The notes under the pieces: model-generated
Told to the model about the DNA's origin: nothing
What the model saw: only the letters and a program-made list of their open reading frames with translations
The model's database searches: none
Source: Natronomonas halophila
GTDB lineage: Archaea; Halobacteriota; Halobacteria; Halobacteriales; Haloarculaceae
Direction: 5' to 3'
DNA: 64,000 nt
Assembly: GCF_013391085.1 (NCBI RefSeq)
Contig: NZ_CP058334.1
Location: forward strand, 2,542,001 to 2,606,000
Program-made: the position numbers and the translations under genes
Part shown: positions 1-64,000 of the stretch, in pieces
Position numbering within the stretch: the first letter of the stretch is position 1
How the letters are laid out: every line of letters begins with the position of its first letter

Positions 1-122
1 TCCTCGATGGCCCGCTGTCTCGTAGCCTGTGGCGCGTTCCGCCACGCCTCCCAGTCGATGCGCCGGAGATCGTGAAGGGCGTACCACCCCTCCTCGGTAC
101 CCGGCGGTCGGCGTCGTACCAT
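1..122 (-). CDS. HemQ/chlorite dismutase-family heme protein, N-terminal fragment
   Basis: The reverse strand opens with ATG at 122 and stays open to the window edge (40 codons plus 2 bases). The start reads MVRRRPPGTEEGWYALHD, then LRRIDWEAWRNAP, which matches the well-conserved beginning of haloarchaeal HemQ-like (chlorite dismutase family) proteins, as I know them. These are linked to heme biosynthesis (coproheme decarboxylation) in the cytoplasm. Only the first 40 residues are present, so no heme-ligand residue can be checked. The assignment rests on the N-terminal pattern alone. Confidence 0.7.
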   Translation of the reverse strand, partial: MVRRRPPGTEEGWYALHDLRRIDWEAWRNAPQATRQRAIE

Positions 123-236
123 GGCCCGTGTTTGGAACCCGCGGATAATGGTGTTTTTGAGTTACTCGGCACAGGCTCCGTCCTCCCAGTCGTACTCCTG
201 TCTCTCCCAAAAATCAGCGAATAACGCGTTAAATCG

Positions 237-352
237 GCTTATAAAACTTCTAACGGATTCTCAAAAAGTCTCTAAGATTCGAAAAAGACGCTGAAAGGTC
301 TCTCAGTCCCTCGAACCGAGACGAATTGAGCGTAAGGCTCTGGTCTTTATAT
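237..352 (+). promoter_or_regulatory. Promoter region with two upstream blocks shared with the 6.2 kb paralogue
   Basis: The gap 123-390 has no gene. It holds three elements that recur before the paralogous gene at 6288: an AT-rich block at 237-253 (16 of 17 bases identical to 6146-6162), a 25-base block at 312-336 (21 of 25 identical to 6210-6234) and a TATA box at 345-352 (CTTTATAT). The distance from the 25-base block to the TATA box is 33 bases in both places. The block in the second copy contains CGAATCGA twice, 10 bases apart. I infer a common regulator-binding site; the TATA box is the core promoter of the 391-890 pair. Confidence 0.6.
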
Positions 353-390
353 GGTAATGGCGGTCCCAGAGAGAAGCGAGGAGAGCCCAT

Positions 391-636
391 ATGTCAAGTG
401 CAACGCCACCCCAATCGTCCCCCGCGACCGCCGAGCTCCATCGGCTGGCCGCAGCTTGTGCCGACAGAGTCGCCACCGGCGTCCGCGCGATGGCCTTCTG
501 GTCCGCCGCGCTACTGCCGCTCGTCATCGTCACCGCGCTGTTCTCCGGCGCGATTGGCATGAATGCCGTCGGAACCGCTCTCGCCGTCAACGCGGCGTGT
601 GCAATCGTCGGACACAGTTACACCCCCAACGCATGA
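391..636 (+). CDS. Small two-helix membrane protein upstream of a DUF7123-type gene
   Basis: An 81-residue protein of unknown function. The first 30 residues are polar; two hydrophobic stretches follow at about 34-54 and 59-74, so it probably sits in the membrane. Its stop overlaps the start of the next gene in an ATGA arrangement (633-636), which implies translational coupling. The TATA box at 345-352 would drive both. The paralogous unit at 6.2 kb lacks this first cistron, so the membrane protein is an addition to only one of the two copies. I do not recognise the family. Confidence 0.6.
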   Translation: MSSATPPQSSPATAELHRLAAACADRVATGVRAMAFWSAALLPLVIVTALFSGAIGMNAVGTALAVNAACAIVGHSYTPNA

Positions 637-890
637 GCACGAACACCTCCACCGTCGAGTCCCCGTATCGATCCCGGAAAGCCGAACGCCTCGCCGAGTA
701 CCTCCGCGCGGAAGCCGAGAGAGCCGACAGCGACCTCTACGTCAAGGGCAAGTTCATCGCCGAGGACGTGGACCTCTCGCCGAAGGAAATCGGCGCCCTC
801 CTCTCCCAGCTTCAGGGAAGCGTCCCCGGGCTGGAAATCGAGAAGTGGTCCTACACGTCGGCGACCACCTGGCGCATCGCGACCTGTTAA
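633..890 (+). CDS. DUF7123-type small haloarchaeal protein (copy 1)
   Basis: An 85-residue protein. Its second half carries the block YVKGKFIAEDVDLSPKEIG, followed by LEIEKWSYTSATTWR, almost the same as in the 78-residue protein at 6288. The pattern (short helices, a strand-rich end, KEIGALL) resembles a winged-helix fold such as those in which a helix reads DLSPKEIGALL, but no function is known to me. The start at 633 is chosen because it overlaps the preceding stop and aligns with the paralogue. The two copies share promoter elements, so they probably answer to the same signal. Confidence 0.75.
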   Translation: MSTNTSTVESPYRSRKAERLAEYLRAEAERADSDLYVKGKFIAEDVDLSPKEIGALLSQLQGSVPGLEIEKWSYTSATTWRIATC

Positions 891-971
891 AACCGACTCC
901 GGGCTCTCACCCGGTCCCCGCGGATTCCCCTCCACCCTCCGCCTTTTAAACACCAGTTAGCCGCAGACCCA

Positions 972-2759
972 TCAGGAGAGCAGTTGTGGCACGAACAGCA
1001 GGCCGAGCAGGCTGAGTATCATCAACGCGCTGATGGCGGTTGTGATGACGGTCGCGGTCGTTGGCGTTGCCTCGCCGGGCAGCCGTGCTAACACCGCCTC
1101 GACACATGACCGGAGGATGTGGCCGCCGTCAAGCGGATACGAGGGAATACAGTTGAAGATGCCGAGGTTGATATTGACCCAGCCGGTCCAGAAGAGGGCG
1201 TTGACGAGGCCGAAGACGAGACCCGCGCTCAGCGGCCCGGAGACGGCATAGAAGTTCGTGATAGCGCCGTTGAACCCGGCGAAGTTGTAGCCGAGACTCG
1301 GGTCGACGACGCTGGCGAAGGGCAATACGAGGATGACGAACATCCGCGTGATGAAGGTATTAATCGGGTTCTCGCCCAATCCGGCGCCGCCGAGGAACGA
1401 GTGGTACTGGTCGGCGGGGTAGGTGTCGATGCCGAAGTCGTTGATGGCGACGCCGCTCGTCCCGCCCTGAATCCCGCCGACGCCGAGGAAGCCGTAGTCA
1501 CCCCGCGGGTTCTCGTCGAGCGTGACCTGATAGGTGTGACGGGTGCCGTTCCAGGGGTCGGCGCCGTCCGGGTTCTCGTTGTGATAGGCGACGACTTCGA
1601 CGGTCTGGCCGGGTTCGGTCTCCTCCAGCACCGCCGTCAGCGCCTCGGGGGTCGGCGTCCGCTCGCCGTCGATGCTGTGAATCAACATCGGCTGGTCGGG
1701 CGCGCCGCCGTCGGCCCCGAGGGGGTCGTCGCCGGGGACCGTGCTGACGTAGGTACCGATGGGGAAGCGGACCGTCCCGTACATGGTTTCGAGTTCGACG
1801 ACCTCCGAACCGTTGATGGCGGCCTCGAACTCCGAGCGGGTCTGTACCCGTTCGCCATCGACCACGCGAATGTCGTCGCCGGCCGCCAGTGGCGCGTCGA
1901 CGACGGCGCGGGTGACGATGAGGTTCCGTTGGACGGTGACCGCCTCGTCGCTCCGCCGGTCGACGGTCACCTCGCGGTCGGCGTCAGCCAGCGCGGCCTC
2001 GAAGTCGTCCTCGCCGTCGATTGGTTGGCCGTTGACCGCTGTGATGACGTCGCCGCGCTCGATGCCCGCATCTTGGGCGGCCGACCCCGGCAGGGTCCCG
2101 CCGACGGCGACACCCGGGACGACGGTGACGAAACTGGCGACAAGCAGGAAGAGCAGGCCGAAGGCGATGGCCGTCACGAGGAAGTTGTTCGTGACGCCGG
2201 CGGCGAACATCCGCGTCTTGCTGCCGCGGTCGGCGGCTTCCTGGCTTTCCTCGTCGGGTTGGACGAAAGCACCCAGCGGGAGGAAGGCAAGAAGCGCGAT
2301 ACCCATCGAGTCGATCTCGATGTCCTCGACCCGGCATAGCAGACCGTGGCCGCCCTCGTGGACGACGAGGCCGACCAGCAGGCCGATGAGGATATCGACC
2401 GCTGCCGCCCACGGGAGGAACTGGTTGACACCGGGGATGACCAGGGCGTCCTGCGGGCGGGCGATGGTCGCCGCTTGCGGGTCGGTCACCGCGCTGTAGG
2501 CCGAAAAGAGAACGGCGAAGAACGACCCGAACATGATGACGATGGCCATGCCGACGCCGAAGTTGCCCCAGGCGCGCCAGAACCGTTTCGGGCTCGCGAG
2601 CCAGTTGAGGAACGCACGGCCCCGCTTCGTGTGGATGGTGAGTATCGGTCCCGACACCCGGAAGGACGGCGGTAACACCCCGCGGGCGTTCAGCGCCATC
2701 GCGACCGACGTATAAAGGAGGATACCGACCGCAATCCACAACAGCGTATTCATTATCAC
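972..2759 (-). CDS. Site-2 protease family (M50) metalloprotease with PDZ domains
   Basis: A 595-residue membrane protease. The zinc-binding HEGGH motif is at residues 134-138 within a membrane helix, and the second family motif (YPLDGGH) lies near the C terminus in CIPSYPLDGGHILRSC. Between them are PDZ-like segments (GSAAQDAGIERGDVITAVNG, then a second copy-like region), typical of enzymes that cut membrane-spanning regulators after a first cleavage. About six membrane segments are visible. ATG codons at 2759 and 2753 are both possible starts. It lies 48 bases downstream of lysS on the same strand and may be read through from it. Substrate unknown. Confidence 0.85.
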   Translation of the reverse strand: MIMNTLLWIAVGILLYTSVAMALNARGVLPPSFRVSGPILTIHTKRGRAFLNWLASPKRFWRAWGNFGVGMAIVIMFGSFFAVLFSAYSAVTDPQAATIARPQDALVIPGVNQFLPWAAAVDILIGLLVGLVVHEGGHGLLCRVEDIEIDSMGIALLAFLPLGAFVQPDEESQEAADRGSKTRMFAAGVTNNFLVTAIAFGLLFLLVASFVTVVPGVAVGGTLPGSAAQDAGIERGDVITAVNGQPIDGEDDFEAALADADREVTVDRRSDEAVTVQRNLIVTRAVVDAPLAAGDDIRVVDGERVQTRSEFEAAINGSEVVELETMYGTVRFPIGTYVSTVPGDDPLGADGGAPDQPMLIHSIDGERTPTPEALTAVLEETEPGQTVEVVAYHNENPDGADPWNGTRHTYQVTLDENPRGDYGFLGVGGIQGGTSGVAINDFGIDTYPADQYHSFLGGAGLGENPINTFITRMFVILVLPFASVVDPSLGYNFAGFNGAITNFYAVSGPLSAGLVFGLVNALFWTGWVNINLGIFNCIPSYPLDGGHILRSCVEAVLARLPGEATPTTATVITTAISALMILSLLGLLFVPQLLS

Positions 2760-2807
2760 GGGTACGGGGCCCGAAGGCCAAAAACCCGACCTTTCGTCGG
2801 TGGTCGA

Positions 2808-4457
2808 TTACGCGTCCCGGCGAAGCCGGTCGACGACGAACTCGTCGTCCATCGGGGCGAGGAAGGGGCCGAGTCGCGGGCCCTGTTCCTCGTCGAGGAA
2901 GAGCCGATAGCCGGCCTCGAAGAGGTCGCCGACTTCGACATCGTTGTCCTTCGCTGTCTCGTAAATCTCACCCTGCAACGCGTCGGCGTCCGGGGAGTCG
3001 CTCTCGATGAACTCCGCGAGGTCGTCCAGTGCGGCTTCCAGTTCGGGGTTGAAGTCCACGTCCGGGAGGTCCTCGGCGAGTCGATAGTTGAACTCGTTGT
3101 CGGTGCGGACCGCCCACGCGCGGGCCTTCCCGACCCGTTCGAGCGCGGCGTCGATTTCAGCCTCGCTGGCGCCCTCGGGGATGTGACCGGAGCGTTTGGC
3201 CATCTGGACCCGCAGGTCGCGGTTGTCCGTCATCCCGAGGACGGCGGCGAACGTGTAGGGGATGCGAACCGGTTGGGTGTCGGCCACCTCGTCGACGACC
3301 ATCGGGTAGGCGCGTTCCGCGCGCTCGCGTTCGTCCTCGGTGACCTCGCCGTCGGCGTTGTCGTAGTAGACGGCCTCGAAGCGGTCGAAGTCGTCGACCA
3401 GGCGGTCGAGGGAGCCGACGTCGAAGTCCCGCTGTTTCTTCGGGTTCTTGGTGAAGAAATACCGGAGCACGGGGCGTTCGAGCAGTTCCAGCACCTCGTC
3501 GACGGTGATGATGTTACCCGACGACGACGAGAGGGCCTCGCCGTTGAGCGTGAACCACTCGTAGACCATCGGCACGGGCGGTTCGAACTCGAAGACCTCG
3601 CGGGCGACGGTCTTGCCGGATGGCCACGACCCCTCGGCGTGGTCCTTGCCGAACGGCTCGAAGTCGACGCCGAGGACCTGCCATTGGGCGGGCCACTCGA
3701 AGCGCCACGGCATCTTCCCCTCGCGGAAGGTGGCCGTCCCCTCGTGGCCACAGCCCTCGATGACGTCGTCGCCGGCCTCGACGTCTTCACAGACGTAGTC
3801 GACCGTCTCGGATTCGAGGTCAACCGCGGTGATGGTCTCGGTGAGGTTGCCGCATTCCTCGCACTGGGCGAAGAAGGGGACGTAGTCCTCGTCGACCTTC
3901 TCCTGAAACTCGCTGAGGACGTCGCGTGCGGTTTCGCGGTGTTCGAGGACGTGCCGCACCGCGTCGTCGAACTCGCCGCTCTCGTAGAGGTCGGTGTTCG
4001 AGACGACGTCGATGGGCACGCCGATGGCATCCGCCGACCGGGAGAGAAGTTCCGTGAAGTGGGCGCCGTAGGAGTCACAGCAGCCGAAGGGGTCGGGGAT
4101 GTCAGTGTAGGGCTTGCCGAGGTTGCGGCCGAGTGCGCCAGCGTCGACTTCCCCGAGGCCGACGACGTCCCATTCGAGGTCCGCCAGTCGCCGCGGAAGC
4201 TTTCGCAGACGGTCCTTGTCGTCGGTCGTGAATACCTGCCGGACCTCGTGACCGCGGTCCCGAAGCGCCTCGGCGACGAAGTAGCCGCGCATGATCTCGT
4301 TGAAGTGGCCGAGATGCGGCACGCCGGAGGGAGAGACGCCGCCTTTGATGATGATGGGTTCCTCGGGGTTTCGTTCCTCTATCTCGTCGGCGACCGCGTC
4401 AGCCCAGAAGGCGCGCTGCTTGCCCGTGCCGATGTCGTAGAGGTCGTTGTCACTCAT
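2808..4457 (-). CDS. lysS: Lysyl-tRNA synthetase, class I
   Basis: A 549-residue class I LysRS, the archaeal type that charges tRNA-Lys in the cytoplasm. The HIGH-like signature is SPSGVPHLGH at residues 42-51 and the KMSKS-like loop appears as LSSSSGN. A zinc-type CxxC pair (QCEECGNLTE) lies in the middle. I placed the start at 4457 rather than the far upstream ATG because MSDNDLYDIGTGKQRAFWAD is the usual N terminus and because this start overlaps the pyrH stop by 8 bases (4450-4457), indicating coupled translation. Confidence 0.95.
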   Translation of the reverse strand: MSDNDLYDIGTGKQRAFWADAVADEIEERNPEEPIIIKGGVSPSGVPHLGHFNEIMRGYFVAEALRDRGHEVRQVFTTDDKDRLRKLPRRLADLEWDVVGLGEVDAGALGRNLGKPYTDIPDPFGCCDSYGAHFTELLSRSADAIGVPIDVVSNTDLYESGEFDDAVRHVLEHRETARDVLSEFQEKVDEDYVPFFAQCEECGNLTETITAVDLESETVDYVCEDVEAGDDVIEGCGHEGTATFREGKMPWRFEWPAQWQVLGVDFEPFGKDHAEGSWPSGKTVAREVFEFEPPVPMVYEWFTLNGEALSSSSGNIITVDEVLELLERPVLRYFFTKNPKKQRDFDVGSLDRLVDDFDRFEAVYYDNADGEVTEDERERAERAYPMVVDEVADTQPVRIPYTFAAVLGMTDNRDLRVQMAKRSGHIPEGASEAEIDAALERVGKARAWAVRTDNEFNYRLAEDLPDVDFNPELEAALDDLAEFIESDSPDADALQGEIYETAKDNDVEVGDLFEAGYRLFLDEEQGPRLGPFLAPMDDEFVVDRLRRDA

Positions 4458-5136
4458 TCGGGACGACCTCGGTGCCGTCGAAGTCGTCACCGTCGACGGC
4501 GGCGGCGACGCGTTCGGGTTCGTTGCCGTCGAGCACAACGGTTCGGATGCCGGACCGCTCGATGATTTTCGTCGCGAGCAGGTCGACCGGCGCGTTCGAC
4601 CCCGCGCTCGTTTCGATGGAGGAAATGACGTCGACGAGTTCGGCCGCGGTCAGTTGGTCGAAGCGCTCCGCGTCCTCGTCGGCGTTCGGGTCCGCCGAGA
4701 AGACGCCGGGAACGCTCGTCGCGTAGACCAGCAGGTCCGCTCCGACCATCTCCGCGAGCAGCGCCGAAACGGCGTCGGTGGTGTGGCCGGGGACGGTCCC
4801 GCCCATGACCGACACCTCGCCACGGCGGAGGGATGCGCGGGCGGCCTCGTGGGATTCGGCCGGTTCGGGGATGGCCGAACTCTCGAGAGCGGTGATGAGC
4901 AACCGGGCGTTCAGACGCGTCACGTCGATACCCAGCGCGTCGAGGTCGTACTCGGTCGCGCCGAGGTCCCGGGCGGTGCCGATGTACTCCCGTGCGACGT
5001 CACCCCCGCCGACGACGGCGGCGACCTCGTGGCCGTCGTCGGCCAGTTCGTCGATGACGGCGGCGTGGGCTTCGACCCGGTCGGCCTCCAGGTCGGGCGC
5101 CAGCACGCTCCCGCCGATAGAAACGACTATTCTCAT
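4450..5136 (-). CDS. pyrH: UMP kinase, archaeal type
   Basis: A 228-residue member of the amino-acid-kinase fold family that phosphorylates UMP to UDP in pyrimidine synthesis. Visible motifs are VVSIGGSVLAP at the N terminus (phosphate loop), VVGGGDVAREYI near residue 62 and the GGTVPGHTTDAVSALLAE segment. The length is normal for the archaeal group. It is the first gene of a pyrH-lysS unit; a TATA-like sequence lies about 29 bases before its ATG, so the transcript is probably leaderless. Confidence 0.93.
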   Translation of the reverse strand: MRIVVSIGGSVLAPDLEADRVEAHAAVIDELADDGHEVAAVVGGGDVAREYIGTARDLGATEYDLDALGIDVTRLNARLLITALESSAIPEPAESHEAARASLRRGEVSVMGGTVPGHTTDAVSALLAEMVGADLLVYATSVPGVFSADPNADEDAERFDQLTAAELVDVISSIETSAGSNAPVDLLATKIIERSGIRTVVLDGNEPERVAAAVDGDDFDGTEVVPNE

Positions 5137-5160
5137 TAGGGTCAGGTTGCCCTGTTTCGG

Positions 5161-5170
5161 TCTTAAGGGT
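5161..5170 (-). promoter_or_regulatory. TATA box for the pyrH-lysS unit
   Basis: On the reverse strand the sequence reads ACCCTTAAGA, centred about 29 bases before the pyrH ATG at 5136. That spacing fits a leaderless haloarchaeal transcript. The same short gap (5137-5226) must also contain the promoter of the divergent moaE-type gene, for which I see no clear TATA box. Confidence 0.5.
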
Positions 5171-5226
5171 TGTCAAGACCGGACGTCGGCGACACCTACA
5201 AGCCCCAGCGGTCGAACTGGTGTGAT

Positions 5227-6012
5227 ATGTACGCCTTCGCGGTATCCGGGGCGGACGCCGAGGCAGCGCTCCGGCGTCTCGCGCCCGCGCTCGATGGACG
5301 ACTCGGCGTGGTTCGCATCGGCGAGGCGGCGGCCGACGGCGGGGTTGCAGCCACCCGCACCGATACGGAATACACGCTCGACGACGGCTGGCGAGCCTCG
5401 GGCGATGACCTGTCGCCCGGCGATGCGCTCGACCGACTCGCCCCCGACCACGACTACGCCGCGGTGCTCGGTGCTGTCGAGGCTCGCGTCCCGACGCTGG
5501 TCGTCGACGGAGAGGGGGACATCGAGGACCCACTCGTCGAGACGTCGGATGCGGACTCCCTCGACATCGAGGCGACGGTCGATGCCATCCACGAAACCGA
5601 CCCCTACGAGACGCTCGAATCGCTCGTCGCCTCGGTCAAGCGGTCGCCGGAAGCCGAATACTCCGGTGGTATCGCCACGTTTACCGGCCGCGTTCGTCCG
5701 AAAGACGACGAGGACGACCCCCGAACGACGGCCCTCGAATTCGAGAAGTACGAGGGTGTCGCCGAGGAGCGAATGCGGACAATCGAGACGGAACTGGAGG
5801 ACCGAGATGGGGTGCTGGACGTCCGCCTTCACCATCGGACGGGCCGCATCGAGGCTGGCGAGGACATCGTCTTCGTCGTCGTGTTGGCCGGCCACCGCGA
5901 GGAGGCGTTCCGAACGGTCGAGGACGGTATCAACCGCCTCAAAGACGAGGTTCCGCTGTTCAAAAAGGAGGTCACCGAGGAGGAAACCTTCTGGGTCCAC
6001 CAGCGCGATTGA
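5227..6012 (+). CDS. moaE: Molybdopterin synthase, MoaE-type catalytic subunit with N-terminal extension
   Basis: A 261-residue protein. The C-terminal half (from about residue 138) is MoaE-like: SGGIATFTGRVRP, LEFEKYEGVAEE, HHRTGRIEAGEDIVFVVVL, then AGHREEAFR and PLFKKEV, the large subunit that transfers sulfur to precursor Z to make molybdopterin. The N-terminal 130 residues are not MoaE and look like a degenerate MobB-type region (ADAEAALRRLAPALDGRLG). This fused form is usual in haloarchaea as far as I recall. The start at 5227 gives MYAFAVSG; the open frame extends 57 bases further upstream. Confidence 0.85.
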   Translation: MYAFAVSGADAEAALRRLAPALDGRLGVVRIGEAAADGGVAATRTDTEYTLDDGWRASGDDLSPGDALDRLAPDHDYAAVLGAVEARVPTLVVDGEGDIEDPLVETSDADSLDIEATVDAIHETDPYETLESLVASVKRSPEAEYSGGIATFTGRVRPKDDEDDPRTTALEFEKYEGVAEERMRTIETELEDRDGVLDVRLHHRTGRIEAGEDIVFVVVLAGHREEAFRTVEDGINRLKDEVPLFKKEVTEEETFWVHQRD

Positions 6013-6145
6013 CTCGGCGTGCGCGGGCCGGCCCTGTCCTTTACCGGATATTATTTCCGATAAAACTCCGTATCGGCGGCGTTTTCGTTCTGAAACCACC
6101 TAGATAATTCGGTAAATTAGAAGAGAGTAAGGAAGTCCCAAACTA

Positions 6146-6251
6146 GCTTATAAAATTTCTAAAGGAATATGAACTGCTTGTAAAACGTCGATTTCATTCG
6201 ATTTTGCACCGAATCGAGACGAATCGACCCTAAGATTCCACCCTTTATATA
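6146..6251 (+). promoter_or_regulatory. Promoter region of DUF7123 copy 2 with conserved upstream blocks
   Basis: The gap 6013-6287 holds no gene. It contains the AT-rich block 6146-6162, the 25-base block 6210-6234 with CGAATCGA repeated at a 10-base interval, and the TATA box CTTTATATA at 6243-6251. All three have counterparts before the gene pair at 391-890. Block-to-TATA spacing (33 bases) is identical in the two promoters; the AT-rich block sits 97 bases upstream of the TATA box here and 108 in the other. A shared operator is the simplest reading. Confidence 0.6.
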
Positions 6252-6287
6252 CTGGTCTGGGGGGTAAGCGGGAGTGAGGTGTCAGAG

Positions 6288-6524
6288 ATGAGCGCAACGA
6301 CGCAATCTACGGAGAGCAAGGAGACGCGACTCCGACGCTATCTCCGCCAGCGTGTCGAGGATGGAGAGGTATATATCAAGGGCAAGTTCATCGCCGACGA
6401 TGTCGACCTCTCGCCGAAGGAGATCGGCGCGCTGATGGTCAAGCTCAAAGACTCCGCGACGGACCTCGAAATCGAGAAGTGGTCCTACACGTCCGCGACC
6501 ACGTGGCGCGTCGCCCCCGAGTAA
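6288..6524 (+). CDS. DUF7123-type small haloarchaeal protein (copy 2)
   Basis: A 78-residue paralogue of the protein at 633-890; the segment from VYIKGKFIADDVDLSPKEIG to the end is nearly the same. I start it at the ATG at 6288, which has GAGGTG seven bases upstream (6276-6281), rather than at the in-frame GTG at 6279. It stands alone, without the small membrane protein that precedes copy 1. Function unknown. Confidence 0.8.
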   Translation: MSATTQSTESKETRLRRYLRQRVEDGEVYIKGKFIADDVDLSPKEIGALMVKLKDSATDLEIEKWSYTSATTWRVAPE

Positions 6525-6611
6525 CGGCCTGACACCGGCCGCCCGCAGGTCCCCGCCCTTCTTCGTTGGCCGGCGTCACGGGATTTATCCCCGACAACCC
6601 CCTCCGTTTCG

Positions 6612-7787
6612 ATGATGAGCATTCGCGACCCGGAGACGGACCACGACGGCCCGTCCCCGGAAGCGCTCCTGCCGGCGTTTCGGACCGAGGACGTGGAAGT
6701 CAAGGAGGACGGTCGACTCGTCTACTACGGTCGGCCGACCGTCGAGTACCGTCGCATGGAACGTGAACTCTGGCCCCTGTTCCGCGAACACGGCTACGAG
6801 GTTCGCCTCGACGTCGTCAACGACGCCGAAAAGGACCCGATAACCGGCGTCGCCATCAACACCGAGCGACAGGCGCTGGTCGCCGAACCCCGTAACGTCG
6901 GTGTCGACGGCATCCCGTGGACGAACATCGCCATGCTCGCCGCGACGGTGCTGACGACGCTGTATGCGGGCACCATCTGGTATTACGAACCCGTCAACGG
7001 GCCGCTCGACCTGCTCGCCGGGTGGCCATTCGCCGTCGCCGTCCTTGGCGTCCTCGGCGTCCACGAACTCGGCCACTACGTCCTCTCACGATATCACGAC
7101 GTACAGGCGAGTCTGCCGTACTTCATCCCGGTGCCGACCTTCATCGGTACCTTCGGCGCCGTCATCAAGATGGAGGGCCGCATCCCCGACCGGAAGGCGC
7201 TTTTCGATATCGGCATCGCCGGCCCGATTGCGGGGCTTATCGCGGCCGTCGGTGTCGCCATCGTCGGCCTGCATCTCGACCCCGTCGCGGTGCCGCCCGA
7301 CGTGTTGAACAGCGAAAACGCCATCCAACTGGAAATCGGCTATCCGCTCCTCCTGCAGTTCCTCGCGTGGGCGACGGGCCAGCCGCTCGAGTACAGCGAC
7401 CCGAGCCTCGTTACGAGCCCCGTCGTCTTCGGCGCCTGGATCGGCTTTTTCATCACGTTCCTCAACCTCCTGCCGGTCGGCCAACTCGACGGCGGCCACA
7501 TCATCCGGGCGATGGCCGGCGACCGCTCCGAGACCATCGCTGCGCTCGTCCCGATGGTGCTTTTCGGCCTCGCGGGCTACCTCTATATCTTCGCCAACGT
7601 CGGGTTCAACGCTCCCGTTCTCTGGGCGTTCTGGGGCCTCATCGCGCTCGGGTTGGCTTACGTCGGCCCGGCAACGCCGGTCTTCGACGAACCGCTCGAC
7701 AGAAAGCGGATGGCGCTCGGCATCCTGACGTTCCTCGTCGGGGTGCTTTGCTTCACGCCGGTCCCCTTCGAGATTACCGGCATCTAA
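6612..7787 (+). CDS. Site-2 protease family (M50) metalloprotease
   Basis: A 391-residue membrane metalloprotease. Residues 1-100 form a cytoplasmic domain without membrane segments; HELGH is at 151-155 within the second helix; LPVGQLDGGH supplies the third zinc ligand region near residue 290. There is no PDZ domain, unlike the protease at 972-2759, so it belongs to the shorter group related to the EGY1/archaeal S2P type. Its stop overlaps the convergent thiL stop by 3 bases. A second start ATG lies one codon downstream (6615). Confidence 0.88.
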   Translation: MMSIRDPETDHDGPSPEALLPAFRTEDVEVKEDGRLVYYGRPTVEYRRMERELWPLFREHGYEVRLDVVNDAEKDPITGVAINTERQALVAEPRNVGVDGIPWTNIAMLAATVLTTLYAGTIWYYEPVNGPLDLLAGWPFAVAVLGVLGVHELGHYVLSRYHDVQASLPYFIPVPTFIGTFGAVIKMEGRIPDRKALFDIGIAGPIAGLIAAVGVAIVGLHLDPVAVPPDVLNSENAIQLEIGYPLLLQFLAWATGQPLEYSDPSLVTSPVVFGAWIGFFITFLNLLPVGQLDGGHIIRAMAGDRSETIAALVPMVLFGLAGYLYIFANVGFNAPVLWAFWGLIALGLAYVGPATPVFDEPLDRKRMALGILTFLVGVLCFTPVPFEITGI

Positions 7788-8653
7788 TGGGTGTAGCCCC
7801 GGTCGGGGAGGCCCTCGCCGTCCATCGTGATACCCGACTCGGTCACGGTCCCGATTTTCGTTATCTCGACGGGAGCGGCGGCTTTCGCGTCTTCGACGGC
7901 ATCGGCCGGGAGCGTACAGACCAACTCGAAGTCCTCGCCGAAATGGGCGCCGAGCTCCCGTCGGTCCGCCGCATCGCGGGCCACCTCGTCGACGGCGGAA
8001 TCGATAGGAACCGCCTCGGCGTCGATGGCGAACCCACAGTTGCTGGCCTCGGCTAACTGGTGGAGCGAGCGCGCGAGGCCGTCGCTGGAGTCCATCATCG
8101 CCGTCGCGTGAGCGCCGAGCACTCGTCCGGCGGCGACTCGTGGCTCGAACCGGAACAGGTCGTTCGCCCGTTCGGTTTCGTCCGCCCGGAACAGTCGGAG
8201 TGCGGCCCCGGTCCGGCCGAACGTTCCGGTCACACAGACCGAATCGCCGGGTTCGGTACCGGAGCGATAGACCGGCGAATCGGCGTTCCCGAGGGCCGTC
8301 GTCGCGACAGTGAACTCCTCGTGGCCGTCGAGGTCGCCACCGACGTATTCCGCGTCGACCGCCTCGCAGACGTCGGTACACCCGCGAAGGAAGTCGGAAA
8401 CCTCCTCTTCCCGAAATTCGGGTGCGCCGTAGACGGCCAGCGCTGCGGTCGCGTCGGCGCCCATCGCCGCCACGTCCGACAGCGAGGCCCCGACCGCCCG
8501 CCAACCGGCCGTGTATCTGGTCGTTCCGTCCGGGAAGTCCGTCGTCTCGTGGAGCATATCCGTCGTGGCGACGATGTCGCCGACGACCGCACAATCGTCG
8601 CCCGCGGCGTCGACGTCCTCGCCGACGAGCGCGAGCGCCGCCCGTTCGTCCAT
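7784..8653 (-). CDS. thiL: Thiamine-monophosphate kinase
   Basis: A 289-residue enzyme of the PurM/AIR-synthase fold that phosphorylates thiamine monophosphate to the pyrophosphate cofactor. Visible family segments are GDDCAVV near the N terminus, ATTDMLHETTDF, ASLSDVAAMGADATAALAVY, GTFGRTGAALR and MMDSSDGLARSLHQLA. I choose the ATG at 8653 (MDERAALALVGEDVD); an in-frame ATG at 8680 would add nine residues. The much longer open frame upstream is antisense to the flippase-like gene and is not real. Confidence 0.92.
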   Translation of the reverse strand: MDERAALALVGEDVDAAGDDCAVVGDIVATTDMLHETTDFPDGTTRYTAGWRAVGASLSDVAAMGADATAALAVYGAPEFREEEVSDFLRGCTDVCEAVDAEYVGGDLDGHEEFTVATTALGNADSPVYRSGTEPGDSVCVTGTFGRTGAALRLFRADETERANDLFRFEPRVAAGRVLGAHATAMMDSSDGLARSLHQLAEASNCGFAIDAEAVPIDSAVDEVARDAADRRELGAHFGEDFELVCTLPADAVEDAKAAAPVEITKIGTVTESGITMDGEGLPDRGYTH

Positions 8654-8726
8654 GGTCGACCCGTCGCCCGCGGGCGGCATAGTGGCATCGGTGCGTTGAA
8701 ACGGTGGCCAGTCGATACCCCGAACG

Positions 8727-9740
8727 ATGCGTCTCGACGTCCGTGCGACCGTCGCTGGGTTCGCCGGCGCGCTGGTCGTGCTCGGGTTGCTGGCGTGGCT
8801 GGTCGGCATCGAGGAACTGCTCACCACGCTGGCCATGGCCGACCGCTCGGGTATCGCCGGCGTGCTCGGTGCCGCCGTCGTCTGGCTGGTCGCGTGGGCG
8901 CTCGCGCTCGCGACGGTGCTTTCGGCGCTGGATGCGCCGATTTCGGCACCACGGGCTGTCGCCATCTACGCTGGGGTGCTCTTCTCGAACAACGTCACCC
9001 CGTTCGGGCAGGCCGGCGGCGAACCGATAAGCGCGCTACTCATCTCCGAATCGGCAGATACCGCCTACGAGAACGCCCTCGCAGCCATCGCCAGCGCCGA
9101 TTCGATTAACTTCGTCCCCTCGACGGGCCTCGCGCTCATCGGGGTCACGTACTACTCGGTCGCGGCCGCGGCCGGCGACGAACTCCGACTGGCCACCGCC
9201 GCTGTCGTCGTGCTGGCGGTCGGCATGCCAATCGCCGGGTTTCTGGGCTGGCGGAACCGCAAGCGAGTAGAGGCCGGCATCGCACGGACGCTGACGCCCG
9301 CCGCCAGAGCCATCGGCAAACGAGTTCCGCGACTATCGGCACCGACGCGTCAGGCTATCGAGAACCGGGTGGACGGCTTCTTCCGGTCGCTGGAGGACGT
9401 GGCCGGCGACCGGCAATCGCTGGCGGTCGCTATCGGCCTCTCGACGCTCGGCTGGGTCGCTCAGGCCACTGCGCTCTGGTTCGCCCTTTCGGCAATCGGC
9501 GTTACCGCCCCGTACGTGGCCGTCCTCGTGGCCGTCCCCGTCGGTGCCATCGCCAGTATCACGCCGCTTCCGGGCGGCCTCGGCGGCGTCGAAGCCGCCC
9601 TCATCGGCCTGCTCGTCCCGCTTGCGGGTGTCAGCGCGGCAACCGCGGCCGCGGCAGTAGCCCTCCATCGCGGTGCCATCTACTGGCTGCCGACGCTCAT
9701 CGGGGGCGGGGTCGCCGCCGCGCTGGCGGCCGACCGTTGA
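8727..9740 (+). CDS. Flippase-like/YbhN-type integral membrane protein
   Basis: A 337-residue protein with about eight membrane segments. Signatures of the LPG-synthase transmembrane-region (UPF0104) family are LFSNNVTPFGQAGGEP near residue 95 and SITPLPGGLGGVEAALIG near residue 278. Members are thought to move or modify lipid-linked substrates; here there is no fused catalytic domain, so the substrate is unknown. It is divergent from thiL with a 73-base gap. Confidence 0.82.
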   Translation: MRLDVRATVAGFAGALVVLGLLAWLVGIEELLTTLAMADRSGIAGVLGAAVVWLVAWALALATVLSALDAPISAPRAVAIYAGVLFSNNVTPFGQAGGEPISALLISESADTAYENALAAIASADSINFVPSTGLALIGVTYYSVAAAAGDELRLATAAVVVLAVGMPIAGFLGWRNRKRVEAGIARTLTPAARAIGKRVPRLSAPTRQAIENRVDGFFRSLEDVAGDRQSLAVAIGLSTLGWVAQATALWFALSAIGVTAPYVAVLVAVPVGAIASITPLPGGLGGVEAALIGLLVPLAGVSAATAAAAVALHRGAIYWLPTLIGGGVAAALAADR

Positions 9741-9801
9741 TGAGTCACACGGGCAGGATGGACCAACAGCGTTAAAGCCAATCGACGGGAATCGGGACGT
9801 A

Positions 9802-10257
9802 ATGACGACACTCTACGACGTGCCCGCCGAGGACCTCATCGAGGCGGTCGCCGAGAAGCTCGAAGACGAACTCGAAGCGCCCGAATGGGCCGAATTCACG
9901 AAGACCGGCGCCGGTCGCGAACTGCCCCCCGAACAGGAGGACTTCTGGGCGACCCGCGGCGCCAGCCTCCTCCGTAAGGTCGCCGAGGACGGGCCCGTCG
10001 GCGTCCAGCGCCTCCGCAGCGCCTACGGCGACTCCATCAACGGTACGAACCGCTACCGTGTCCGCCCCGAGCACAAAACCGAAGGGTCAGGCAACATCAT
10101 CCGCACCATCCTCCAGCAACTCGAGGACGCGGGCTACGTCGAGCAGGCTCAGGACAAGGGCCGCGCAGTCACGGGCGAGGGTCGAACCCTCCTCGACGAG
10201 ACCGCCGAAGAGCTCATCGAGGAGCTCGACCGGCCGGAACTCGAGCGGTACGCATAA
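9802..10257 (+). CDS. rps19e: 30S ribosomal protein S19e
   Basis: A 151-residue archaeal/eukaryotic-type small-subunit protein. The central segment (FWATRGASLLRKVAEDGPVG) and VEQAQDKGRAVTGEGRTLLD near the C terminus are the family hallmarks. The start at 9802 (MTTLYDVPAEDLIEAVA) is the standard one; the frame is open further upstream inside the preceding gene. A TATA-like GTTAAAG lies about 28 bases before the ATG, so the transcript may be leaderless. A PDCD5-type gene follows after 497 bases of structured repeats. Confidence 0.95.
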   Translation: MTTLYDVPAEDLIEAVAEKLEDELEAPEWAEFTKTGAGRELPPEQEDFWATRGASLLRKVAEDGPVGVQRLRSAYGDSINGTNRYRVRPEHKTEGSGNIIRTILQQLEDAGYVEQAQDKGRAVTGEGRTLLDETAEELIEELDRPELERYA

Positions 10258-10261
10258 CCAC

Positions 10262-10361
10262 TTTTTGCACCTCCTTCGCGCGCCTTCGGTGCGCTCAGTC
10301 AGCGTGGCGGCTTCGCCGCCACGTTATAAGGTCGCGGCGTAGCCGCGACCCAGGGCAAAAA
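10262..10361. repeat. Hairpin cluster bracketed by TTTTTGC and GCAAAAA
   Basis: Directly after the rps19e stop, TTTTTGC (10262-10268) and GCAAAAA (10355-10361) flank three perfect hairpins with 3-base loops: one around 10276-10292 (loop TTC), GTGGCGGC/GCCGCCAC with loop TTC around 10303-10321, and GGTCGCGGC/GCCGCGACC with loop GTA at 10331-10351. The bracket itself is complementary and recurs at 10677-10710 and 55768-55801. It may act as a terminator for rps19e, but the multiple stems suggest more. Confidence 0.65.
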
Positions 10362-10428
10362 CTTGGGGAAAATATGCGCGCCTCCCTCCAGCCGCGGCCC
10401 TGCGGGCCGCGTTAGTCGGTCAGCGCTA

Positions 10429-10453
10429 CGCTGGCTCCCTTCGGTCGCCAGCG
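10429..10453 (-). repeat. Tandem-G.A hairpin (reverse-strand orientation)
   Basis: Outer stem CGCTGGC/GCCAGCG, then TC/TC, CC/GG and loop TTC on the + strand. Read on the reverse strand this is outer stem, GA/GA, CC/GG, loop GAA: the same architecture as the copies at 32734, 43461, 43497, 43525, 57768, 57817 and 57854. Confidence 0.6.
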
Positions 10454-10501
10454 GGAACCACCTCGGGGACCTTCTTTGAAGGCCCCACTCGGCGGATACT
10501 G
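10436..10501. repeat. Intergenic repeat B, copy 1
   Basis: This stretch resembles 53160-53223. Shared landmarks in order are CTCCCT.CGGTCG, GAACC.CTCGGGG, a T-rich centre flanked by complementary GGGG and CCCC, and CTCGGCGGAT.CTG. The centre of this copy forms a stem with CCTTC/GAAGG inside GGGG/CCCC. No coding capacity. It ends 71 bases before repeat A copy 1, whereas elsewhere in the window the two repeats occur apart. Confidence 0.6.
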
Positions 10502-10572
10502 TCTTGGATTCTTGTATCAGAACTCTCTGAGTATCTCTTGCATAGGCTACCGCAGCAGAAATGAGGTTGATG

Positions 10573-10714
10573 TCCGCGAGCGCCGTCAGGCGCGAGCGGT
10601 TCCGCCGCGCCGAACGAAGTGAGCGCGGGACCAAGGGCCGACCGTAGGGAGGCCCGCAGTGTCTTTTTCATCGAAGTTTTTGCCGGCGCGCTTCGCGCGC
10701 CGTGCAAAAAGTTC
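10573..10714. repeat. Intergenic repeat A, copy 1
   Basis: Shares four blocks with 55628-55805: TCCGCGAG, GAGCGGTTCCGCCGCGC, GACCGTAGGGAGGCCCGC followed by GTGTCTTTTTCAT, and a terminal TTTTTGC-stem-GCAAAAA unit (10677-10710). The stems between blocks differ in sequence but stay palindromic: here GGCGCGC/GCGCGCC with loop TTC in the terminal unit. A tandem-G.A hairpin (AC/GT, loop GAA) lies near 10610-10628. The element ends about 40 bases before the PDCD5 gene. Confidence 0.65.
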
Positions 10715-10754
10715 GGTCGAAACGATTTTTCGGGTTCACCAGTAACATAGGGGT

Positions 10755-11111
10755 ATGAGTGGCGAACCATCCGACGAGGAACTCGACGAACTTCGAAAGA
10801 AGAAGATGGAACAGCTCAAAGAACAGCGCGGTGGGGGCGGCGAGGCCCAGCGAGAGGCTGCGGAAGCCCAACAACAGCAGGCCGAGGCCCAGAAGAAGGC
10901 GATGCTCCGCAAGTCGCTGACCGACGGGGCCCGCCAGCGTCTCAATTCGGTGAAGATGTCCAAACCGCAGTTCGGCGAGAAGGTCGAACAGCAGATCGTG
11001 GCACTGGCCCAGAGCGGCCGCCTACAGGGCAAAATCGACGAGGAGAAGATGAAAGAACTCCTGCAGGAGATGAAACCCGAGTCCACGAGTTTCGACATCA
11101 AACGCCGATAG
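10755..11111 (+). CDS. PDCD5/TFAR19-family DNA-binding protein
   Basis: A 118-residue small basic-acidic helical protein. The N terminus is charged and glutamine-rich (a coiled stretch at about 8-55), then [18 protein letters not shown] and [15 protein letters not shown] mark the PDCD5 core. Archaeal members bind double-stranded DNA in vitro. In haloarchaea it is commonly found near rps19e, as here. It is immediately followed (TAG then ATG, no gap) by a PP-loop ATPase gene, so the two are surely cotranscribed. Confidence 0.92.
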
Positions 11112-11699
11112 ATGGAGTGCGGACTGCTGTTCAGCGGGGGTAAGGACTCGTCGCTTGCGGCCCTCTTACTCGACGGCTTCTACGACGTGACGCTCGTGAC
11201 AGCGCACTTCGGCGTCACCGAGGACTGGGAACACGCCCGCGAAGCCGCCGACGCGCTCGGGTTTTCCTTCGAGGAAATCGAGATGGACGGGGCCGTCGCC
11301 GACGAGGCCGCCGAGCAGATGCGCGATGACGGCTATCCGCGGCAGGGGATTCAACAGGTCCACGAGGCCGCGCTTGAGGCCGTCGCCGAGGAATACGAAG
11401 TCGTCGCCGACGGAACCCGTCGTGACGACCGGGTGCCGACCGTCTCCCGGGCGGTCGCACAGAGTCTGGAGGACCGCCACGGCGTCGATTACGTCGCGCC
11501 GCTTTCGGGCTTCGGTCGCGGGGCCGTCGACCGACTCGTCGATACGCATCTCGTCGTCGAGTCGGGACCCAGCGAGGAGGTTCCCAAGGGCGACTACGAG
11601 ACGGAACTCCGCGAGCGGATTCGCCAGCGATGGGGCGCGGATGTCGTCGACGAGGTCTTCCCGGACCACGAACAGACACGGGTCGTCGGCCGGGCGTAA
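11112..11699 (+). CDS. PP-loop ATP pyrophosphatase-domain protein
   Basis: A 195-residue protein that begins with the PP-loop MECGLLFSGGKDSSLAALLL, the signature of N-type ATP pyrophosphatases that adenylate a substrate before thiolation or amidation. Other family-like segments are VVADGTRRDDRVPTVSRA, and LSGFGRGAVDRLVD. The substrate is unknown; there are no cysteine pairs typical of tRNA thiolases. Start codon directly abuts the PDCD5 stop, implying a shared transcript and possibly a link to translation. Confidence 0.8.
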   Translation: MECGLLFSGGKDSSLAALLLDGFYDVTLVTAHFGVTEDWEHAREAADALGFSFEEIEMDGAVADEAAEQMRDDGYPRQGIQQVHEAALEAVAEEYEVVADGTRRDDRVPTVSRAVAQSLEDRHGVDYVAPLSGFGRGAVDRLVDTHLVVESGPSEEVPKGDYETELRERIRQRWGADVVDEVFPDHEQTRVVGRA

Positions 11700-11743
11700 G
11701 TTCGGCGCACATCTTTTTGTCGTGTGGTGGCGTACCACGGAAC

Positions 11744-12400
11744 ATGAAGTTCGTCATCGTCGGCTACGGTCGCGTCGGGATGCGCACCGCGAAAATCCTG
11801 ACCTCGGAGGGCCACGACGTGATTATCGTCGACAACGACCCGGAGAAAGCCGCAGCGGCGCGTGAGGCGGACCTCGAAACCGTCGAAGGTGATGGTGAGG
11901 ACGAACGGGTACTCGAAGCGGCGGACGTCGCGGCGGCTGACGCCCTCGCTGCATTGTCGGGCGACCTGAACGTCAACTTCACCGCCTGCATGATTGCGAA
12001 CGGCCACGACTGTCGGACGGTGCTTCGCATCGACGAGGACTACCGGCAGGAGATTTACGAGAAGTACGCGGCCGACGTCGACGAGGTCATCTACCCCGAG
12101 CGGATGGGCGCCGCCGGGGCCAAGACGGCGCTGCTCGGCGGGAACCTGAACGTCCTGGCGGACCTCACCGAGCAGTTGACGGCGACGACGTTCGACATTC
12201 CGGACGATTCGCCGGTTATCGGCCGGCGGGTGGTCGAAGTCGATTTACCGGGGAACGCCCGACTGTACGCTCACGGCCGCCGAAAAGAGCCGATGACGAT
12301 TCCGATGCCCCGGACGGAGGTCAAACCCGGCGACCGGGTTGCGCTCATCGCCGAGCAGTCGGCGCTGAACGACGTCGAGTCGATGCTGAAGGGCTGGTAG
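11744..12400 (+). CDS. TrkA-N (RCK) domain protein
   Basis: A 218-residue soluble regulator. KFVIVGYGRVGMRTAKIL is a Rossmann GxGxxG nucleotide-binding motif with the acidic end of strand 2 in VIIVDNDPEKA. An RCK_C-like domain follows at about 140-218 (DSPVIGRRVVEVDLPGNARL, then VKPGDRVALIAE). Such proteins gate K+ uptake systems through NAD(H) or nucleotide binding, but no transporter gene is next to it. Start at 11744 chosen for the Rossmann strand; the frame extends upstream through the previous gene. Confidence 0.88.
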   Translation: MKFVIVGYGRVGMRTAKILTSEGHDVIIVDNDPEKAAAAREADLETVEGDGEDERVLEAADVAAADALAALSGDLNVNFTACMIANGHDCRTVLRIDEDYRQEIYEKYAADVDEVIYPERMGAAGAKTALLGGNLNVLADLTEQLTATTFDIPDDSPVIGRRVVEVDLPGNARLYAHGRRKEPMTIPMPRTEVKPGDRVALIAEQSALNDVESMLKGW

Positions 12401-12608
12401 GGACTCCGCAGTTCAAGAACACGGGCGCGCGATGGGGAGGATGGGGAACTTGAGGCCGTCGATGCGCGCCCATACGTTGGCATGGGGCGATATTACATAA
12501 ATCCGCGTCAGACGGACGTGTGACCGATGGCGCGCGTCACCGGGAACGCACGGACATCGAAAGGTAACGGAAACCGATTTCTCGCCGTCACGGTCGCAAC
12601 GCCACGTA

Positions 12609-12624
12609 GTTACTGAAAAGTGAC
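12609..12624 (+). promoter_or_regulatory. Short hairpin before the oxyanion transporter gene
   Basis: The gap 12401-12650 contains no gene. A six-pair inverted repeat GTTACT/AGTGAC (one G.T pair) with loop GAAA lies 27 bases before the ATG at 12651, where a leaderless core promoter or an operator would sit. A weak TATA-like TTACATAAAT lies further up near 12493. The rest of the gap shows nothing I can name. Confidence 0.3.
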
Positions 12625-12650
12625 ATGTAGGCGGGCCGCTTTGTTCGTCC

Positions 12651-13721
12651 ATGGCGACAGTCGCGGCGACCGAACGCCGGTTCGCGATGTCGGTCGGCGA
12701 GGTGACCGGCGCTATCGGCGACTCGATAACCGTGTTGCCGCTGGTCGTCGCGCTCGGTCTGTTGACGCCCGCGCCGCTGCCACACCTACTCGTGGGCTTC
12801 GCCGTTTTTCAGGCAGTCTGGGGCGTTTATTACGGGCTTCCGCTCTCGGTCGAACCAATGAAGGCCCTCGCCGGATTGGCTATCGCCGGCGCTATCAGTT
12901 ACGGCGACCTCGTGGCGGCAGGGTTGCTCGCGGGGGCATTGTTGCTCGTCGCCGGCCGAACCGGGTTGCTCTCGTCAGTTGCAGTCCACGTCGGCGAACC
13001 GGTCGTTCGTGGCGTCCAGTTCGCCGTCGCGTGTCTGCTAGCCGTTTCGGCGTTCGACCTCGTCGTGGCTACGCCGACCGTTGCGGTCGCTGGCTTGGCG
13101 GTCGCAGCGGTTGTGGCGCTCGTTTCCCGACGGGCGGTCGCTCTCGCCGTGTTGGCCGTCGGCATCCTGTGGGCAGGGGCGACGGCCGGCGTTCCGATGC
13201 CGTCGGTGCCCGACCCCGCGTTGTTCCCGGGCGGGCCGCCGACGCTCTCGGTCGGGGTGATGGAGGGACTCGCTGCCCAGTTGGCGATGACGGTCGGCAA
13301 CGCCGCCGTCGCCACGTCCCTGCTGCTCTCGGACCTCTACGATGTCGACGTCTCGCCGGACGAACTCGCGGAAAGCATGGGCGTGATGAACCTCGTCGCC
13401 GTCCCGCTCGGCGGCGTGCCGATGTGTCACGGCTCCGGCGGTCTCGCTGGCAAGCACGCCTTCGGCGCCCGGACGGCGACGGCGAACCTCGTCGCCGGCG
13501 TCCTCTATGCCGGCCTCGCGCTGTTCGCCGGCCTGCTGGTCGCGTTCCCGATGGCGCTTCTCGGGGTCTTGCTCTGTGTGGTCGCGGCGTCGCTCACCCG
13601 GGTCGCCTTCGGCGAGACCGACCGCCCGTGGCTGGTCGCGGCCATCGGCGGCCTCGCCGTTCTCACGAACGTCGGCGTGGCGTTTCTCGCGGGCATCGTC
13701 TGGTGGCGGTTCCGGGGGTAG
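12651..13721 (+). CDS. MOT1-type molybdate/sulfate transporter
   Basis: A 356-residue protein with about ten membrane segments. MOT1-family signatures are GAIGDSITVLPLVVALG near the N terminus, PLSVEPMKALAGLAI and PMCHGSGGLAGKHAFGAR near residue 262. Such proteins import molybdate (or related oxyanions) across the membrane. A molybdopterin synthase gene lies about 6.6 kb upstream, consistent with molybdenum use, but there is no direct linkage. Confidence 0.85.
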   Translation: MATVAATERRFAMSVGEVTGAIGDSITVLPLVVALGLLTPAPLPHLLVGFAVFQAVWGVYYGLPLSVEPMKALAGLAIAGAISYGDLVAAGLLAGALLLVAGRTGLLSSVAVHVGEPVVRGVQFAVACLLAVSAFDLVVATPTVAVAGLAVAAVVALVSRRAVALAVLAVGILWAGATAGVPMPSVPDPALFPGGPPTLSVGVMEGLAAQLAMTVGNAAVATSLLLSDLYDVDVSPDELAESMGVMNLVAVPLGGVPMCHGSGGLAGKHAFGARTATANLVAGVLYAGLALFAGLLVAFPMALLGVLLCVVAASLTRVAFGETDRPWLVAAIGGLAVLTNVGVAFLAGIVWWRFRG

Positions 13722-13775
13722 CGGGCCCTCCCCGACGACCGGACTTATGTGTCTCACGACCGGATATCCGACCGG

Positions 13776-13871
13776 ATGACGTGGCGTGACCTCTTCGAGC
13801 GCGGGGCGGAGTACGACGTGACGTTCGAATCGGTTGGAGCGGCCCTCCGGGAGCACAGGGATGACCGATAG
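13776..13871 (+). CDS. 31-residue protein overlapping the PIN-like gene
   Basis: A short open frame beginning MTWRDLFERGAEYDVTF, ending 11 bases inside the next gene. The sequence looks coding (a compact helix-turn pattern and no rare codons) and similar short proteins precede PIN-like genes in other haloarchaea, as I recall. The overlap would couple translation of the two, in the way of antitoxin-toxin pairs, but nothing shows such a role. Too short to classify further. Confidence 0.55.
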   Translation: MTWRDLFERGAEYDVTFESVGAALREHRDDR

Positions 13872-14343
13872 CGGCCACGACCCCGACCACGCGCGCATCG
13901 TCGCGGACGCGGGCGTGCTGGCGGCCGACCTCCTCGTCGGCGGCGCCGCACGGGAGGCGCTCGATCACCTCCGGCGGCATTCGTGGCTCGAACTGGTCGT
14001 GACTGGCCCGCTTCTCGACGACGCCGAAGCCGTCATCACCGACCTTGCGAACGATGAACTGGCCGCCGACTGGCGAGCGAAAATCGAAGCCGAAGCGGTC
14101 GTCGTCGACCAACCCGAGGGCGACCACCCGTCGCTGGCGGCCGCCTACCGGGGCGATGCTGCCCACATCATCAGCCAGGACGGCAGTCTCCAGAGCGTCG
14201 AGGCCGGCGCGAACCTGAAGGCCGTCATGGATGTCAGCATCCGGTCGCCCGACGCGTTCGCTCGCGTGTTCGACCCCGAAGGCGTCTACGAACTCCTCTT
14301 CGACGACGCGTATCCGGGGCCGGACCGCGACCCCCGCGAGTAA
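13861..14343 (+). CDS. PIN-like domain protein (haloarchaeal DUF7384 type)
   Basis: A 160-residue protein. RIVADAGVLAADLLVGGAA at the N terminus carries an aspartate where PIN nucleases have their first acidic residue (D18 approximately), and YRGDAAHIISQDGSL near residue 103 carries a later conserved aspartate, as in VapC-like folds. The middle acidic residues are less clear, so nuclease activity is uncertain. The start at 13861 overlaps the 31-residue gene. Its stop directly abuts the convergent SDR gene stop. Confidence 0.6.
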   Translation: MTDSGHDPDHARIVADAGVLAADLLVGGAAREALDHLRRHSWLELVVTGPLLDDAEAVITDLANDELAADWRAKIEAEAVVVDQPEGDHPSLAAAYRGDAAHIISQDGSLQSVEAGANLKAVMDVSIRSPDAFARVFDPEGVYELLFDDAYPGPDRDPRE

Positions 14344-15126
14344 TCAGTCGGGCGTGTTGAGCCCCTTCGCGGACTTCCGGGTCAGCCGATTCGGGAGAAC
14401 GTTCGATACCTTCGTGAGGAGTTTGAACTTCCAGCCAGTGACCACGACCGTTTTTCCGGCTTGCAGGCCGTCGTAGCCCGCTTCGGCGACCATCTCGACG
14501 TCCTGCATCTGCCCGCTGCCGAGCGGCGTGTCCTCGTTTTCGGCCCGTTCCTGAAACTCCGTCTCGACGGGGCCGGGACACAGCACCGTCACCGAGACGC
14601 CTTCCGGTTCGAGTTCACCCGCCAGTCCCTCCGAGAAGGACTTCATGTACGCCTTCGAGGCGTAGTAGATGGTCATGAACGGCCCCGGGAACCACGCCGC
14701 CGTCGAGGAGACGTTGAGAACGCCGCCCTCGCCGCGGTCGGCCATGTCGCCGCCGTAGAGGTGGGTCAACTGCGTCGGCGTCACCATGTTCAACTGCATC
14801 TGGTCGAGTTCACGGTCGAGGTCGTTTTCGACGAAGGCGCCCTGTGTGCCGATGCCGACGTTGTTCACGAGGATATCGACCTGAATATCTCGGTCCTGGG
14901 TTTCCTCGTACAACTCGTAGGGGGCCTGCCGGTCCGCGAGGTCCAACGGGACGTACTCGGCCGTGATTCCGTGGTCGGCTTCGAGGTCCTCGGCTAGCGA
15001 GGCGAGACGGTCCTCGCGGCGGGCGACCAACACGAGGTCGTGGCCGTTGGCCGCGAACTGTTCGGCGAGTGCTTTTCCGATACCCGCCGACGCACCTGTT
15101 ATCAACGTCGTGCCGTCGACTGTCAT
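14344..15126 (-). CDS. Short-chain dehydrogenase/reductase (SDR)
   Basis: A 260-residue classical SDR. LITGASAGIGKALAEQF is the TGxxxGxG NAD(P)-binding motif, VNNVGIGTQG is the NNAG-type motif and YYASKAYM supplies the catalytic YxxxK with the serine in NVSSTAAWF. The NNVGIG and FMTIYYASKAYMKSFSE segments resemble the DltE/YqjQ-type oxidoreductases. Substrate unknown. The start at 15126 gives MTVDGTTLITG; the frame is open a further 27 bases upstream. Confidence 0.88.
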   Translation of the reverse strand: MTVDGTTLITGASAGIGKALAEQFAANGHDLVLVARREDRLASLAEDLEADHGITAEYVPLDLADRQAPYELYEETQDRDIQVDILVNNVGIGTQGAFVENDLDRELDQMQLNMVTPTQLTHLYGGDMADRGEGGVLNVSSTAAWFPGPFMTIYYASKAYMKSFSEGLAGELEPEGVSVTVLCPGPVETEFQERAENEDTPLGSGQMQDVEMVAEAGYDGLQAGKTVVVTGWKFKLLTKVSNVLPNRLTRKSAKGLNTPD

Positions 15127-15219
15127 GTCGGTCACAGCGGGGCGACTCCCCAAAGGCGTAGGGGCGGCATGCTTGGGGTGCTTAAGAAAAAACGGCCGAC
15201 AGACCTCGGACTTTTGACG

Positions 15220-15870
15220 TTACGCGGACCGCCCTTCGAACCACTCGGCGAACTTCGCCAGCGCGCGCCCGCGGTGTGAAATCGCGTTCTTCTGCTCGGC
15301 ATCCATCTCGGCGAACGTGGTGCCGTCGTGTTCGAAGATGGGGTCGTAGCCGAACCCGCCCTCGCCGCGCGGTTCGACGATGGTGCCCGGCACCGCGCCC
15401 GCGAACAGTTTCACGGGGACGTCCCGTTCGTGGACCGTCTCGTCGGTCGTCGCAGTTGCCCGGTCGTCGGCCGCTAAATCCTGTCCGCGGCGGTCGTCCG
15501 TATCGACGGGTTCCGGTGACGCCTCGAAGGCCTCGCCGTCGCAGTAGGCGATGACACACCGGAACTGCGCGCTGGTGGCTTCTTCGCGCCGTGCCAGTCG
15601 TCCAACGCGCTCGATGCCGAGCGTGTCCTCGACGTACGACGAGTAGGGTCCGGGGAAGCCGTCGAAACCGTCCAGATAGAGGCCGGCGTCGTCGACGATG
15701 ACCGGTTCGCCGACGTGTTCGTAGGCCCGCCGTGCGCCGTCGGCTGCGACGGCCTCCAGCGAATCGGCCTGAATCTCCGTGTAATCGTAGTCTACCGAGG
15801 CCACGTCGTCGCCGAGGTACTCCTCGGCCTCGCGGACCTTCCCCTCGTTCGTCGTCACGTAGTGAAGCAT
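15220..15870 (-). CDS. rdgB: XTP/dITP diphosphatase (RdgB/HAM1) with a central insertion
   Basis: A 216-residue house-cleaning enzyme that hydrolyses non-canonical purine NTPs. YVTTNEGKVREAEEYLG (residues 4-20), VIVDDAGLYLDGFDGFPGPY (57-76), GYDPIFEHDGTTFAEM and KNAISHRGRAL are the family motifs. Residues 118-152 form an acidic, low-complexity insertion (DTDDRRGQDLAADDRATATT) absent from most members, which are about 185 residues. The start at 15870 is the family start; the frame is open another 60 bases upstream. Confidence 0.92.
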   Translation of the reverse strand: MLHYVTTNEGKVREAEEYLGDDVASVDYDYTEIQADSLEAVAADGARRAYEHVGEPVIVDDAGLYLDGFDGFPGPYSSYVEDTLGIERVGRLARREEATSAQFRCVIAYCDGEAFEASPEPVDTDDRRGQDLAADDRATATTDETVHERDVPVKLFAGAVPGTIVEPRGEGGFGYDPIFEHDGTTFAEMDAEQKNAISHRGRALAKFAEWFEGRSA

Positions 15871-15960
15871 AGCCGTCGCTATCCGCCGGTCGGAAAAAGC
15901 CCCACCGATACGCGCTGTCCTCCCAATCACCCGCTGCTCTGTCCCCCGTTATACCCATGA

Positions 15961-15968
15961 TACTTAAG
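15961..15968 (+). promoter_or_regulatory. TATA box for the gene at 15995
   Basis: TACTTAAG lies about 30 bases before the ATG at 15995. The spacing supports a leaderless transcript and decides against the in-frame GTG at 15974, which falls between the TATA box and the start site. Confidence 0.5.
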
Positions 15969-15994
15969 CGGGTGTGAAACGTACACACACCTTA

Positions 15995-16384
15995 ATGAGC
16001 GACGGGGACGACGAGATTCGGGACGTGTTGCTCGACTACTCGGACCATCAGGCCGTCCGGAACGTCTTCGGAGCCCACACTGGGCAGGGGTCGGCGTCGC
16101 TCCGGGACTACGTCGAGACGATGCGGGCGACCGATGGGGCGGTCGCGCTCGTCGCCAACGACGGCGCCGCCGAAATATACGCACGCTGGGACGGTAGCGG
16201 CGGCCGCTACGAACACCTGACCATCTGGCCGCCGTGGACCATCGGCGGCTACGACCACAAGGACGGTTCGGGCCTCGCCGATTTCCTCGACGACAAGGAG
16301 AAAGTCCGCCCGACGCCGCACGATTACACGCCGTTTGCCGACGAGGACGCACTGCAGAGCCTGTCACACCGAGTTTGGCCCTGA
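15995..16384 (+). CDS. Haloarchaeal protein of unknown function
   Basis: A 129-residue acidic, soluble protein. Visible segments are VLLDYSDHQAVRNVFGAH, AVALVANDGAAEIYARWDGS and HLTIWPPWTIGGYDHKDGSG; the tryptophan-proline-rich middle suggests a compact fold, but I recognise no domain. No signal peptide or membrane segment. It stands alone between a convergently facing RdgB gene and a membrane protein gene, with its own TATA box. Confidence 0.6.
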   Translation: MSDGDDEIRDVLLDYSDHQAVRNVFGAHTGQGSASLRDYVETMRATDGAVALVANDGAAEIYARWDGSGGRYEHLTIWPPWTIGGYDHKDGSGLADFLDDKEKVRPTPHDYTPFADEDALQSLSHRVWP

Positions 16385-16450
16385 GACGCTCGTCCGTTAT
16401 ACGTCGACGTGAGCGAACGCCGCTGATTCGGAAACCGAACAGCAGTCTAT

Positions 16451-16458
16451 ATTTATAA
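16451..16458 (+). promoter_or_regulatory. TATA box upstream of the membrane protein at 16527
   Basis: ATTTATAA is a strong haloarchaeal TATA box; transcription would begin near 16481. A second TATA-like TTTATATT at 16515 would give a start near 16542, leaving only the ATG at 16548 usable. The two promoters therefore predict different protein starts. Confidence 0.45.
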
Positions 16459-16526
16459 GAAACATTCGATTACCCGCTGTAGCTTACGCATACGGTCACG
16501 TGCACGGTCATGCGTTTATATTGGAG

Positions 16527-17192
16527 ATGAGTGGCGTCTCTCAAAATATGGCGCGTGTTACCAATCACTGGTGGGAACATCTCGAACAGTGGCGAGCGAC
16601 CGCGTTTCTGGTCGGTGGCCTGATATTCGTGGTGGATACGGCACTCTTGGTCGTTCATATGTATTCGGGGACGGAACCCGCAGCGTTTGGACAGGCCCTC
16701 GTCGGCACGAGTTGGACTGCTGCCTTCATCGGCTTGGTCGGCTTCTATCCCAGCCTCACCGACCGGAGTCGCCGGCTGGCCAAAGCCGGACTCGTCTTCG
16801 CTGCTATCGGTGGCATAACGATGGCTGCGATGGCCGTCACGATGTTCGGCTATGCGACGGACATCCTGAGCGGTACTCCCTCCAACGTCGCCCTGTACTT
16901 CCTCCCGGGAGTGTTCGTCGGCGTCGTCTTGGGATTCGGGTTGTTCGGCGTCGTTAGCCTTCGAACTGATCTCTATTCACGGAACCTCGGCCTGCTCTTC
17001 TTGCTGCTGCCGCTAACGTTTCTATTCAACCTTGGCAGCGGAATCGCGGGGTTCAATCCCCTAGCCAAAGTCCTCGGCGTCGTCGTGGTGTTGTCCCTGA
17101 CGATGCTCGCCATCGGCTACCTCCTCCGGACGGGGAGTGCCTTCGCTAGCCGCGGGGATGTGGAAGCATCGACCGACATGAGTGCGGGATAA
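16527..17192 (+). CDS. Six-helix membrane protein of unknown function
   Basis: A 221-residue protein (214 if it starts at 16548, MARVTNHWWEHLEQW). About six hydrophobic helices follow a short amphipathic N terminus. The codon use is less GC-extreme than in neighbouring genes. No conserved catalytic motif is seen. It resembles the loosely conserved haloarchaeal membrane proteins of the DUF998 style, but I cannot assign it. Monocistronic. Confidence 0.55.
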   Translation: MSGVSQNMARVTNHWWEHLEQWRATAFLVGGLIFVVDTALLVVHMYSGTEPAAFGQALVGTSWTAAFIGLVGFYPSLTDRSRRLAKAGLVFAAIGGITMAAMAVTMFGYATDILSGTPSNVALYFLPGVFVGVVLGFGLFGVVSLRTDLYSRNLGLLFLLLPLTFLFNLGSGIAGFNPLAKVLGVVVVLSLTMLAIGYLLRTGSAFASRGDVEASTDMSAG

Positions 17193-17287
17193 CGACGGTC
17201 GGACCCCTCTCTAACTCTTCAGACGTTCCCGTCGTTTCGACCCCGTCACGGGGTATCGGTCAAAAAAGCGGGTTTGCGAGTGGGGAG

Positions 17288-18601
17288 TTAGTTACCGACT
17301 TCGAGCGCGCGCTCGACGACGTCCTCGCTGTAGAGGTCCGCGAGGTCGTCGTGCTGGTCGGGACGGTTGTGGTAGACGTCCTTGAACAGCTTGATGGGCG
17401 TCATGAGGGCCTGATAGGTCGCCTCGTCCCACATGCGGTCCTGTGCGACGTCGACCTGCACGCCGTCGATTTCGACGGTTGCGGACTGGGTCATCGCGAT
17501 GGCGCCCTTGCCCGCTTCCTTGGCCGCTTCGAACTCCTCCATGGAGTCGACGATGTCGTCCATGCTCGGGACGTAATCGAGGAGGTCGAGCAGTTCCTCG
17601 ACGAGTTCGTCCTCGGTTTCGAAGAAGTACTCGTCGCCGGCGACTTCGAGTTCGTAGCCGCCGTCCTCTTCCTCGAGGTCGACGGTCTCGCCGGTGTAGA
17701 CCTGCACGCCGTCCTGGTCTTCGAGTTCGGCCGTGCGGCCGCCAGCGTCGAGGACCCAGTAGCCGGCCGCCGGCGGGAGCGGGCTCTTGTTGGCTTCGAC
17801 GACCTGGCCGGGCGTCAGCGACCAGATGCCGAGCATACCCATCGCGTTGTTGGCGGTGATGCGGTCGTGGTAGCCCTCGACGTCACGGATGTCGTCGTAG
17901 GGGCCGTCGACGGAGATGAGACCCGCCGCGCTCGCGGCGCGGGAGGTGTTGTGGCGGAGTTCCTTCCACTCGGGGAGGCCACCGGTCGGCGTGATGGCGC
18001 GCATGTCCTTCGTGTAGTCGACTTCGCCGTCGACGAGCAGGAAGAGGCGCTGGAGGTTGTTCGAGGCCTTGCCCATCTCGTCGCGGAGCTTCTCCATGGC
18101 GAGTTCGGCCGAGCCGGACTCAATGATGACGGACATGTTGAGGCTGCCTTCTTCGAGGCCGTGCTCGTTTTCGACGATGGTGATGAACTCGTCGGCTTTC
18201 TTCCAGTCGTCGATGTCGCCGACTTCGGGGATGACGAACCCGTCGATGTTCTCGACGGCGCCGTTCGCGGGGTCGGCGATTTCGAGCATGTGCTGGAAGC
18301 CCTTGTAGCGCGTCTCGGGGCTGTCGCGGTGCCAGACGACGCGGGGGTGGATTTCGCCGGGGAACTCGTCGCCGTCCTCGGCGACGACTTCGGCGATGTT
18401 CTCGGCGCCCTCGTCACGCATGTTCGGCGCGGTGGCGTCCTCGTTGTCCGGGACCCAGACGTCCGGGGCCTGCATGCCGCGGAGGCCGATGGCGCTACGG
18501 AGCTTCTTGGCGGAGTCGTCGACACCTTTCTCTGCGGTCGGTGTCGTGAAGAACGTCCGCACGAACTTCCGGCCGTGCGTTCGCTTGTCGAGTTCAGTCA
18601 T
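17288..18601 (-). CDS. aceB: Malate synthase, haloarchaeal type
   Basis: A 437-residue enzyme, much shorter than bacterial malate synthases A or G and characteristic of the haloarchaeal form (AceB/MSH). It condenses glyoxylate with acetyl-CoA to malate. Segments such as VWVPDNEDATAPNMRDEGAE, HPRVVWHRDSPETRYKGF and NMSVIIESGSAELAMEKLRD match the CitE-like TIM-barrel fold of this group. It lies 129 bases downstream of isocitrate lyase on the same strand but has its own TATA box, so both separate and joint transcription are possible. Confidence 0.93.
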   Translation of the reverse strand: MTELDKRTHGRKFVRTFFTTPTAEKGVDDSAKKLRSAIGLRGMQAPDVWVPDNEDATAPNMRDEGAENIAEVVAEDGDEFPGEIHPRVVWHRDSPETRYKGFQHMLEIADPANGAVENIDGFVIPEVGDIDDWKKADEFITIVENEHGLEEGSLNMSVIIESGSAELAMEKLRDEMGKASNNLQRLFLLVDGEVDYTKDMRAITPTGGLPEWKELRHNTSRAASAAGLISVDGPYDDIRDVEGYHDRITANNAMGMLGIWSLTPGQVVEANKSPLPPAAGYWVLDAGGRTAELEDQDGVQVYTGETVDLEEEDGGYELEVAGDEYFFETEDELVEELLDLLDYVPSMDDIVDSMEEFEAAKEAGKGAIAMTQSATVEIDGVQVDVAQDRMWDEATYQALMTPIKLFKDVYHNRPDQHDDLADLYSEDVVERALEVGN

Positions 18602-18628
18602 GAATCATCCGTACCGACAACTCCGCCG

Positions 18629-18637
18629 TTATTAAAG
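18629..18637 (-). promoter_or_regulatory. TATA box of the malate synthase gene
   Basis: On the reverse strand CTTTAATAA lies about 32 bases before the aceB ATG at 18601, so the transcript has no leader or only a few leading bases. The gap 18602-18730 otherwise contains an AT-rich stretch and no gene. Confidence 0.5.
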
Positions 18638-18730
18638 GTGGCCAAAACGGTCTCTATTGGCGGTAGAAGGGTTGAATACAGTAGTTACTGTTCGCGTAAA
18701 AAGAAATAAACCGGCGGTTCGGAATGCCGA

Positions 18731-19798
18731 TCAGTCGTCGTCGTTCGACGTCAGCGGGTCGGACTCTTCCTCGGTGAAGCCGGCGGACTTCTCCATCCGC
18801 TCCTTGGCTTCGGGGTCGAACTGCGCTTCGATGTCCTGGAAGCGCGAGACGAACGAGAGCTCGTGGTGGCTCTCGGTTTCGTGGCCGAGGTAGCGGTCCT
18901 CGAGGTCCCACTGGGCTTCCTCGTCGTTCTCCGCGATGTTGCTCATGTCCTCGTAGACGGCGTGTGCACCGGAGTGCAGGGCGTACAGCGTGATGAAGAT
19001 GTACTGGTAGCCCAGGTCGCCGAGTTCCTGGAACGTGAGCGGGTCCTCTTCCTCGGACCACGCGAAGGAACTGGAGTAGTTGAAGGCGAGGTCCAGGTCC
19101 GGGTGGGTCTCGTGGATGGTTTCGGCGTAGTTGACGGCGTCCTCGCGGGACGGGTCCGGCATCTCGGGCCAGACGAGGTCGACGCCGGCGTCGGCGTAGA
19201 TGCGACCTCGCTCGAGGTGCTCGTCCCAGTCGCCGTTGGCGGAGCCGTAGGCGTCCGTCCGGGCGATGATGATGGTGTCCTCGGACTGCTTGGCGTCGAC
19301 GGCGGCGGAGAAACGCGCTTCGGCGTCCTCACGCGAGACGATCTTCTTGCCGGCGATGTGGCCACAGCGCTTCGGGGTCGTCTGGTCCTCGATGTGGACC
19401 GCAGCGACGCCAGCCTTCTCGTATTCGCGGACGGCGCGGCGGACGTTGTGGATGCCACCGTAGCCGGTGTCGGCGTCGGCGACGACCGGGAGGTTCGTCG
19501 CTTCGACGATGCGCTTTGCGTTCTCGACCATCTCGGTCATCGTGACCATCTCGAGGTCCGGGAAGCCGAACTGGCCCAGGACCGTCGAGTAGCCCGACAT
19601 GTACGCGGCGTCCAGACCGGCCATCTCGGCCAGTCGGGCGTCAAGCGCGTGGTAGAGACCGGGCGCGAAGGTGAAGTCCTGCTTCTCGAACTTCTCGCGA
19701 AGCTCGCGAGCGGCGGGGTTGTCAACGTCTCGAGTAATCGATTCCGTGTTCTGGACGCGGCTTGCGACCTCGTCCACTCCGTCGTTGTCGTGTGCCAT
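18731..19798 (-). CDS. aceA: Isocitrate lyase
   Basis: A 355-residue enzyme of the isocitrate lyase/PEP mutase family. It splits isocitrate into glyoxylate and succinate, the first step of the glyoxylate shunt. The catalytic KRCGH is at residues 143-147, preceded by the metal-site stretch [11 protein letters not shown] (105-115) and [10 protein letters not shown]. The length matches archaeal rather than bacterial enzymes. Placement beside malate synthase makes isocitrate lyase far more likely than methylisocitrate lyase. The start at 19798 is chosen because [10 protein letters not shown] is followed by acidic sequence; the frame is open 72 bases further up. Confidence 0.93.
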
Positions 19799-19820
19799 GG
19801 TTATGTAGGTAGTTACCGTC

Positions 19821-19842
19821 CTCGAACGATAGCACGTTCGAG
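19821..19842 (-). promoter_or_regulatory. Perfect 8-base inverted repeat in the aceA leader
   Basis: CTCGAACG and CGTTCGAG are separated by six bases, 23-44 bases before the aceA start. It is either an operator or a leader hairpin. The gap 19799-20150 otherwise has an AT-rich stretch at 19975-19992 (a TATA-like TTATAA on the reverse strand) and CCTTAAGG at 20019-20026, likely core promoter sequences for aceA and for the divergent HTH gene. No gene is present in the gap. Confidence 0.45.
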
Positions 19843-20150
19843 ACACCGGATTTCGTTCCTGAGTGCACACAGCCCGGTCGCATCAACGCCAGCGTCGTCA
19901 TATCGAGTACGGCGACACCGAGGCTGCGGGTCACTCATCGTAGGCACCTGAATAGAGCGAGGACTGGTACAAAACCCTTATGAATTATAATGTTAATACT
20001 CGTTAGACTGTTTTGACTCCTTAAGGGATTGGGAATATCTAGCAGGAATGTGTGGCGGTGTCGTGGGGGGACATTCTCCCCGCGTGCGCGTAAGAAGACC
20101 CGAAGAAGACCGGGGCAACACGTATGGGAACCCCTACCGGAGTGGGTGCC

Positions 20151-20798
20151 ATGCGATATGCGACCGTCGTCATCGACCCCTCGGGCGGCGACTTCCAGCC
20201 GACCGACCGGGCGCTCGCCGACGAACCGACGGTCTCCCGAGAATCGGTCCAGCAGGTCAACCTGTTGCGCGACGGGACCGCCGTCTCGCTGTACGCCGTC
20301 CGCGGCGACCTCGGCCGTGCCAGAACTATCCTCGCCGAACAGGAGGCCGTCATCGACTACGACGTCTCCGGCGACCGGGAGGGGCTGGCCTACGTCCACT
20401 TCCGCCCGACGGGGACCGTCGAGCGGTTGCTCGCGCTCGTTCAGGACAACGAAATCGTCCTCCAGACGCCCATCGACTGCGTCGACGGCGGCGGCTTCCG
20501 CGTGACGCTGGTCGGCGACGACGAAACCATCGGCAACGTCGTCGATGCGATTCCGGACCCCCTGTCGGTCTCGCTGGAAGGCATCGGCGAGTACCATCCG
20601 GACTCCGAGCAACTCTTCTCCGTGCTTACCGCTCGCCAGCAGGAAATCCTCGATGCCGCCGTCGAGATGGGCTACTACGAGGTCCCGCGGGAGGCGACAC
20701 ACGACGACATCGCCGCCGAAGTCGGCGTCTCCGCCGGTACGGTCGGCGAACACCTCCGGAAGGTGGAGGGCAAAATCCTCTCGTCGCTCGTCGGGTAG
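20151..20798 (+). CDS. Bacterio-opsin-activator-type HTH transcriptional regulator
   Basis: A 215-residue regulator. The C-terminal 60 residues (LFSVLTARQQEILDAAVEMG, EATHDDIAAEVGVSAGTVGE, HLRKVEGKIL) form the HTH_10 domain typical of haloarchaeal Bat-like proteins. The N-terminal 150 residues are a sensor-like alpha/beta region without cofactor motifs. Divergent from isocitrate lyase across a 352-base gap, so it might control the glyoxylate shunt; this is inference from position only. Start taken at MRYATVVIDPSGG; an in-frame ATG lies 27 bases upstream. Confidence 0.85.
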   Translation: MRYATVVIDPSGGDFQPTDRALADEPTVSRESVQQVNLLRDGTAVSLYAVRGDLGRARTILAEQEAVIDYDVSGDREGLAYVHFRPTGTVERLLALVQDNEIVLQTPIDCVDGGGFRVTLVGDDETIGNVVDAIPDPLSVSLEGIGEYHPDSEQLFSVLTARQQEILDAAVEMGYYEVPREATHDDIAAEVGVSAGTVGEHLRKVEGKILSSLVG

Positions 20799-20828
20799 GC
20801 AACTCGAAAAATCGACTTTCGTGCTCGC

Positions 20829-22919
20829 TTACAGGAAGCCGAACACGAGCACGGTGAGGAGTACGAGCGCGATACTGTATTTGAGGCCGCTGAAGACGCT
20901 GTTGGCGGTCAGTTTTCCGGAGATGACGCCGGTACCGACCGCCTGAATGAGCGCCGAGTGGAAGAACAGCGCTCGATAGATGCCGACGCTATCGCCGCTG
21001 ATGGTAATCAGCCCCGCCTCGGCGAGTTGGTCTGTGTCGCCGACCTGTTCGACGATGGTGCCGAGGAAGGAGTAATCGAGGATGACGATAACCGCCACGT
21101 ACACGAGGAATCCGAGGATGACGACGGTCGTGTAGGCCTGCAGTTCCTGGTTGCGGTTACGTTCGAGTCGGTATCGCTGGCGGGTGTCCTCCGCGGTAAT
21201 CGAGAGGATCTTGTGCAGGTCGCCGGTCGACCGCGTCCCTTCGGCGAGAATCTTGCAGGTCCGGGTCAACTGCGGCACCTGCAGGCGCCCGGCCAGCGAC
21301 AGCAACGCCTGCCTGACGTCGGCGTTCCACTCGATATCGTTGCGGACCTTGAGGAGTTCCCCGGCCAGCGTCCCCGTGAGGTTTCGCGAGACGAGGTCGA
21401 GGCCCTCGCTGAGGGACAGCCCCATCTGGTTGGCGCTGGCGAGGATATCGAGCGTGTCGGGAAGCCGCTTTGCGACGTGGCGCTTGCGGTATTCGGTGAG
21501 TTCGTGGAATACCGCAAGCGGGAGCGCGATGATAACGAAGGGAACGACCGCGAGTGCGACGCCGACCTCGTAGGACCGCTCCAGGAAGTCAGTCGGCGCA
21601 ACGGCCATGTTCGTGGCGAAATAGGCACCCACCGCAGCGGCGACGGGCACCGTAAATAGCAGTGTGTAAAGCGGCTGTCGGCGGAACACCCCGACCGGGT
21701 CCGTAAGCAGCGACCGCAATCGCTCCCGAAGGCGGATTCGCCGGAAGGCCTGAAAGCCGGGGTACTTCCGGACGGAGGATTCCGGCCAGGCCGTGTGCTG
21801 GCCGCGGTCCGGGTGAATCTCGTGTGCCGGTTGCTTGAACGGCTCGGAGAGCGTCGAGATGAGGACGACGAACCCGATCATCGCCAGCGGCAGGATGACG
21901 TAGACGATGAGGAAGAGCATCGACAGCGTCTCCTGCCCGAGGAAGCTCATCATCAGCAGCGTCACGACGAAGAAGAGCGGTGCCGCGACGAACCCGACGA
22001 TGAACACCTCGCTCAGGAGTTCGAGCGTCTGGAGGAACTTGTCCTGTTCCCTGACCGCCCGGTCGCGATGTTTGTTGGCTTCCTCCCGAAGGAACTCGGT
22101 GACGTCGCCCCCCGAGTCGAGCATGGTCAGCATATCGTCGAGGAACTGCTCCATGCTGTCCGACGGCGTGCGGTTTCGGGCGTTCCGCAGCGCGGTAAAC
22201 AGGTCCGAACCGAACATGTCGACGTCCTTGACGACCGTCTCGAACTCGTGGGCGACCTCGCCGTAGGTCCCCTCGGTTTCGGCCGTCCGCCGGAGCACCG
22301 TCACGAAGTCCATCCCGCCGAAGGAGAGGGCGTACATGTAGACGATCGTGTGCGGCAGGGTCACGTTGATGTTCCGCCGCCGCACGTCGACGATGTAACT
22401 CGGGTAGTAATATCGGGTAAACCAGGTAATCGCGCCGAAAACGCCCGCGAGGGCGGCGACCAGAACGCCGGTCCCGATGACCTCCTTGTTGGCCGAAACG
22501 AAGAGCACGACGTCGCCGAACGGCCCGTTGACCGATGGCGCCCACGGTGCCGACAGTCCCGTGAAGACGCCGGACTGTGCGAAAAGCCACGAGACGAGCA
22601 GGCCGATGAGGCCGCCGAGGACGGCGGAAGCAAGCGACAACCACAGCGTGCGCGTGAGATAGACGTCGAAGGTCTTGCCCAGATGCGCCTGATTGAGGTG
22701 CCGCTGGAGTTCCGTGTGTTTCTCCTCGCGGGATTTGAAGTAGGTCCGCACGTAGCCGAACTCCTCGCGCAGGAGGTCCTCACGGATACCCGAGATGCGT
22801 TCGCTGTCCGGGACGTACTGTTCGGCCTCGTACTCCGGGACCGGAATGCGGTCGTCCGTCTCCGGGTCGGCCTCGAAGTCGATGGGCGTCGAATCCGGGG
22901 TCTGTGGCTCGTCGCTCAT
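20829..22919 (-). CDS. pilC: Type IV pilus membrane platform protein (PilC/TadC/ArlJ family)
   Basis: A 696-residue integral membrane protein. It contains two GspF/TadC-type halves, each with a helical cytoplasmic part and membrane helices (for example around 95-190, 310-350, 420-470 and 630-696). It anchors the assembly ATPase and extrudes pilins. The start overlaps the stop of the ATPase gene by one base (TAATG), which indicates coupled expression. The preserved arrangement of ATPase, platform and a divergent pilin marks a complete minimal pilus locus; no peptidase gene is present in the window. Confidence 0.88.
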   Translation of the reverse strand: MSDEPQTPDSTPIDFEADPETDDRIPVPEYEAEQYVPDSERISGIREDLLREEFGYVRTYFKSREEKHTELQRHLNQAHLGKTFDVYLTRTLWLSLASAVLGGLIGLLVSWLFAQSGVFTGLSAPWAPSVNGPFGDVVLFVSANKEVIGTGVLVAALAGVFGAITWFTRYYYPSYIVDVRRRNINVTLPHTIVYMYALSFGGMDFVTVLRRTAETEGTYGEVAHEFETVVKDVDMFGSDLFTALRNARNRTPSDSMEQFLDDMLTMLDSGGDVTEFLREEANKHRDRAVREQDKFLQTLELLSEVFIVGFVAAPLFFVVTLLMMSFLGQETLSMLFLIVYVILPLAMIGFVVLISTLSEPFKQPAHEIHPDRGQHTAWPESSVRKYPGFQAFRRIRLRERLRSLLTDPVGVFRRQPLYTLLFTVPVAAAVGAYFATNMAVAPTDFLERSYEVGVALAVVPFVIIALPLAVFHELTEYRKRHVAKRLPDTLDILASANQMGLSLSEGLDLVSRNLTGTLAGELLKVRNDIEWNADVRQALLSLAGRLQVPQLTRTCKILAEGTRSTGDLHKILSITAEDTRQRYRLERNRNQELQAYTTVVILGFLVYVAVIVILDYSFLGTIVEQVGDTDQLAEAGLITISGDSVGIYRALFFHSALIQAVGTGVISGKLTANSVFSGLKYSIALVLLTVLVFGFL

Positions 22920-24784
22920 TACTTCGTGAGGTCGGCCGGGTCGAGTTGGTCACCGTCGATGCGGTCCATCACCGTCTCCCGGTCGGTCATAAACCGGTGG
23001 ATGACGCGGGCGACGTCCTCGTACCAGGTGATGTCGTTGTCGACCATGTACTGGAGGACCTTCCGGCGGTCCTCGTACTCCTGATTGATTTCGGCGGTCG
23101 ACCACCCGCGGTCGGCCGCGATGTCGTCGAAGACCGACGAATCGAACTTGGTGTTGAACGCGTCCCGGTCGGCGTCCCAGTCGAAGACGCGATTGATGTG
23201 GACGTCGTCGCCCTCGCCGGCCGAGACCAGTTCCGTAATCTGGTCGTTTCGGCGGACCCGCTCGCCTTCGACCATCACCTGTCGCTGGATGGAGATGATA
23301 TCCAGTTCCTTCAGCATTTGTAGCGGGACGGACAGTGGCTCGTTTTCGAGCCGGTTGATGACGCCGTTTACCGACTCGGCGTGGACCGTCGTGTAGGCGC
23401 TGTGGCCGGTTGCCATCGCCTGGAAGAACGTCAGCGCGACGTCCGATTCGGTCCGAATCTCGCCGACGAGGATATACTCCGGCCGCTGTCGGAGCGCTGT
23501 CTGCAGTTGCTGGTACATCGTCACCTGCCCTCGACCGGACCCGGTAACAGAGTCCCGGGTCAGGCTCTGAACCCAGTTTTCGTGGGGCAGCGATATCTCC
23601 GGCGTGTCCTCGATGGTGACGATTTTGGATTTCTTGGGGATGAAAAACGACACCGCGTTGAGGCTGGTCGTCTTCCCCGACCCCGTCCCGCCGGCGAACA
23701 GCAGCGAGCGGTTGTTCTCGATGGCCAGCCAGAGGTAGGCCATCTGCTCGACGGAGAACGTGTCCCAGTTGATGAGGTCGATGGGCGTGTCCGGGACCGA
23801 CGTGAACTGCCGAATCGTGAAGTTCGGTCCCCGCGTCGAGATGTCGCCGCCGAAACTCAACTGGACGCGCGAGCCGTTCGGCAGCGACGCGTCCACGAGC
23901 GGGTTCGACACCGAGATGTGCTTGCCGGACCGCTGTGCGAGCCGGGTCACGAAGGAGATGAGGTCCTCCTTGCCGAAGGTGACGTTCGTGTCCAGGTCGC
24001 GGTAGCTGTCGTGGTAGACGAACACCGGGAGGTCCACCCCGTCACAGGAGATGTCCTCGACGGCATCGTCGCGGATTATCGGGTCGACCCGGTCGTAATT
24101 GAGGAAATCACGACGCAGGTAGTACAGTATCTTGTACAGCGACGTCTCCGGAAGCGCCGCGGTGTGTTTCTCGACGAGGTCGCTGGCCTCCTGGGAGAAC
24201 CGCTCTGCTTTCGGCATCTCGCCGTTCGTCTCCTGATACATCAGGCTGTTCCGAAGGACCTTGGTCAACTCCTCGAGGACGTACTCCTCGAAGTCGCTGA
24301 GCCACGGTTCAGTGACGTGATACCGCAGTTCGTTTTCGGTGGTATCACGGAGAATCGAGACGTACGCGTACGGTTCGTTCGTCCACTTGCGCTCTATTTC
24401 CTCGTGCTCGATGAGATAGCTGAAATCGAAAAAGCGCGACTGCAGGTGTGCCAGCGGCGGCCGGGTATCGAACACCAGGTTCTCCGCCTCCGCGAACGAC
24501 GTCGTGACGTCGTCGAGCACCGCCGTCACGGTGGGATGGTCGCGGAGCTGCTCTTCGATATCGGGCTCGAACAGTTCCGACTCGTCGTATTCCCGGTCGG
24601 TTCCGTCCCCGATGAGCCCGTTGGTCCACTCGAAAAGCGTCCGCTGAATGGACGAGATGGTCTCCTCGAACGTATTTACGGCCCCGTTGCCAGCGACGGC
24701 ATCGGTTTCGAGGTCACGGTCCGTCGACTCCTCATCTACATCCCCGGATGTAACCCCGGGCTTGTCCTTGCTAACCCCACCCAT
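22919..24784 (-). CDS. pilB: Type IV pilus assembly ATPase (PilB/TadA family)
   Basis: A 621-residue secretion ATPase. Walker A GGTGSGKT is at about 365-372; VTIEDTPEISLPHENW (Asp box), RQRPEYILVGEIRTESDVAL (Walker B) and ATGHSAYTTVHAES (His box) follow in the family order. The N-terminal 100 residues are acidic and unstructured. I place the start at 24784 because a TATA box lies 31 bases upstream (24811-24820); an in-frame ATG at 24871 would lie upstream of that box. It powers pilin polymerisation at the membrane. Confidence 0.9.
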   Translation of the reverse strand: MGGVSKDKPGVTSGDVDEESTDRDLETDAVAGNGAVNTFEETISSIQRTLFEWTNGLIGDGTDREYDESELFEPDIEEQLRDHPTVTAVLDDVTTSFAEAENLVFDTRPPLAHLQSRFFDFSYLIEHEEIERKWTNEPYAYVSILRDTTENELRYHVTEPWLSDFEEYVLEELTKVLRNSLMYQETNGEMPKAERFSQEASDLVEKHTAALPETSLYKILYYLRRDFLNYDRVDPIIRDDAVEDISCDGVDLPVFVYHDSYRDLDTNVTFGKEDLISFVTRLAQRSGKHISVSNPLVDASLPNGSRVQLSFGGDISTRGPNFTIRQFTSVPDTPIDLINWDTFSVEQMAYLWLAIENNRSLLFAGGTGSGKTTSLNAVSFFIPKKSKIVTIEDTPEISLPHENWVQSLTRDSVTGSGRGQVTMYQQLQTALRQRPEYILVGEIRTESDVALTFFQAMATGHSAYTTVHAESVNGVINRLENEPLSVPLQMLKELDIISIQRQVMVEGERVRRNDQITELVSAGEGDDVHINRVFDWDADRDAFNTKFDSSVFDDIAADRGWSTAEINQEYEDRRKVLQYMVDNDITWYEDVARVIHRFMTDRETVMDRIDGDQLDPADLTK

Positions 24785-24810
24785 AAGGGGTCGGTTACTT
24801 TTGAACTCAC

Positions 24811-24820
24811 CTAAGTATTT
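24811..24820 (-). promoter_or_regulatory. TATA box of the pilB-pilC unit
   Basis: AAATACTTAG on the reverse strand, about 31 bases before the pilB ATG at 24784. Supports a leaderless transcript and fixes the start codon. Confidence 0.5.
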
Positions 24821-24856
24821 GGGAGGATTATCAGGCTCGCTAGATTGTCCCAAACA

Positions 24857-24864
24857 CTTTAATT
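24857..24864 (+). promoter_or_regulatory. TATA box of the pilin gene
   Basis: CTTTAATT centred about 28 bases before the pilin ATG at 24889. The two opposing core promoters are only about 40 bases apart, so pilus ATPase and pilin transcription could be coordinated or mutually exclusive. Confidence 0.5.
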
Positions 24865-24888
24865 GATTCAATAATCAACTATTCAACT

Positions 24889-26139
24889 ATGGGATTTCGG
24901 GGGGCCAACCGGGGGCAATCAGAGGTAATCGGGGCGATACTGATTTTCGCCATCATCGTGACGCTAATCGGCATCAATCAGGCGTTCGTCGTTCCGGACG
25001 CCAACGCCGACGTCGAGTTCCAGCACAATAACGACGTCCAGCGCGATATGGTCGATTTGCGGAGCGGGACGACCGAAGCCGCGGCGTCGAACGAACCGCG
25101 GTCCCGGAGTATCGCGCTCGGGACCGACTACCCGACGCGGTTCGTGGCGGTGAATCCGCCGGCGCCAACCGGGAGCTTTCGGACGACATCCGGTGGCAAC
25201 ATCTCGGCGAGCGGGCTTGACCTCTCGGATATCTGTGGAACGGGCAGTGACGACCCCAGTACGAAGTTCCTCAGATACGAACCGAACTACAACGAATACC
25301 AGGACGCCAATCCGATTACCGTCGAGAACACGGTTACCTACCGGGAGACGGGCGGCAATCCCCTTTTCAACACCGGACAGTTCTTCGCTCAGGACTCACA
25401 GATTAACATCATCCGATACACCGGTGATTTCGAGGAGACGTCGGCGCGCACGGCCAGCGTCGACCTCATCCCCTCGGCGACCGGCGTCGACGAGGTCAAC
25501 ACGTCCGACGAGAACCTCACGGTGACCCTCCCGAGCAATCTGGAGAGCGACGATTGGGACCGTATCGTCGACACCTCCGGGGTGAATATAAGCGATAACG
25601 GCTCCGATGCGGTCGATTTCACGTTCCACAACGACCGGATTTACACTGTCAGATGTACCACGGTCGGCATTAACGAGGACCCGGACGTGAGTCCGGCCGA
25701 CCTGACAGACGATGGGGGAGACACCGCACAGGGGATTAATCCGAACACGGAGGGTGAGATTGTTTTAGTATCGACTGAGAACGTCTCTGGAAGTGGTCAA
25801 GAGGAGGTCTCTATCGACCTTGAGGACAAGACGAACTCAGGCGGAACGGTCAATATCACCGGTGCCCGTTTGAATTTCTACTCTTCAACGAGTACGGGTC
25901 ACTCCCCTAGTGACGCTGGATTCCTCACTCTCGGTGGTCAGACCTATACGCCCGGTGGTGAGTTCAAACCACTCGGTACAGAAATCGAAATCGATGGAAC
26001 CGAGACAGTTGAACTGAAGTTCGACGAGACGGTCGAAGGTGACGACTTCTATGTTCTGTCTCTCGAATTCTCGAATGGTGATGTTAATACATACTTCATT
26101 TCACATCGGAACTCCAATTCCGGGAATGGAAGTAACTAA
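24889..26139 (+). CDS. Type IV pilin-like protein with class III signal peptide
   Basis: A 416-residue secreted pilin. The prepilin signal is short (MGFRGANRG) with likely cleavage before Q10 by a PibD-type peptidase, followed by the hydrophobic polymerisation helix SEVIGAILIFAIIVTLIG. The remainder is an acidic beta-rich extracellular region with many N-x-S/T sequons. It is unusually large for a haloarchaeal pilin. From about 25740 to the stop the base composition falls towards AT and codon use becomes mixed, unlike the first two thirds, suggesting a replaced C-terminal domain. Confidence 0.85.
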   Translation: MGFRGANRGQSEVIGAILIFAIIVTLIGINQAFVVPDANADVEFQHNNDVQRDMVDLRSGTTEAAASNEPRSRSIALGTDYPTRFVAVNPPAPTGSFRTTSGGNISASGLDLSDICGTGSDDPSTKFLRYEPNYNEYQDANPITVENTVTYRETGGNPLFNTGQFFAQDSQINIIRYTGDFEETSARTASVDLIPSATGVDEVNTSDENLTVTLPSNLESDDWDRIVDTSGVNISDNGSDAVDFTFHNDRIYTVRCTTVGINEDPDVSPADLTDDGGDTAQGINPNTEGEIVLVSTENVSGSGQEEVSIDLEDKTNSGGTVNITGARLNFYSSTSTGHSPSDAGFLTLGGQTYTPGGEFKPLGTEIEIDGTETVELKFDETVEGDDFYVLSLEFSNGDVNTYFISHRNSNSGNGSN

Positions 26140-26299
26140 TCGATAATCGTGAAGTCAACTAAACGATAGCCTATCTCTCCCACTGGATTCCTGTTCTGTA
26201 TCTCCTCGTTTGTCGATGTAGCTCGTTGAGTTTCTGGAATCACTGACAGCGATATAGGTGCGGGAGCGAGTAACTATAGATGAAACGCCGAAATGAAAA
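26140..26299. other. AT-rich spacer between pilin and tRNA-Thr
   Basis: 160 bases of lower-GC sequence continuing the composition of the end of the pilin gene. No open frame, hairpin or promoter that I can support. Confidence 0.5.
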
Positions 26300-26371
26300 A
26301 GCCTAGGCCGGGATTTGAACCCGGGCTCTCGTCCTTACCAAGGACGCGCTTTACCGCTAAGCTACCCAGGC
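26300..26371 (-). tRNA. tRNA-Thr (GGT)
   Basis: Reverse-strand cloverleaf. Acceptor GCCTGGG pairs with CCTAGGC, the anticodon stem CGTCC/GGACG encloses loop TTGGTAA with anticodon GGT, and the T loop reads TTCAAAT within a CCGGG/CCCGG-type stem. The CCA end is not encoded. No intron is seen. An A-rich run on the + strand just below 26300 reads as a T-run after the gene, a possible terminator. Confidence 0.95.
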
Positions 26372-26472
26372 GCGGTGGGGCTGTTGCCCTGCTACCGTCC
26401 ATCCGTTCGTACAGTACTGCCGTATAAATATGTGGTGAAAACCCGCGGGAGTGCGGTGCAGTAACGTACTGA

Positions 26473-27141
26473 TTATCGGGACTGGTCGGCCGTCGCCGAG
26501 CGGTCGGCGGTCGCTTCGCTGACGGTGATGCCGCGGAGTTCCTCGCGGGCGCCCGCAAGCGCCACTTCGGCGTCCGGCAGCGGGGTGGTGTCGAGTTCCT
26601 CGGCGAGGCGGTCGGCGTAGGCGATGGCTTCGGCGGGCGGGTCGGGATAGACGAGCGTGGCGCCGGCTTCGACGGCGAGTCGAAGGATGTCGCCTTCGAG
26701 CGTGCCTTCGAGGTCCGCGGGGTCGAAGTTCGGGACCTGCCGTCGGGTCTGATTGCGGGCGAAGCGCCGGACCGTTTGAATCGCGGTATCAGAGGCCTCG
26801 GTCCGGGCGAGGTGGTAGAATCCGCGGGAGACGAGGACTTCGGAGACGAGCAGTTCGATGTAGCCGTCGGTTCGGTCCTCGGCCGCCCAGATGGCGTTGT
26901 CGTGGACGAGCGCGCGGGCGAGGCGGAGGCCCTCGTAGCTGAGTTGGACGCCGACGCCGCGAGTCGCGGCGGCTTCGACGAACTCGTCGCCGCCCAGCGT
27001 GCGGGCGGTAAGTACGGTCAACGCACCGGGCGTCATCGAGGCGTCCTGCAGGAGCGAGTCGATGCGCTCGCCCAGCGGGGTTCGCTCGATGTCGCTGGTG
27101 AGCTCGAGGGCGGTCGCCCGGACGTTGCTGGCCTCGTCCAT
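26473..27141 (-). CDS. Haloarchaeal protein of unknown function (DUF7114 type)
   Basis: A 222-residue all-helical protein. The helices around TPGALTVLTARTLGG, VQLSYEGLRLARALVHDNAI and DGYIELLVSEVLVSRGFYHL resemble the fold of polyprenyl synthases, but the DDxxD substrate motifs are absent (HDNAIWAAED is the only hint), so it is unlikely to be an active prenyl transferase. Start at 27141 chosen because the frame upstream is antisense to the SRPBCC gene. Same strand and 46 bases after that gene. Confidence 0.6.
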   Translation of the reverse strand: MDEASNVRATALELTSDIERTPLGERIDSLLQDASMTPGALTVLTARTLGGDEFVEAAATRGVGVQLSYEGLRLARALVHDNAIWAAEDRTDGYIELLVSEVLVSRGFYHLARTEASDTAIQTVRRFARNQTRRQVPNFDPADLEGTLEGDILRLAVEAGATLVYPDPPAEAIAYADRLAEELDTTPLPDAEVALAGAREELRGITVSEATADRSATADQSR

Positions 27142-27187
27142 ACCGATATCTAGGCGTACCGGAGTATATGACTTTGGAAACCCAGGC

Positions 27188-27622
27188 TTATCCGTCGGTG
27201 GGTTCGACTTCGAGTTCGTCTTTGAGCATCGTAAACAGGTTGTCGATTTCGGCGTCGATGCGGCGCTGGAAGAACTTCTCGACGCCGGGGACCTTCCCGT
27301 TGACGACAAAGCGGTTCGTGACGCGACAGCCGGTATCGGTCGATTCGAGGATGTGCTCGCCGGTCACCTCCATGACCTTCGAGCGGCCGACGAACTTGAC
27401 GTACTCGGGGGGATTTCGACGGACGTCCTGTGTTCGGACTTCGACGGTGCCGTTGATGACGGGGATCGGGAGTTCGAGGTTCCAGACGAACTCCTCGCCC
27501 TCGTCGCTGTAGCTCTCGACGACGCTTATCGCCTCGGCGCGCTTCGTGGGGTCGGCGATGAGCTCCCACACCTTCTCGATGGGTGCCTCCACCTCGAAGG
27601 TACGCTCGACATCGGCCACCAT
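27188..27622 (-). CDS. SRPBCC (START-like) family protein
   Basis: A 144-residue small-molecule-binding fold protein. VERTFEVEAPIEKVWELIAD at the N terminus and the long C-terminal helix (VEKFFQRRIDAEIDNLFTML) are the signatures of the coenzyme-Q-binding/polyketide-cyclase superfamily. Ligand unknown. It is followed by the DUF7114-type gene on the same strand and preceded, 49 bases away, by a membrane protein gene; the three may form one transcript. Confidence 0.82.
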   Translation of the reverse strand: MVADVERTFEVEAPIEKVWELIADPTKRAEAISVVESYSDEGEEFVWNLELPIPVINGTVEVRTQDVRRNPPEYVKFVGRSKVMEVTGEHILESTDTGCRVTNRFVVNGKVPGVEKFFQRRIDAEIDNLFTMLKDELEVEPTDG

Positions 27623-27671
27623 GGGATACCGAAGGGGCCGCGTGGTTATAATCCCCCAGAAACCGGCCCCG

Positions 27672-28796
27672 TTACATCACGGTAATGAGCATCCCGACTA
27701 CCGAGGGGGTGTTCGAGACAAGCGCCGTCATTACGACGTGATAGACGGTTCGGGTGTCCGTCGGCCAGTTCGGGAGGTCCCGAATGTGGTTTTTGATGTG
27801 GACGAACGATTCCGAGCGACTGATGGCCTCGATGTCCGGTTCGGGCGTGCTGTGGAGGAAGGTCCGATCCATCTGGTCGGCGTGTCGCTCGTGGAGGCGG
27901 CGGAGCCGCGCCTGCTTCGTATCGACAATGGCGCGGTGGATGCCGTACTGGCTGCCGACGAACCATGTGAGCACCAGCGGCGTCCCGAGGAGGGTAAATA
28001 CCCACAGGACGGGGTTCCACGTCACCAGACCGACGCCGCCGGCGATAGCGACCATGGCGAGGCCGATAAACAGCGTATGGAACAGGAACCGGCCGAGCGG
28101 CTCGAGGCCGTAGTGTTCGTCCTCCAGCATGGGATTGAGTTGGATAGTGAATTTCGTGACACGAACCGCCAGATATAGCGCGGTAATCGCCACGAACGCC
28201 GTCGCAGTAAACAGCGTTATCGTCGCGAAACCGACGATGAACAGGAAGTAGCCGACGGCGAGGAGTTGGCTCGGAAGCGTCGCCGGGAGGGTCGCCGGCA
28301 GGACGATACCCAGTGCCAGCGCCCATCCCGTGTAGGTCACGGCAAGCGCGAGCCAGAAGGTCGGGCGATGGCTGCGACCGTTCGGCCCGCTGGCGATGGG
28401 TGAGTAAAACGATAGGTGATAGAGTCGCTCGAAGAATCGGCCGAAGAAGCCGTAGTACGTCTCGTCGTCGACATCGAAGGAGGGTCGAACCTTCTCGATG
28501 ACCGTCGCGAATCGCCGGTCGATAAACAGTGTTGCGAAGACCGTCAGCGCCGTGTTGCAGGCGAGAACGACGAGCATCGGCCCGGTTGCGAGCGGATGGT
28601 CGACGCCGTACCAGAACGCGAGGATGCCGCCGGGACCGACGACGAGTAGCGTGAAGACGACGGTGAAGGCGTACGGATTGATTCCGTTTCGAACCAACTG
28701 GTTCCAGACGGACACCTCCTCGTGGAACGCTCGAAGGTCCGCCGCCGACGTGATGTCCGGATGTGGCTCGTAGTCGTACAGCCTGTTCGTGCTCAT
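27672..28796 (-). CDS. Multi-helix membrane protein of unknown function
   Basis: A 374-residue protein. Cytoplasmic N terminus of about 40 residues, two membrane helices (45-68 and 72-92), a 60-residue soluble loop with DDETYYGFFGRFFERLYHLS, four more helices from about 145 to 280, and an 85-residue soluble tail (IHRAIVDTKQARLRRLHERH onward). The layout, with a soluble loop after two helices, resembles transporter-associated proteins, but no motif is recognised. Confidence 0.6.
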   Translation of the reverse strand: MSTNRLYDYEPHPDITSAADLRAFHEEVSVWNQLVRNGINPYAFTVVFTLLVVGPGGILAFWYGVDHPLATGPMLVVLACNTALTVFATLFIDRRFATVIEKVRPSFDVDDETYYGFFGRFFERLYHLSFYSPIASGPNGRSHRPTFWLALAVTYTGWALALGIVLPATLPATLPSQLLAVGYFLFIVGFATITLFTATAFVAITALYLAVRVTKFTIQLNPMLEDEHYGLEPLGRFLFHTLFIGLAMVAIAGGVGLVTWNPVLWVFTLLGTPLVLTWFVGSQYGIHRAIVDTKQARLRRLHERHADQMDRTFLHSTPEPDIEAISRSESFVHIKNHIRDLPNWPTDTRTVYHVVMTALVSNTPSVVGMLITVM

Positions 28797-28881
28797 TGTT
28801 CCCTCCCCAATCGGATGCCGTATCGTCCCACGGGACTGCCGGCTAAATAGCCGTTTTGGATGCCGGGGCGGGTGCCGCTGG

Positions 28882-30198
28882 TCATCGTCGTCGGGGAACC
28901 ATCTTGACGTCCCGCGTTGGCTGGGTGACGATACTCACCGATGGCGAGAGTGGGCTGGAATCGACCGGCTCCAGCCGATAGCGACTCGCGACGGCGGCCA
29001 AAAGCAGCGTCGCCTCGGCCATGGCGAAGGCCTCGCCGATACAGCGCCGCGGCCCGCCGCCGAACGGGAAATAGGCGAACCGATGGCGCTCGTCGACCGG
29101 CTTTCGCTGCCAGCGCTCGGGTTGGAACGCGTCGGGCGCCTCGTAGCGGTCGGCGTCGTGGTGGATGACCCACTGGGAGAGCAGCATCGATGTATCAGGT
29201 GTGAGCCGATAGCCGCCGAGTTCGGTCTCGGTGGTGGGTTCGCGTCCGAGCGCGGGGACCGGCGGGTAGAGGCGGAGCGATTCCTGTAACACGCGTTTCG
29301 TGACTTCGAGGTCGGGGCGGTCGGCCGGCGTCGGTGGCCGCCCGCCGAGCACGTCGTCGAGTTCCGCGGCCAGTCGGTCGTCGACGTCTGGGTGGGTGCC
29401 GAGCAGATGGAAGGTGAAGGTCAGCGCCGTCGCCGTCGTCTCGTGGCCGGCGAACAGCATCGTCATCACCTCATCGCGGAGTTGCTCGTCGGACATGGCG
29501 CCGTCGCCCGCCGCCAAGAGCGTCGATATCAGGTCGTCGCCGGGCCCCTCCGCGCGCCGCCGTTCGATGAGGTCGTAGACCTTCCTTTCGAGTTTCTCGA
29601 CGGCGGCGTTGTACCGGCGCCACATCGGAATCGGGACCCACTTCGGGACCGCAAACGAGACGGGCTGATTCAACGGATTTCCGGGGGATGTGATGTGCTC
29701 GAAGGTTTCGCCGAGGTCCAACCCCTCGTAGTCGATGTCGCTCCCGAATATGGTCTCGAAGAGGATACGGAGCGTCACCTTCCGCAGTTCCTCGCCGATA
29801 TCGTAGGTGCGGCCGGGTTCGAGGCGGTCGGCGAAAGCCGCCGCGCGGTCGGCCATCGTTTCGGCGTATCGTTCGATGCGCTCGCTGGTGAACGCCGGCT
29901 GGATGAGTTGCCGCTGTCGCTCCCAGAGGTCGCCCTCCGAGAGGACGAGGCCGTCGCCGAGGAGTTCCGAGAGGACTTCCCGTCCGACGGAGGCTTTGGT
30001 GTACCGCTCCGAAAAGAGCACTTCCTCGACGAGGTCCGGGTCGCTGACGAGCGCGACGTCACCGATACCGACCATATAGAGGGACGCGACCCGGCCGTAT
30101 CGGTCGGCGACCCGCTCCAGATACGCCCCCTGTCCCCGTGCGAGCGCGAAGGTGTTTCCCACGATCGGCAGTCCGGTCGGCCCCGGCGGCTCTCGCAT
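28882..30198 (-). CDS. Cytochrome P450
   Basis: A 438-residue soluble P450 monooxygenase. The oxygen-activating I-helix motif AGHETT is at 250-255, the ExxR motif at ESLR (306-309) and the heme-binding loop FPFGGGPRRCIG with Cys386 as thiolate ligand. The proline-rich N terminus (REPPGPTGLPIVGN) has no membrane anchor. Redox partner and substrate unknown; a ferredoxin gene lies at 42.8 kb but is not linked. It is divergent from an enoyl-CoA hydratase gene. Confidence 0.95.
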   Translation of the reverse strand: MREPPGPTGLPIVGNTFALARGQGAYLERVADRYGRVASLYMVGIGDVALVSDPDLVEEVLFSERYTKASVGREVLSELLGDGLVLSEGDLWERQRQLIQPAFTSERIERYAETMADRAAAFADRLEPGRTYDIGEELRKVTLRILFETIFGSDIDYEGLDLGETFEHITSPGNPLNQPVSFAVPKWVPIPMWRRYNAAVEKLERKVYDLIERRRAEGPGDDLISTLLAAGDGAMSDEQLRDEVMTMLFAGHETTATALTFTFHLLGTHPDVDDRLAAELDDVLGGRPPTPADRPDLEVTKRVLQESLRLYPPVPALGREPTTETELGGYRLTPDTSMLLSQWVIHHDADRYEAPDAFQPERWQRKPVDERHRFAYFPFGGGPRRCIGEAFAMAEATLLLAAVASRYRLEPVDSSPLSPSVSIVTQPTRDVKMVPRRR

Positions 30199-30280
30199 AC
30201 CGCACCGTTACGGCAGGAGTTTCAAAGGGGTTCCGCCGGCGAGAGACAACATCCATGGGGCTCACCGCCGACGTAAGGGT

Positions 30281-30997
30281 ATGATTCACACCGAGGACGC
30301 CGACGGGTACCGCATCGTCACCCTCGACCGGCCGGAGCAGCGGAACGCCCTCACGCCGGCGGGGCTGGACGCCCTCGAAGACGCCGTCACCGACTGCCCG
30401 GAGCCGGTCGTCTATCTTCGGGGTGCCGATGAAGCCTTCTGTGCCGGGGCGGACTTCTCGGTGGTCGCCGACGTGGCCAACGCTGCCGACGCCGACGAGG
30501 ACGCCGTCGAACCGTTCGTCCGGCGAGGCCAGCGCGTCGCCGACGCCATCGAAACCTCGTCGTCGGTCGTCGTCGCGGGAATCGACGGGCCGGCCCGCGG
30601 CGGCGGCGTCGAACTCGCCGCGGCCTGCGATATGCGCATCGCAACGCCCGACGCGACCTTTGGCGAGCCGGGGGTCACCTTCGGCCTCTTTGGGGCGTGG
30701 GGCGGGACCGTCCGTCTGCCCGAGATCCTCGGTCTCGGGGACGCGCTGGACTTCTCGCTGTCCGGGCGAGTCATCGACGCCGCGGAGGCGCTCCGCATCG
30801 GCCTCGTGTCGCGGGTGGTCGACGACCCTGAATCAGTCGCCGCGTCGCTGACCGAAAACGACCAGCAGGCGCTCGAACTAATCAAGGCGCGCGTGCGGGA
30901 CCGGGCGCCCAAAGCCGAACAGGAGGACGCAGAGGTGGCCGCCTTCGAGGAACTCGTTGCGGCCCACGCCGACGAACTCCGAGAGTTGAGCGACTGA
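30281..30997 (+). CDS. Enoyl-CoA hydratase/isomerase family protein
   Basis: A 238-residue crotonase-fold enzyme. LDRPEQRNALTPAGLDALED at the N terminus, FCAGADFSVVAD (first oxyanion-hole strand) and GPARGGGVELAAACDMRIAT (second) are clear. The residue after the catalytic strand reads FGEPGVTFGLFGAWGGTVRL, where typical hydratases have a glutamate, so the reaction could be hydration or another crotonase reaction. Start at 30281 gives MIHTEDADGYRIVTLDRP; the longer frame overlaps the P450 promoter region. Confidence 0.9.
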   Translation: MIHTEDADGYRIVTLDRPEQRNALTPAGLDALEDAVTDCPEPVVYLRGADEAFCAGADFSVVADVANAADADEDAVEPFVRRGQRVADAIETSSSVVVAGIDGPARGGGVELAAACDMRIATPDATFGEPGVTFGLFGAWGGTVRLPEILGLGDALDFSLSGRVIDAAEALRIGLVSRVVDDPESVAASLTENDQQALELIKARVRDRAPKAEQEDAEVAAFEELVAAHADELRELSD

Positions 30998-31053
30998 CGG
31001 CCCGCTGTGGCACCGTAAAGGTTGAAGCCTTCGGCCGGATAGGGTGGGTACGA

Positions 31054-31641
31054 ATGCCAGAGTGTGAGTATTGTGGGGCCTCCCACGACAGCGAGGAGGC
31101 GCATCTGAAGCACCTCAAGGCCGAACACGCGGACGAACTCGGCCCGATAGACAAGCGTCGAATCGGTGATGCCGGCGAGGACGACGGCGGCCTGCCGACC
31201 GGCCCCATCGCCCTCGGTGTCGTCATGCTGCTTTCTATCGGTATCGTCGGCTACGTCGTCTTCATCGCCGGCGGCAGCAGCGGTGGCATCGGACAGGCGG
31301 GCAGCGCCCACTACCACGGGACGATGGAGATGACCGTCCTCGGCGAGGACGTCGATTTCTCCCAGCAGCAATATCAACTCGAGGACCAGCGGTTCCACTT
31401 CGAAGGCGGTGAGGGTACCCGGTGGCACGCCCACGCGACCGGCGTCACCTTCCAGTACGGGATGGAGGCGCTCGGCTTCGAGGTCAACCGCTCGCCGAAC
31501 ACGCTCGTCTACGAGGGCGAAACCTACGTGGACGGCGAGGGCTACGAGGTAATATTCGAAATCAACGGAGAACCGGTCTCCGACCTCGAATACGTGCTTC
31601 AGGAGGGTGATTCCATCCGCGTCGTCGTCCGCGAGGCCTGA
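31054..31641 (+). CDS. C2H2 zinc-finger protein with a membrane anchor
   Basis: A 195-residue protein. Residues 1-25 form a C2H2-type finger (CEYCGASHDSEEAHLKHLKA, then EH), followed by an acidic linker, one membrane helix at about 51-71 (ALGVVMLLSIGIVGYVVFIA) and an approximately 115-residue outside domain with a histidine-rich patch (AHYHGTMEM, WHAHATGVTF). The finger would face the cytoplasm and the beta-rich domain the exterior. The combination is a haloarchaeal pattern of unknown role. Confidence 0.65.
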   Translation: MPECEYCGASHDSEEAHLKHLKAEHADELGPIDKRRIGDAGEDDGGLPTGPIALGVVMLLSIGIVGYVVFIAGGSSGGIGQAGSAHYHGTMEMTVLGEDVDFSQQQYQLEDQRFHFEGGEGTRWHAHATGVTFQYGMEALGFEVNRSPNTLVYEGETYVDGEGYEVIFEINGEPVSDLEYVLQEGDSIRVVVREA

Positions 31642-31654
31642 CCGACGGCTGTTT

Positions 31655-32482
31655 TTAAAGGGGGTCCGGCGCGGGCGGCATTGACCGCTTGTGCTCGCTT
31701 TGCTCGTAGAGTTCGACCACGCGCTCGATGGCCTTCTCGGGCAGTCCGAGCGTTCGGACGGTCGCAGTCTTCGAGAAGGGGCCGTCGACGTGGAGCGCGA
31801 GAATCGCATCGAGTTCGTCGTAACCCAGTCCCATCTCCTCCTCGTCGGTCTGTCCCTCCCACATCGCTGCCGTCGGCGTCCGGGTCACGAGGTCCTCGGG
31901 CACGTTCAAATCACGCGCTAACTGCCGGACTTGACACTTGTAGAGGTTGCCGATGGGGTTGCAGTCGACGGCCTGGTCGCCGTACTTCGTGAAATACCCC
32001 GTCGCGGCCTCCGAGCGGTTGCCCGTCCCGAGCACGAGGCGGCTTTCGGCGTTGGCGACGAAATACAGCAGTACCGCGCGCGTCCGCACGCGGACGTTCC
32101 CGAGCGCCATTCGGTCCTCGGCGGCACCCTCGGGTGCGGCTTCGACGAACGTATCGACGATGGGGTCGATTTCGACGATTTCGTAGTCGATGCCGAGGTC
32201 CTTGGCGACCCGCTCGGCGTCCGTCTCGTCGGCCTCGGGGTTGACGGAACTCGGCAGGAGAATCCCCTTGACGTTCTCCGCGCCCAACGCCTCGACGGCG
32301 AGGTAGGCGACCGTCGTCGAGTCGATGCCTCCGGAAAGGCCGATGACCGCCCCGTCGGCGCCCGCCCCGTCGACCGTCTCGGCGATGAAGTCGATGATGT
32401 GGTCGCGGCGTTCGGCGAGTTCCGACTCGGAGAACTGCAGGTCGATATTCGTCCCCTCCACCAGTGGGTCGTGTTCCGTCAT
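31655..32482 (-). CDS. nadE: NAD+ synthase (ammonia-dependent)
   Basis: A 275-residue enzyme that amidates deamido-NAD+ in the last step of NAD synthesis. GLSGGIDSTTVAYLA is the PP-loop; LGTGNRSEAATGYFTKYGD and NPIGNLYKCQVRQLA are family segments. No glutaminase domain, so free ammonia is used. Start at 32482 (MTEHDPLVEGTNID). NAD kinase lies elsewhere in the window (56805). Confidence 0.94.
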   Translation of the reverse strand: MTEHDPLVEGTNIDLQFSESELAERRDHIIDFIAETVDGAGADGAVIGLSGGIDSTTVAYLAVEALGAENVKGILLPSSVNPEADETDAERVAKDLGIDYEIVEIDPIVDTFVEAAPEGAAEDRMALGNVRVRTRAVLLYFVANAESRLVLGTGNRSEAATGYFTKYGDQAVDCNPIGNLYKCQVRQLARDLNVPEDLVTRTPTAAMWEGQTDEEEMGLGYDELDAILALHVDGPFSKTATVRTLGLPEKAIERVVELYEQSEHKRSMPPAPDPL

Positions 32483-32659
32483 CACCGAGCGGTTCGGCCG
32501 GTCACGACTAATAAGCACCCGTCGGGGCGGGATTTCTGGACGCTCGTGGAGTCGGGACCAAGCGCTACGTTCAAGTGCGGGCGTCGGGTACGTTGGTTTA
32601 GCGCCGTTGGTGAGCGACTACGTCGCGAGCCTCGGGGCGTGAGGAGAGAAACGACGAAC

Positions 32660-32730
32660 GCGCCGTTGGTCCAGTGGTAGGACATAGCCTTCCCAAGGCT
32701 AGAGCCCGGGTTCAATTCCCGGACGGCGCA
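32660..32730 (+). tRNA. tRNA-Gly (CCC)
   Basis: Acceptor GCGCCGT/ACGGCGC with discriminator A, anticodon stem TAGCC/GGCTA around loop TTCCCAA (anticodon CCC) and T arm CCGGG-TTCAATT-CCCGG. No encoded CCA. A tandem-G.A hairpin starts four bases after the discriminator. Confidence 0.95.
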
Positions 32731-32733
32731 TTG

Positions 32734-32760
32734 CGAGGCGCGACTGGAAGGAGCGCCTCG
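32734..32760 (+). repeat. Tandem-G.A hairpin directly after tRNA-Gly
   Basis: Outer stem CGAGGCGC/GCGCCTCG (8 pairs), then GA opposite GA, then CT/AG, loop GGA. A second hairpin with loop GAA (stem ACGGG.CGC with one mismatch) follows at 32771-32791. The position suggests a processing signal or terminator for the tRNA. Confidence 0.6.
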
Positions 32761-32837
32761 ATATTGTGAACGGGGCGCGAAGCGGCCCGTGAACGCATTT
32801 CTGTAAGGAAGTAACGTAAAAAGCGGGAGCTCTGTTT

Positions 32838-33389
32838 TTACTGCTCCGCCGAAACCCGCTCAGTCTCCCGGCCGCTCGCGTCGACGACGTACTCCGTCAG
32901 CACCTCGGTCACCGGCTCCCAGCAGCGGTAGAGCCGTCGGGCGAACGCGGCGAGGACGACGAGGCCGACGAGTAGGAAGCCGAGGTGGTACAGGCCGGCG
33001 ATGTCGAAGGCCCGGAACGTCGGCGTCACGGCGGGGGCGAAGCCGCGATAGGCGACGGTGACGGCGACGAAGCCGACGAGGAGTTTCGCGGCCGCAGCGG
33101 CGTTCTCGACGGCGGCGTCGTGGCCGTCGAGCGCCTCCAAGACGGCGCGTTCGACTTCGGGGGCGACCCACAGCAGGGCGCCGACGACCAGCAGGGTCAC
33201 GACGGCGAGGCCGAGCGCCCACGGCGAGACAGTCAGGCCCGCGAGCAGGCGGTCGATACCCGGCGTGACGGCCAGGAGGCCGACCACGACGAGGAGGCCG
33301 ACGAGGGCCAGTCCGGCTCGAACGAGCGTCCGAACGGTGGACTCCTCGGGCGCCGAAACGATTTGCAGGCCGCTGTTGTCATCGGTCAT
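32838..33389 (-). CDS. Small four-helix membrane protein of unknown function
   Basis: A 183-residue protein with about four membrane segments (approximately 20-40, 55-75, 95-115 and 125-150), and a soluble tail rich in glutamate. PEVERAVLEALDGHDAAVEN between helices 2 and 3 is the most conserved-looking part. I recognise no family. Start at 33389 (MTDDNSGLQIV); the upstream extension of the frame is antisense to nothing conserved. Confidence 0.55.
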   Translation of the reverse strand: MTDDNSGLQIVSAPEESTVRTLVRAGLALVGLLVVVGLLAVTPGIDRLLAGLTVSPWALGLAVVTLLVVGALLWVAPEVERAVLEALDGHDAAVENAAAAAKLLVGFVAVTVAYRGFAPAVTPTFRAFDIAGLYHLGFLLVGLVVLAAFARRLYRCWEPVTEVLTEYVVDASGRETERVSAEQ

Positions 33390-33462
33390 ATGCACCACGT
33401 CGGTAACGGATGGGTTGGTAAATCCTTGCTGGCCACCTGTCGGTCGGCCGAAACGCGGCTTC

Positions 33463-34185
33463 CTATTTAAATGCCCGCTCGTAGTCGCCGGAATCCCGAA
33501 TCGCAAGCAGTTCCTCGGTCGCCTCGCGGTCGAACTTCATCGGGCGGCGCCACCACGGCCCCTTCCCGGAGTCGCTGGAGAGGTCCGTCACCAGTCGATT
33601 TGCGTCGACGCCCGCCTCGCGACTCGATAGGGGAATCGCTTGGTCGTAGAGTTCCGACCCGGCGCCGTCCCCGTATAAAAGTACCTCCGCGTCGAAGGGG
33701 TCGCGCTTGACGTGGGCGTTGTTACTGAAAAGGGCGCGTTCGGCGTCGCTGGCTTCGTGGTAGTCGTCGGCGCTGAGGGGGTCCCGTTCCAGTCGGAAGT
33801 GGCCGATGAGGTAGGTGCCCCAATCGGGGGCTATCCAGTCGGCGCGCTGGTCGTCGGCCGTCGAGAGCGTGGCGTAAAAGAAGACGTAGTCGCCGGCATC
33901 CAGATCCAGGAGGGGTCGGGCCTTCACGCCGTGGGGGTCGCCGTAGGTGTAGCGCTCGCAGTCGTGGATTCCGGCGAAGGTTGGGTCGAGATGGACCGGC
34001 GTGTCGGCGACGTCGCTGACGTCAACCGAAAGGTCGAGGTCGGCGTAGGTCGGCACCGCCGCCTCCTCGCGAATAGAGGCCGATTCGGGGATGGGGACGT
34101 ACTCGAACCGGCCGTCACCGAAGATGGGGCCGCGAAAGCCGGGTTGGTTCGTGTTGGCACCGACGTTGATGGCGACGCTCCGCAT
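33463..34185 (-). CDS. Nmad3-like putative nucleotide-modification-associated protein
   Basis: A 240-residue protein. The N terminus (AINVGANTNQPGFRGPIFGD, then GRFEYVPIPE) fits the pattern I associate with the Nmad3 family, proposed from gene-context studies to act in DNA or RNA base modification. Later segments HLDPTFAGIHDCERYTYGD and GDYVFFYATLSTAD agree with it. No modification partner gene is adjacent. It is divergent from a beta-propeller sulfotransferase-like gene. The start at 34185 is set by the N-terminal match. Confidence 0.55.
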   Translation of the reverse strand: MRSVAINVGANTNQPGFRGPIFGDGRFEYVPIPESASIREEAAVPTYADLDLSVDVSDVADTPVHLDPTFAGIHDCERYTYGDPHGVKARPLLDLDAGDYVFFYATLSTADDQRADWIAPDWGTYLIGHFRLERDPLSADDYHEASDAERALFSNNAHVKRDPFDAEVLLYGDGAGSELYDQAIPLSSREAGVDANRLVTDLSSDSGKGPWWRRPMKFDREATEELLAIRDSGDYERAFK

Positions 34186-34264
34186 GGGCGGTAGTTCGCG
34201 TCCAGCGGGAAAAGCGGCGCGTTCGAACCGGCAAGGCTTTTGGGTTCCGTCGGGTGGGTGAGGT

Positions 34265-35590
34265 ATGCGACGTCGGCGCGTACTCGTCTTCGGCGGTATC
34301 ATTCTACTTTGTCTCGGCGTGTTGGGCGTGCTGGCTGTCACTGCCGACGACACCGTACAGACCGATGAGGGCGAGCCGTATCCGGGCGAGACGCTCGTCA
34401 CCGTACAGGCCTACGGCTGGTTCGGCAACCACAACGGCGACGTGTTCATCGTCGACGAGAACGGCGACCGGACCTGGGAATACCAGCCGCCGAACGCTGC
34501 CGTCTTCGACGGGGAGTATCTGGACAACGGCAACGTGATGGTCTCCTACGGCCAGCGTGTGCCGAATTCGGAGTGTCCCGAGGAGTACCAGAACACGTCG
34601 AACCACGGCGACCACTGTGTCAAGAACGTCGTCGAGGAAATCGACCCCGAAACCAACGAACGGGTGTGGGCCTACACGTGGTACGACGTCTTCATCCATT
34701 GGCACGAGGTTCACGACGCCGACCGCCTTGACAACGGCGAGACGGTCATCATCGACATGGGCCGGGACCGCACCTTTACAGTGAATCAGGAAGGCAACGT
34801 GACCTGGGAGTGGTCGGCCGTCGAGCACCTCGACGAGGGTAGCGAGTTCTGGAACGAGCACGTCAACGGCACCTCCCGGGAGAGCCACGACTACACCGGC
34901 CCGAGTCAGGACTGGTCGCACATGAACGACGTCGACCGACTGGAGAACGGCAACTACCTCATGTCCATCCGGAACTTCGACGTCCTCGTGGAGGTCGACC
35001 CTCAGACCAACGACGTCGTCGACGTCATCGGCGACCCCGGCAACCACAGCATCATGTACGAACAGCACGACCCGAACTATCTGGAGGCCCACGACCACGT
35101 CATCGTCGCCGACAGCGAGAACAACCGGGTCGTCGAGTACGACGCCGAGACGATGGAGGAGGTCTGGCGCTACGAGGGGCCGTCGACGAGCGACCGACTC
35201 CAGTGGCCCCGTGACGCCGACCGCCTGCCGAACGGCGACACGCTCATCGTCGACTCGCGGAACTTCCGGGCCATCGAAGTCGACGAGAACGGCGACGTGG
35301 TCTGGGCGCACGACCTCTCGGAGCGCCGGGGCATCATCTACGACGCCGACCGTATCGGCCCGAATCGGAACCTCGACGAAGAACCGGAGGACGTCCCGGC
35401 GGGCGATAACCTCGAAAGCCGGGGCCACAGCGGGGTGGTCAGCAACACGGTCGCGTTCGTCGAATCGTGGCTCGGCTTCGTCTTCCCGCCGTGGTTCGGC
35501 CTGCCGGGACTGCTCGCGGTCCTCGGCATCCTACTCGGGGGCCTCGGCTTCGCGTGGGAAGGCTATCGCGACTACCGGGACGGAGCGTAG
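34265..35590 (+). CDS. Arylsulfotransferase-like beta-propeller, membrane anchored
   Basis: A 441-residue protein. A signal-anchor helix at 6-26 is followed by repeated beta-propeller blades with the ASST-type pattern (VHDADRLDNGETVIID, VDRLENGNYLMSIRN, RDADRLPNGDTLIVD), and a C-terminal membrane helix at about 405-428. The blades would lie outside the cell. Histidines in HWHEVHDAD and WSHMNDVD stand where ASST enzymes bind substrate. True sulfotransferase activity is not shown. Confidence 0.75.
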   Translation: MRRRRVLVFGGIILLCLGVLGVLAVTADDTVQTDEGEPYPGETLVTVQAYGWFGNHNGDVFIVDENGDRTWEYQPPNAAVFDGEYLDNGNVMVSYGQRVPNSECPEEYQNTSNHGDHCVKNVVEEIDPETNERVWAYTWYDVFIHWHEVHDADRLDNGETVIIDMGRDRTFTVNQEGNVTWEWSAVEHLDEGSEFWNEHVNGTSRESHDYTGPSQDWSHMNDVDRLENGNYLMSIRNFDVLVEVDPQTNDVVDVIGDPGNHSIMYEQHDPNYLEAHDHVIVADSENNRVVEYDAETMEEVWRYEGPSTSDRLQWPRDADRLPNGDTLIVDSRNFRAIEVDENGDVVWAHDLSERRGIIYDADRIGPNRNLDEEPEDVPAGDNLESRGHSGVVSNTVAFVESWLGFVFPPWFGLPGLLAVLGILLGGLGFAWEGYRDYRDGA

Positions 35591-35599
35591 AATTAGCAG

Positions 35600-36505
35600 T
35601 CAGCGGTCGCCGGGCGGCCGGCGGTCCCGCTGGAACTCGTCGAAGCGGTCGAGGTCCTCGGGCAGTTCGTAGGGAATCTTCCGCTCATCGCGCTCGCTGG
35701 GATGGTCACCATCGACGGGTTCGGCGACGTCCTCCCAGCCGGGTTTGATGCGGACGCTTTTGGCGGGTGTGCCGACGACGACGTGGTGGGCGGGGACGTC
35801 CGACTGGACGACTGCCCGGGAGCCGACGATGGCGTTTTCGCCGACCTTGACGCCGGCCCGGACCATCGCATCGTAGGTCACGCGCGCGTCGTCCTCGATG
35901 ATGGTATGGAAGTTCTCGACGTCGGTCTGGTCGACGATATCGTGGTCGTGGCTGTAGACGTGGACACCGTCGGAGATGGAGACGCGGTCGCCGATGGTGA
36001 GTTGCCCGCGGTCGTCGAGGTGGACGTCGTCGTGGACGACGACGTTGTCGCCGACGGAGATGTTGTGGCCGTAGGTAAAGGAGATGCCCTTGAAAAAGCG
36101 GCAGTTGTCACCGCACTCGTCGAAGAGGTGTTTGGCGAGCATCCGCCGAAAACGGAGCGCGAACTCGACGTTGTCGGCCATCGGCGTGGCGTCGAACTGC
36201 CGCCAGAGCCACTGGAGGTGCTTCGACTCCTGGAACCGTTCTTCGTCCTTCTCGGCGTAGTATTCGCTTTCCAGCGTCGCGTTGCAGGGGTCGTAGCCCT
36301 GCAGGCGGACGCGTTCGGCCGGCGAGACGTCCTCGCCGGCCTGCCAGCGCTCGTAGGCCTCCCGGTCGCCGTGCAGGTCGACGAGGACGTCCTCGACTAC
36401 CTGACAGGTGTCCTCGTCGCTGGATAACCGACGGTCTACCTCGTCGAGAAACTGTTGGAGGCCCTCTTCGGCCTCCGCCGGCAGAGAGACGTGACGCTTC
36501 GTCAT
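35600..36505 (-). CDS. Left-handed beta-helix acyltransferase
   Basis: A 301-residue enzyme. Hexapeptide-repeat turns run from about residue 145 to 245 (ISVGDNVVVHDDVHLDDRGQ, LTIGDRVSISDGVHVYSHDH, VGENAIVGSRAVVQSDVPAH). HSHDHDI-type histidines within YSHDHDI are placed like the catalytic base of maltose/galactoside O-acetyltransferases. The N-terminal 110 residues are helical and acidic. Likely transfers an acetyl group to a sugar; substrate unknown. Confidence 0.8.
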   Translation of the reverse strand: MTKRHVSLPAEAEEGLQQFLDEVDRRLSSDEDTCQVVEDVLVDLHGDREAYERWQAGEDVSPAERVRLQGYDPCNATLESEYYAEKDEERFQESKHLQWLWRQFDATPMADNVEFALRFRRMLAKHLFDECGDNCRFFKGISFTYGHNISVGDNVVVHDDVHLDDRGQLTIGDRVSISDGVHVYSHDHDIVDQTDVENFHTIIEDDARVTYDAMVRAGVKVGENAIVGSRAVVQSDVPAHHVVVGTPAKSVRIKPGWEDVAEPVDGDHPSERDERKIPYELPEDLDRFDEFQRDRRPPGDR

Positions 36506-36748
36506 TATCGTGGAGAGGGGACGGGGAGGTGTTAGGAATTGTTATTGAGGCAGGCGCATACGGCGGCGCCTTGTCGACTGGTACGGAAACTCGCGTGCGG
36601 ATAATTCGGCGCTTTAGGCTCTTATACAGTTATTAGAAACTCGGTCTTCAGAGCTGTCATTGTGGTATTAATCCTCTATAATGGAATTCTAACTAAGTCT
36701 GTGAGCCACCTCATATAGGTTGGTACCCAGGGTGTCCGGAGGTACAAA
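36506..36748 (+). promoter_or_regulatory. AT-rich leader region of the 36749 gene
   Basis: The sequence drops sharply in GC from about 36540. CTCATATAGG at 36709-36718 is a plausible TATA box and GGAGGT near 36738-36743 is a strong ribosome-binding site, unusual here because most genes in the window appear leaderless. No other feature in the gap. Confidence 0.45.
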
Positions 36749-37543
36749 ATGGAGCGCACACGACTCGGTAAGGCTATGATAGGGATTGTAGAGGATTACG
36801 AGCAATGGAGAGCGCCTTTTAAAGAGCATGGGGGAATCACTATGCCTATAACACAGGAGATGGAGACGGATCGGAATAAATCACTCTTCCTAACACTTAC
36901 GACGGCTCTTAACCGGCAAAGGGATGCGGAAATGCTATATTCGAAGTTCGAACGGTTGTGGTACGATGAACATCGGATTTTTGAACCTGATTTCTTGGTT
37001 GGTGAGGATCGATATGACGAACTGGAGCGTCTATTCGTGAAGGAGGGTGTACGTTTCGGGAAAAAGGATGCACAGGCTTGGTATGAGGTTGCTCGAACAT
37101 TGTTTAGAGACCACGAATCGAACCCGATGTATCTATTTCGGTCGTTCGAATTCGACAGAGAACGGATCGCCCAGCATGTGATAAACGCATCAGGTGATAC
37201 ACGGTTTTATAGTTACAGTTACCCGGTGTTACGAGGAGACAAGGTGCGGCCGATGTGGCTGCGTCTGATAAACAATCAGGTTCATCCGCTCGGTAAGATG
37301 GGCGGGGCAGATATTTCGGTCGATTCACACATTATCAGTTTTACCAATAGATTGCTCAAAACGGAGTATACCAGAGCAGGCGAGGATAAAGAGGAGATTC
37401 GTCGATTTTGGCGTGACGTCTGTGAGGGGCATCCAATCACGCCTGTCGACATAGACGGTCCGATCTGGTACATCGACCGAGGATGGGAGGATTGGGGAAA
37501 GCGGTATTTCGAACGCAAAATACAGGAAAAATCGGCCGCCTAA
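36749..37543 (+). CDS. Possible divergent HhH-GPD DNA glycosylase in an AT-rich island
   Basis: A 264-residue protein whose codon use (many AT-ending codons) differs from every neighbour. The N-terminal helices (SLFLTLTTALNRQRDAEMLY) are like the first helices of HhH-GPD base-excision glycosylases, YPVLRGDKVRPMWLRL sits where the lysine-bearing region lies, and ISVDSHIISFTNRL (residues 189-202, Asp192) strongly resembles the catalytic VDTHI-type loop of endonuclease III. The glycine-rich hairpin itself is not clear. Carries a strong ribosome-binding site. Probably acquired by transfer. Confidence 0.45.
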   Translation: MERTRLGKAMIGIVEDYEQWRAPFKEHGGITMPITQEMETDRNKSLFLTLTTALNRQRDAEMLYSKFERLWYDEHRIFEPDFLVGEDRYDELERLFVKEGVRFGKKDAQAWYEVARTLFRDHESNPMYLFRSFEFDRERIAQHVINASGDTRFYSYSYPVLRGDKVRPMWLRLINNQVHPLGKMGGADISVDSHIISFTNRLLKTEYTRAGEDKEEIRRFWRDVCEGHPITPVDIDGPIWYIDRGWEDWGKRYFERKIQEKSAA

Positions 37544-37616
37544 AATATCCTCCCCCGTATCCCGCCAGGCGAGACGAACCACGAGCGATAAGTGGGCCAA
37601 CGCCTAACGAAGGGGT

Positions 37617-38675
37617 ATGAACTATCGGACGCTGGGCGACTCCGACGTGGAGGTTTCGGAAATCGGCTTCGGTGCCTGGACGGTCGGCACCGACTGGTGG
37701 GGCGACCGCACCGACCAGCAGGCCATCGACATGTTGCAGTACGCCGTCGACCAGGGCATCACCTACTTCGATACGGGCGACGTCTACGGGCACGGCAACT
37801 CCGAAGAACTGGTCGGGGAGGCGCTCGCGCCGGTTCGCGACGAGGTCAGCGTCGCGACCAAAATCGGCTACGACTTCTACAACAACCCGCAGGCGGGCCA
37901 CGGCGAACTGCCCAAGGAGATGAACCGCGAGTACCTCGAAGAGGCCTTCGAGAAATCCCTCGACCGTCTCGACATGGAGAAAGTCGAGATGCTCCAGTTA
38001 CACAACGCCAACGTCGACGAAATCGACGCCGACGTACTGGAGTTCCTCGACGAGGTTCGCGAGGAGGGCCGCGCTGACGCCATCGGTATCGCGCTGGGGC
38101 CGTCTATCGGCTGGCTCGCAGAGGGTGACCTCGGCATCGAGGAGGAGTTCGATTCGGTCCAGCTCGTCTGGAACCTCTTCGAACAGGAAGTCGGCAACCA
38201 CTTCCTCGAGACTATCGAGCGGACGGGCTCCTCGACGAGCCTCATCCCGCGCGTGCCGCACTCCTCGGGCCTGCTGAACGAGCAGGTCACCCCCGAGACG
38301 GAACTCGGCGAGGACGACCACCGCGCCTACCGTCCCGACGAGTGGTACGAGGCGGGCTGGGAGAAGCTAGAGCAGATTCGATTCCTCGAACGCGACGGCG
38401 AGCGGACGATGGCCCAGGCCAGCCTCCAGTGGCTGCTCTCCCACGACGAGGTGGCGACGGTCACGCCCACGTTCCGTACTCGCGAGGACATCGACGAGTG
38501 GGCTGCCGCCAGCGACGTGCCGCCGCTCTCGGCGGACGAATACGACCGCGTGCAAGAACTCTACGAGAACGACTTCGATATCGACGGCGACGACGGGATG
38601 GACGCCCTGCGCTCGTCGGTCGAAGGCGAGGACATCCAGTCCGCCGGCCTCGACAAGAAGTCCGCCGGCAGCTAA
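37617..38675 (+). CDS. Aldo/keto reductase
   Basis: A 352-residue NADPH-dependent oxidoreductase of the TIM-barrel AKR fold. MNYRTLGDSDVEVSEIGFGA is the usual start, FDTGDVYGHGNSEELVGEAL supplies catalytic Asp and Tyr, and VEMLQLHNAN the catalytic His region; Lys lies in SVATKIGYD. The C-terminal tail (about 300-352) is acidic and longer than in most members. Substrate unknown. Confidence 0.9.
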   Translation: MNYRTLGDSDVEVSEIGFGAWTVGTDWWGDRTDQQAIDMLQYAVDQGITYFDTGDVYGHGNSEELVGEALAPVRDEVSVATKIGYDFYNNPQAGHGELPKEMNREYLEEAFEKSLDRLDMEKVEMLQLHNANVDEIDADVLEFLDEVREEGRADAIGIALGPSIGWLAEGDLGIEEEFDSVQLVWNLFEQEVGNHFLETIERTGSSTSLIPRVPHSSGLLNEQVTPETELGEDDHRAYRPDEWYEAGWEKLEQIRFLERDGERTMAQASLQWLLSHDEVATVTPTFRTREDIDEWAAASDVPPLSADEYDRVQELYENDFDIDGDDGMDALRSSVEGEDIQSAGLDKKSAGS

Positions 38676-38744
38676 CTCTGTTAACTAATCGCACACGAGC
38701 CGACGGGTTTTTGAAGGCCAACGCTGTAACCGGATTAAGTCCAC

Positions 38745-39068
38745 ATGCACGGAAACGCGCCCCACTCCGGCCGCTCCGAACCGACGCCCACCTCCGAGGA
38801 CCGCCGCGCGCTGCGGCGCGAACTCGTCGATATCGCCTCCTCGACGCGTGACCTCCTCGCCGACGATTTCATCGTCGGTGGCGAAATCGCCGGCGACGAC
38901 ACCGGCCTGCAAGCGCGGGTGGCCGTCCAGCCGCCCGTCGGCTCCGTCGTCTCCGCGGGCTTCGAACTCGGTGACGGCGAGGCCGAAACGCTCGCACAGG
39001 AGCTCGCCGCTGGCGCGGTGATGGAAGCCAAAAACGCCGGCCGCGACCACCCGCGCGGCGCACGATAA
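38745..39068 (+). CDS. Haloarchaeal DUF5811-type protein
   Basis: A 107-residue soluble protein. A charged N-terminal helix (EDRRALRRELVDIASSTRDL) is followed by FIVGGEIAGDDTGLQARVAV and QPPVGSVVSAGFELGDGEAE. The pattern matches the haloarchaea-specific family I know as DUF5811. Function unknown. Own transcription unit. Confidence 0.65.
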   Translation: MHGNAPHSGRSEPTPTSEDRRALRRELVDIASSTRDLLADDFIVGGEIAGDDTGLQARVAVQPPVGSVVSAGFELGDGEAETLAQELAAGAVMEAKNAGRDHPRGAR

Positions 39069-39094
39069 CGTGGTAACGCGGTAACTCCTCGTTT

Positions 39095-40267
39095 TTACCC
39101 GGTTTTCTCCTCTTCGAGTAACTTCTCGACGACGCGTTCGGGTTCGTCGTTGCCGAAGGCCGACTCGACCAACAGGCGGCCGCCCAGTACCGACGGGCTG
39201 AGGACGATATCAGCGCCGGCACGGCGGAGTTTGCGCGTGTTCTCCCGGTCGGTCGCCGCGGCGACGATGCGGAGGTCCGGGTTGAGTTCCCGGGCGGTCA
39301 GAATCGTCATCGCGTCCTGCGCGTCGTCGTTGGTCGCCGCGATAAGCCCGCGTGCGCGTTCGATATGGAGCCGATGAAGCGGTTCCTCGTCGCTCGGGTC
39401 GGCGGTGACGACTTCGAACCCACGGTCACGGAGCCGTTTGGCGTTCTCGGTGTCCTGGGTGATGACGACGGCCTGTTTGTCGCCGAGGCTTTCGAGAATC
39501 GGTTCGGTCAAATCGCCGTAGCCGATGACGATGTAGTGGTTCTCCAGCAGGTCGAGTTGTTTGTCGCTCATGTTTCCGAGTGCGGTTGCGAGGCGGGCTT
39601 CGATTAGCGGGCCGAGCAGTGTACCGAGGGCGACACCGAAACTGGCCACGCCGGCGACCAGCACGGACATCGAAAAGAGCCGTCCGAACTGGGTGGTGGC
39701 GGTGATGTCGCCGTAGCCGACCGTCGAGGCGGTGACGATGGTGAAGTAGAACGCGTCGAGGACGGTGTTGACGCCGTTGAACTCCTCGCGGAGCGCGTAG
39801 GTGCCCATAGTGCCGTAGACCTGTACGCCGCCGACGGCCGCCAGCGACGCCAACTGCGTCAGGCTGAGGTCCACGTGCCGGGTGAAATACCGGCGGTTGA
39901 GGAGGACGGTCGGCATCGTCAGCACCGACAACACCACCAGCGGATACGAGAAGACGCTCAACTGCGCCAACCCCTGCAGCGCCGTCACCGGCAACAGGAC
40001 GACGGTCGCGTACCATCCCATCCGATAGCCGCGGCGGAGGCCGTAGGCGCTGAGCAGCATCAGGAAGCCGGTCATCGCGCCGGTGAATCCGGCGGTCCGG
40101 GCGACGGCGTCGGGGACGTACGGTGCCAGCGGCCCCGCCACTTCGACGGTGCCGATGTTGATGATGCCGGTGATAACCGAGAGGACGGCGACGATAGTGG
40201 TCAGAAACACCGCGGCTTTCGTCCGCAGGAGTCTCGAGGTGTTTTCGTCGTCCGACTCGGCCGCCAT
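39095..40267 (-). CDS. K+ channel with RCK-N (TrkA-N) domain
   Basis: A 390-residue channel. Several membrane helices occupy residues 15-130, then a helix, the pore helix and the filter TVGYGD (182-187), and a last inner helix (198-222). The cytoplasmic part from 243 is a TrkA-N Rossmann domain (HYIVIGYGDLTEPILESLGD), but its third glycine is replaced (GYGDLT), so nucleotide binding may be altered. It ends without an RCK_C domain. Start at 40267; the much longer open frame upstream is antisense to the next gene. Confidence 0.88.
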   Translation of the reverse strand: MAAESDDENTSRLLRTKAAVFLTTIVAVLSVITGIINIGTVEVAGPLAPYVPDAVARTAGFTGAMTGFLMLLSAYGLRRGYRMGWYATVVLLPVTALQGLAQLSVFSYPLVVLSVLTMPTVLLNRRYFTRHVDLSLTQLASLAAVGGVQVYGTMGTYALREEFNGVNTVLDAFYFTIVTASTVGYGDITATTQFGRLFSMSVLVAGVASFGVALGTLLGPLIEARLATALGNMSDKQLDLLENHYIVIGYGDLTEPILESLGDKQAVVITQDTENAKRLRDRGFEVVTADPSDEEPLHRLHIERARGLIAATNDDAQDAMTILTARELNPDLRIVAAATDRENTRKLRRAGADIVLSPSVLGGRLLVESAFGNDEPERVVEKLLEEEKTG

Positions 40268-40396
40268 GGTCCCGGTGTCGTGGCGCTCCCGATAAAACCC
40301 CACGTTCGCGCGGCGCCAGTCCGCCCTTCCGGCGTGGTAAGGGCTGCTTTCCCCGTCCCGGTAGTGGTTTAACCGGGGGCGCCCTTCGGACGCCTC

Positions 40397-41605
40397 ATGC
40401 CACAGGCGTTCCCGATAGAGGTCCTCCTCGGGATTTATCTCGGCGTTCTCACCGGAATGTTCCCGGCACTGGTCGCGTGGGCGCTGGGATTCATCTTCAA
40501 GTATTTCACCGGGGTGTCGATTCCCGCCTTCGGTGTCGTCGTCCTCGCGCTCGCCCTCGCGGGTATCAACGGCGGGCTGTTGGCGCTGAACGACCCCGCC
40601 GTCACCGAGTCGGGCTTCCGTATTGTCGTCGCCCTCCTCGTCGTGCTGATGCTGTCGATGTACGCCCACTCGAAGGGCGACAAGATGGGCGCGGAGTTCC
40701 CGCGCCGGCTTTCCTTCAAACGGCTTCGAGAGCGGACGCTCTCCAGTGACGTGGTCGAGTTGGTCGGTTCCCGCGGCGAGGTGAAAGTCGAGGTCGTCGG
40801 CGAAGTCATCGACATGGAGGGGTATCCCCCCATCGCCGAGACGACCCGCGAGGCCATCAAGAGCGGCGACTGGCGGTTCCCGGCTGACATTCCCATCTCG
40901 GAGTTGGAATCCCGCTTTGCCGAACGGCTGAAGACCGACCTCGACCTCGTCGACGTGTCGGTCCGTATCGACGAACGCGGTCAGGCGACGGTCATCGCCG
41001 CGCCGCCGCTGTCGGGCATCTCCAAGCGTGTCCCCGCCGGCAAGCGTGGCGTCTCGCTGGAGGCGCTCGTCCCGACGGGCCTCGCACGCGGCGACGAGGT
41101 ACTCGTCCTCGCGGAGGGCCTCGCCGTCGAAGGGACGGTCATCGCCGCCAAGTCCGGCAAGAAAGAGGAGACGAAGACCGACGGCGGGACGGTCACCGAC
41201 AAGGCGGCGTCGGCGCCGGTCCCCGCACCGACGACGACCGGGGGAGAGGGGCGAGTCACGCTCGCGGTCACGCGGTCGGACGCCGAGAAACTCCTCGGCA
41301 TCCAGCGCGGGAAGCTCGTCGTGAAGGCCCGCGGGACCCGCCGGGAGTTCGAACTCATCTCGCTGCTCCGGCGGGCCGGCAAGCGGTTCCGGAAGTTCAC
41401 GGTCAAGCCGGACAGCGACCTCGACGGCGTGACGCTGGCGGCGGCGAACGTTCGCGAGACCCACGACGTCGCCGTGCTAGCAGTCAAACGACCCGACGGC
41501 TGGGAGGTCGCCCCGCGCGGCAGCGTCGAACTGATGGCGGGCGACGAACTGTTCGTCGTCGGCAAGCGGGAAGCCCTCAACGCCTTCGAGGAGGTGGTCG
41601 CATGA
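40397..41605 (+). CDS. Membrane-anchored RCK_C (TrkA-C) protein 1
   Basis: A 402-residue protein with about three N-terminal membrane helices (10-35, 44-65 and 74-92), a basic cytoplasmic segment (FPRRLSFKRLRERTLSSDVV), and two RCK_C-like domains (about 190-275 and 315-402, the latter ending VELMAGDELFVVGKREALNA). No Rossmann domain and no pore. It overlaps the next gene by ATGA. Divergent from the K+ channel that lacks RCK_C, so the pair may complete that channel's gating. Confidence 0.72.
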   Translation: MPQAFPIEVLLGIYLGVLTGMFPALVAWALGFIFKYFTGVSIPAFGVVVLALALAGINGGLLALNDPAVTESGFRIVVALLVVLMLSMYAHSKGDKMGAEFPRRLSFKRLRERTLSSDVVELVGSRGEVKVEVVGEVIDMEGYPPIAETTREAIKSGDWRFPADIPISELESRFAERLKTDLDLVDVSVRIDERGQATVIAAPPLSGISKRVPAGKRGVSLEALVPTGLARGDEVLVLAEGLAVEGTVIAAKSGKKEETKTDGGTVTDKAASAPVPAPTTTGGEGRVTLAVTRSDAEKLLGIQRGKLVVKARGTRREFELISLLRRAGKRFRKFTVKPDSDLDGVTLAAANVRETHDVAVLAVKRPDGWEVAPRGSVELMAGDELFVVGKREALNAFEEVVA

Positions 41606-42792
41606 GGTCGCCACTCCAGATCGCCGTCGAGGACCTGCTCACCGACATCGTGCTCGGTATCGTCCTCGTGGTGTTGGCGGGCGTACTCGGAATCATCGTC
41701 GGCCTCGTACACCGCTGGCAGGTCAACGACCAGGTCCCCGAGGGCCTGTCGGTGTTGGTCGGCCTTAGCGGGGTCGCGCTGTATCTGAACACCTCCGGCG
41801 CGCTCGGACAGGTCATCGTCGGTCAGCAGGACCTGCTTGCGCTCGAAACAGCCGTCTTCAACGTGGTCACGTTCTTCGTGGCGGGTCTCGCCGCGATGGC
41901 CGGCGGCCGCCTCGGCGACCGGACTGGCATCGGCTTCTTTGCGGTCTCGGGCCGGAAATCCGTCGAGACCGACGTCAGCCGCATCGTCAAGACCGTCGGT
42001 CGGGTGACCAGCGTTGAACTCCCGGACGCCATCAACGACATCGACGGCTACGACCCCGTGGACCCGGAAACGAAGCGGAAACTCACGGGACAGACCCTGC
42101 TGTTCCCCCGACGACTCACGGTCGAGCAACTCCGCGACCGCATCATCGAGCGGTTGCGGACGGACTACGGCGTCGGCCACGTCGACCTCGATATCGCCGA
42201 CACGGGCGAAATCGAGTACCTTGCCCTCGGGAGCCGTGAGGCTGGAATCGGCCCGACGCTCCCGCCGAGCAGCGCCGCCGTCGCCATCAAGGCTGACCCG
42301 CCGAACAACGCCAGCCCCGGCGATATCGTTCAGGTCTGGACCGCTGGCAGTCCCGAAGCCGAAACAAGCCCACAGCGGATTACGAACGCCGAACTCCGGG
42401 GAACTGCCGAGGACGTCGTCACGCTGGCGATGGACGAGGAGGAAGCCAAGACACTCGATACGGAGGCCCGGTATCGCCTCGCGACGCTGCCGGTCGAAGC
42501 CCGGGCCGACCGGGAGTTCGCCTCACACCTGCGGACGGCCGCCGAGACGATGGGCGTCGTTACCGTCGGGGAGGGAAGCCCCATCGCCCACAGCGTCGTG
42601 GGCGCCCTCGACGTCGCCGTGGTCGCAGTGCGGACGGCGGATGGCGAAATCGAGGCGATACCCAAGCGGACGCGAACGGTCGTGCCCGGCGAGGAGATAT
42701 ACGCCATCGGCCGGCCCGACCGACTTCGCAAACTGGAGGCTGCGGGGGCCGCGGCGAGCGGTGCGGCACCGGAGACGACGGTCGAAGAGTAG
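41602..42792 (+). CDS. Membrane-anchored RCK_C (TrkA-C) protein 2
   Basis: A 396-residue relative of the preceding protein. Three N-terminal membrane helices (12-36, 50-65, 82-105), a soluble region with LLFPRRLTVEQLRDRIIERL that matches the corresponding part of protein 1, and RCK_C-like segments ending VVPGEEIYAIGRPDRLRKLE. Translationally coupled to protein 1. The two look like duplicated subunits of one membrane complex. Confidence 0.72.
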   Translation: MRSPLQIAVEDLLTDIVLGIVLVVLAGVLGIIVGLVHRWQVNDQVPEGLSVLVGLSGVALYLNTSGALGQVIVGQQDLLALETAVFNVVTFFVAGLAAMAGGRLGDRTGIGFFAVSGRKSVETDVSRIVKTVGRVTSVELPDAINDIDGYDPVDPETKRKLTGQTLLFPRRLTVEQLRDRIIERLRTDYGVGHVDLDIADTGEIEYLALGSREAGIGPTLPPSSAAVAIKADPPNNASPGDIVQVWTAGSPEAETSPQRITNAELRGTAEDVVTLAMDEEEAKTLDTEARYRLATLPVEARADREFASHLRTAAETMGVVTVGEGSPIAHSVVGALDVAVVAVRTADGEIEAIPKRTRTVVPGEEIYAIGRPDRLRKLEAAGAAASGAAPETTVEE

Positions 42793-42829
42793 TCGTTACA
42801 CCCAAACCGACTGCCCCCCGAGTAGGGGT

Positions 42830-43171
42830 ATGGCCGACGAGGACGAACCTATCGACCCGAGCGAAATCGGTGAAGGGGATGCACCGCCCGTCGAGGAAGC
42901 GCCCTACAAGATAATCTTCGAGGCGAACAAGTGTATTGCGGCGGGCAAATGCGCCGAGGTATCCGGGAACTGGGAGATGGATATCACCACCGGCATCGCC
43001 AAGCCGGACGTCTACTTCTTCGACGAGTCGGACCTCGACCACAACGTCCGTGCTGCAGAGGTATGTCCGGCGAAGAAGGACCGCGGGGTCATCCACGTTA
43101 TCGACCGACGGACGAACGAGGAAATCGCGCCGGACCCGAACGGCGACGGGACGCTTTCGGTCGACTGGTAG
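42830..43171 (+). CDS. Single-cluster ferredoxin ([3Fe-4S]/[4Fe-4S] type)
   Basis: A 113-residue acidic ferredoxin. Only three cysteines are in cluster-like positions: CIAAGKC (C-x5-C) and the later CPA, the spacing of P450-type [3Fe-4S] ferredoxins. The C-terminal RGVIHVIDRRTNEEIAP is a typical closing segment. It could serve as an electron carrier for a P450, such as the one at 28.9-30.2 kb, but there is no linkage. Start at 42830; the longer upstream frame overlaps the previous gene. Confidence 0.82.
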   Translation: MADEDEPIDPSEIGEGDAPPVEEAPYKIIFEANKCIAAGKCAEVSGNWEMDITTGIAKPDVYFFDESDLDHNVRAAEVCPAKKDRGVIHVIDRRTNEEIAPDPNGDGTLSVDW

Positions 43172-43247
43172 GTTCGACCGCCCACCGTAACGCCTTTGCG
43201 CGGGACACGCGGACGTGGTGATGCCGAGGCGCGGCCTCGGACGATTC

Positions 43248-43332
43248 GCGAGGGTGGCCGAGTCAGGACAAAGGCGGCGGACTTAAGATCCGCTCCCGTA
43301 GGGGTCCGTGGGTTCGAATCCCTCCCCTCGCA
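43248..43332 (+). tRNA. tRNA-Leu (TAA)
   Basis: Type II tRNA with a long variable arm. Acceptor GCGAGGG/CCCTCGC with discriminator A, anticodon stem GCGGA/TCCGC around loop CTTAAGA (anticodon TAA), variable arm CTCCCGTAGGGGT region, T arm with TTCGAAT. The last 22 bases (43311-43332) recur at 43436-43457. Confidence 0.95.
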
Positions 43333-43435
43333 CTCGCCGATGCGAACGAACGTGAGCAGCCGTGCGAGTGCGCGGAGGATTTCGAAGCCTACCAGTCGCG
43401 CACAGCGAACGAAGTGAGCGAGCACGTCTGGTTTT

Positions 43436-43457
43436 GGTTCGAATCCCTCCCCTCGCA
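43436..43457 (+). repeat. Duplicated 3' end of tRNA-Leu, candidate attachment-site remnant
   Basis: 22 bases identical to 43311-43332 (T arm and 3' acceptor strand plus discriminator), 125 bases downstream. The flanks differ. Duplications of this kind arise when an integrase recombines into the 3' end of a tRNA gene. Only about 100 bases of structured sequence lie between, and no integrase gene is present, so an element would have been lost almost entirely. Confidence 0.5.
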
Positions 43458-43460
43458 TAG

Positions 43461-43490
43461 CGAGACTCCGAGCGGTAGCGAGGAGTCTCG
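43461..43490 (+). repeat. Tandem-G.A hairpin, loop GGTA
   Basis: Outer stem CGAGACTCC/GGAGTCTCG (9 pairs), GA opposite GA, GC/GC, loop GGTA. Starts three bases after the duplicated tRNA end. The gap 43333-43974 contains no gene; it is a chain of such stems up to about 43680, then an unremarkable stretch and the promoter of the peptide transporter operon. Confidence 0.6.
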
Positions 43491-43496
43491 AAACGA

Positions 43497-43517
43497 ACGG
43501 CGAGCGAAGCGAGCCGT
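43497..43517 (+). repeat. Tandem-G.A hairpin, twin of 57854-57874
   Basis: Outer stem ACGGC/GCCGT, GA/GA, GC/GC, loop GAA. It differs from the copy at 57854-57874 only where that copy has AC/GT: one compensatory pair change. Confidence 0.65.
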
Positions 43518-43524
43518 GAGGTTG

Positions 43525-43551
43525 GGCGACCTGAGCGAAGCGAAGGTCGCC
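43525..43551 (+). repeat. Tandem-G.A hairpin, loop GAA
   Basis: Outer stem GGCGACCT/AGGTCGCC (8 pairs), GA/GA, GC/GC, loop GAA. A plain stem with loop AGC (GCGGCGC/GCGCCGC) follows around 43560-43576. Confidence 0.65.
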
Positions 43552-43941
43552 ATTAGTGAGCGGCGCAGCGCGCCGCGAACTTGCCGGATTGCGAACGGAG
43601 TGAGTGACCTCGGATAATCGACCGACGAGCGAAGCGAACCGTGAGGTTGGGCGGCCTCGCTTCGTTCGAACCGCCTTACTGAGCGACACGATACGCCGTG
43701 GACTCTGGTGGATCCCTCCGGTATGGGTCCTGATACCCTAATTCAGGGCGTTTCAGGGCATTCGTCCGGTACGTCGCGCGTGCTGGCGTGAGTTCTTCCT
43801 TTCTTGGTTAAAAACGCGCCTTTGGGAAACAATTGCCACTCGATATAGCTTGGCTACCCGGATGTATCACCGCCGCAGCACCGGGGTGGGGCGGAAATCG
43901 AGGGGCGGTTCGTCGTCTGTTCTAGCGGTTTTTCCCGCGGA

Positions 43942-43949
43942 TTTATAAG
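43942..43949 (+). promoter_or_regulatory. TATA box of the peptide transporter operon
   Basis: TTTATAAG lies about 30 bases before the ATG at 43975, giving a leaderless or very short-leader transcript for the five-gene operon. Confidence 0.55.
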
Positions 43950-43974
43950 TAATGAGGAAGATGGGGAAGACGAG

Positions 43975-45840
43975 ATGCCAGATAAAGACTCCCTTTCACG
44001 GAGAACGTTCCTGAAGGCAACGGGTGGTACCGCCGGTGCCGTCGCGATTGCTGGCTGTGGTGACAGCGGCAACGGAAACGGTAACGGCAACGGTGACGGT
44101 GACACGCCGACGCCGACGCCCGAAGACGAGCCCGTCTATACGACGGAAGCCCCGAAGGCTCAGGAAGCCTGGGAGACCGTCGAGAACAACCCCGGTCCCG
44201 AAGCCGAGGACATCCGTACCGAGGCGTTCATCGAGATCGAGGAAGCGGTACGCGACGACATGGTCCTCCTCCCGCTGTACCACGAACTCACCGAGTGGTT
44301 CTGGTACGACTGGGTCGACATGCCGAAGTTCGGTTCGCTCGGCATCCACCGCCTCCAGCACAACACTACCTCCGTCGACACCTCCTCCGACCAGAAATCC
44401 GAGAACGTCCTGGTGATGATCAACGGGACGATGTCGACGATCGACCCCATCCGCTCGGACGACACGGCCTCCGGCCGGGTCATCCAGCAGATGTACGAGA
44501 ACCTCGTCAACTACATCAACGGGAACCCGGAGATCGAAAACCAGCTGGCCGAGTCCATCGAGGTCTCCGACGACGGCCTGACCTACACCTTCAACCTCAA
44601 GCAGGGTGTCACGTACCACGAGGGCGGCGAACTGACTGCCGCCGACGTCAAGTACTCGATCCGCCGCCTCGCCGAATCGTCGAACAGCGTTCGGGCGAAC
44701 TTCGTTCTCGACAGCGGGTTCCTCGGCGTCGAACACGAGACCGACGACGAGGGCAACGTCGTCCCCGACTCGCTGGCCGTCGAGGCCGTCGACGACTACA
44801 CCCTCGAAATGACGCTGACGACCCCGCAGCCGGCCGCACTCGACATTCTCGCCTACGACGCCTTCGGCGTGATGCCGGAAGGCACCGTCGGCGATATTGA
44901 GGGCTACGACGGCGAGGTCACCGCCGAGGAAATCAACAACTCGTACGCGAACGGTACCGGTCCGTTCCAGTTCGAGGAGTGGTCCGTCGGCGAGCAGGCC
45001 GAGGTTACCGCCTTCGGCGACTACCACGGTGATGGTCCGGCACTCGACGGTGTTCGCTGGAGCATCATCGAGGACGACAACGCCCACCAGACGGCGTACG
45101 TCGAGCGGAACCTCGACCTGTTCACGATTCCGACCTCGTTCTACAACCCCGACAACGTCGACGCCGAGGAGGACGACCAGGGCCGCGACGTCGGTACCTA
45201 CGGTCCCCTCGAGAACGGCGACACCGTCAACTATCTCGGTGTCCCCACCCTCTCGGTGTTCTACGTCGCGTTTAACGTTCCGCAGGTGCCGAAGAAGGTC
45301 CGCCAGTCCGTCGCGTACGTCACTCACCACCAGGAACTCATCGACCAGGTCTTCAAGGGTCGTGGCGCGCCCGCGTTCAGCTTCACGCCGCCGGGCATGT
45401 GGCCCACGGGCCCCGACGGCTACAACCAGTGGGTCGACAACTGGCCCTACTCGCGCAACGAGACGGACCGAGAGTCCGCAACGCAGGCGCTCAACGAGGC
45501 CGGCTTCACGGCCGACGACCCCTTCGAGATGACGCTGACGACCTACGACTCGGAGGTTTTCCAGGAGTTCGGCCGCCTCACCCGTGACAAGCTCGACGGG
45601 ACCGGTATCAGCCTCGAACTCGAGACGGCGCCGTTCAACACGCTCATCAGCCGCGGTGAGGAGGGCGACCTCGAGTTCTACTCGCTGGGCTGGATCTGGA
45701 GCTGGGTCGACCCCGCCTACGGCCTGTTCGGGTTCGAACCCGAGAACACCGACACGAGTATCATGCCCACCGAGACGGACGGGTACTACCTCGACTGGCA
45801 CGTCGGTCTCGAGGACTACGAGAGCGGCGACGGCAGCTAA
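43975..45840 (+). CDS. dppA: Peptide ABC transporter substrate-binding lipoprotein, circularly permuted
   Basis: A 621-residue SBP_bac_5-type protein. Tat signal SRRTFLK (8-14) and lipobox AIAGC (Cys28) are followed by a Gly/Asn and Thr/Pro linker. Residues about 60-135 (AWETVENNPGPEAEDIRTEA, LLPLYHELTEWFWYDWVDMP, GSLGIHRLQHNTTSVD) match the C-terminal end of the family, whereas the canonical N-terminal strand starts only near 144 (ENVLVMINGTMSTIDPIRSD) and the protein ends at WVDPAYGLFGFEPENTDTS, after which normal members would continue into the missing tail. So the tail has been moved to the front. It captures peptides outside the cell. Confidence 0.85.
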   Translation: MPDKDSLSRRTFLKATGGTAGAVAIAGCGDSGNGNGNGNGDGDTPTPTPEDEPVYTTEAPKAQEAWETVENNPGPEAEDIRTEAFIEIEEAVRDDMVLLPLYHELTEWFWYDWVDMPKFGSLGIHRLQHNTTSVDTSSDQKSENVLVMINGTMSTIDPIRSDDTASGRVIQQMYENLVNYINGNPEIENQLAESIEVSDDGLTYTFNLKQGVTYHEGGELTAADVKYSIRRLAESSNSVRANFVLDSGFLGVEHETDDEGNVVPDSLAVEAVDDYTLEMTLTTPQPAALDILAYDAFGVMPEGTVGDIEGYDGEVTAEEINNSYANGTGPFQFEEWSVGEQAEVTAFGDYHGDGPALDGVRWSIIEDDNAHQTAYVERNLDLFTIPTSFYNPDNVDAEEDDQGRDVGTYGPLENGDTVNYLGVPTLSVFYVAFNVPQVPKKVRQSVAYVTHHQELIDQVFKGRGAPAFSFTPPGMWPTGPDGYNQWVDNWPYSRNETDRESATQALNEAGFTADDPFEMTLTTYDSEVFQEFGRLTRDKLDGTGISLELETAPFNTLISRGEEGDLEFYSLGWIWSWVDPAYGLFGFEPENTDTSIMPTETDGYYLDWHVGLEDYESGDGS

Positions 45841-45997
45841 ATAGCGCGTTCCCCGCCTAATTTTTCGGCGGATGCATGGTTAGCCAGACGCCCGCTATAC
45901 CCGGTGAGCCGCCGCGAAACCACGATGCCTAAGAACCTCCGATGTATATCCACCGAATAGCTCAAAATATGTCGACTGAACGGAGTACTGATACGAT

Positions 45998-47074
45998 ATG
46001 AGCCGCTGGAGATACTTCTTCAAGCGGCTATTACTCTCGGTGCCCGTCCTGTTCCTCGTGATGACGGTCATTTTCGTCGTCCTCCGGATGGGGCCGCTTG
46101 ACCCCGTCGCGGCGATGCTTGGTCCAGGGGGGTTATCCGGGGCGAACGCCGAGGCGATACGCGAGAACCTCGGGCTGAACCAGCCACTCTGGCAGCAATA
46201 TATCGACTTCATCACTGACCTGATTACGTTCAACCTCGGGCAGTCGTGGGTCCTCCACCCCAACCGCACCGTGTTCGAACTGCTCCGTGCGTTCGGACCG
46301 CGAACCCTGTGGCTCGGGTTCTGGTCGATTCTCCTGCCGCTGTTTATCGGCATCCCGCTCGGTTTCTACGCGGGGATGAACCCGAACAGTTGGGGCGACT
46401 ACATCGCCTCCTTCGGCGGTATCATCTGGCTGGCGATGCCGAACTTCTGGCTCGGCATCATGCTGTTGACCGTGCTTCGGCGGACCGACGGCGGCGACGG
46501 TCCGCTCGGCTTCGACTGGTATCAGTTCGGGCCGAACACCGACAGCCTCATCGGCGCACCGTCGCTCGACTTCGTCGACGTCAGCAGTTGGGCCGACCTC
46601 GGCGTCGTCTCGCTTCCGACCGGCCTCTCCTTCGAGTGGATGACGCTGGCGGTCGCCATCAAGGTCATCCTGCCGGCCGCCATCGTTCTGGGGTCGGCGT
46701 CGATGGCCTCGGAACTCCGAATCGGTCGGACGGCCGTTCTGGAAACCATTAATTCGAACTACGTCGAGACGGCCAAGGCCAAGGGCCTCTCGAGTCGCGT
46801 CATCGTCTGGAAGCACGTCTTCCGGAACGCGCTGATTCCGCTACTTCCGATTATCACGAACGAGGCGTTCCTGCTCATCGGCGGGTCGGTCATCGTCGAA
46901 CAGGTCTTCAACATCAACGGCATCGGGAAACTGTTCTTCCAGTCGGCCGTTCAGGGTGACCTGCCGCTTGCCGGAGCGCTCATCTACATCTTCACACTCA
47001 TCATCATCTTCCTGAACATCGTACAGGACCTGCTGTACACCGTTCTCGATCCACGCGTGGGGTACGACCAATGA
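45998..47074 (+). CDS. dppB: Peptide ABC transporter permease (DppB type)
   Basis: A 358-residue permease. Six membrane helices; the first begins at residue 10, followed by the family loop with NLGQSWV. The cytoplasmic EAA-like loop reads YVETAKAKGLSSRVIVWKHV. Residues 160-200 contain an extra outside loop (RRTDGGDGPLGFDWYQFGPN). It overlaps dppC by 4 bases. The gap before it (45841-45997) holds a GC stem with a T-run near 45850-45873, a possible partial terminator after the binding protein, and a TATA-like GTATAT near 45941, so the membrane genes could also be transcribed separately. Confidence 0.9.
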   Translation: MSRWRYFFKRLLLSVPVLFLVMTVIFVVLRMGPLDPVAAMLGPGGLSGANAEAIRENLGLNQPLWQQYIDFITDLITFNLGQSWVLHPNRTVFELLRAFGPRTLWLGFWSILLPLFIGIPLGFYAGMNPNSWGDYIASFGGIIWLAMPNFWLGIMLLTVLRRTDGGDGPLGFDWYQFGPNTDSLIGAPSLDFVDVSSWADLGVVSLPTGLSFEWMTLAVAIKVILPAAIVLGSASMASELRIGRTAVLETINSNYVETAKAKGLSSRVIVWKHVFRNALIPLLPIITNEAFLLIGGSVIVEQVFNINGIGKLFFQSAVQGDLPLAGALIYIFTLIIIFLNIVQDLLYTVLDPRVGYDQ

Positions 47075-48783
47075 GCACTCAGACAGACGACATGACGCTC
47101 CGTGAGCGTATCGTTACGAACCCACGTCCGGCGCTGCTGTGGTTCGCCGGACTGGCTCTGCTGGTCGCCGTCGAACTCGGGCGGTTCGCACGCGGCGTCA
47201 TCGCGTTCGGCGACGCCCTCTGGTTCCTCATTACCGGCCTCGGCAAGGGCCCCGGCTGGGTCGAAGGCAACGTCGCCGGCACGCTCGGGTCCGCGGCCGG
47301 CAGTATCGCGTACCTGCTGACGGCGTTGTTGTTCCTGGGACTCGCGGCAATCGTCGTCAAATGGCTGTTCGTCCCGATTTCCATCGTTGACCGACTCGGC
47401 ATCGAGCGGAGCGCCGGCCAGGAGGAACTCATCGAACGCGGGATCATCGCACTCGGCCTCGGCGTCTTCGCGGCGCTGCTCGTCTGGACGCCCCTCGGCG
47501 GCGTTCTCGATATGATTGTCACCGCTATCAAGGGCGGCATCGAGTCGGTTGCCTCGATGCAGACGCTGACCAGTCGCGAGACGATTCCGAATCAGGGGTA
47601 TCAGGACCCCAACGGAAGCGGCTGGGAAGGGACCTTCATGGGCCTCTCGCCCGCGTGGGCGTGGGCGGTCCGCGTGCTGGTGATTTACGCCTACGCCTTC
47701 CTCCTGTTCGGCTGGCTCTGGAAGGGCTACGACGTCTTTCGCGAGCACTACCGCGAGGCCGACTGGACGCCCCGCGACGACAGCATCGACCGTTTCCGGA
47801 CACACTACTGGGGCATCTTCGGACTCGTAATCGTCTTCGCCTTCGTCGTGATGGCCATCTGGGCGCCCGCTCTCGGCCCCGTCACGGCCGAGGGCAACCT
47901 GTACAGCCCGTACGAAAACGAGTTCCAGTACACCGAAAACGGCGAAGTCAAGACGATTACCCACGGCGCGGCCAACATCAACACCCGTTCGCAGGGCGGA
48001 GACGCCAACGTCGGGCCGATGAGTTACGACCAGTACAACCGGTGGGCGCCGCTCGGTACCAATCAGGACGGCAAAGACCTCTTTACGTTCGTGGCCTTCG
48101 GGGCCAGAACGTCGCTTGTCATCGGTATCACCGCCATCGGTCTCGGGACGCTCATCGCGCTGGTGTTGTCGCTCGTGACGGCCTACTACAAGGGGCTGGT
48201 CGACCTCCTGACCATCATCGCGAGTGATACCATCATCTCCATTCCGGCGTTCCTGATGGTGTTGCTGTTATCGGTGGTTTTCCAGGAAGCCAACCATCCG
48301 ATAGCCAGTATATACGACGGTGGCTTCCTGTTGGCACTCATCTTCGCGGGGGTGTACTGGCCGACGCTGTGGCGGTCCATACGTGGCCCATCCTTGCAGG
48401 TCGCCGAAGAGGAGTGGGTCGACGCCGCCAAGAGCTACGGCCAGAGCCCGCTCATGACGATGCGAAAACACATGGCACCATATATCGCGAGCTACATCAT
48501 GATTTACGCGTCGCTGCTGTTGGGCGGTATCATCATCGCGACCGCCGCGCTTTCCTTCCTCGGGCTCGGCATCAACCCGCCGACCCCCGAGTGGGGGCGT
48601 ATCGTTTCCTCCGGCCGCTCGTACGTCTCGACGTCGTCGTGGCACATCTCGACGCTGCCGGGCGTCATGATCGTCCTCGTCGTCACCGGGTTCAACGCTC
48701 TGGGTGACGGCATCCGAGACGCCATCGACCCCGAAAGCGATATCAGCGGTGGCGACGCCGCCGCCACCGGGGGTGGTGGCTGA
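47071..48783 (+). CDS. dppC: Peptide ABC transporter permease (DppC type) with long N-terminal extension
   Basis: A 570-residue permease, nearly twice the usual 300. The conserved core starts around residue 235 (FRTHYWGIFGLVIVFAFVVM) and includes the EAA loop EEEWVDAAKSYGQSPLMTMR. The first 230 residues add about four membrane helices not found in bacterial DppC, plus an outside loop. It overlaps the next gene by one base (TGATG). The C-terminal tail is glycine-rich. Confidence 0.87.
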   Translation: MSTQTDDMTLRERIVTNPRPALLWFAGLALLVAVELGRFARGVIAFGDALWFLITGLGKGPGWVEGNVAGTLGSAAGSIAYLLTALLFLGLAAIVVKWLFVPISIVDRLGIERSAGQEELIERGIIALGLGVFAALLVWTPLGGVLDMIVTAIKGGIESVASMQTLTSRETIPNQGYQDPNGSGWEGTFMGLSPAWAWAVRVLVIYAYAFLLFGWLWKGYDVFREHYREADWTPRDDSIDRFRTHYWGIFGLVIVFAFVVMAIWAPALGPVTAEGNLYSPYENEFQYTENGEVKTITHGAANINTRSQGGDANVGPMSYDQYNRWAPLGTNQDGKDLFTFVAFGARTSLVIGITAIGLGTLIALVLSLVTAYYKGLVDLLTIIASDTIISIPAFLMVLLLSVVFQEANHPIASIYDGGFLLALIFAGVYWPTLWRSIRGPSLQVAEEEWVDAAKSYGQSPLMTMRKHMAPYIASYIMIYASLLLGGIIIATAALSFLGLGINPPTPEWGRIVSSGRSYVSTSSWHISTLPGVMIVLVVTGFNALGDGIRDAIDPESDISGGDAAATGGGG

Positions 48784-50132
48784 TGGCGGTCGAACAACGG
48801 CGCGAATCCACGAGCAACCGTTCCGAGGCTATCGTGACGGTCCGGAACCTCCAGACCGCGTTCTTCACCGACAAGGAGACCATCCGCGCGGTCGATGGGG
48901 TCTCCTTCGACCTCACGCCCGGTGATACGGTCGGTATCGTCGGCGAAAGCGGGTCCGGCAAGAGCGTCACGGCCCGCTCGATTATGGGCCTCATCGAATC
49001 CCCGGGCCGCGTCCTCGAAGGGTCGAGCATCCGGTTTAACGACCTCGCGACGGTACGTGAGTTCGCCGAGGAGTTCCCGAACCGGACGGCGGACATCAGT
49101 TCGCTGGACGACGAGTACGACCCGGCCGAACTGTTCGGCCGGTCCGAGGTCGACGCGACGCCGCTGGATTTCGGCTACGAATCCGTCGACGAAGCGACGG
49201 TGGCGGACTTCGTCGCGGCCGGGTATGGCGACGACCTCGGCTTCGTCGACGAGAACGACTGTGTCTTCGTCACCGAGGGCGACGCCGACTCGCCGCAACA
49301 CATCGAGGACGGCTTCATCGAAATCTCGCGCCTCAGCGGCGAGGCCCAGCGTGCCATGCGTGGGAGTAAAATCGCGATGGTCTTTCAGGACCCGCTGACC
49401 AGCCTCAACCCCGTCTACACCGTCGGCAACCAGATAAAGGAGGCACTCAGTCTCCATCAGAACCTGGAGGGTCAGGAAGCGACGCGGGAGGCCATCCGCC
49501 TGCTGGAGGCGGTCGGGATTCCGGACGCGCGGCGACGGGTTCGGGAGTATCCTCACCAGTTCTCCGGCGGGATGCGCCAGCGTGCGGTCATCGCGATGGC
49601 GCTGGCCTGTGACCCCGAGGTGCTCATCTGTGACGAACCGACGACGGCCCTGGACGTGACGATTCAGGCACAGATTCTCGACCTGCTCGCCGACCTTCAG
49701 GAAGAGCGGGACCTCTCCATCATGTTCATTACCCACGACATGGGGGTCATCGCGGAGGTCACCGACCGCGTCAACGTCATGTACGCGGGCGAAATCGTCG
49801 AGACGGCGGGCGTCGAGTCGCTGTTCGATAACCCGAAACACCCCTACACGCAGGGGCTGCTCCGGTCGATTCCGGGCGAGCAAAGCGGCGAACGGCTCGA
49901 AACCATCGAGGGCAACGTCCCAACCCCGAACGAACCGGCGACCGACTGCCGGTTCGCGCCGCGGTGTCCGAAGGCCTTCGGTGACTGCGAGGAGGTCCAT
50001 CCCGTCCCGGTCGAAGTCGACGAGGAAAGCGACGGCCACACCGCCGCGTGTCTCCTCTACCCGGAGGGGATGCCGACCGAGCAAGCCGTCGACTACCACA
50101 TTCAGAAGGAAACCCGAGGTGAGACGCGATGA
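48783..50132 (+). CDS. dppD: Peptide ABC transporter ATPase (DppD type) with an inserted domain
   Basis: A 449-residue nucleotide-binding subunit. Walker A GESGSGKS (54-61), Q-loop FQDP (Gln202), signature FSGGMRQR, Walker [14 protein letters not shown] and the OppD-type cysteine region near the C terminus ([16 protein letters not shown]). Residues 88-177 are an acidic insertion ([40 protein letters not shown]) between the second beta strand and the Q-loop, where other members have a short turn. Confidence 0.9.
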
Positions 50133-58122: not shown

Positions 58123-59052
58123 ATGAGTAAGCAGCTGCCGGACGTACAGGCGTCGAGTCCCGACGTGAGCGTGGGACTCAACCGGGTCGGGGTAACGGGC
58201 GTCGAGAAGCTCGTGAAGCTCCACCGAGAGGACCAGCGCCCCATCGTGCTGATGGCGGAGTTCGACGTCTTCGTGGACCTGCCGAGTTGGCGGAAGGGCG
58301 CGGACATGAGCCGGAACATGGAAGTCGTCGACGAGATGCTCGAAGAGGCGGTCTCCGAGCCCGCGCTTCGGGTCGAGGACATCTGCGGCGATGTTGCCGA
58401 GCGCCTGCTGGAGAAACACGAGTACACGACGCAGGCGGAGGTTCGCATGGAAGCCGAGTATATGATTCGCGACGAGACGCCGGCCTCGAACCTGCAGACG
58501 CAGGCGACGGCCGATATCATCGCCTCCGCGACCGCGAGCGACGAGGGGACCCGTGAGGAAATCGGCTGTCACGTCGTCGGGATGACCGTCTGTCCGTGTT
58601 CGCAGGGGATGAGCGAATCGCGGGCCCGAGACGTACTGCAGGACCTCAACGTCGAACGGGAGACCATCGACGAGTTCCTCGAAGAGGTACCACAGCCGGG
58701 CCACTCCCAGCGCGGCCATGCGACGCTGACCGTCGAGACGTCGGGCGACCCGAGCGTGGACCTGCGGGAACTCATCGATATCGCGCGGGATTCGATGAGC
58801 GCGCGCATCTACAACCTCGCGAAGCGGCCCGACGAGGACCACATGACCTACGAGTCACATGCGGACGCGAAGTTCGTCGAGGACTGCGTGCGCGCGATGG
58901 CCGAGGGGGTCGTCGAGTCGTATCCGAACCTCTCGGACGATGCAATCGTCTACATGGAACAATCCAACGACGAGTCGATTCATCAGCACAACGCCCACGC
59001 CGAACGCGCCGCGGAGTTCGGGCAACTGAAGCAGGAAGTAACCGAGGACTAG
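58123..59052 (+). CDS. mptA: GTP cyclohydrolase MptA (type IB, archaeal)
   Basis: A 309-residue enzyme that opens the GTP ring in the pterin pathway. [40 protein letters not shown] and [16 protein letters not shown] match the COG1469 (MptA/FolE2) family; the cysteine and histidines in the CPCSQ region and [12 protein letters not shown] are the metal-site candidates. Its stop overlaps the convergent histidine kinase stop by 4 bases. Confidence 0.94.
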
Positions 59053-60440
59053 TCGGCCCGCGGGAGGCGGATGGCGACCCGGTTGCCGCCCTCGTCCGTC
59101 GGTTCGAACTTCAGGGAGCCATCCGAGAGGTCGACGATCCAGTAGACGAGCCAGAGGCCGAGGCCGGTGCCGTGGAACATATCGGAGAGTTCCGCGGTAC
59201 CGAGCAGCGGTTCGAACTCGTAGTCGGGGATTTCTGGGCAGTTGTCGGTGATGACGATTTCGACGTCGCGGCCGACGTTTCGGAGTCGGACGGATATTTC
59301 GGCCGTCGTTTCGGCGTGTTTCGCGGCGTTTTCCAGGAGTTCGTAGAGCGCGCGCTGCATCTCCGGGAGCGCGACGGCGACCGCGGTTTCGGGTAACGCC
59401 ACGTCGATGTCGGCGTCCGGGAACGCCGAGCGCACCGCGTCGACGGCGTCCCGAAGGAGGGCCGTTACGTCGACGCGTTCGGGGGACTCGATGTCGACGA
59501 TGATGTCGACGATTTCCCGCTCCTTTTCGGCGGTCGCAAGGAGGTTCGTGCCGGTTTCGAGTATCGTCTCCATGTTCTCGGCGATGGTCGGGGAGCCGTT
59601 CTCGCGTGCGAGTTCCGCGTGACCGATGATGACGTTCATGTCGTTCCGGAGGTTGTGTCGCAGGAGGTTGTCCATCACCCGGAGTTGGCGCTCGCGGCGC
59701 CGGCGGTCGGTGATGTCCCGGGAGAAGCCGACGACGCGGGTCACCTCGCCGTCCTCGACGATGGGTTGGCCCTTGGCCCACACCCACCGCTGGTAGTTCC
59801 GGTCCGGATTGACCCGATATTCCATGTCGAACGTCTCGCCGGCCGACAGTCGGGCCATGCTCTCTACGACGCCTTCGCGGTCGTTCGGGTGGATGGCATC
59901 CAGAAAGCTCCGTGGGTCGTCCGCGACTGCTTCGGTCGAGAGGCCGTAGACCTCCTCGTAGGCCTCGTTGACGAAGAGCAGTTCCTCCCAGTCGGCGCTG
60001 AACATCCAGAGGACGTCCTTGGCGTTGGCCGCGAGGTCCTCGAGGCGTCGCTCGGTCTCCCGGTGGGCGGCCTCCGCTTGCTTCCGGTCGGTGATGTCCC
60101 GCGAACTGACGACGTAGCCGTCGAGGGTGGTGTCCTTCCGGTTCAGCATCCGGCTTTCGAGCCAGACCCACGAGCCGTCCTTGGAGCGATGCCGGTATTC
60201 GATGGTGTCGGTCATGTCCTCGTCGGCGGTGAGGAGTCGCTCGAAGGTGGCGTGGACGTCCTGCCAGTCCTCGGGGTGGATGTATTCGAAGGTGTTCCGG
60301 CCGACGAACTCGTCGGGGGTGTATCCGAGCACTCGCTCGACTGCGGCGTTCGCGTATCTGTAGGTCCCCTCGGAATCGATGACGACGATTTTGTCCTGCG
60401 CGAGGTCAAGGAGCGTGGCCAATCGCTCGGCGTCTTCCAT
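59049..60440 (-). CDS. PAS-domain sensor histidine kinase
   Basis: A 463-residue soluble kinase. Two PAS domains (about 8-125 and 135-255, each ending with the SSRDITDR or SRDITDR motif of a PAC extension) precede a phosphoacceptor helix with [18 protein letters not shown] (His in LRHNLRN) and a HATPase domain with [10 protein letters not shown] (N box) and [15 protein letters not shown] (G box). No membrane helix, so it senses an internal signal. The partner response regulator is not adjacent. Convergent with mptA. Confidence 0.92.
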
Positions 60441-60579
60441 GGGGGGTGAATCCCTATTTCACGACGGAGCGTTATTGCGCTTGTGGCTGATTTTCACACA
60501 GTCGGACGCTGCGGGCAGACGAATCGGAATGTACTCGCTGGTGGGCAAGGAGAACGTCCCACGAAAGGAACCCGGCGCG

Positions 60580-61386
60580 TCAGAAGGAGAGTTTCTGGGC
60601 CTTCTCCCAGCGGGGTTCGAACTCGGTGCGGACGTTGCCCGCGAACTCGCGGTCCTTGAGGTCTATCATGGCGAAGACCTCCTGACTTTTGAGCGGGTGG
60701 GGTACCTCGATGACGACCTCGTTGCGGTCGATGAGCGTGAACGTCCCGGAGACGTTCTCGCTGGTGCGAACCGAGAAGTCGTCGTGTTCGGTCAGCGAGG
60801 CCCGGTAGCGTTCGCCGATGGATTCCGGCAGGATGGGCACGAGGTCGGGTCGCATCAACAACTGGACCTCGACGCCGCGTTCGAGCGCGTCGCTCAACTC
60901 GTCGAGGATGAGCGTGCCGACCGTATCGATATCGAAGAACTGCTCGGTGTAGGTCGACAGCACCATCACCACGCGGGAATCGGCGGCCGAGAGGCGCTCG
61001 ACCAGCAGGTCGACGGTCTCCTCGGGGCCGACAGAAGCGGTCCAGAACGTCTCCTCGACGGGTTCGGCGGTTTCGAGTTCGCCGGTCAGTTCGTCGACGA
61101 TGTCCTCGTACTGGTTGGCCTTCTCGTCGAGTTCCTGCTTTTTGTCCTCCAGCAGGCGGTCCAGCGCCGTGGTCGGTTCGACGGCGACGTACTTCTTGGG
61201 CCGGGAGGCGGATTGGGAACGGATGAGGTTGTACTGTTCGATGCTGTTGAGCACGTCGTAGATGCGACCCATGGGGACGTCGCTCACACGCGACAACTCC
61301 TTGGCCGTTGTGGGGCCGGTCTTTAAAAGTGCTCGATACGCGCGAGCCTCGTACTCCGAAAGGCCGAGATCTCTGAGGCTTGCCAT
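60580..61386 (-). CDS. trmB: TrmB-family transcriptional regulator
   Basis: A 268-residue regulator. An N-terminal winged helix (LGLSEYEARAYRALLKTGPT, then AKELSRVSDVPMGRIYDVLN) is followed by a coiled segment and a C-terminal sugar-type effector domain (TrmB C domain, VMVLSTYTEQFFDIDTVGT). TrmB proteins control sugar metabolism genes. The start at 61386 lies 29 bases after the TATA box at 61411-61418, so it is leaderless; the frame extends 36 bases further upstream through that box. Confidence 0.9.
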   Translation of the reverse strand: MASLRDLGLSEYEARAYRALLKTGPTTAKELSRVSDVPMGRIYDVLNSIEQYNLIRSQSASRPKKYVAVEPTTALDRLLEDKKQELDEKANQYEDIVDELTGELETAEPVEETFWTASVGPEETVDLLVERLSAADSRVVMVLSTYTEQFFDIDTVGTLILDELSDALERGVEVQLLMRPDLVPILPESIGERYRASLTEHDDFSVRTSENVSGTFTLIDRNEVVIEVPHPLKSQEVFAMIDLKDREFAGNVRTEFEPRWEKAQKLSF

Positions 61387-61410
61387 TATCGTGGCTCTCT
61401 CGCCCGGGGG

Positions 61411-61418
61411 ATATAAAC
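61411..61418 (-). promoter_or_regulatory. TATA box of the TrmB gene
   Basis: On the reverse strand TTTATATC-type sequence (GTTTATAT read from 61420 down to 61411) lies about 29 bases before the ATG at 61386. Confidence 0.55.
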
Positions 61419-61483
61419 ACACCGGGGGTTTTCCAATCGTGGAGTTGTTGATTCGCGAGGCGTATCGGAGAAAGGGGTCGGCC

Positions 61484-63103
61484 TCAGGGTGCGGGGCCGT
61501 CGCCGGCCCGGTCGAGCAATTGGTCGGGGGTTTCGGCAGGGCTGGACTCCTCGCCGGCCCGGACGACGACTGCGTCCTCGCGGTCCTCGGGGACGACGAC
61601 CTTCTCGTGGTCGGCGATGCGGAGCGCGGCCCGATGGAGGTCCGTGCCCGCGGGCGGCGTCCGGACGACGAGCGGGTCGTAGTGGGCGCGAGCGCAGGCG
61701 GCGGCGTAGCCCGCGACCTCGACGCCCATGCGGTCGTAGGCGCCCGCGAAGGACGCCAGTGCCGCCGTGGCGGTCTCCATGTATCGGTCCTCGCCGGTCA
61801 GGGCCCACAGGTCGATGAGCGCATCGGCCATCTCGGCGTTCGTCTCCAGCGGCCGCAGCGGCCGGTCCAGCAGGCCGGAACCGGTCGGCTCGCCGTCGAG
61901 GAAGGAATCGTCGGCGGCGACGAGGCGGTCGATGGCGTCCGCGGCGATTTCCTCGGCCGGTTCGAGCCAGCCGTCGGGGCCGGTCACCTGCGCGGCGGTG
62001 GTCAGGCCGCCGAGCAGGCGGGCGTGGTCCGCCAGCAGCCCCGTCTCGCTGTCCTCGCCGTCGAAGTGGGCGACGCGGCCGTCCTCGACGTGTGTTTCGA
62101 GGACGTGTTCGAGCGCGCGTTCGGCGTAGCGGGTCGCGCCGTCGTGGTCGGTGACGGCGGCGAAGGACAGCAGGGCCTCGGCGGCCATGCCGTTGCGGTC
62201 CGCGAAGACCGTCCCGTCGACGTGCGGGGGTTCGGCGTCCTCGCGGTCCGAGGGGTTCATCGTGTAGTAGTCGTCGTCAGCCGCCTGACTGCCGGCGAAG
62301 GCCTCGCCCGTCCACAGGTTCGTCGTCAGGTAGTCGACGGCCCGCTCGGCGGTGCCCTCGTAGGCGTCCTCGCCGGTATACAGGTAGCCGTTGGCGAAGG
62401 CGCGCACGAGCGCGGCGTTCTCGTCGGCCAGTTTCTCGCGGTGGGGTTCGCCCCAACTTCGGCTCTCGGCGAACCGATAGAAGCCGCCGTCGTAGGTGTC
62501 GTGTAGGTGGGTCCGCACCGCCTCCAGCGTCCGGGTCGCTCGGTCGCGGTCCCGCTTGAGGGCGAACTCGATGGTTCGCGGGAGGGGGAACTTCCCGCCG
62601 CTGCCCCAGCCGCCGTACTCCTCGTCGAAGGAGGCCGCGACCTGTTCGACCATGTGGGCTTCGATGTCGGCGGTCACCTCGCCGCTCGGCGGGTTGCTGT
62701 CCGAGAGGTTCCGCGGAATACTCCCCGCCGCGGTCCCCTTGGCGTTCCACGACTCGCGGACGCTATCGAGGACGCCGCGAATCGTATCCGGACCCAGGTA
62801 GGTCGCGCCGGTCAGTACCTCGCCGTCCGGCGTCAGGAAGACGGTCGTCGGGAAGCCGCCCATGTTGTAGCGTTCGCGGACGCGGGGGTTGCGGTCGACG
62901 TCCACGCGGACGGGGACGAAACTCTCGCCGATGTTGGCGGCGAGTTTCGGGTCCGAATACGTCTCCTCGTCCATCTGCTCACACCAGTCACACCACGGCG
63001 CGGTCAGGCAGGCCAGTACGGGCTTTCCGGCCCGGTCAGCGACGTCGAAGGCCTCCTGGCCCCACGGCCGCCAGTCGACAAGCGTCCCGTCTCGGAAGGT
63101 CAT
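61484..63103 (-). CDS. DUF255 thioredoxin-domain protein (YyaL/SSP411-like)
   Basis: A 539-residue protein, shorter than the usual 650-700. An N-terminal thioredoxin fold carries WCDWC (Cys38 and Cys41) in LTAPWCDWCEQMDEETYSDP, followed by the NMGGFPTTVFLTPDGEVLTG strand. The rest is an alpha/alpha barrel similar to glycosidase-like domains (GGWGSGGKFPLPRTIEFALK, GGFYRFAESRSWGEPHREKL). Role unknown in haloarchaea. The start at 63103 excludes a large antisense extension. Confidence 0.87.
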   Translation of the reverse strand: MTFRDGTLVDWRPWGQEAFDVADRAGKPVLACLTAPWCDWCEQMDEETYSDPKLAANIGESFVPVRVDVDRNPRVRERYNMGGFPTTVFLTPDGEVLTGATYLGPDTIRGVLDSVRESWNAKGTAAGSIPRNLSDSNPPSGEVTADIEAHMVEQVAASFDEEYGGWGSGGKFPLPRTIEFALKRDRDRATRTLEAVRTHLHDTYDGGFYRFAESRSWGEPHREKLADENAALVRAFANGYLYTGEDAYEGTAERAVDYLTTNLWTGEAFAGSQAADDDYYTMNPSDREDAEPPHVDGTVFADRNGMAAEALLSFAAVTDHDGATRYAERALEHVLETHVEDGRVAHFDGEDSETGLLADHARLLGGLTTAAQVTGPDGWLEPAEEIAADAIDRLVAADDSFLDGEPTGSGLLDRPLRPLETNAEMADALIDLWALTGEDRYMETATAALASFAGAYDRMGVEVAGYAAACARAHYDPLVVRTPPAGTDLHRAALRIADHEKVVVPEDREDAVVVRAGEESSPAETPDQLLDRAGDGPAP

Positions 63104-63214
63104 ACACCACCTTTCGTGAGCGGGGACGAAAGGGCTTCGAAGCCCCTGTCGACTTATTAACCCTCGGTCATCTTCGGAGATGGAATTTAGTCCGATGCTG
63201 GTCGACCCTCGAAT

Positions 63215-64000
63215 ATGATATCCCCTCACTTTCGAACGCGGGCTGTGCTCGTCGTCGGCCTCGTGGCCGTCTGTCTTCTCGCTGCTGCCGGTCTCGCACT
63301 CGCGGACGACCATACGCGCGAGACGGCACCCTACTACGAGCACGGCAACGAGAGCGCGAACGCCACCGTCGTCTTCCTCGACCAAGAGGACCACTACCCC
63401 GGGGCCGAGGAGGGAAGCGTTCGGTATACGGTCCGTGGTGACGAGGCCTTTGCCGATGTCGGTGCCTCCGATGGTTTCAACGCCAGTTGGTTCATCGTCG
63501 ACGCGCCGTTCGTCGACCACAGCGGTTGCGATATCGAGAACGTCGATACGTTCGGCGTCGACAGGGACGCCGACGGTACCGTCGAGGAAGACCTCATCGA
63601 GGCCTCTGTGGGAACAACATTCGAAGACGGTCGAATCACCGTCCGATTCTACGAGGAAAGCGACTTCGGCGGCGACCCCGTCCACATCTACCCCGGGGAC
63701 CGCATCATTCTCGAAATCGGCGACGAGTCGGCGGGCGGTCCCTGCACCCGGACGACCGAGGAGATGGGCTGGTATACTGCCGACCTCTTCCTGAACGGGT
63801 CGGCGTCAGCCGGCGACGGTGCCCAGTATGGCTTCACCGTCGAATCCAACGAAACCTACGTCTGCGAGTGCGACAGCCGCGAGGAAGCCGAGGAGGAACT
63901 CGGTCCGGACCCGGCGCCATCCACGGCGACGCCGACGGCCGCAACGGAAACGGCGACACCGACCAAAACCGCGACGCCGACGCCAACTGAAACGCCGACC
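63215..64000 (+). CDS. Secreted protein with Thr/Pro-rich tail, 3' end outside the window
   Basis: An ATG at 63215 opens a frame that runs 262 codons to the window edge without a stop. The first 30 residues form a Sec-type signal peptide (RAVLVVGLVAVCLLAAAGLA, then LADD), and a beta-rich extracellular domain of about 200 residues follows, with cysteines in HSGCDIENVD, GPCTRTTEEM and YVCECDS. The visible end (STATPTAATETATPTKTATP) is the stalk that usually precedes a membrane or sortase-like anchor. Divergent from the DUF255 gene; CTTATTAA near 63151 may be its TATA box. Confidence 0.7.
   Translation, partial: MISPHFRTRAVLVVGLVAVCLLAAAGLALADDHTRETAPYYEHGNESANATVVFLDQEDHYPGAEEGSVRYTVRGDEAFADVGASDGFNASWFIVDAPFVDHSGCDIENVDTFGVDRDADGTVEEDLIEASVGTTFEDGRITVRFYEESDFGGDPVHIYPGDRIILEIGDESAGGPCTRTTEEMGWYTADLFLNGSASAGDGAQYGFTVESNETYVCECDSREEAEEELGPDPAPSTATPTAATETATPTKTATPTPTETPT

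Follow-up and report, generated by a model that had tools for sequence, protein, structure and literature searches.

Rotated block orders in haloarchaeal family 5 solute-binding lipoproteins, with a very likely circular permutant in Natronomonas halophila

Overview

The first gene of a dppABCDF-like operon in Natronomonas halophila very likely encodes a solute-binding lipoprotein (SBP) of family 5 (cluster C) that has undergone natural circular permutation and remains the receptor for the Dpp-type importer whose genes follow. It lies in the window, the 64,000-nucleotide stretch of the genome analyzed here, and is followed by genes for two permeases and two ATPases (Table 1). All pieces of the canonical protein are present and homologous, none is duplicated or lost, the rotated order recurs in many genomes, and three different orders occupy one operon slot. 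No experiment bears on the permutation, and the position of the moved piece in space is unmeasured. An earlier note, made from the sequence alone, had called this a circularly permuted peptide-binding lipoprotein; the permutation held, and peptide as the ligand has not been shown. The finding is larger than that note, with at least four cyclic orders among the homologs and repeated change of order.

Architecture of the protein

The limits of blocks A, B, and C were set by comparison with relatives, in which the canonical order is A-B-C. PF00496 covers residues 186–587 (profile positions 1–360 of 368; E = 1.2e-62; 212.6 bits vs a curated cut-off of 32.4); thus, the canonical core is colinear and is not followed by any of the ∼75-residue tail. 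Block C is absent from the C-terminus. The canonical order with the tail last is usual in SBP_bac_5 proteins and not demanded by the profile; this protein instead reads C-A-B. The match of the signal to PF10518 (TAT_signal; E = 1.7e-4, 21.8 bits) falls below the cut-off of 22.7. A circular permutant should contain every segment once in rotated order, with its native termini bridged by a short linker and its new termini in loops, and this protein does so (by junction comparison and by DSSP of the AlphaFold2 model). The placement of the moved segment at residues 60–135, of the core from about 144, and of the stop at 621 in the earlier note held to within a few residues, as did, by comparison with canonical homologs, its statement that the segment is C-terminal in canonical proteins and that this one stops where it should follow. 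The motif given there for the segment, RxxLYxxAxxxxxDxxPxxxxxHS, is only loosely met (IRTEAFIEIEEAVRDDMVLLPLYH).

Table 1. Positions of the permuted SBP gene, its parts, its operon partners, and two further SBP genes (window coordinates unless a locus is named)
Feature	Position	Strand	Basis
Permuted SBP_bac_5 lipoprotein ORF, signal-C-A-B, 621 aa	43975..45840	+	ORF, PF00496 match, block order
Tat signal (SRRTFLKATG) and lipobox ending AGC, residues 1–28	43975..44058	+	Sequence, PF10518
Low-complexity G/N/D/T/P linker, residues 29–55	44059..44139	+	Sequence
Block C, residues 56–138, helix-helix-strand; the canonical C-terminal tail, here N-terminal	44140..44388	+	blastp to canonical tails, AlphaFold2
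New joint of native C-terminus to native N-terminus, about residues 131–143, TTSVDTSSDQKSE	44365..44403	+	Junction comparison
Block A, residues 144–485, canonical N-terminal strand to loop past PPGMWPTGPDGY	44404..45429	+	Comparison with relatives
Block B, residues 486–612, ending GYYLDWHVG, where canonical homologs continue with block C	45430..45810	+	Relatives, junction comparison
dppB-like permease	45998..47074	+	Same gene order downstream of A-B-C, C-A-B, and B-C-A SBPs
dppC-like permease, 570 aa with N-terminal extension	47071..48783	+	Operon order
dppD-like ATPase	48783..50132	+	Operon order
dppF-like ATPase	50129..51463	+	Operon order
A2-B-C-A1 SBP	L257:3275-5143	-	Fourth cyclic order
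L149 SBP, distant SBP_bac_5 subfamily, B-C-A	L149:4503-6188	+	PF00496, phmmer

Block C is the displaced canonical tail

By blastp, residues 56–138 are 51% identical over 77 amino acids to the C-terminal tail of the canonical homolog L016 (E = 2.5e-21) and 38–43% identical to four other canonical haloarchaeal tails (L018, 41%; L019, 38%; L020, 43%; L024, 42%). The nearest canonical homolog, L133, is 66% identical over residues 140–610, and there the segment is C-terminal. The four C-A-B relatives found first have the same order as the window protein (L013, L014, L015, and L017; 72, 57, 54, and 44% identical, respectively), and so the order is neither chance nor the assembly fault of one genome. 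Block C of L133 (A-B-C) is closest to those of the C-A-B proteins L045 and L046, as are its A and B, and all three blocks of L017 (C-A-B) have canonical L118 or L108 as their nearest relative. Since block C thus has the same nearest relatives as A and B, it changed place within its own gene. In the close pairs that were compared, every block, the moved C included, varies more at third than at second codon positions, the usual purifying pattern, in block C just as in A and B.

An assembly or annotation artifact in the N. halophila genome can be all but dismissed. Nothing found speaks for it. The genome is in a single 3.2 Mb contig, and 39 distinct sequences share the order, drawn from many genomes that include several one-contig assemblies. 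The assembly error that the earlier note had named as a refutation is therefore excluded by recurrence, and the haloarchaeal survey that it had proposed gave those same 39 sequences.

Fold prediction

The AlphaFold2 model of the window protein (38 C-A-B sequences) has a pLDDT of 89.6 and a pTM of 0.87. In it block C is formed with high confidence as two helices (13–25 and 29–49) and a strand (52–64, all in model numbering); the C-terminal ∼40 residues are less confident (block means 33–78). This last feature speaks for a rival reading, in which residues 56–138 are an extra N-terminal domain that merely resembles the tail and the C-terminus is truncated or is complete without it. Against it, the tails of clearly canonical homologs share up to 51% identity with block C, and homologs 66% identical elsewhere carry block C once, at the C-terminus, with none having it at both ends. 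A separate domain beside a complete C-terminal tail would also have refuted the earlier note, and the model shows no complete tail without the segment. The extra-domain reading is very unlikely.

VIA matches of the model to OppA, DppA, and related structures have Z scores of 22–25 over about 400–430 residues, as the two-lobe fold of cluster C requires. The solved structures align only to model residues 85–569 (blocks A and B), without placing block C, and in the rows checked the matched PDB ranges stop before the chain ends (1–438 of 507 in 1dpp, 1–445 of 517 in 1ola); such unmatched tails are what a rotation predicts, because the aligner keeps sequence order. Rejoining the window chain in canonical order, a check suggested in the earlier note, gave nearly the same phmmer scores against the PDB as the native order, with slight extensions for 5isu and 6i3g; with a tail so weakly conserved to the bacterial chains, this comparison does not decide. 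A profile of canonical homologs reached the tail in few PDB chains (5yh5, to profile position 522). AlphaFold2 gave no usable model for the B-C-A protein L105 (18 sequences; pLDDT 47). That the window protein folds like DppA/OppA, binds a ligand, and docks on DppBC is inferred.

Cyclic orders among homologs

A tblastn search of 60 related genomes gave pieces in three arrangements, which were verified on translated ORFs; C-A-B is seen in the window, L013, L014, L015, and L017, for example, and B-C-A in L022 and L027–L030. With block profiles and wider sets, and after duplicates were taken out, the distinct homologs comprise 99 A-B-C, 39 C-A-B, 36 B-C-A, and 2 A2-B-C-A1 proteins, and all four orders are rotations of one cycle. 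Named C-A-B carriers include Natronoglomus mannanivorans and Natronorubrum sulfidifaciens; those of B-C-A are species or MAGs of Halosimplex, Haloquadratum, Halorhabdus, Halolamina, and Halapricum. The A2-B-C-A1 order occurs in two genomes (L257 and L271, 49% identical) and is cut inside A, in a variable loop (HET...YKPGS); a scan of viral contigs with the A2-B-C-A1 protein as query gave no match. No protein with any block twice, or with block C at both ends, is present among the distinct homologs surveyed. In the SBP of L127 (MAG Halobacteriales archaeon SW_9_67_24) the match is lost past A position 234 with the frame still open, which we read as a frameshift or assembly fault.

Joints and the route of rotation

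The C-A-B joint is a short linker between the native C- and N-termini, with NxTxVEGDxELNLIN as its typical sequence; in canonical proteins the tail finishes with ...NNVTLDE and block A opens with ...ELNLIN. In the C-A-B clade the linker is often 5–10 residues (e.g., HNRTEVEGDSELNLIN), and the window joint has about 13. A short linker is expected if the native termini lie close together, and it supports the argument of the earlier note that the mature termini are near enough for permutation to be feasible. The B-C-A cut lies between PGGxxAYxxH and YPYG.

The canonical C-terminal helix-helix-strand segment stands at the head of the mature protein and is joined by the short linker to the canonical N-terminal strand, and the new C-terminus sits where that segment was cut off. 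The permutation may be tolerated through the closeness of the native termini and a long flexible linker that would allow the anchor almost anywhere. The route would be tandem duplication and fusion of the gene and then trimming at both ends, which is likely and remains unproven; no tandem-duplicate intermediate was present among the homologs surveyed. The L257 protein bears TVEQ at both termini (16 matching bases out of 21 by an eye count), which could be a remnant of duplication, but it is short and of low complexity. Alternatively, the gene might have split into separate genes that fused again in another order. In favor of such fission, the blocks form clean units joined by short linkers. 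Against it, no gene for a single block came to notice incidentally, and the possible terminal repeat in L257 weakly favors duplication; fission seems unlikely.

The operon and its locus

The slot SBP-B-C-D-F is common to the A-B-C, C-A-B, and B-C-A forms; for A2-B-C-A1 the view is limited to dppB, dppC, and part of dppD in L257 and to dppB in L271. In one genus, the operon lies at the same locus in two species, G282 (A-B-C) and G308 (C-A-B), with 90–92% DNA identity in both flanks, and between these flanks the whole dpp operon (L173 vs L184) is only about 75% identical. A divergent version was therefore probably taken up by one of the two, and it is likely that operon versions were replaced at a fixed locus in this pair.

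We asked whether the N-terminal extension of DppC goes with the permutation, and it does not. It also accompanies A-B-C proteins in the window's part of the tree and thus follows the clade rather than the SBP order. Separately, the DppD of the B-C-A operons and of several others lacks a match to residues about 92–186 of the window DppD; this is an insertion between the first ATPase part and the later motifs, and matches split there.

History of the order changes

Six order changes are needed on the tree of the rejoined SBP and six also on that of the four partner genes (the A2-B-C-A1 pair was left out of both). Approximately unbiased (AU) tests on the SBP reject a single C-A-B clade (P = 4e-69 with L017, 0.004 without it). 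The partner genes reject it as well (P = 6e-5 and 2e-6), and they also reject a clade of the C-A-B members, L176, and L215 that excludes the G282 operon (P = 8e-4). Block order defined the test groups, but the trees were already known when the third group and the reduced sets were picked.

It may be that C-A-B arose once in the window's large clade, and that the A-B-C members inside it are reversions or transferred operons and not remnants between separate gains. The C-A joints of different C-A-B subclades are alike (VEGDxELNLIN, EGSDELRMIN), and the divergent operon between conserved flanks in the G282/G308 pair shows that operon replacement occurs. On the other side, four independent gains cost the same as one gain and three reversions (hand count, operon tree), and L017 has a separate origin on either reading (P = 4e-69 above). 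The evidence does not at present decide between one gain and several.

Rotation in other SBP subfamilies

Rotation is found in more than one SBP subfamily. The L149 protein (Table 1) matches PF00496 in two stretches, the best placing profile positions 1–258 at residues 295–549; by phmmer to 5u4o, its residues 262–548 pair with chain residues 53–339, and 70–206 with 356–487. Among its relatives, L319–L326, L333, L334, and L336 are A-B-C and L290, L305, and L337 are B-C-A, and the more distant L327–L331 and L338 also read B-C-A. The Halocatena salina relative of L338 is publicly annotated merely as "ABC transporter substrate-binding protein." A Mesorhizobium match that seemed to span a B-C-A query was unhelpful, as it starts outside the annotated gene.

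A bolder reading is that the start point of the fold is interchangeable in haloarchaeal evolution, one orthologous importer locus having been rotated repeatedly, both from A-B-C to C-A-B and in reverse, with similar rotations arising independently in other SBP subfamilies, possibly as the shift of the lipid anchor is harmless or tunes docking. We would as readily doubt this reading as accept it.

Ligand and tether

In DppA, D436 (precursor numbering) grips the dipeptide (PMC12136057). Most canonical and B-C-A members have GW..D at the equivalent position; residues 572–576 of the window protein are GWIWS, with Ser at the ligand-contact Asp position, and GWxWS is shared in the window's clade by most C-A-B members and by nested or sister A-B-C members alike. 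No counterpart of R383, also a dipeptide-gripping residue of DppA, was seen by eye in the haloarchaeal profile. The Ser and the unseen Arg weaken the claim of a dipeptide ligand and not that of an importer receptor, which follows from the operon context with two permeases and two ATPases; peptide binding and uptake are inferred. The substrate may be something other than a plain peptide.

The lipid-bearing residue 28 now leads into block C. By the domain boundaries of OppA, this would shift the tether from domain I to domain III. That the N-terminal lipid tethers a different face of the protein, as the earlier note had proposed in saying that the tethered end changes, is inferred only from sequence order and the position of the lipobox.

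Relation to known systems

The window protein resembles DppA/OppA (PF00496; 1dpp, 1ola) in profile, in fold over A and B (Z about 24), and in operon partners, but theirs is the unrotated order, and DppA has D436 where the window's clade has Ser. Canonical haloarchaeal Dpp SBPs (e.g., in Halorussus and Haloarcula) are direct homologs, about 42–66% identical and mostly in the same operon, but are A-B-C with the tail C-terminal. Circular permutation as such is already known (PMC3320104). Most natural cases on record are single, ancient differences that set one protein family apart from another. As in swaposin and DNA methyltransferases (PMC3320104), all pieces of the haloarchaeal SBPs are kept and their order is rotated; unlike in those, the orders lie at one orthologous operon slot and have changed repeatedly. 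The DNA methyltransferases have a duplicated intermediate (PMC3320104), whereas none was seen among the haloarchaeal SBPs. In the open-access literature searched, nothing describes natural permutation among solute-binding proteins or a recurrence like the one seen here; this search leaves most subscription papers and all bioRxiv preprints uncovered.

Annotation based on profiles passes over such rearrangements. Within one orthologous family, whose operon partners stay the same, there are four cyclic orders and also close pairs of unlike order, and so the survival and course of a permutation become directly testable. The place of the lipid anchor is separable from the rest of the importer receptor.
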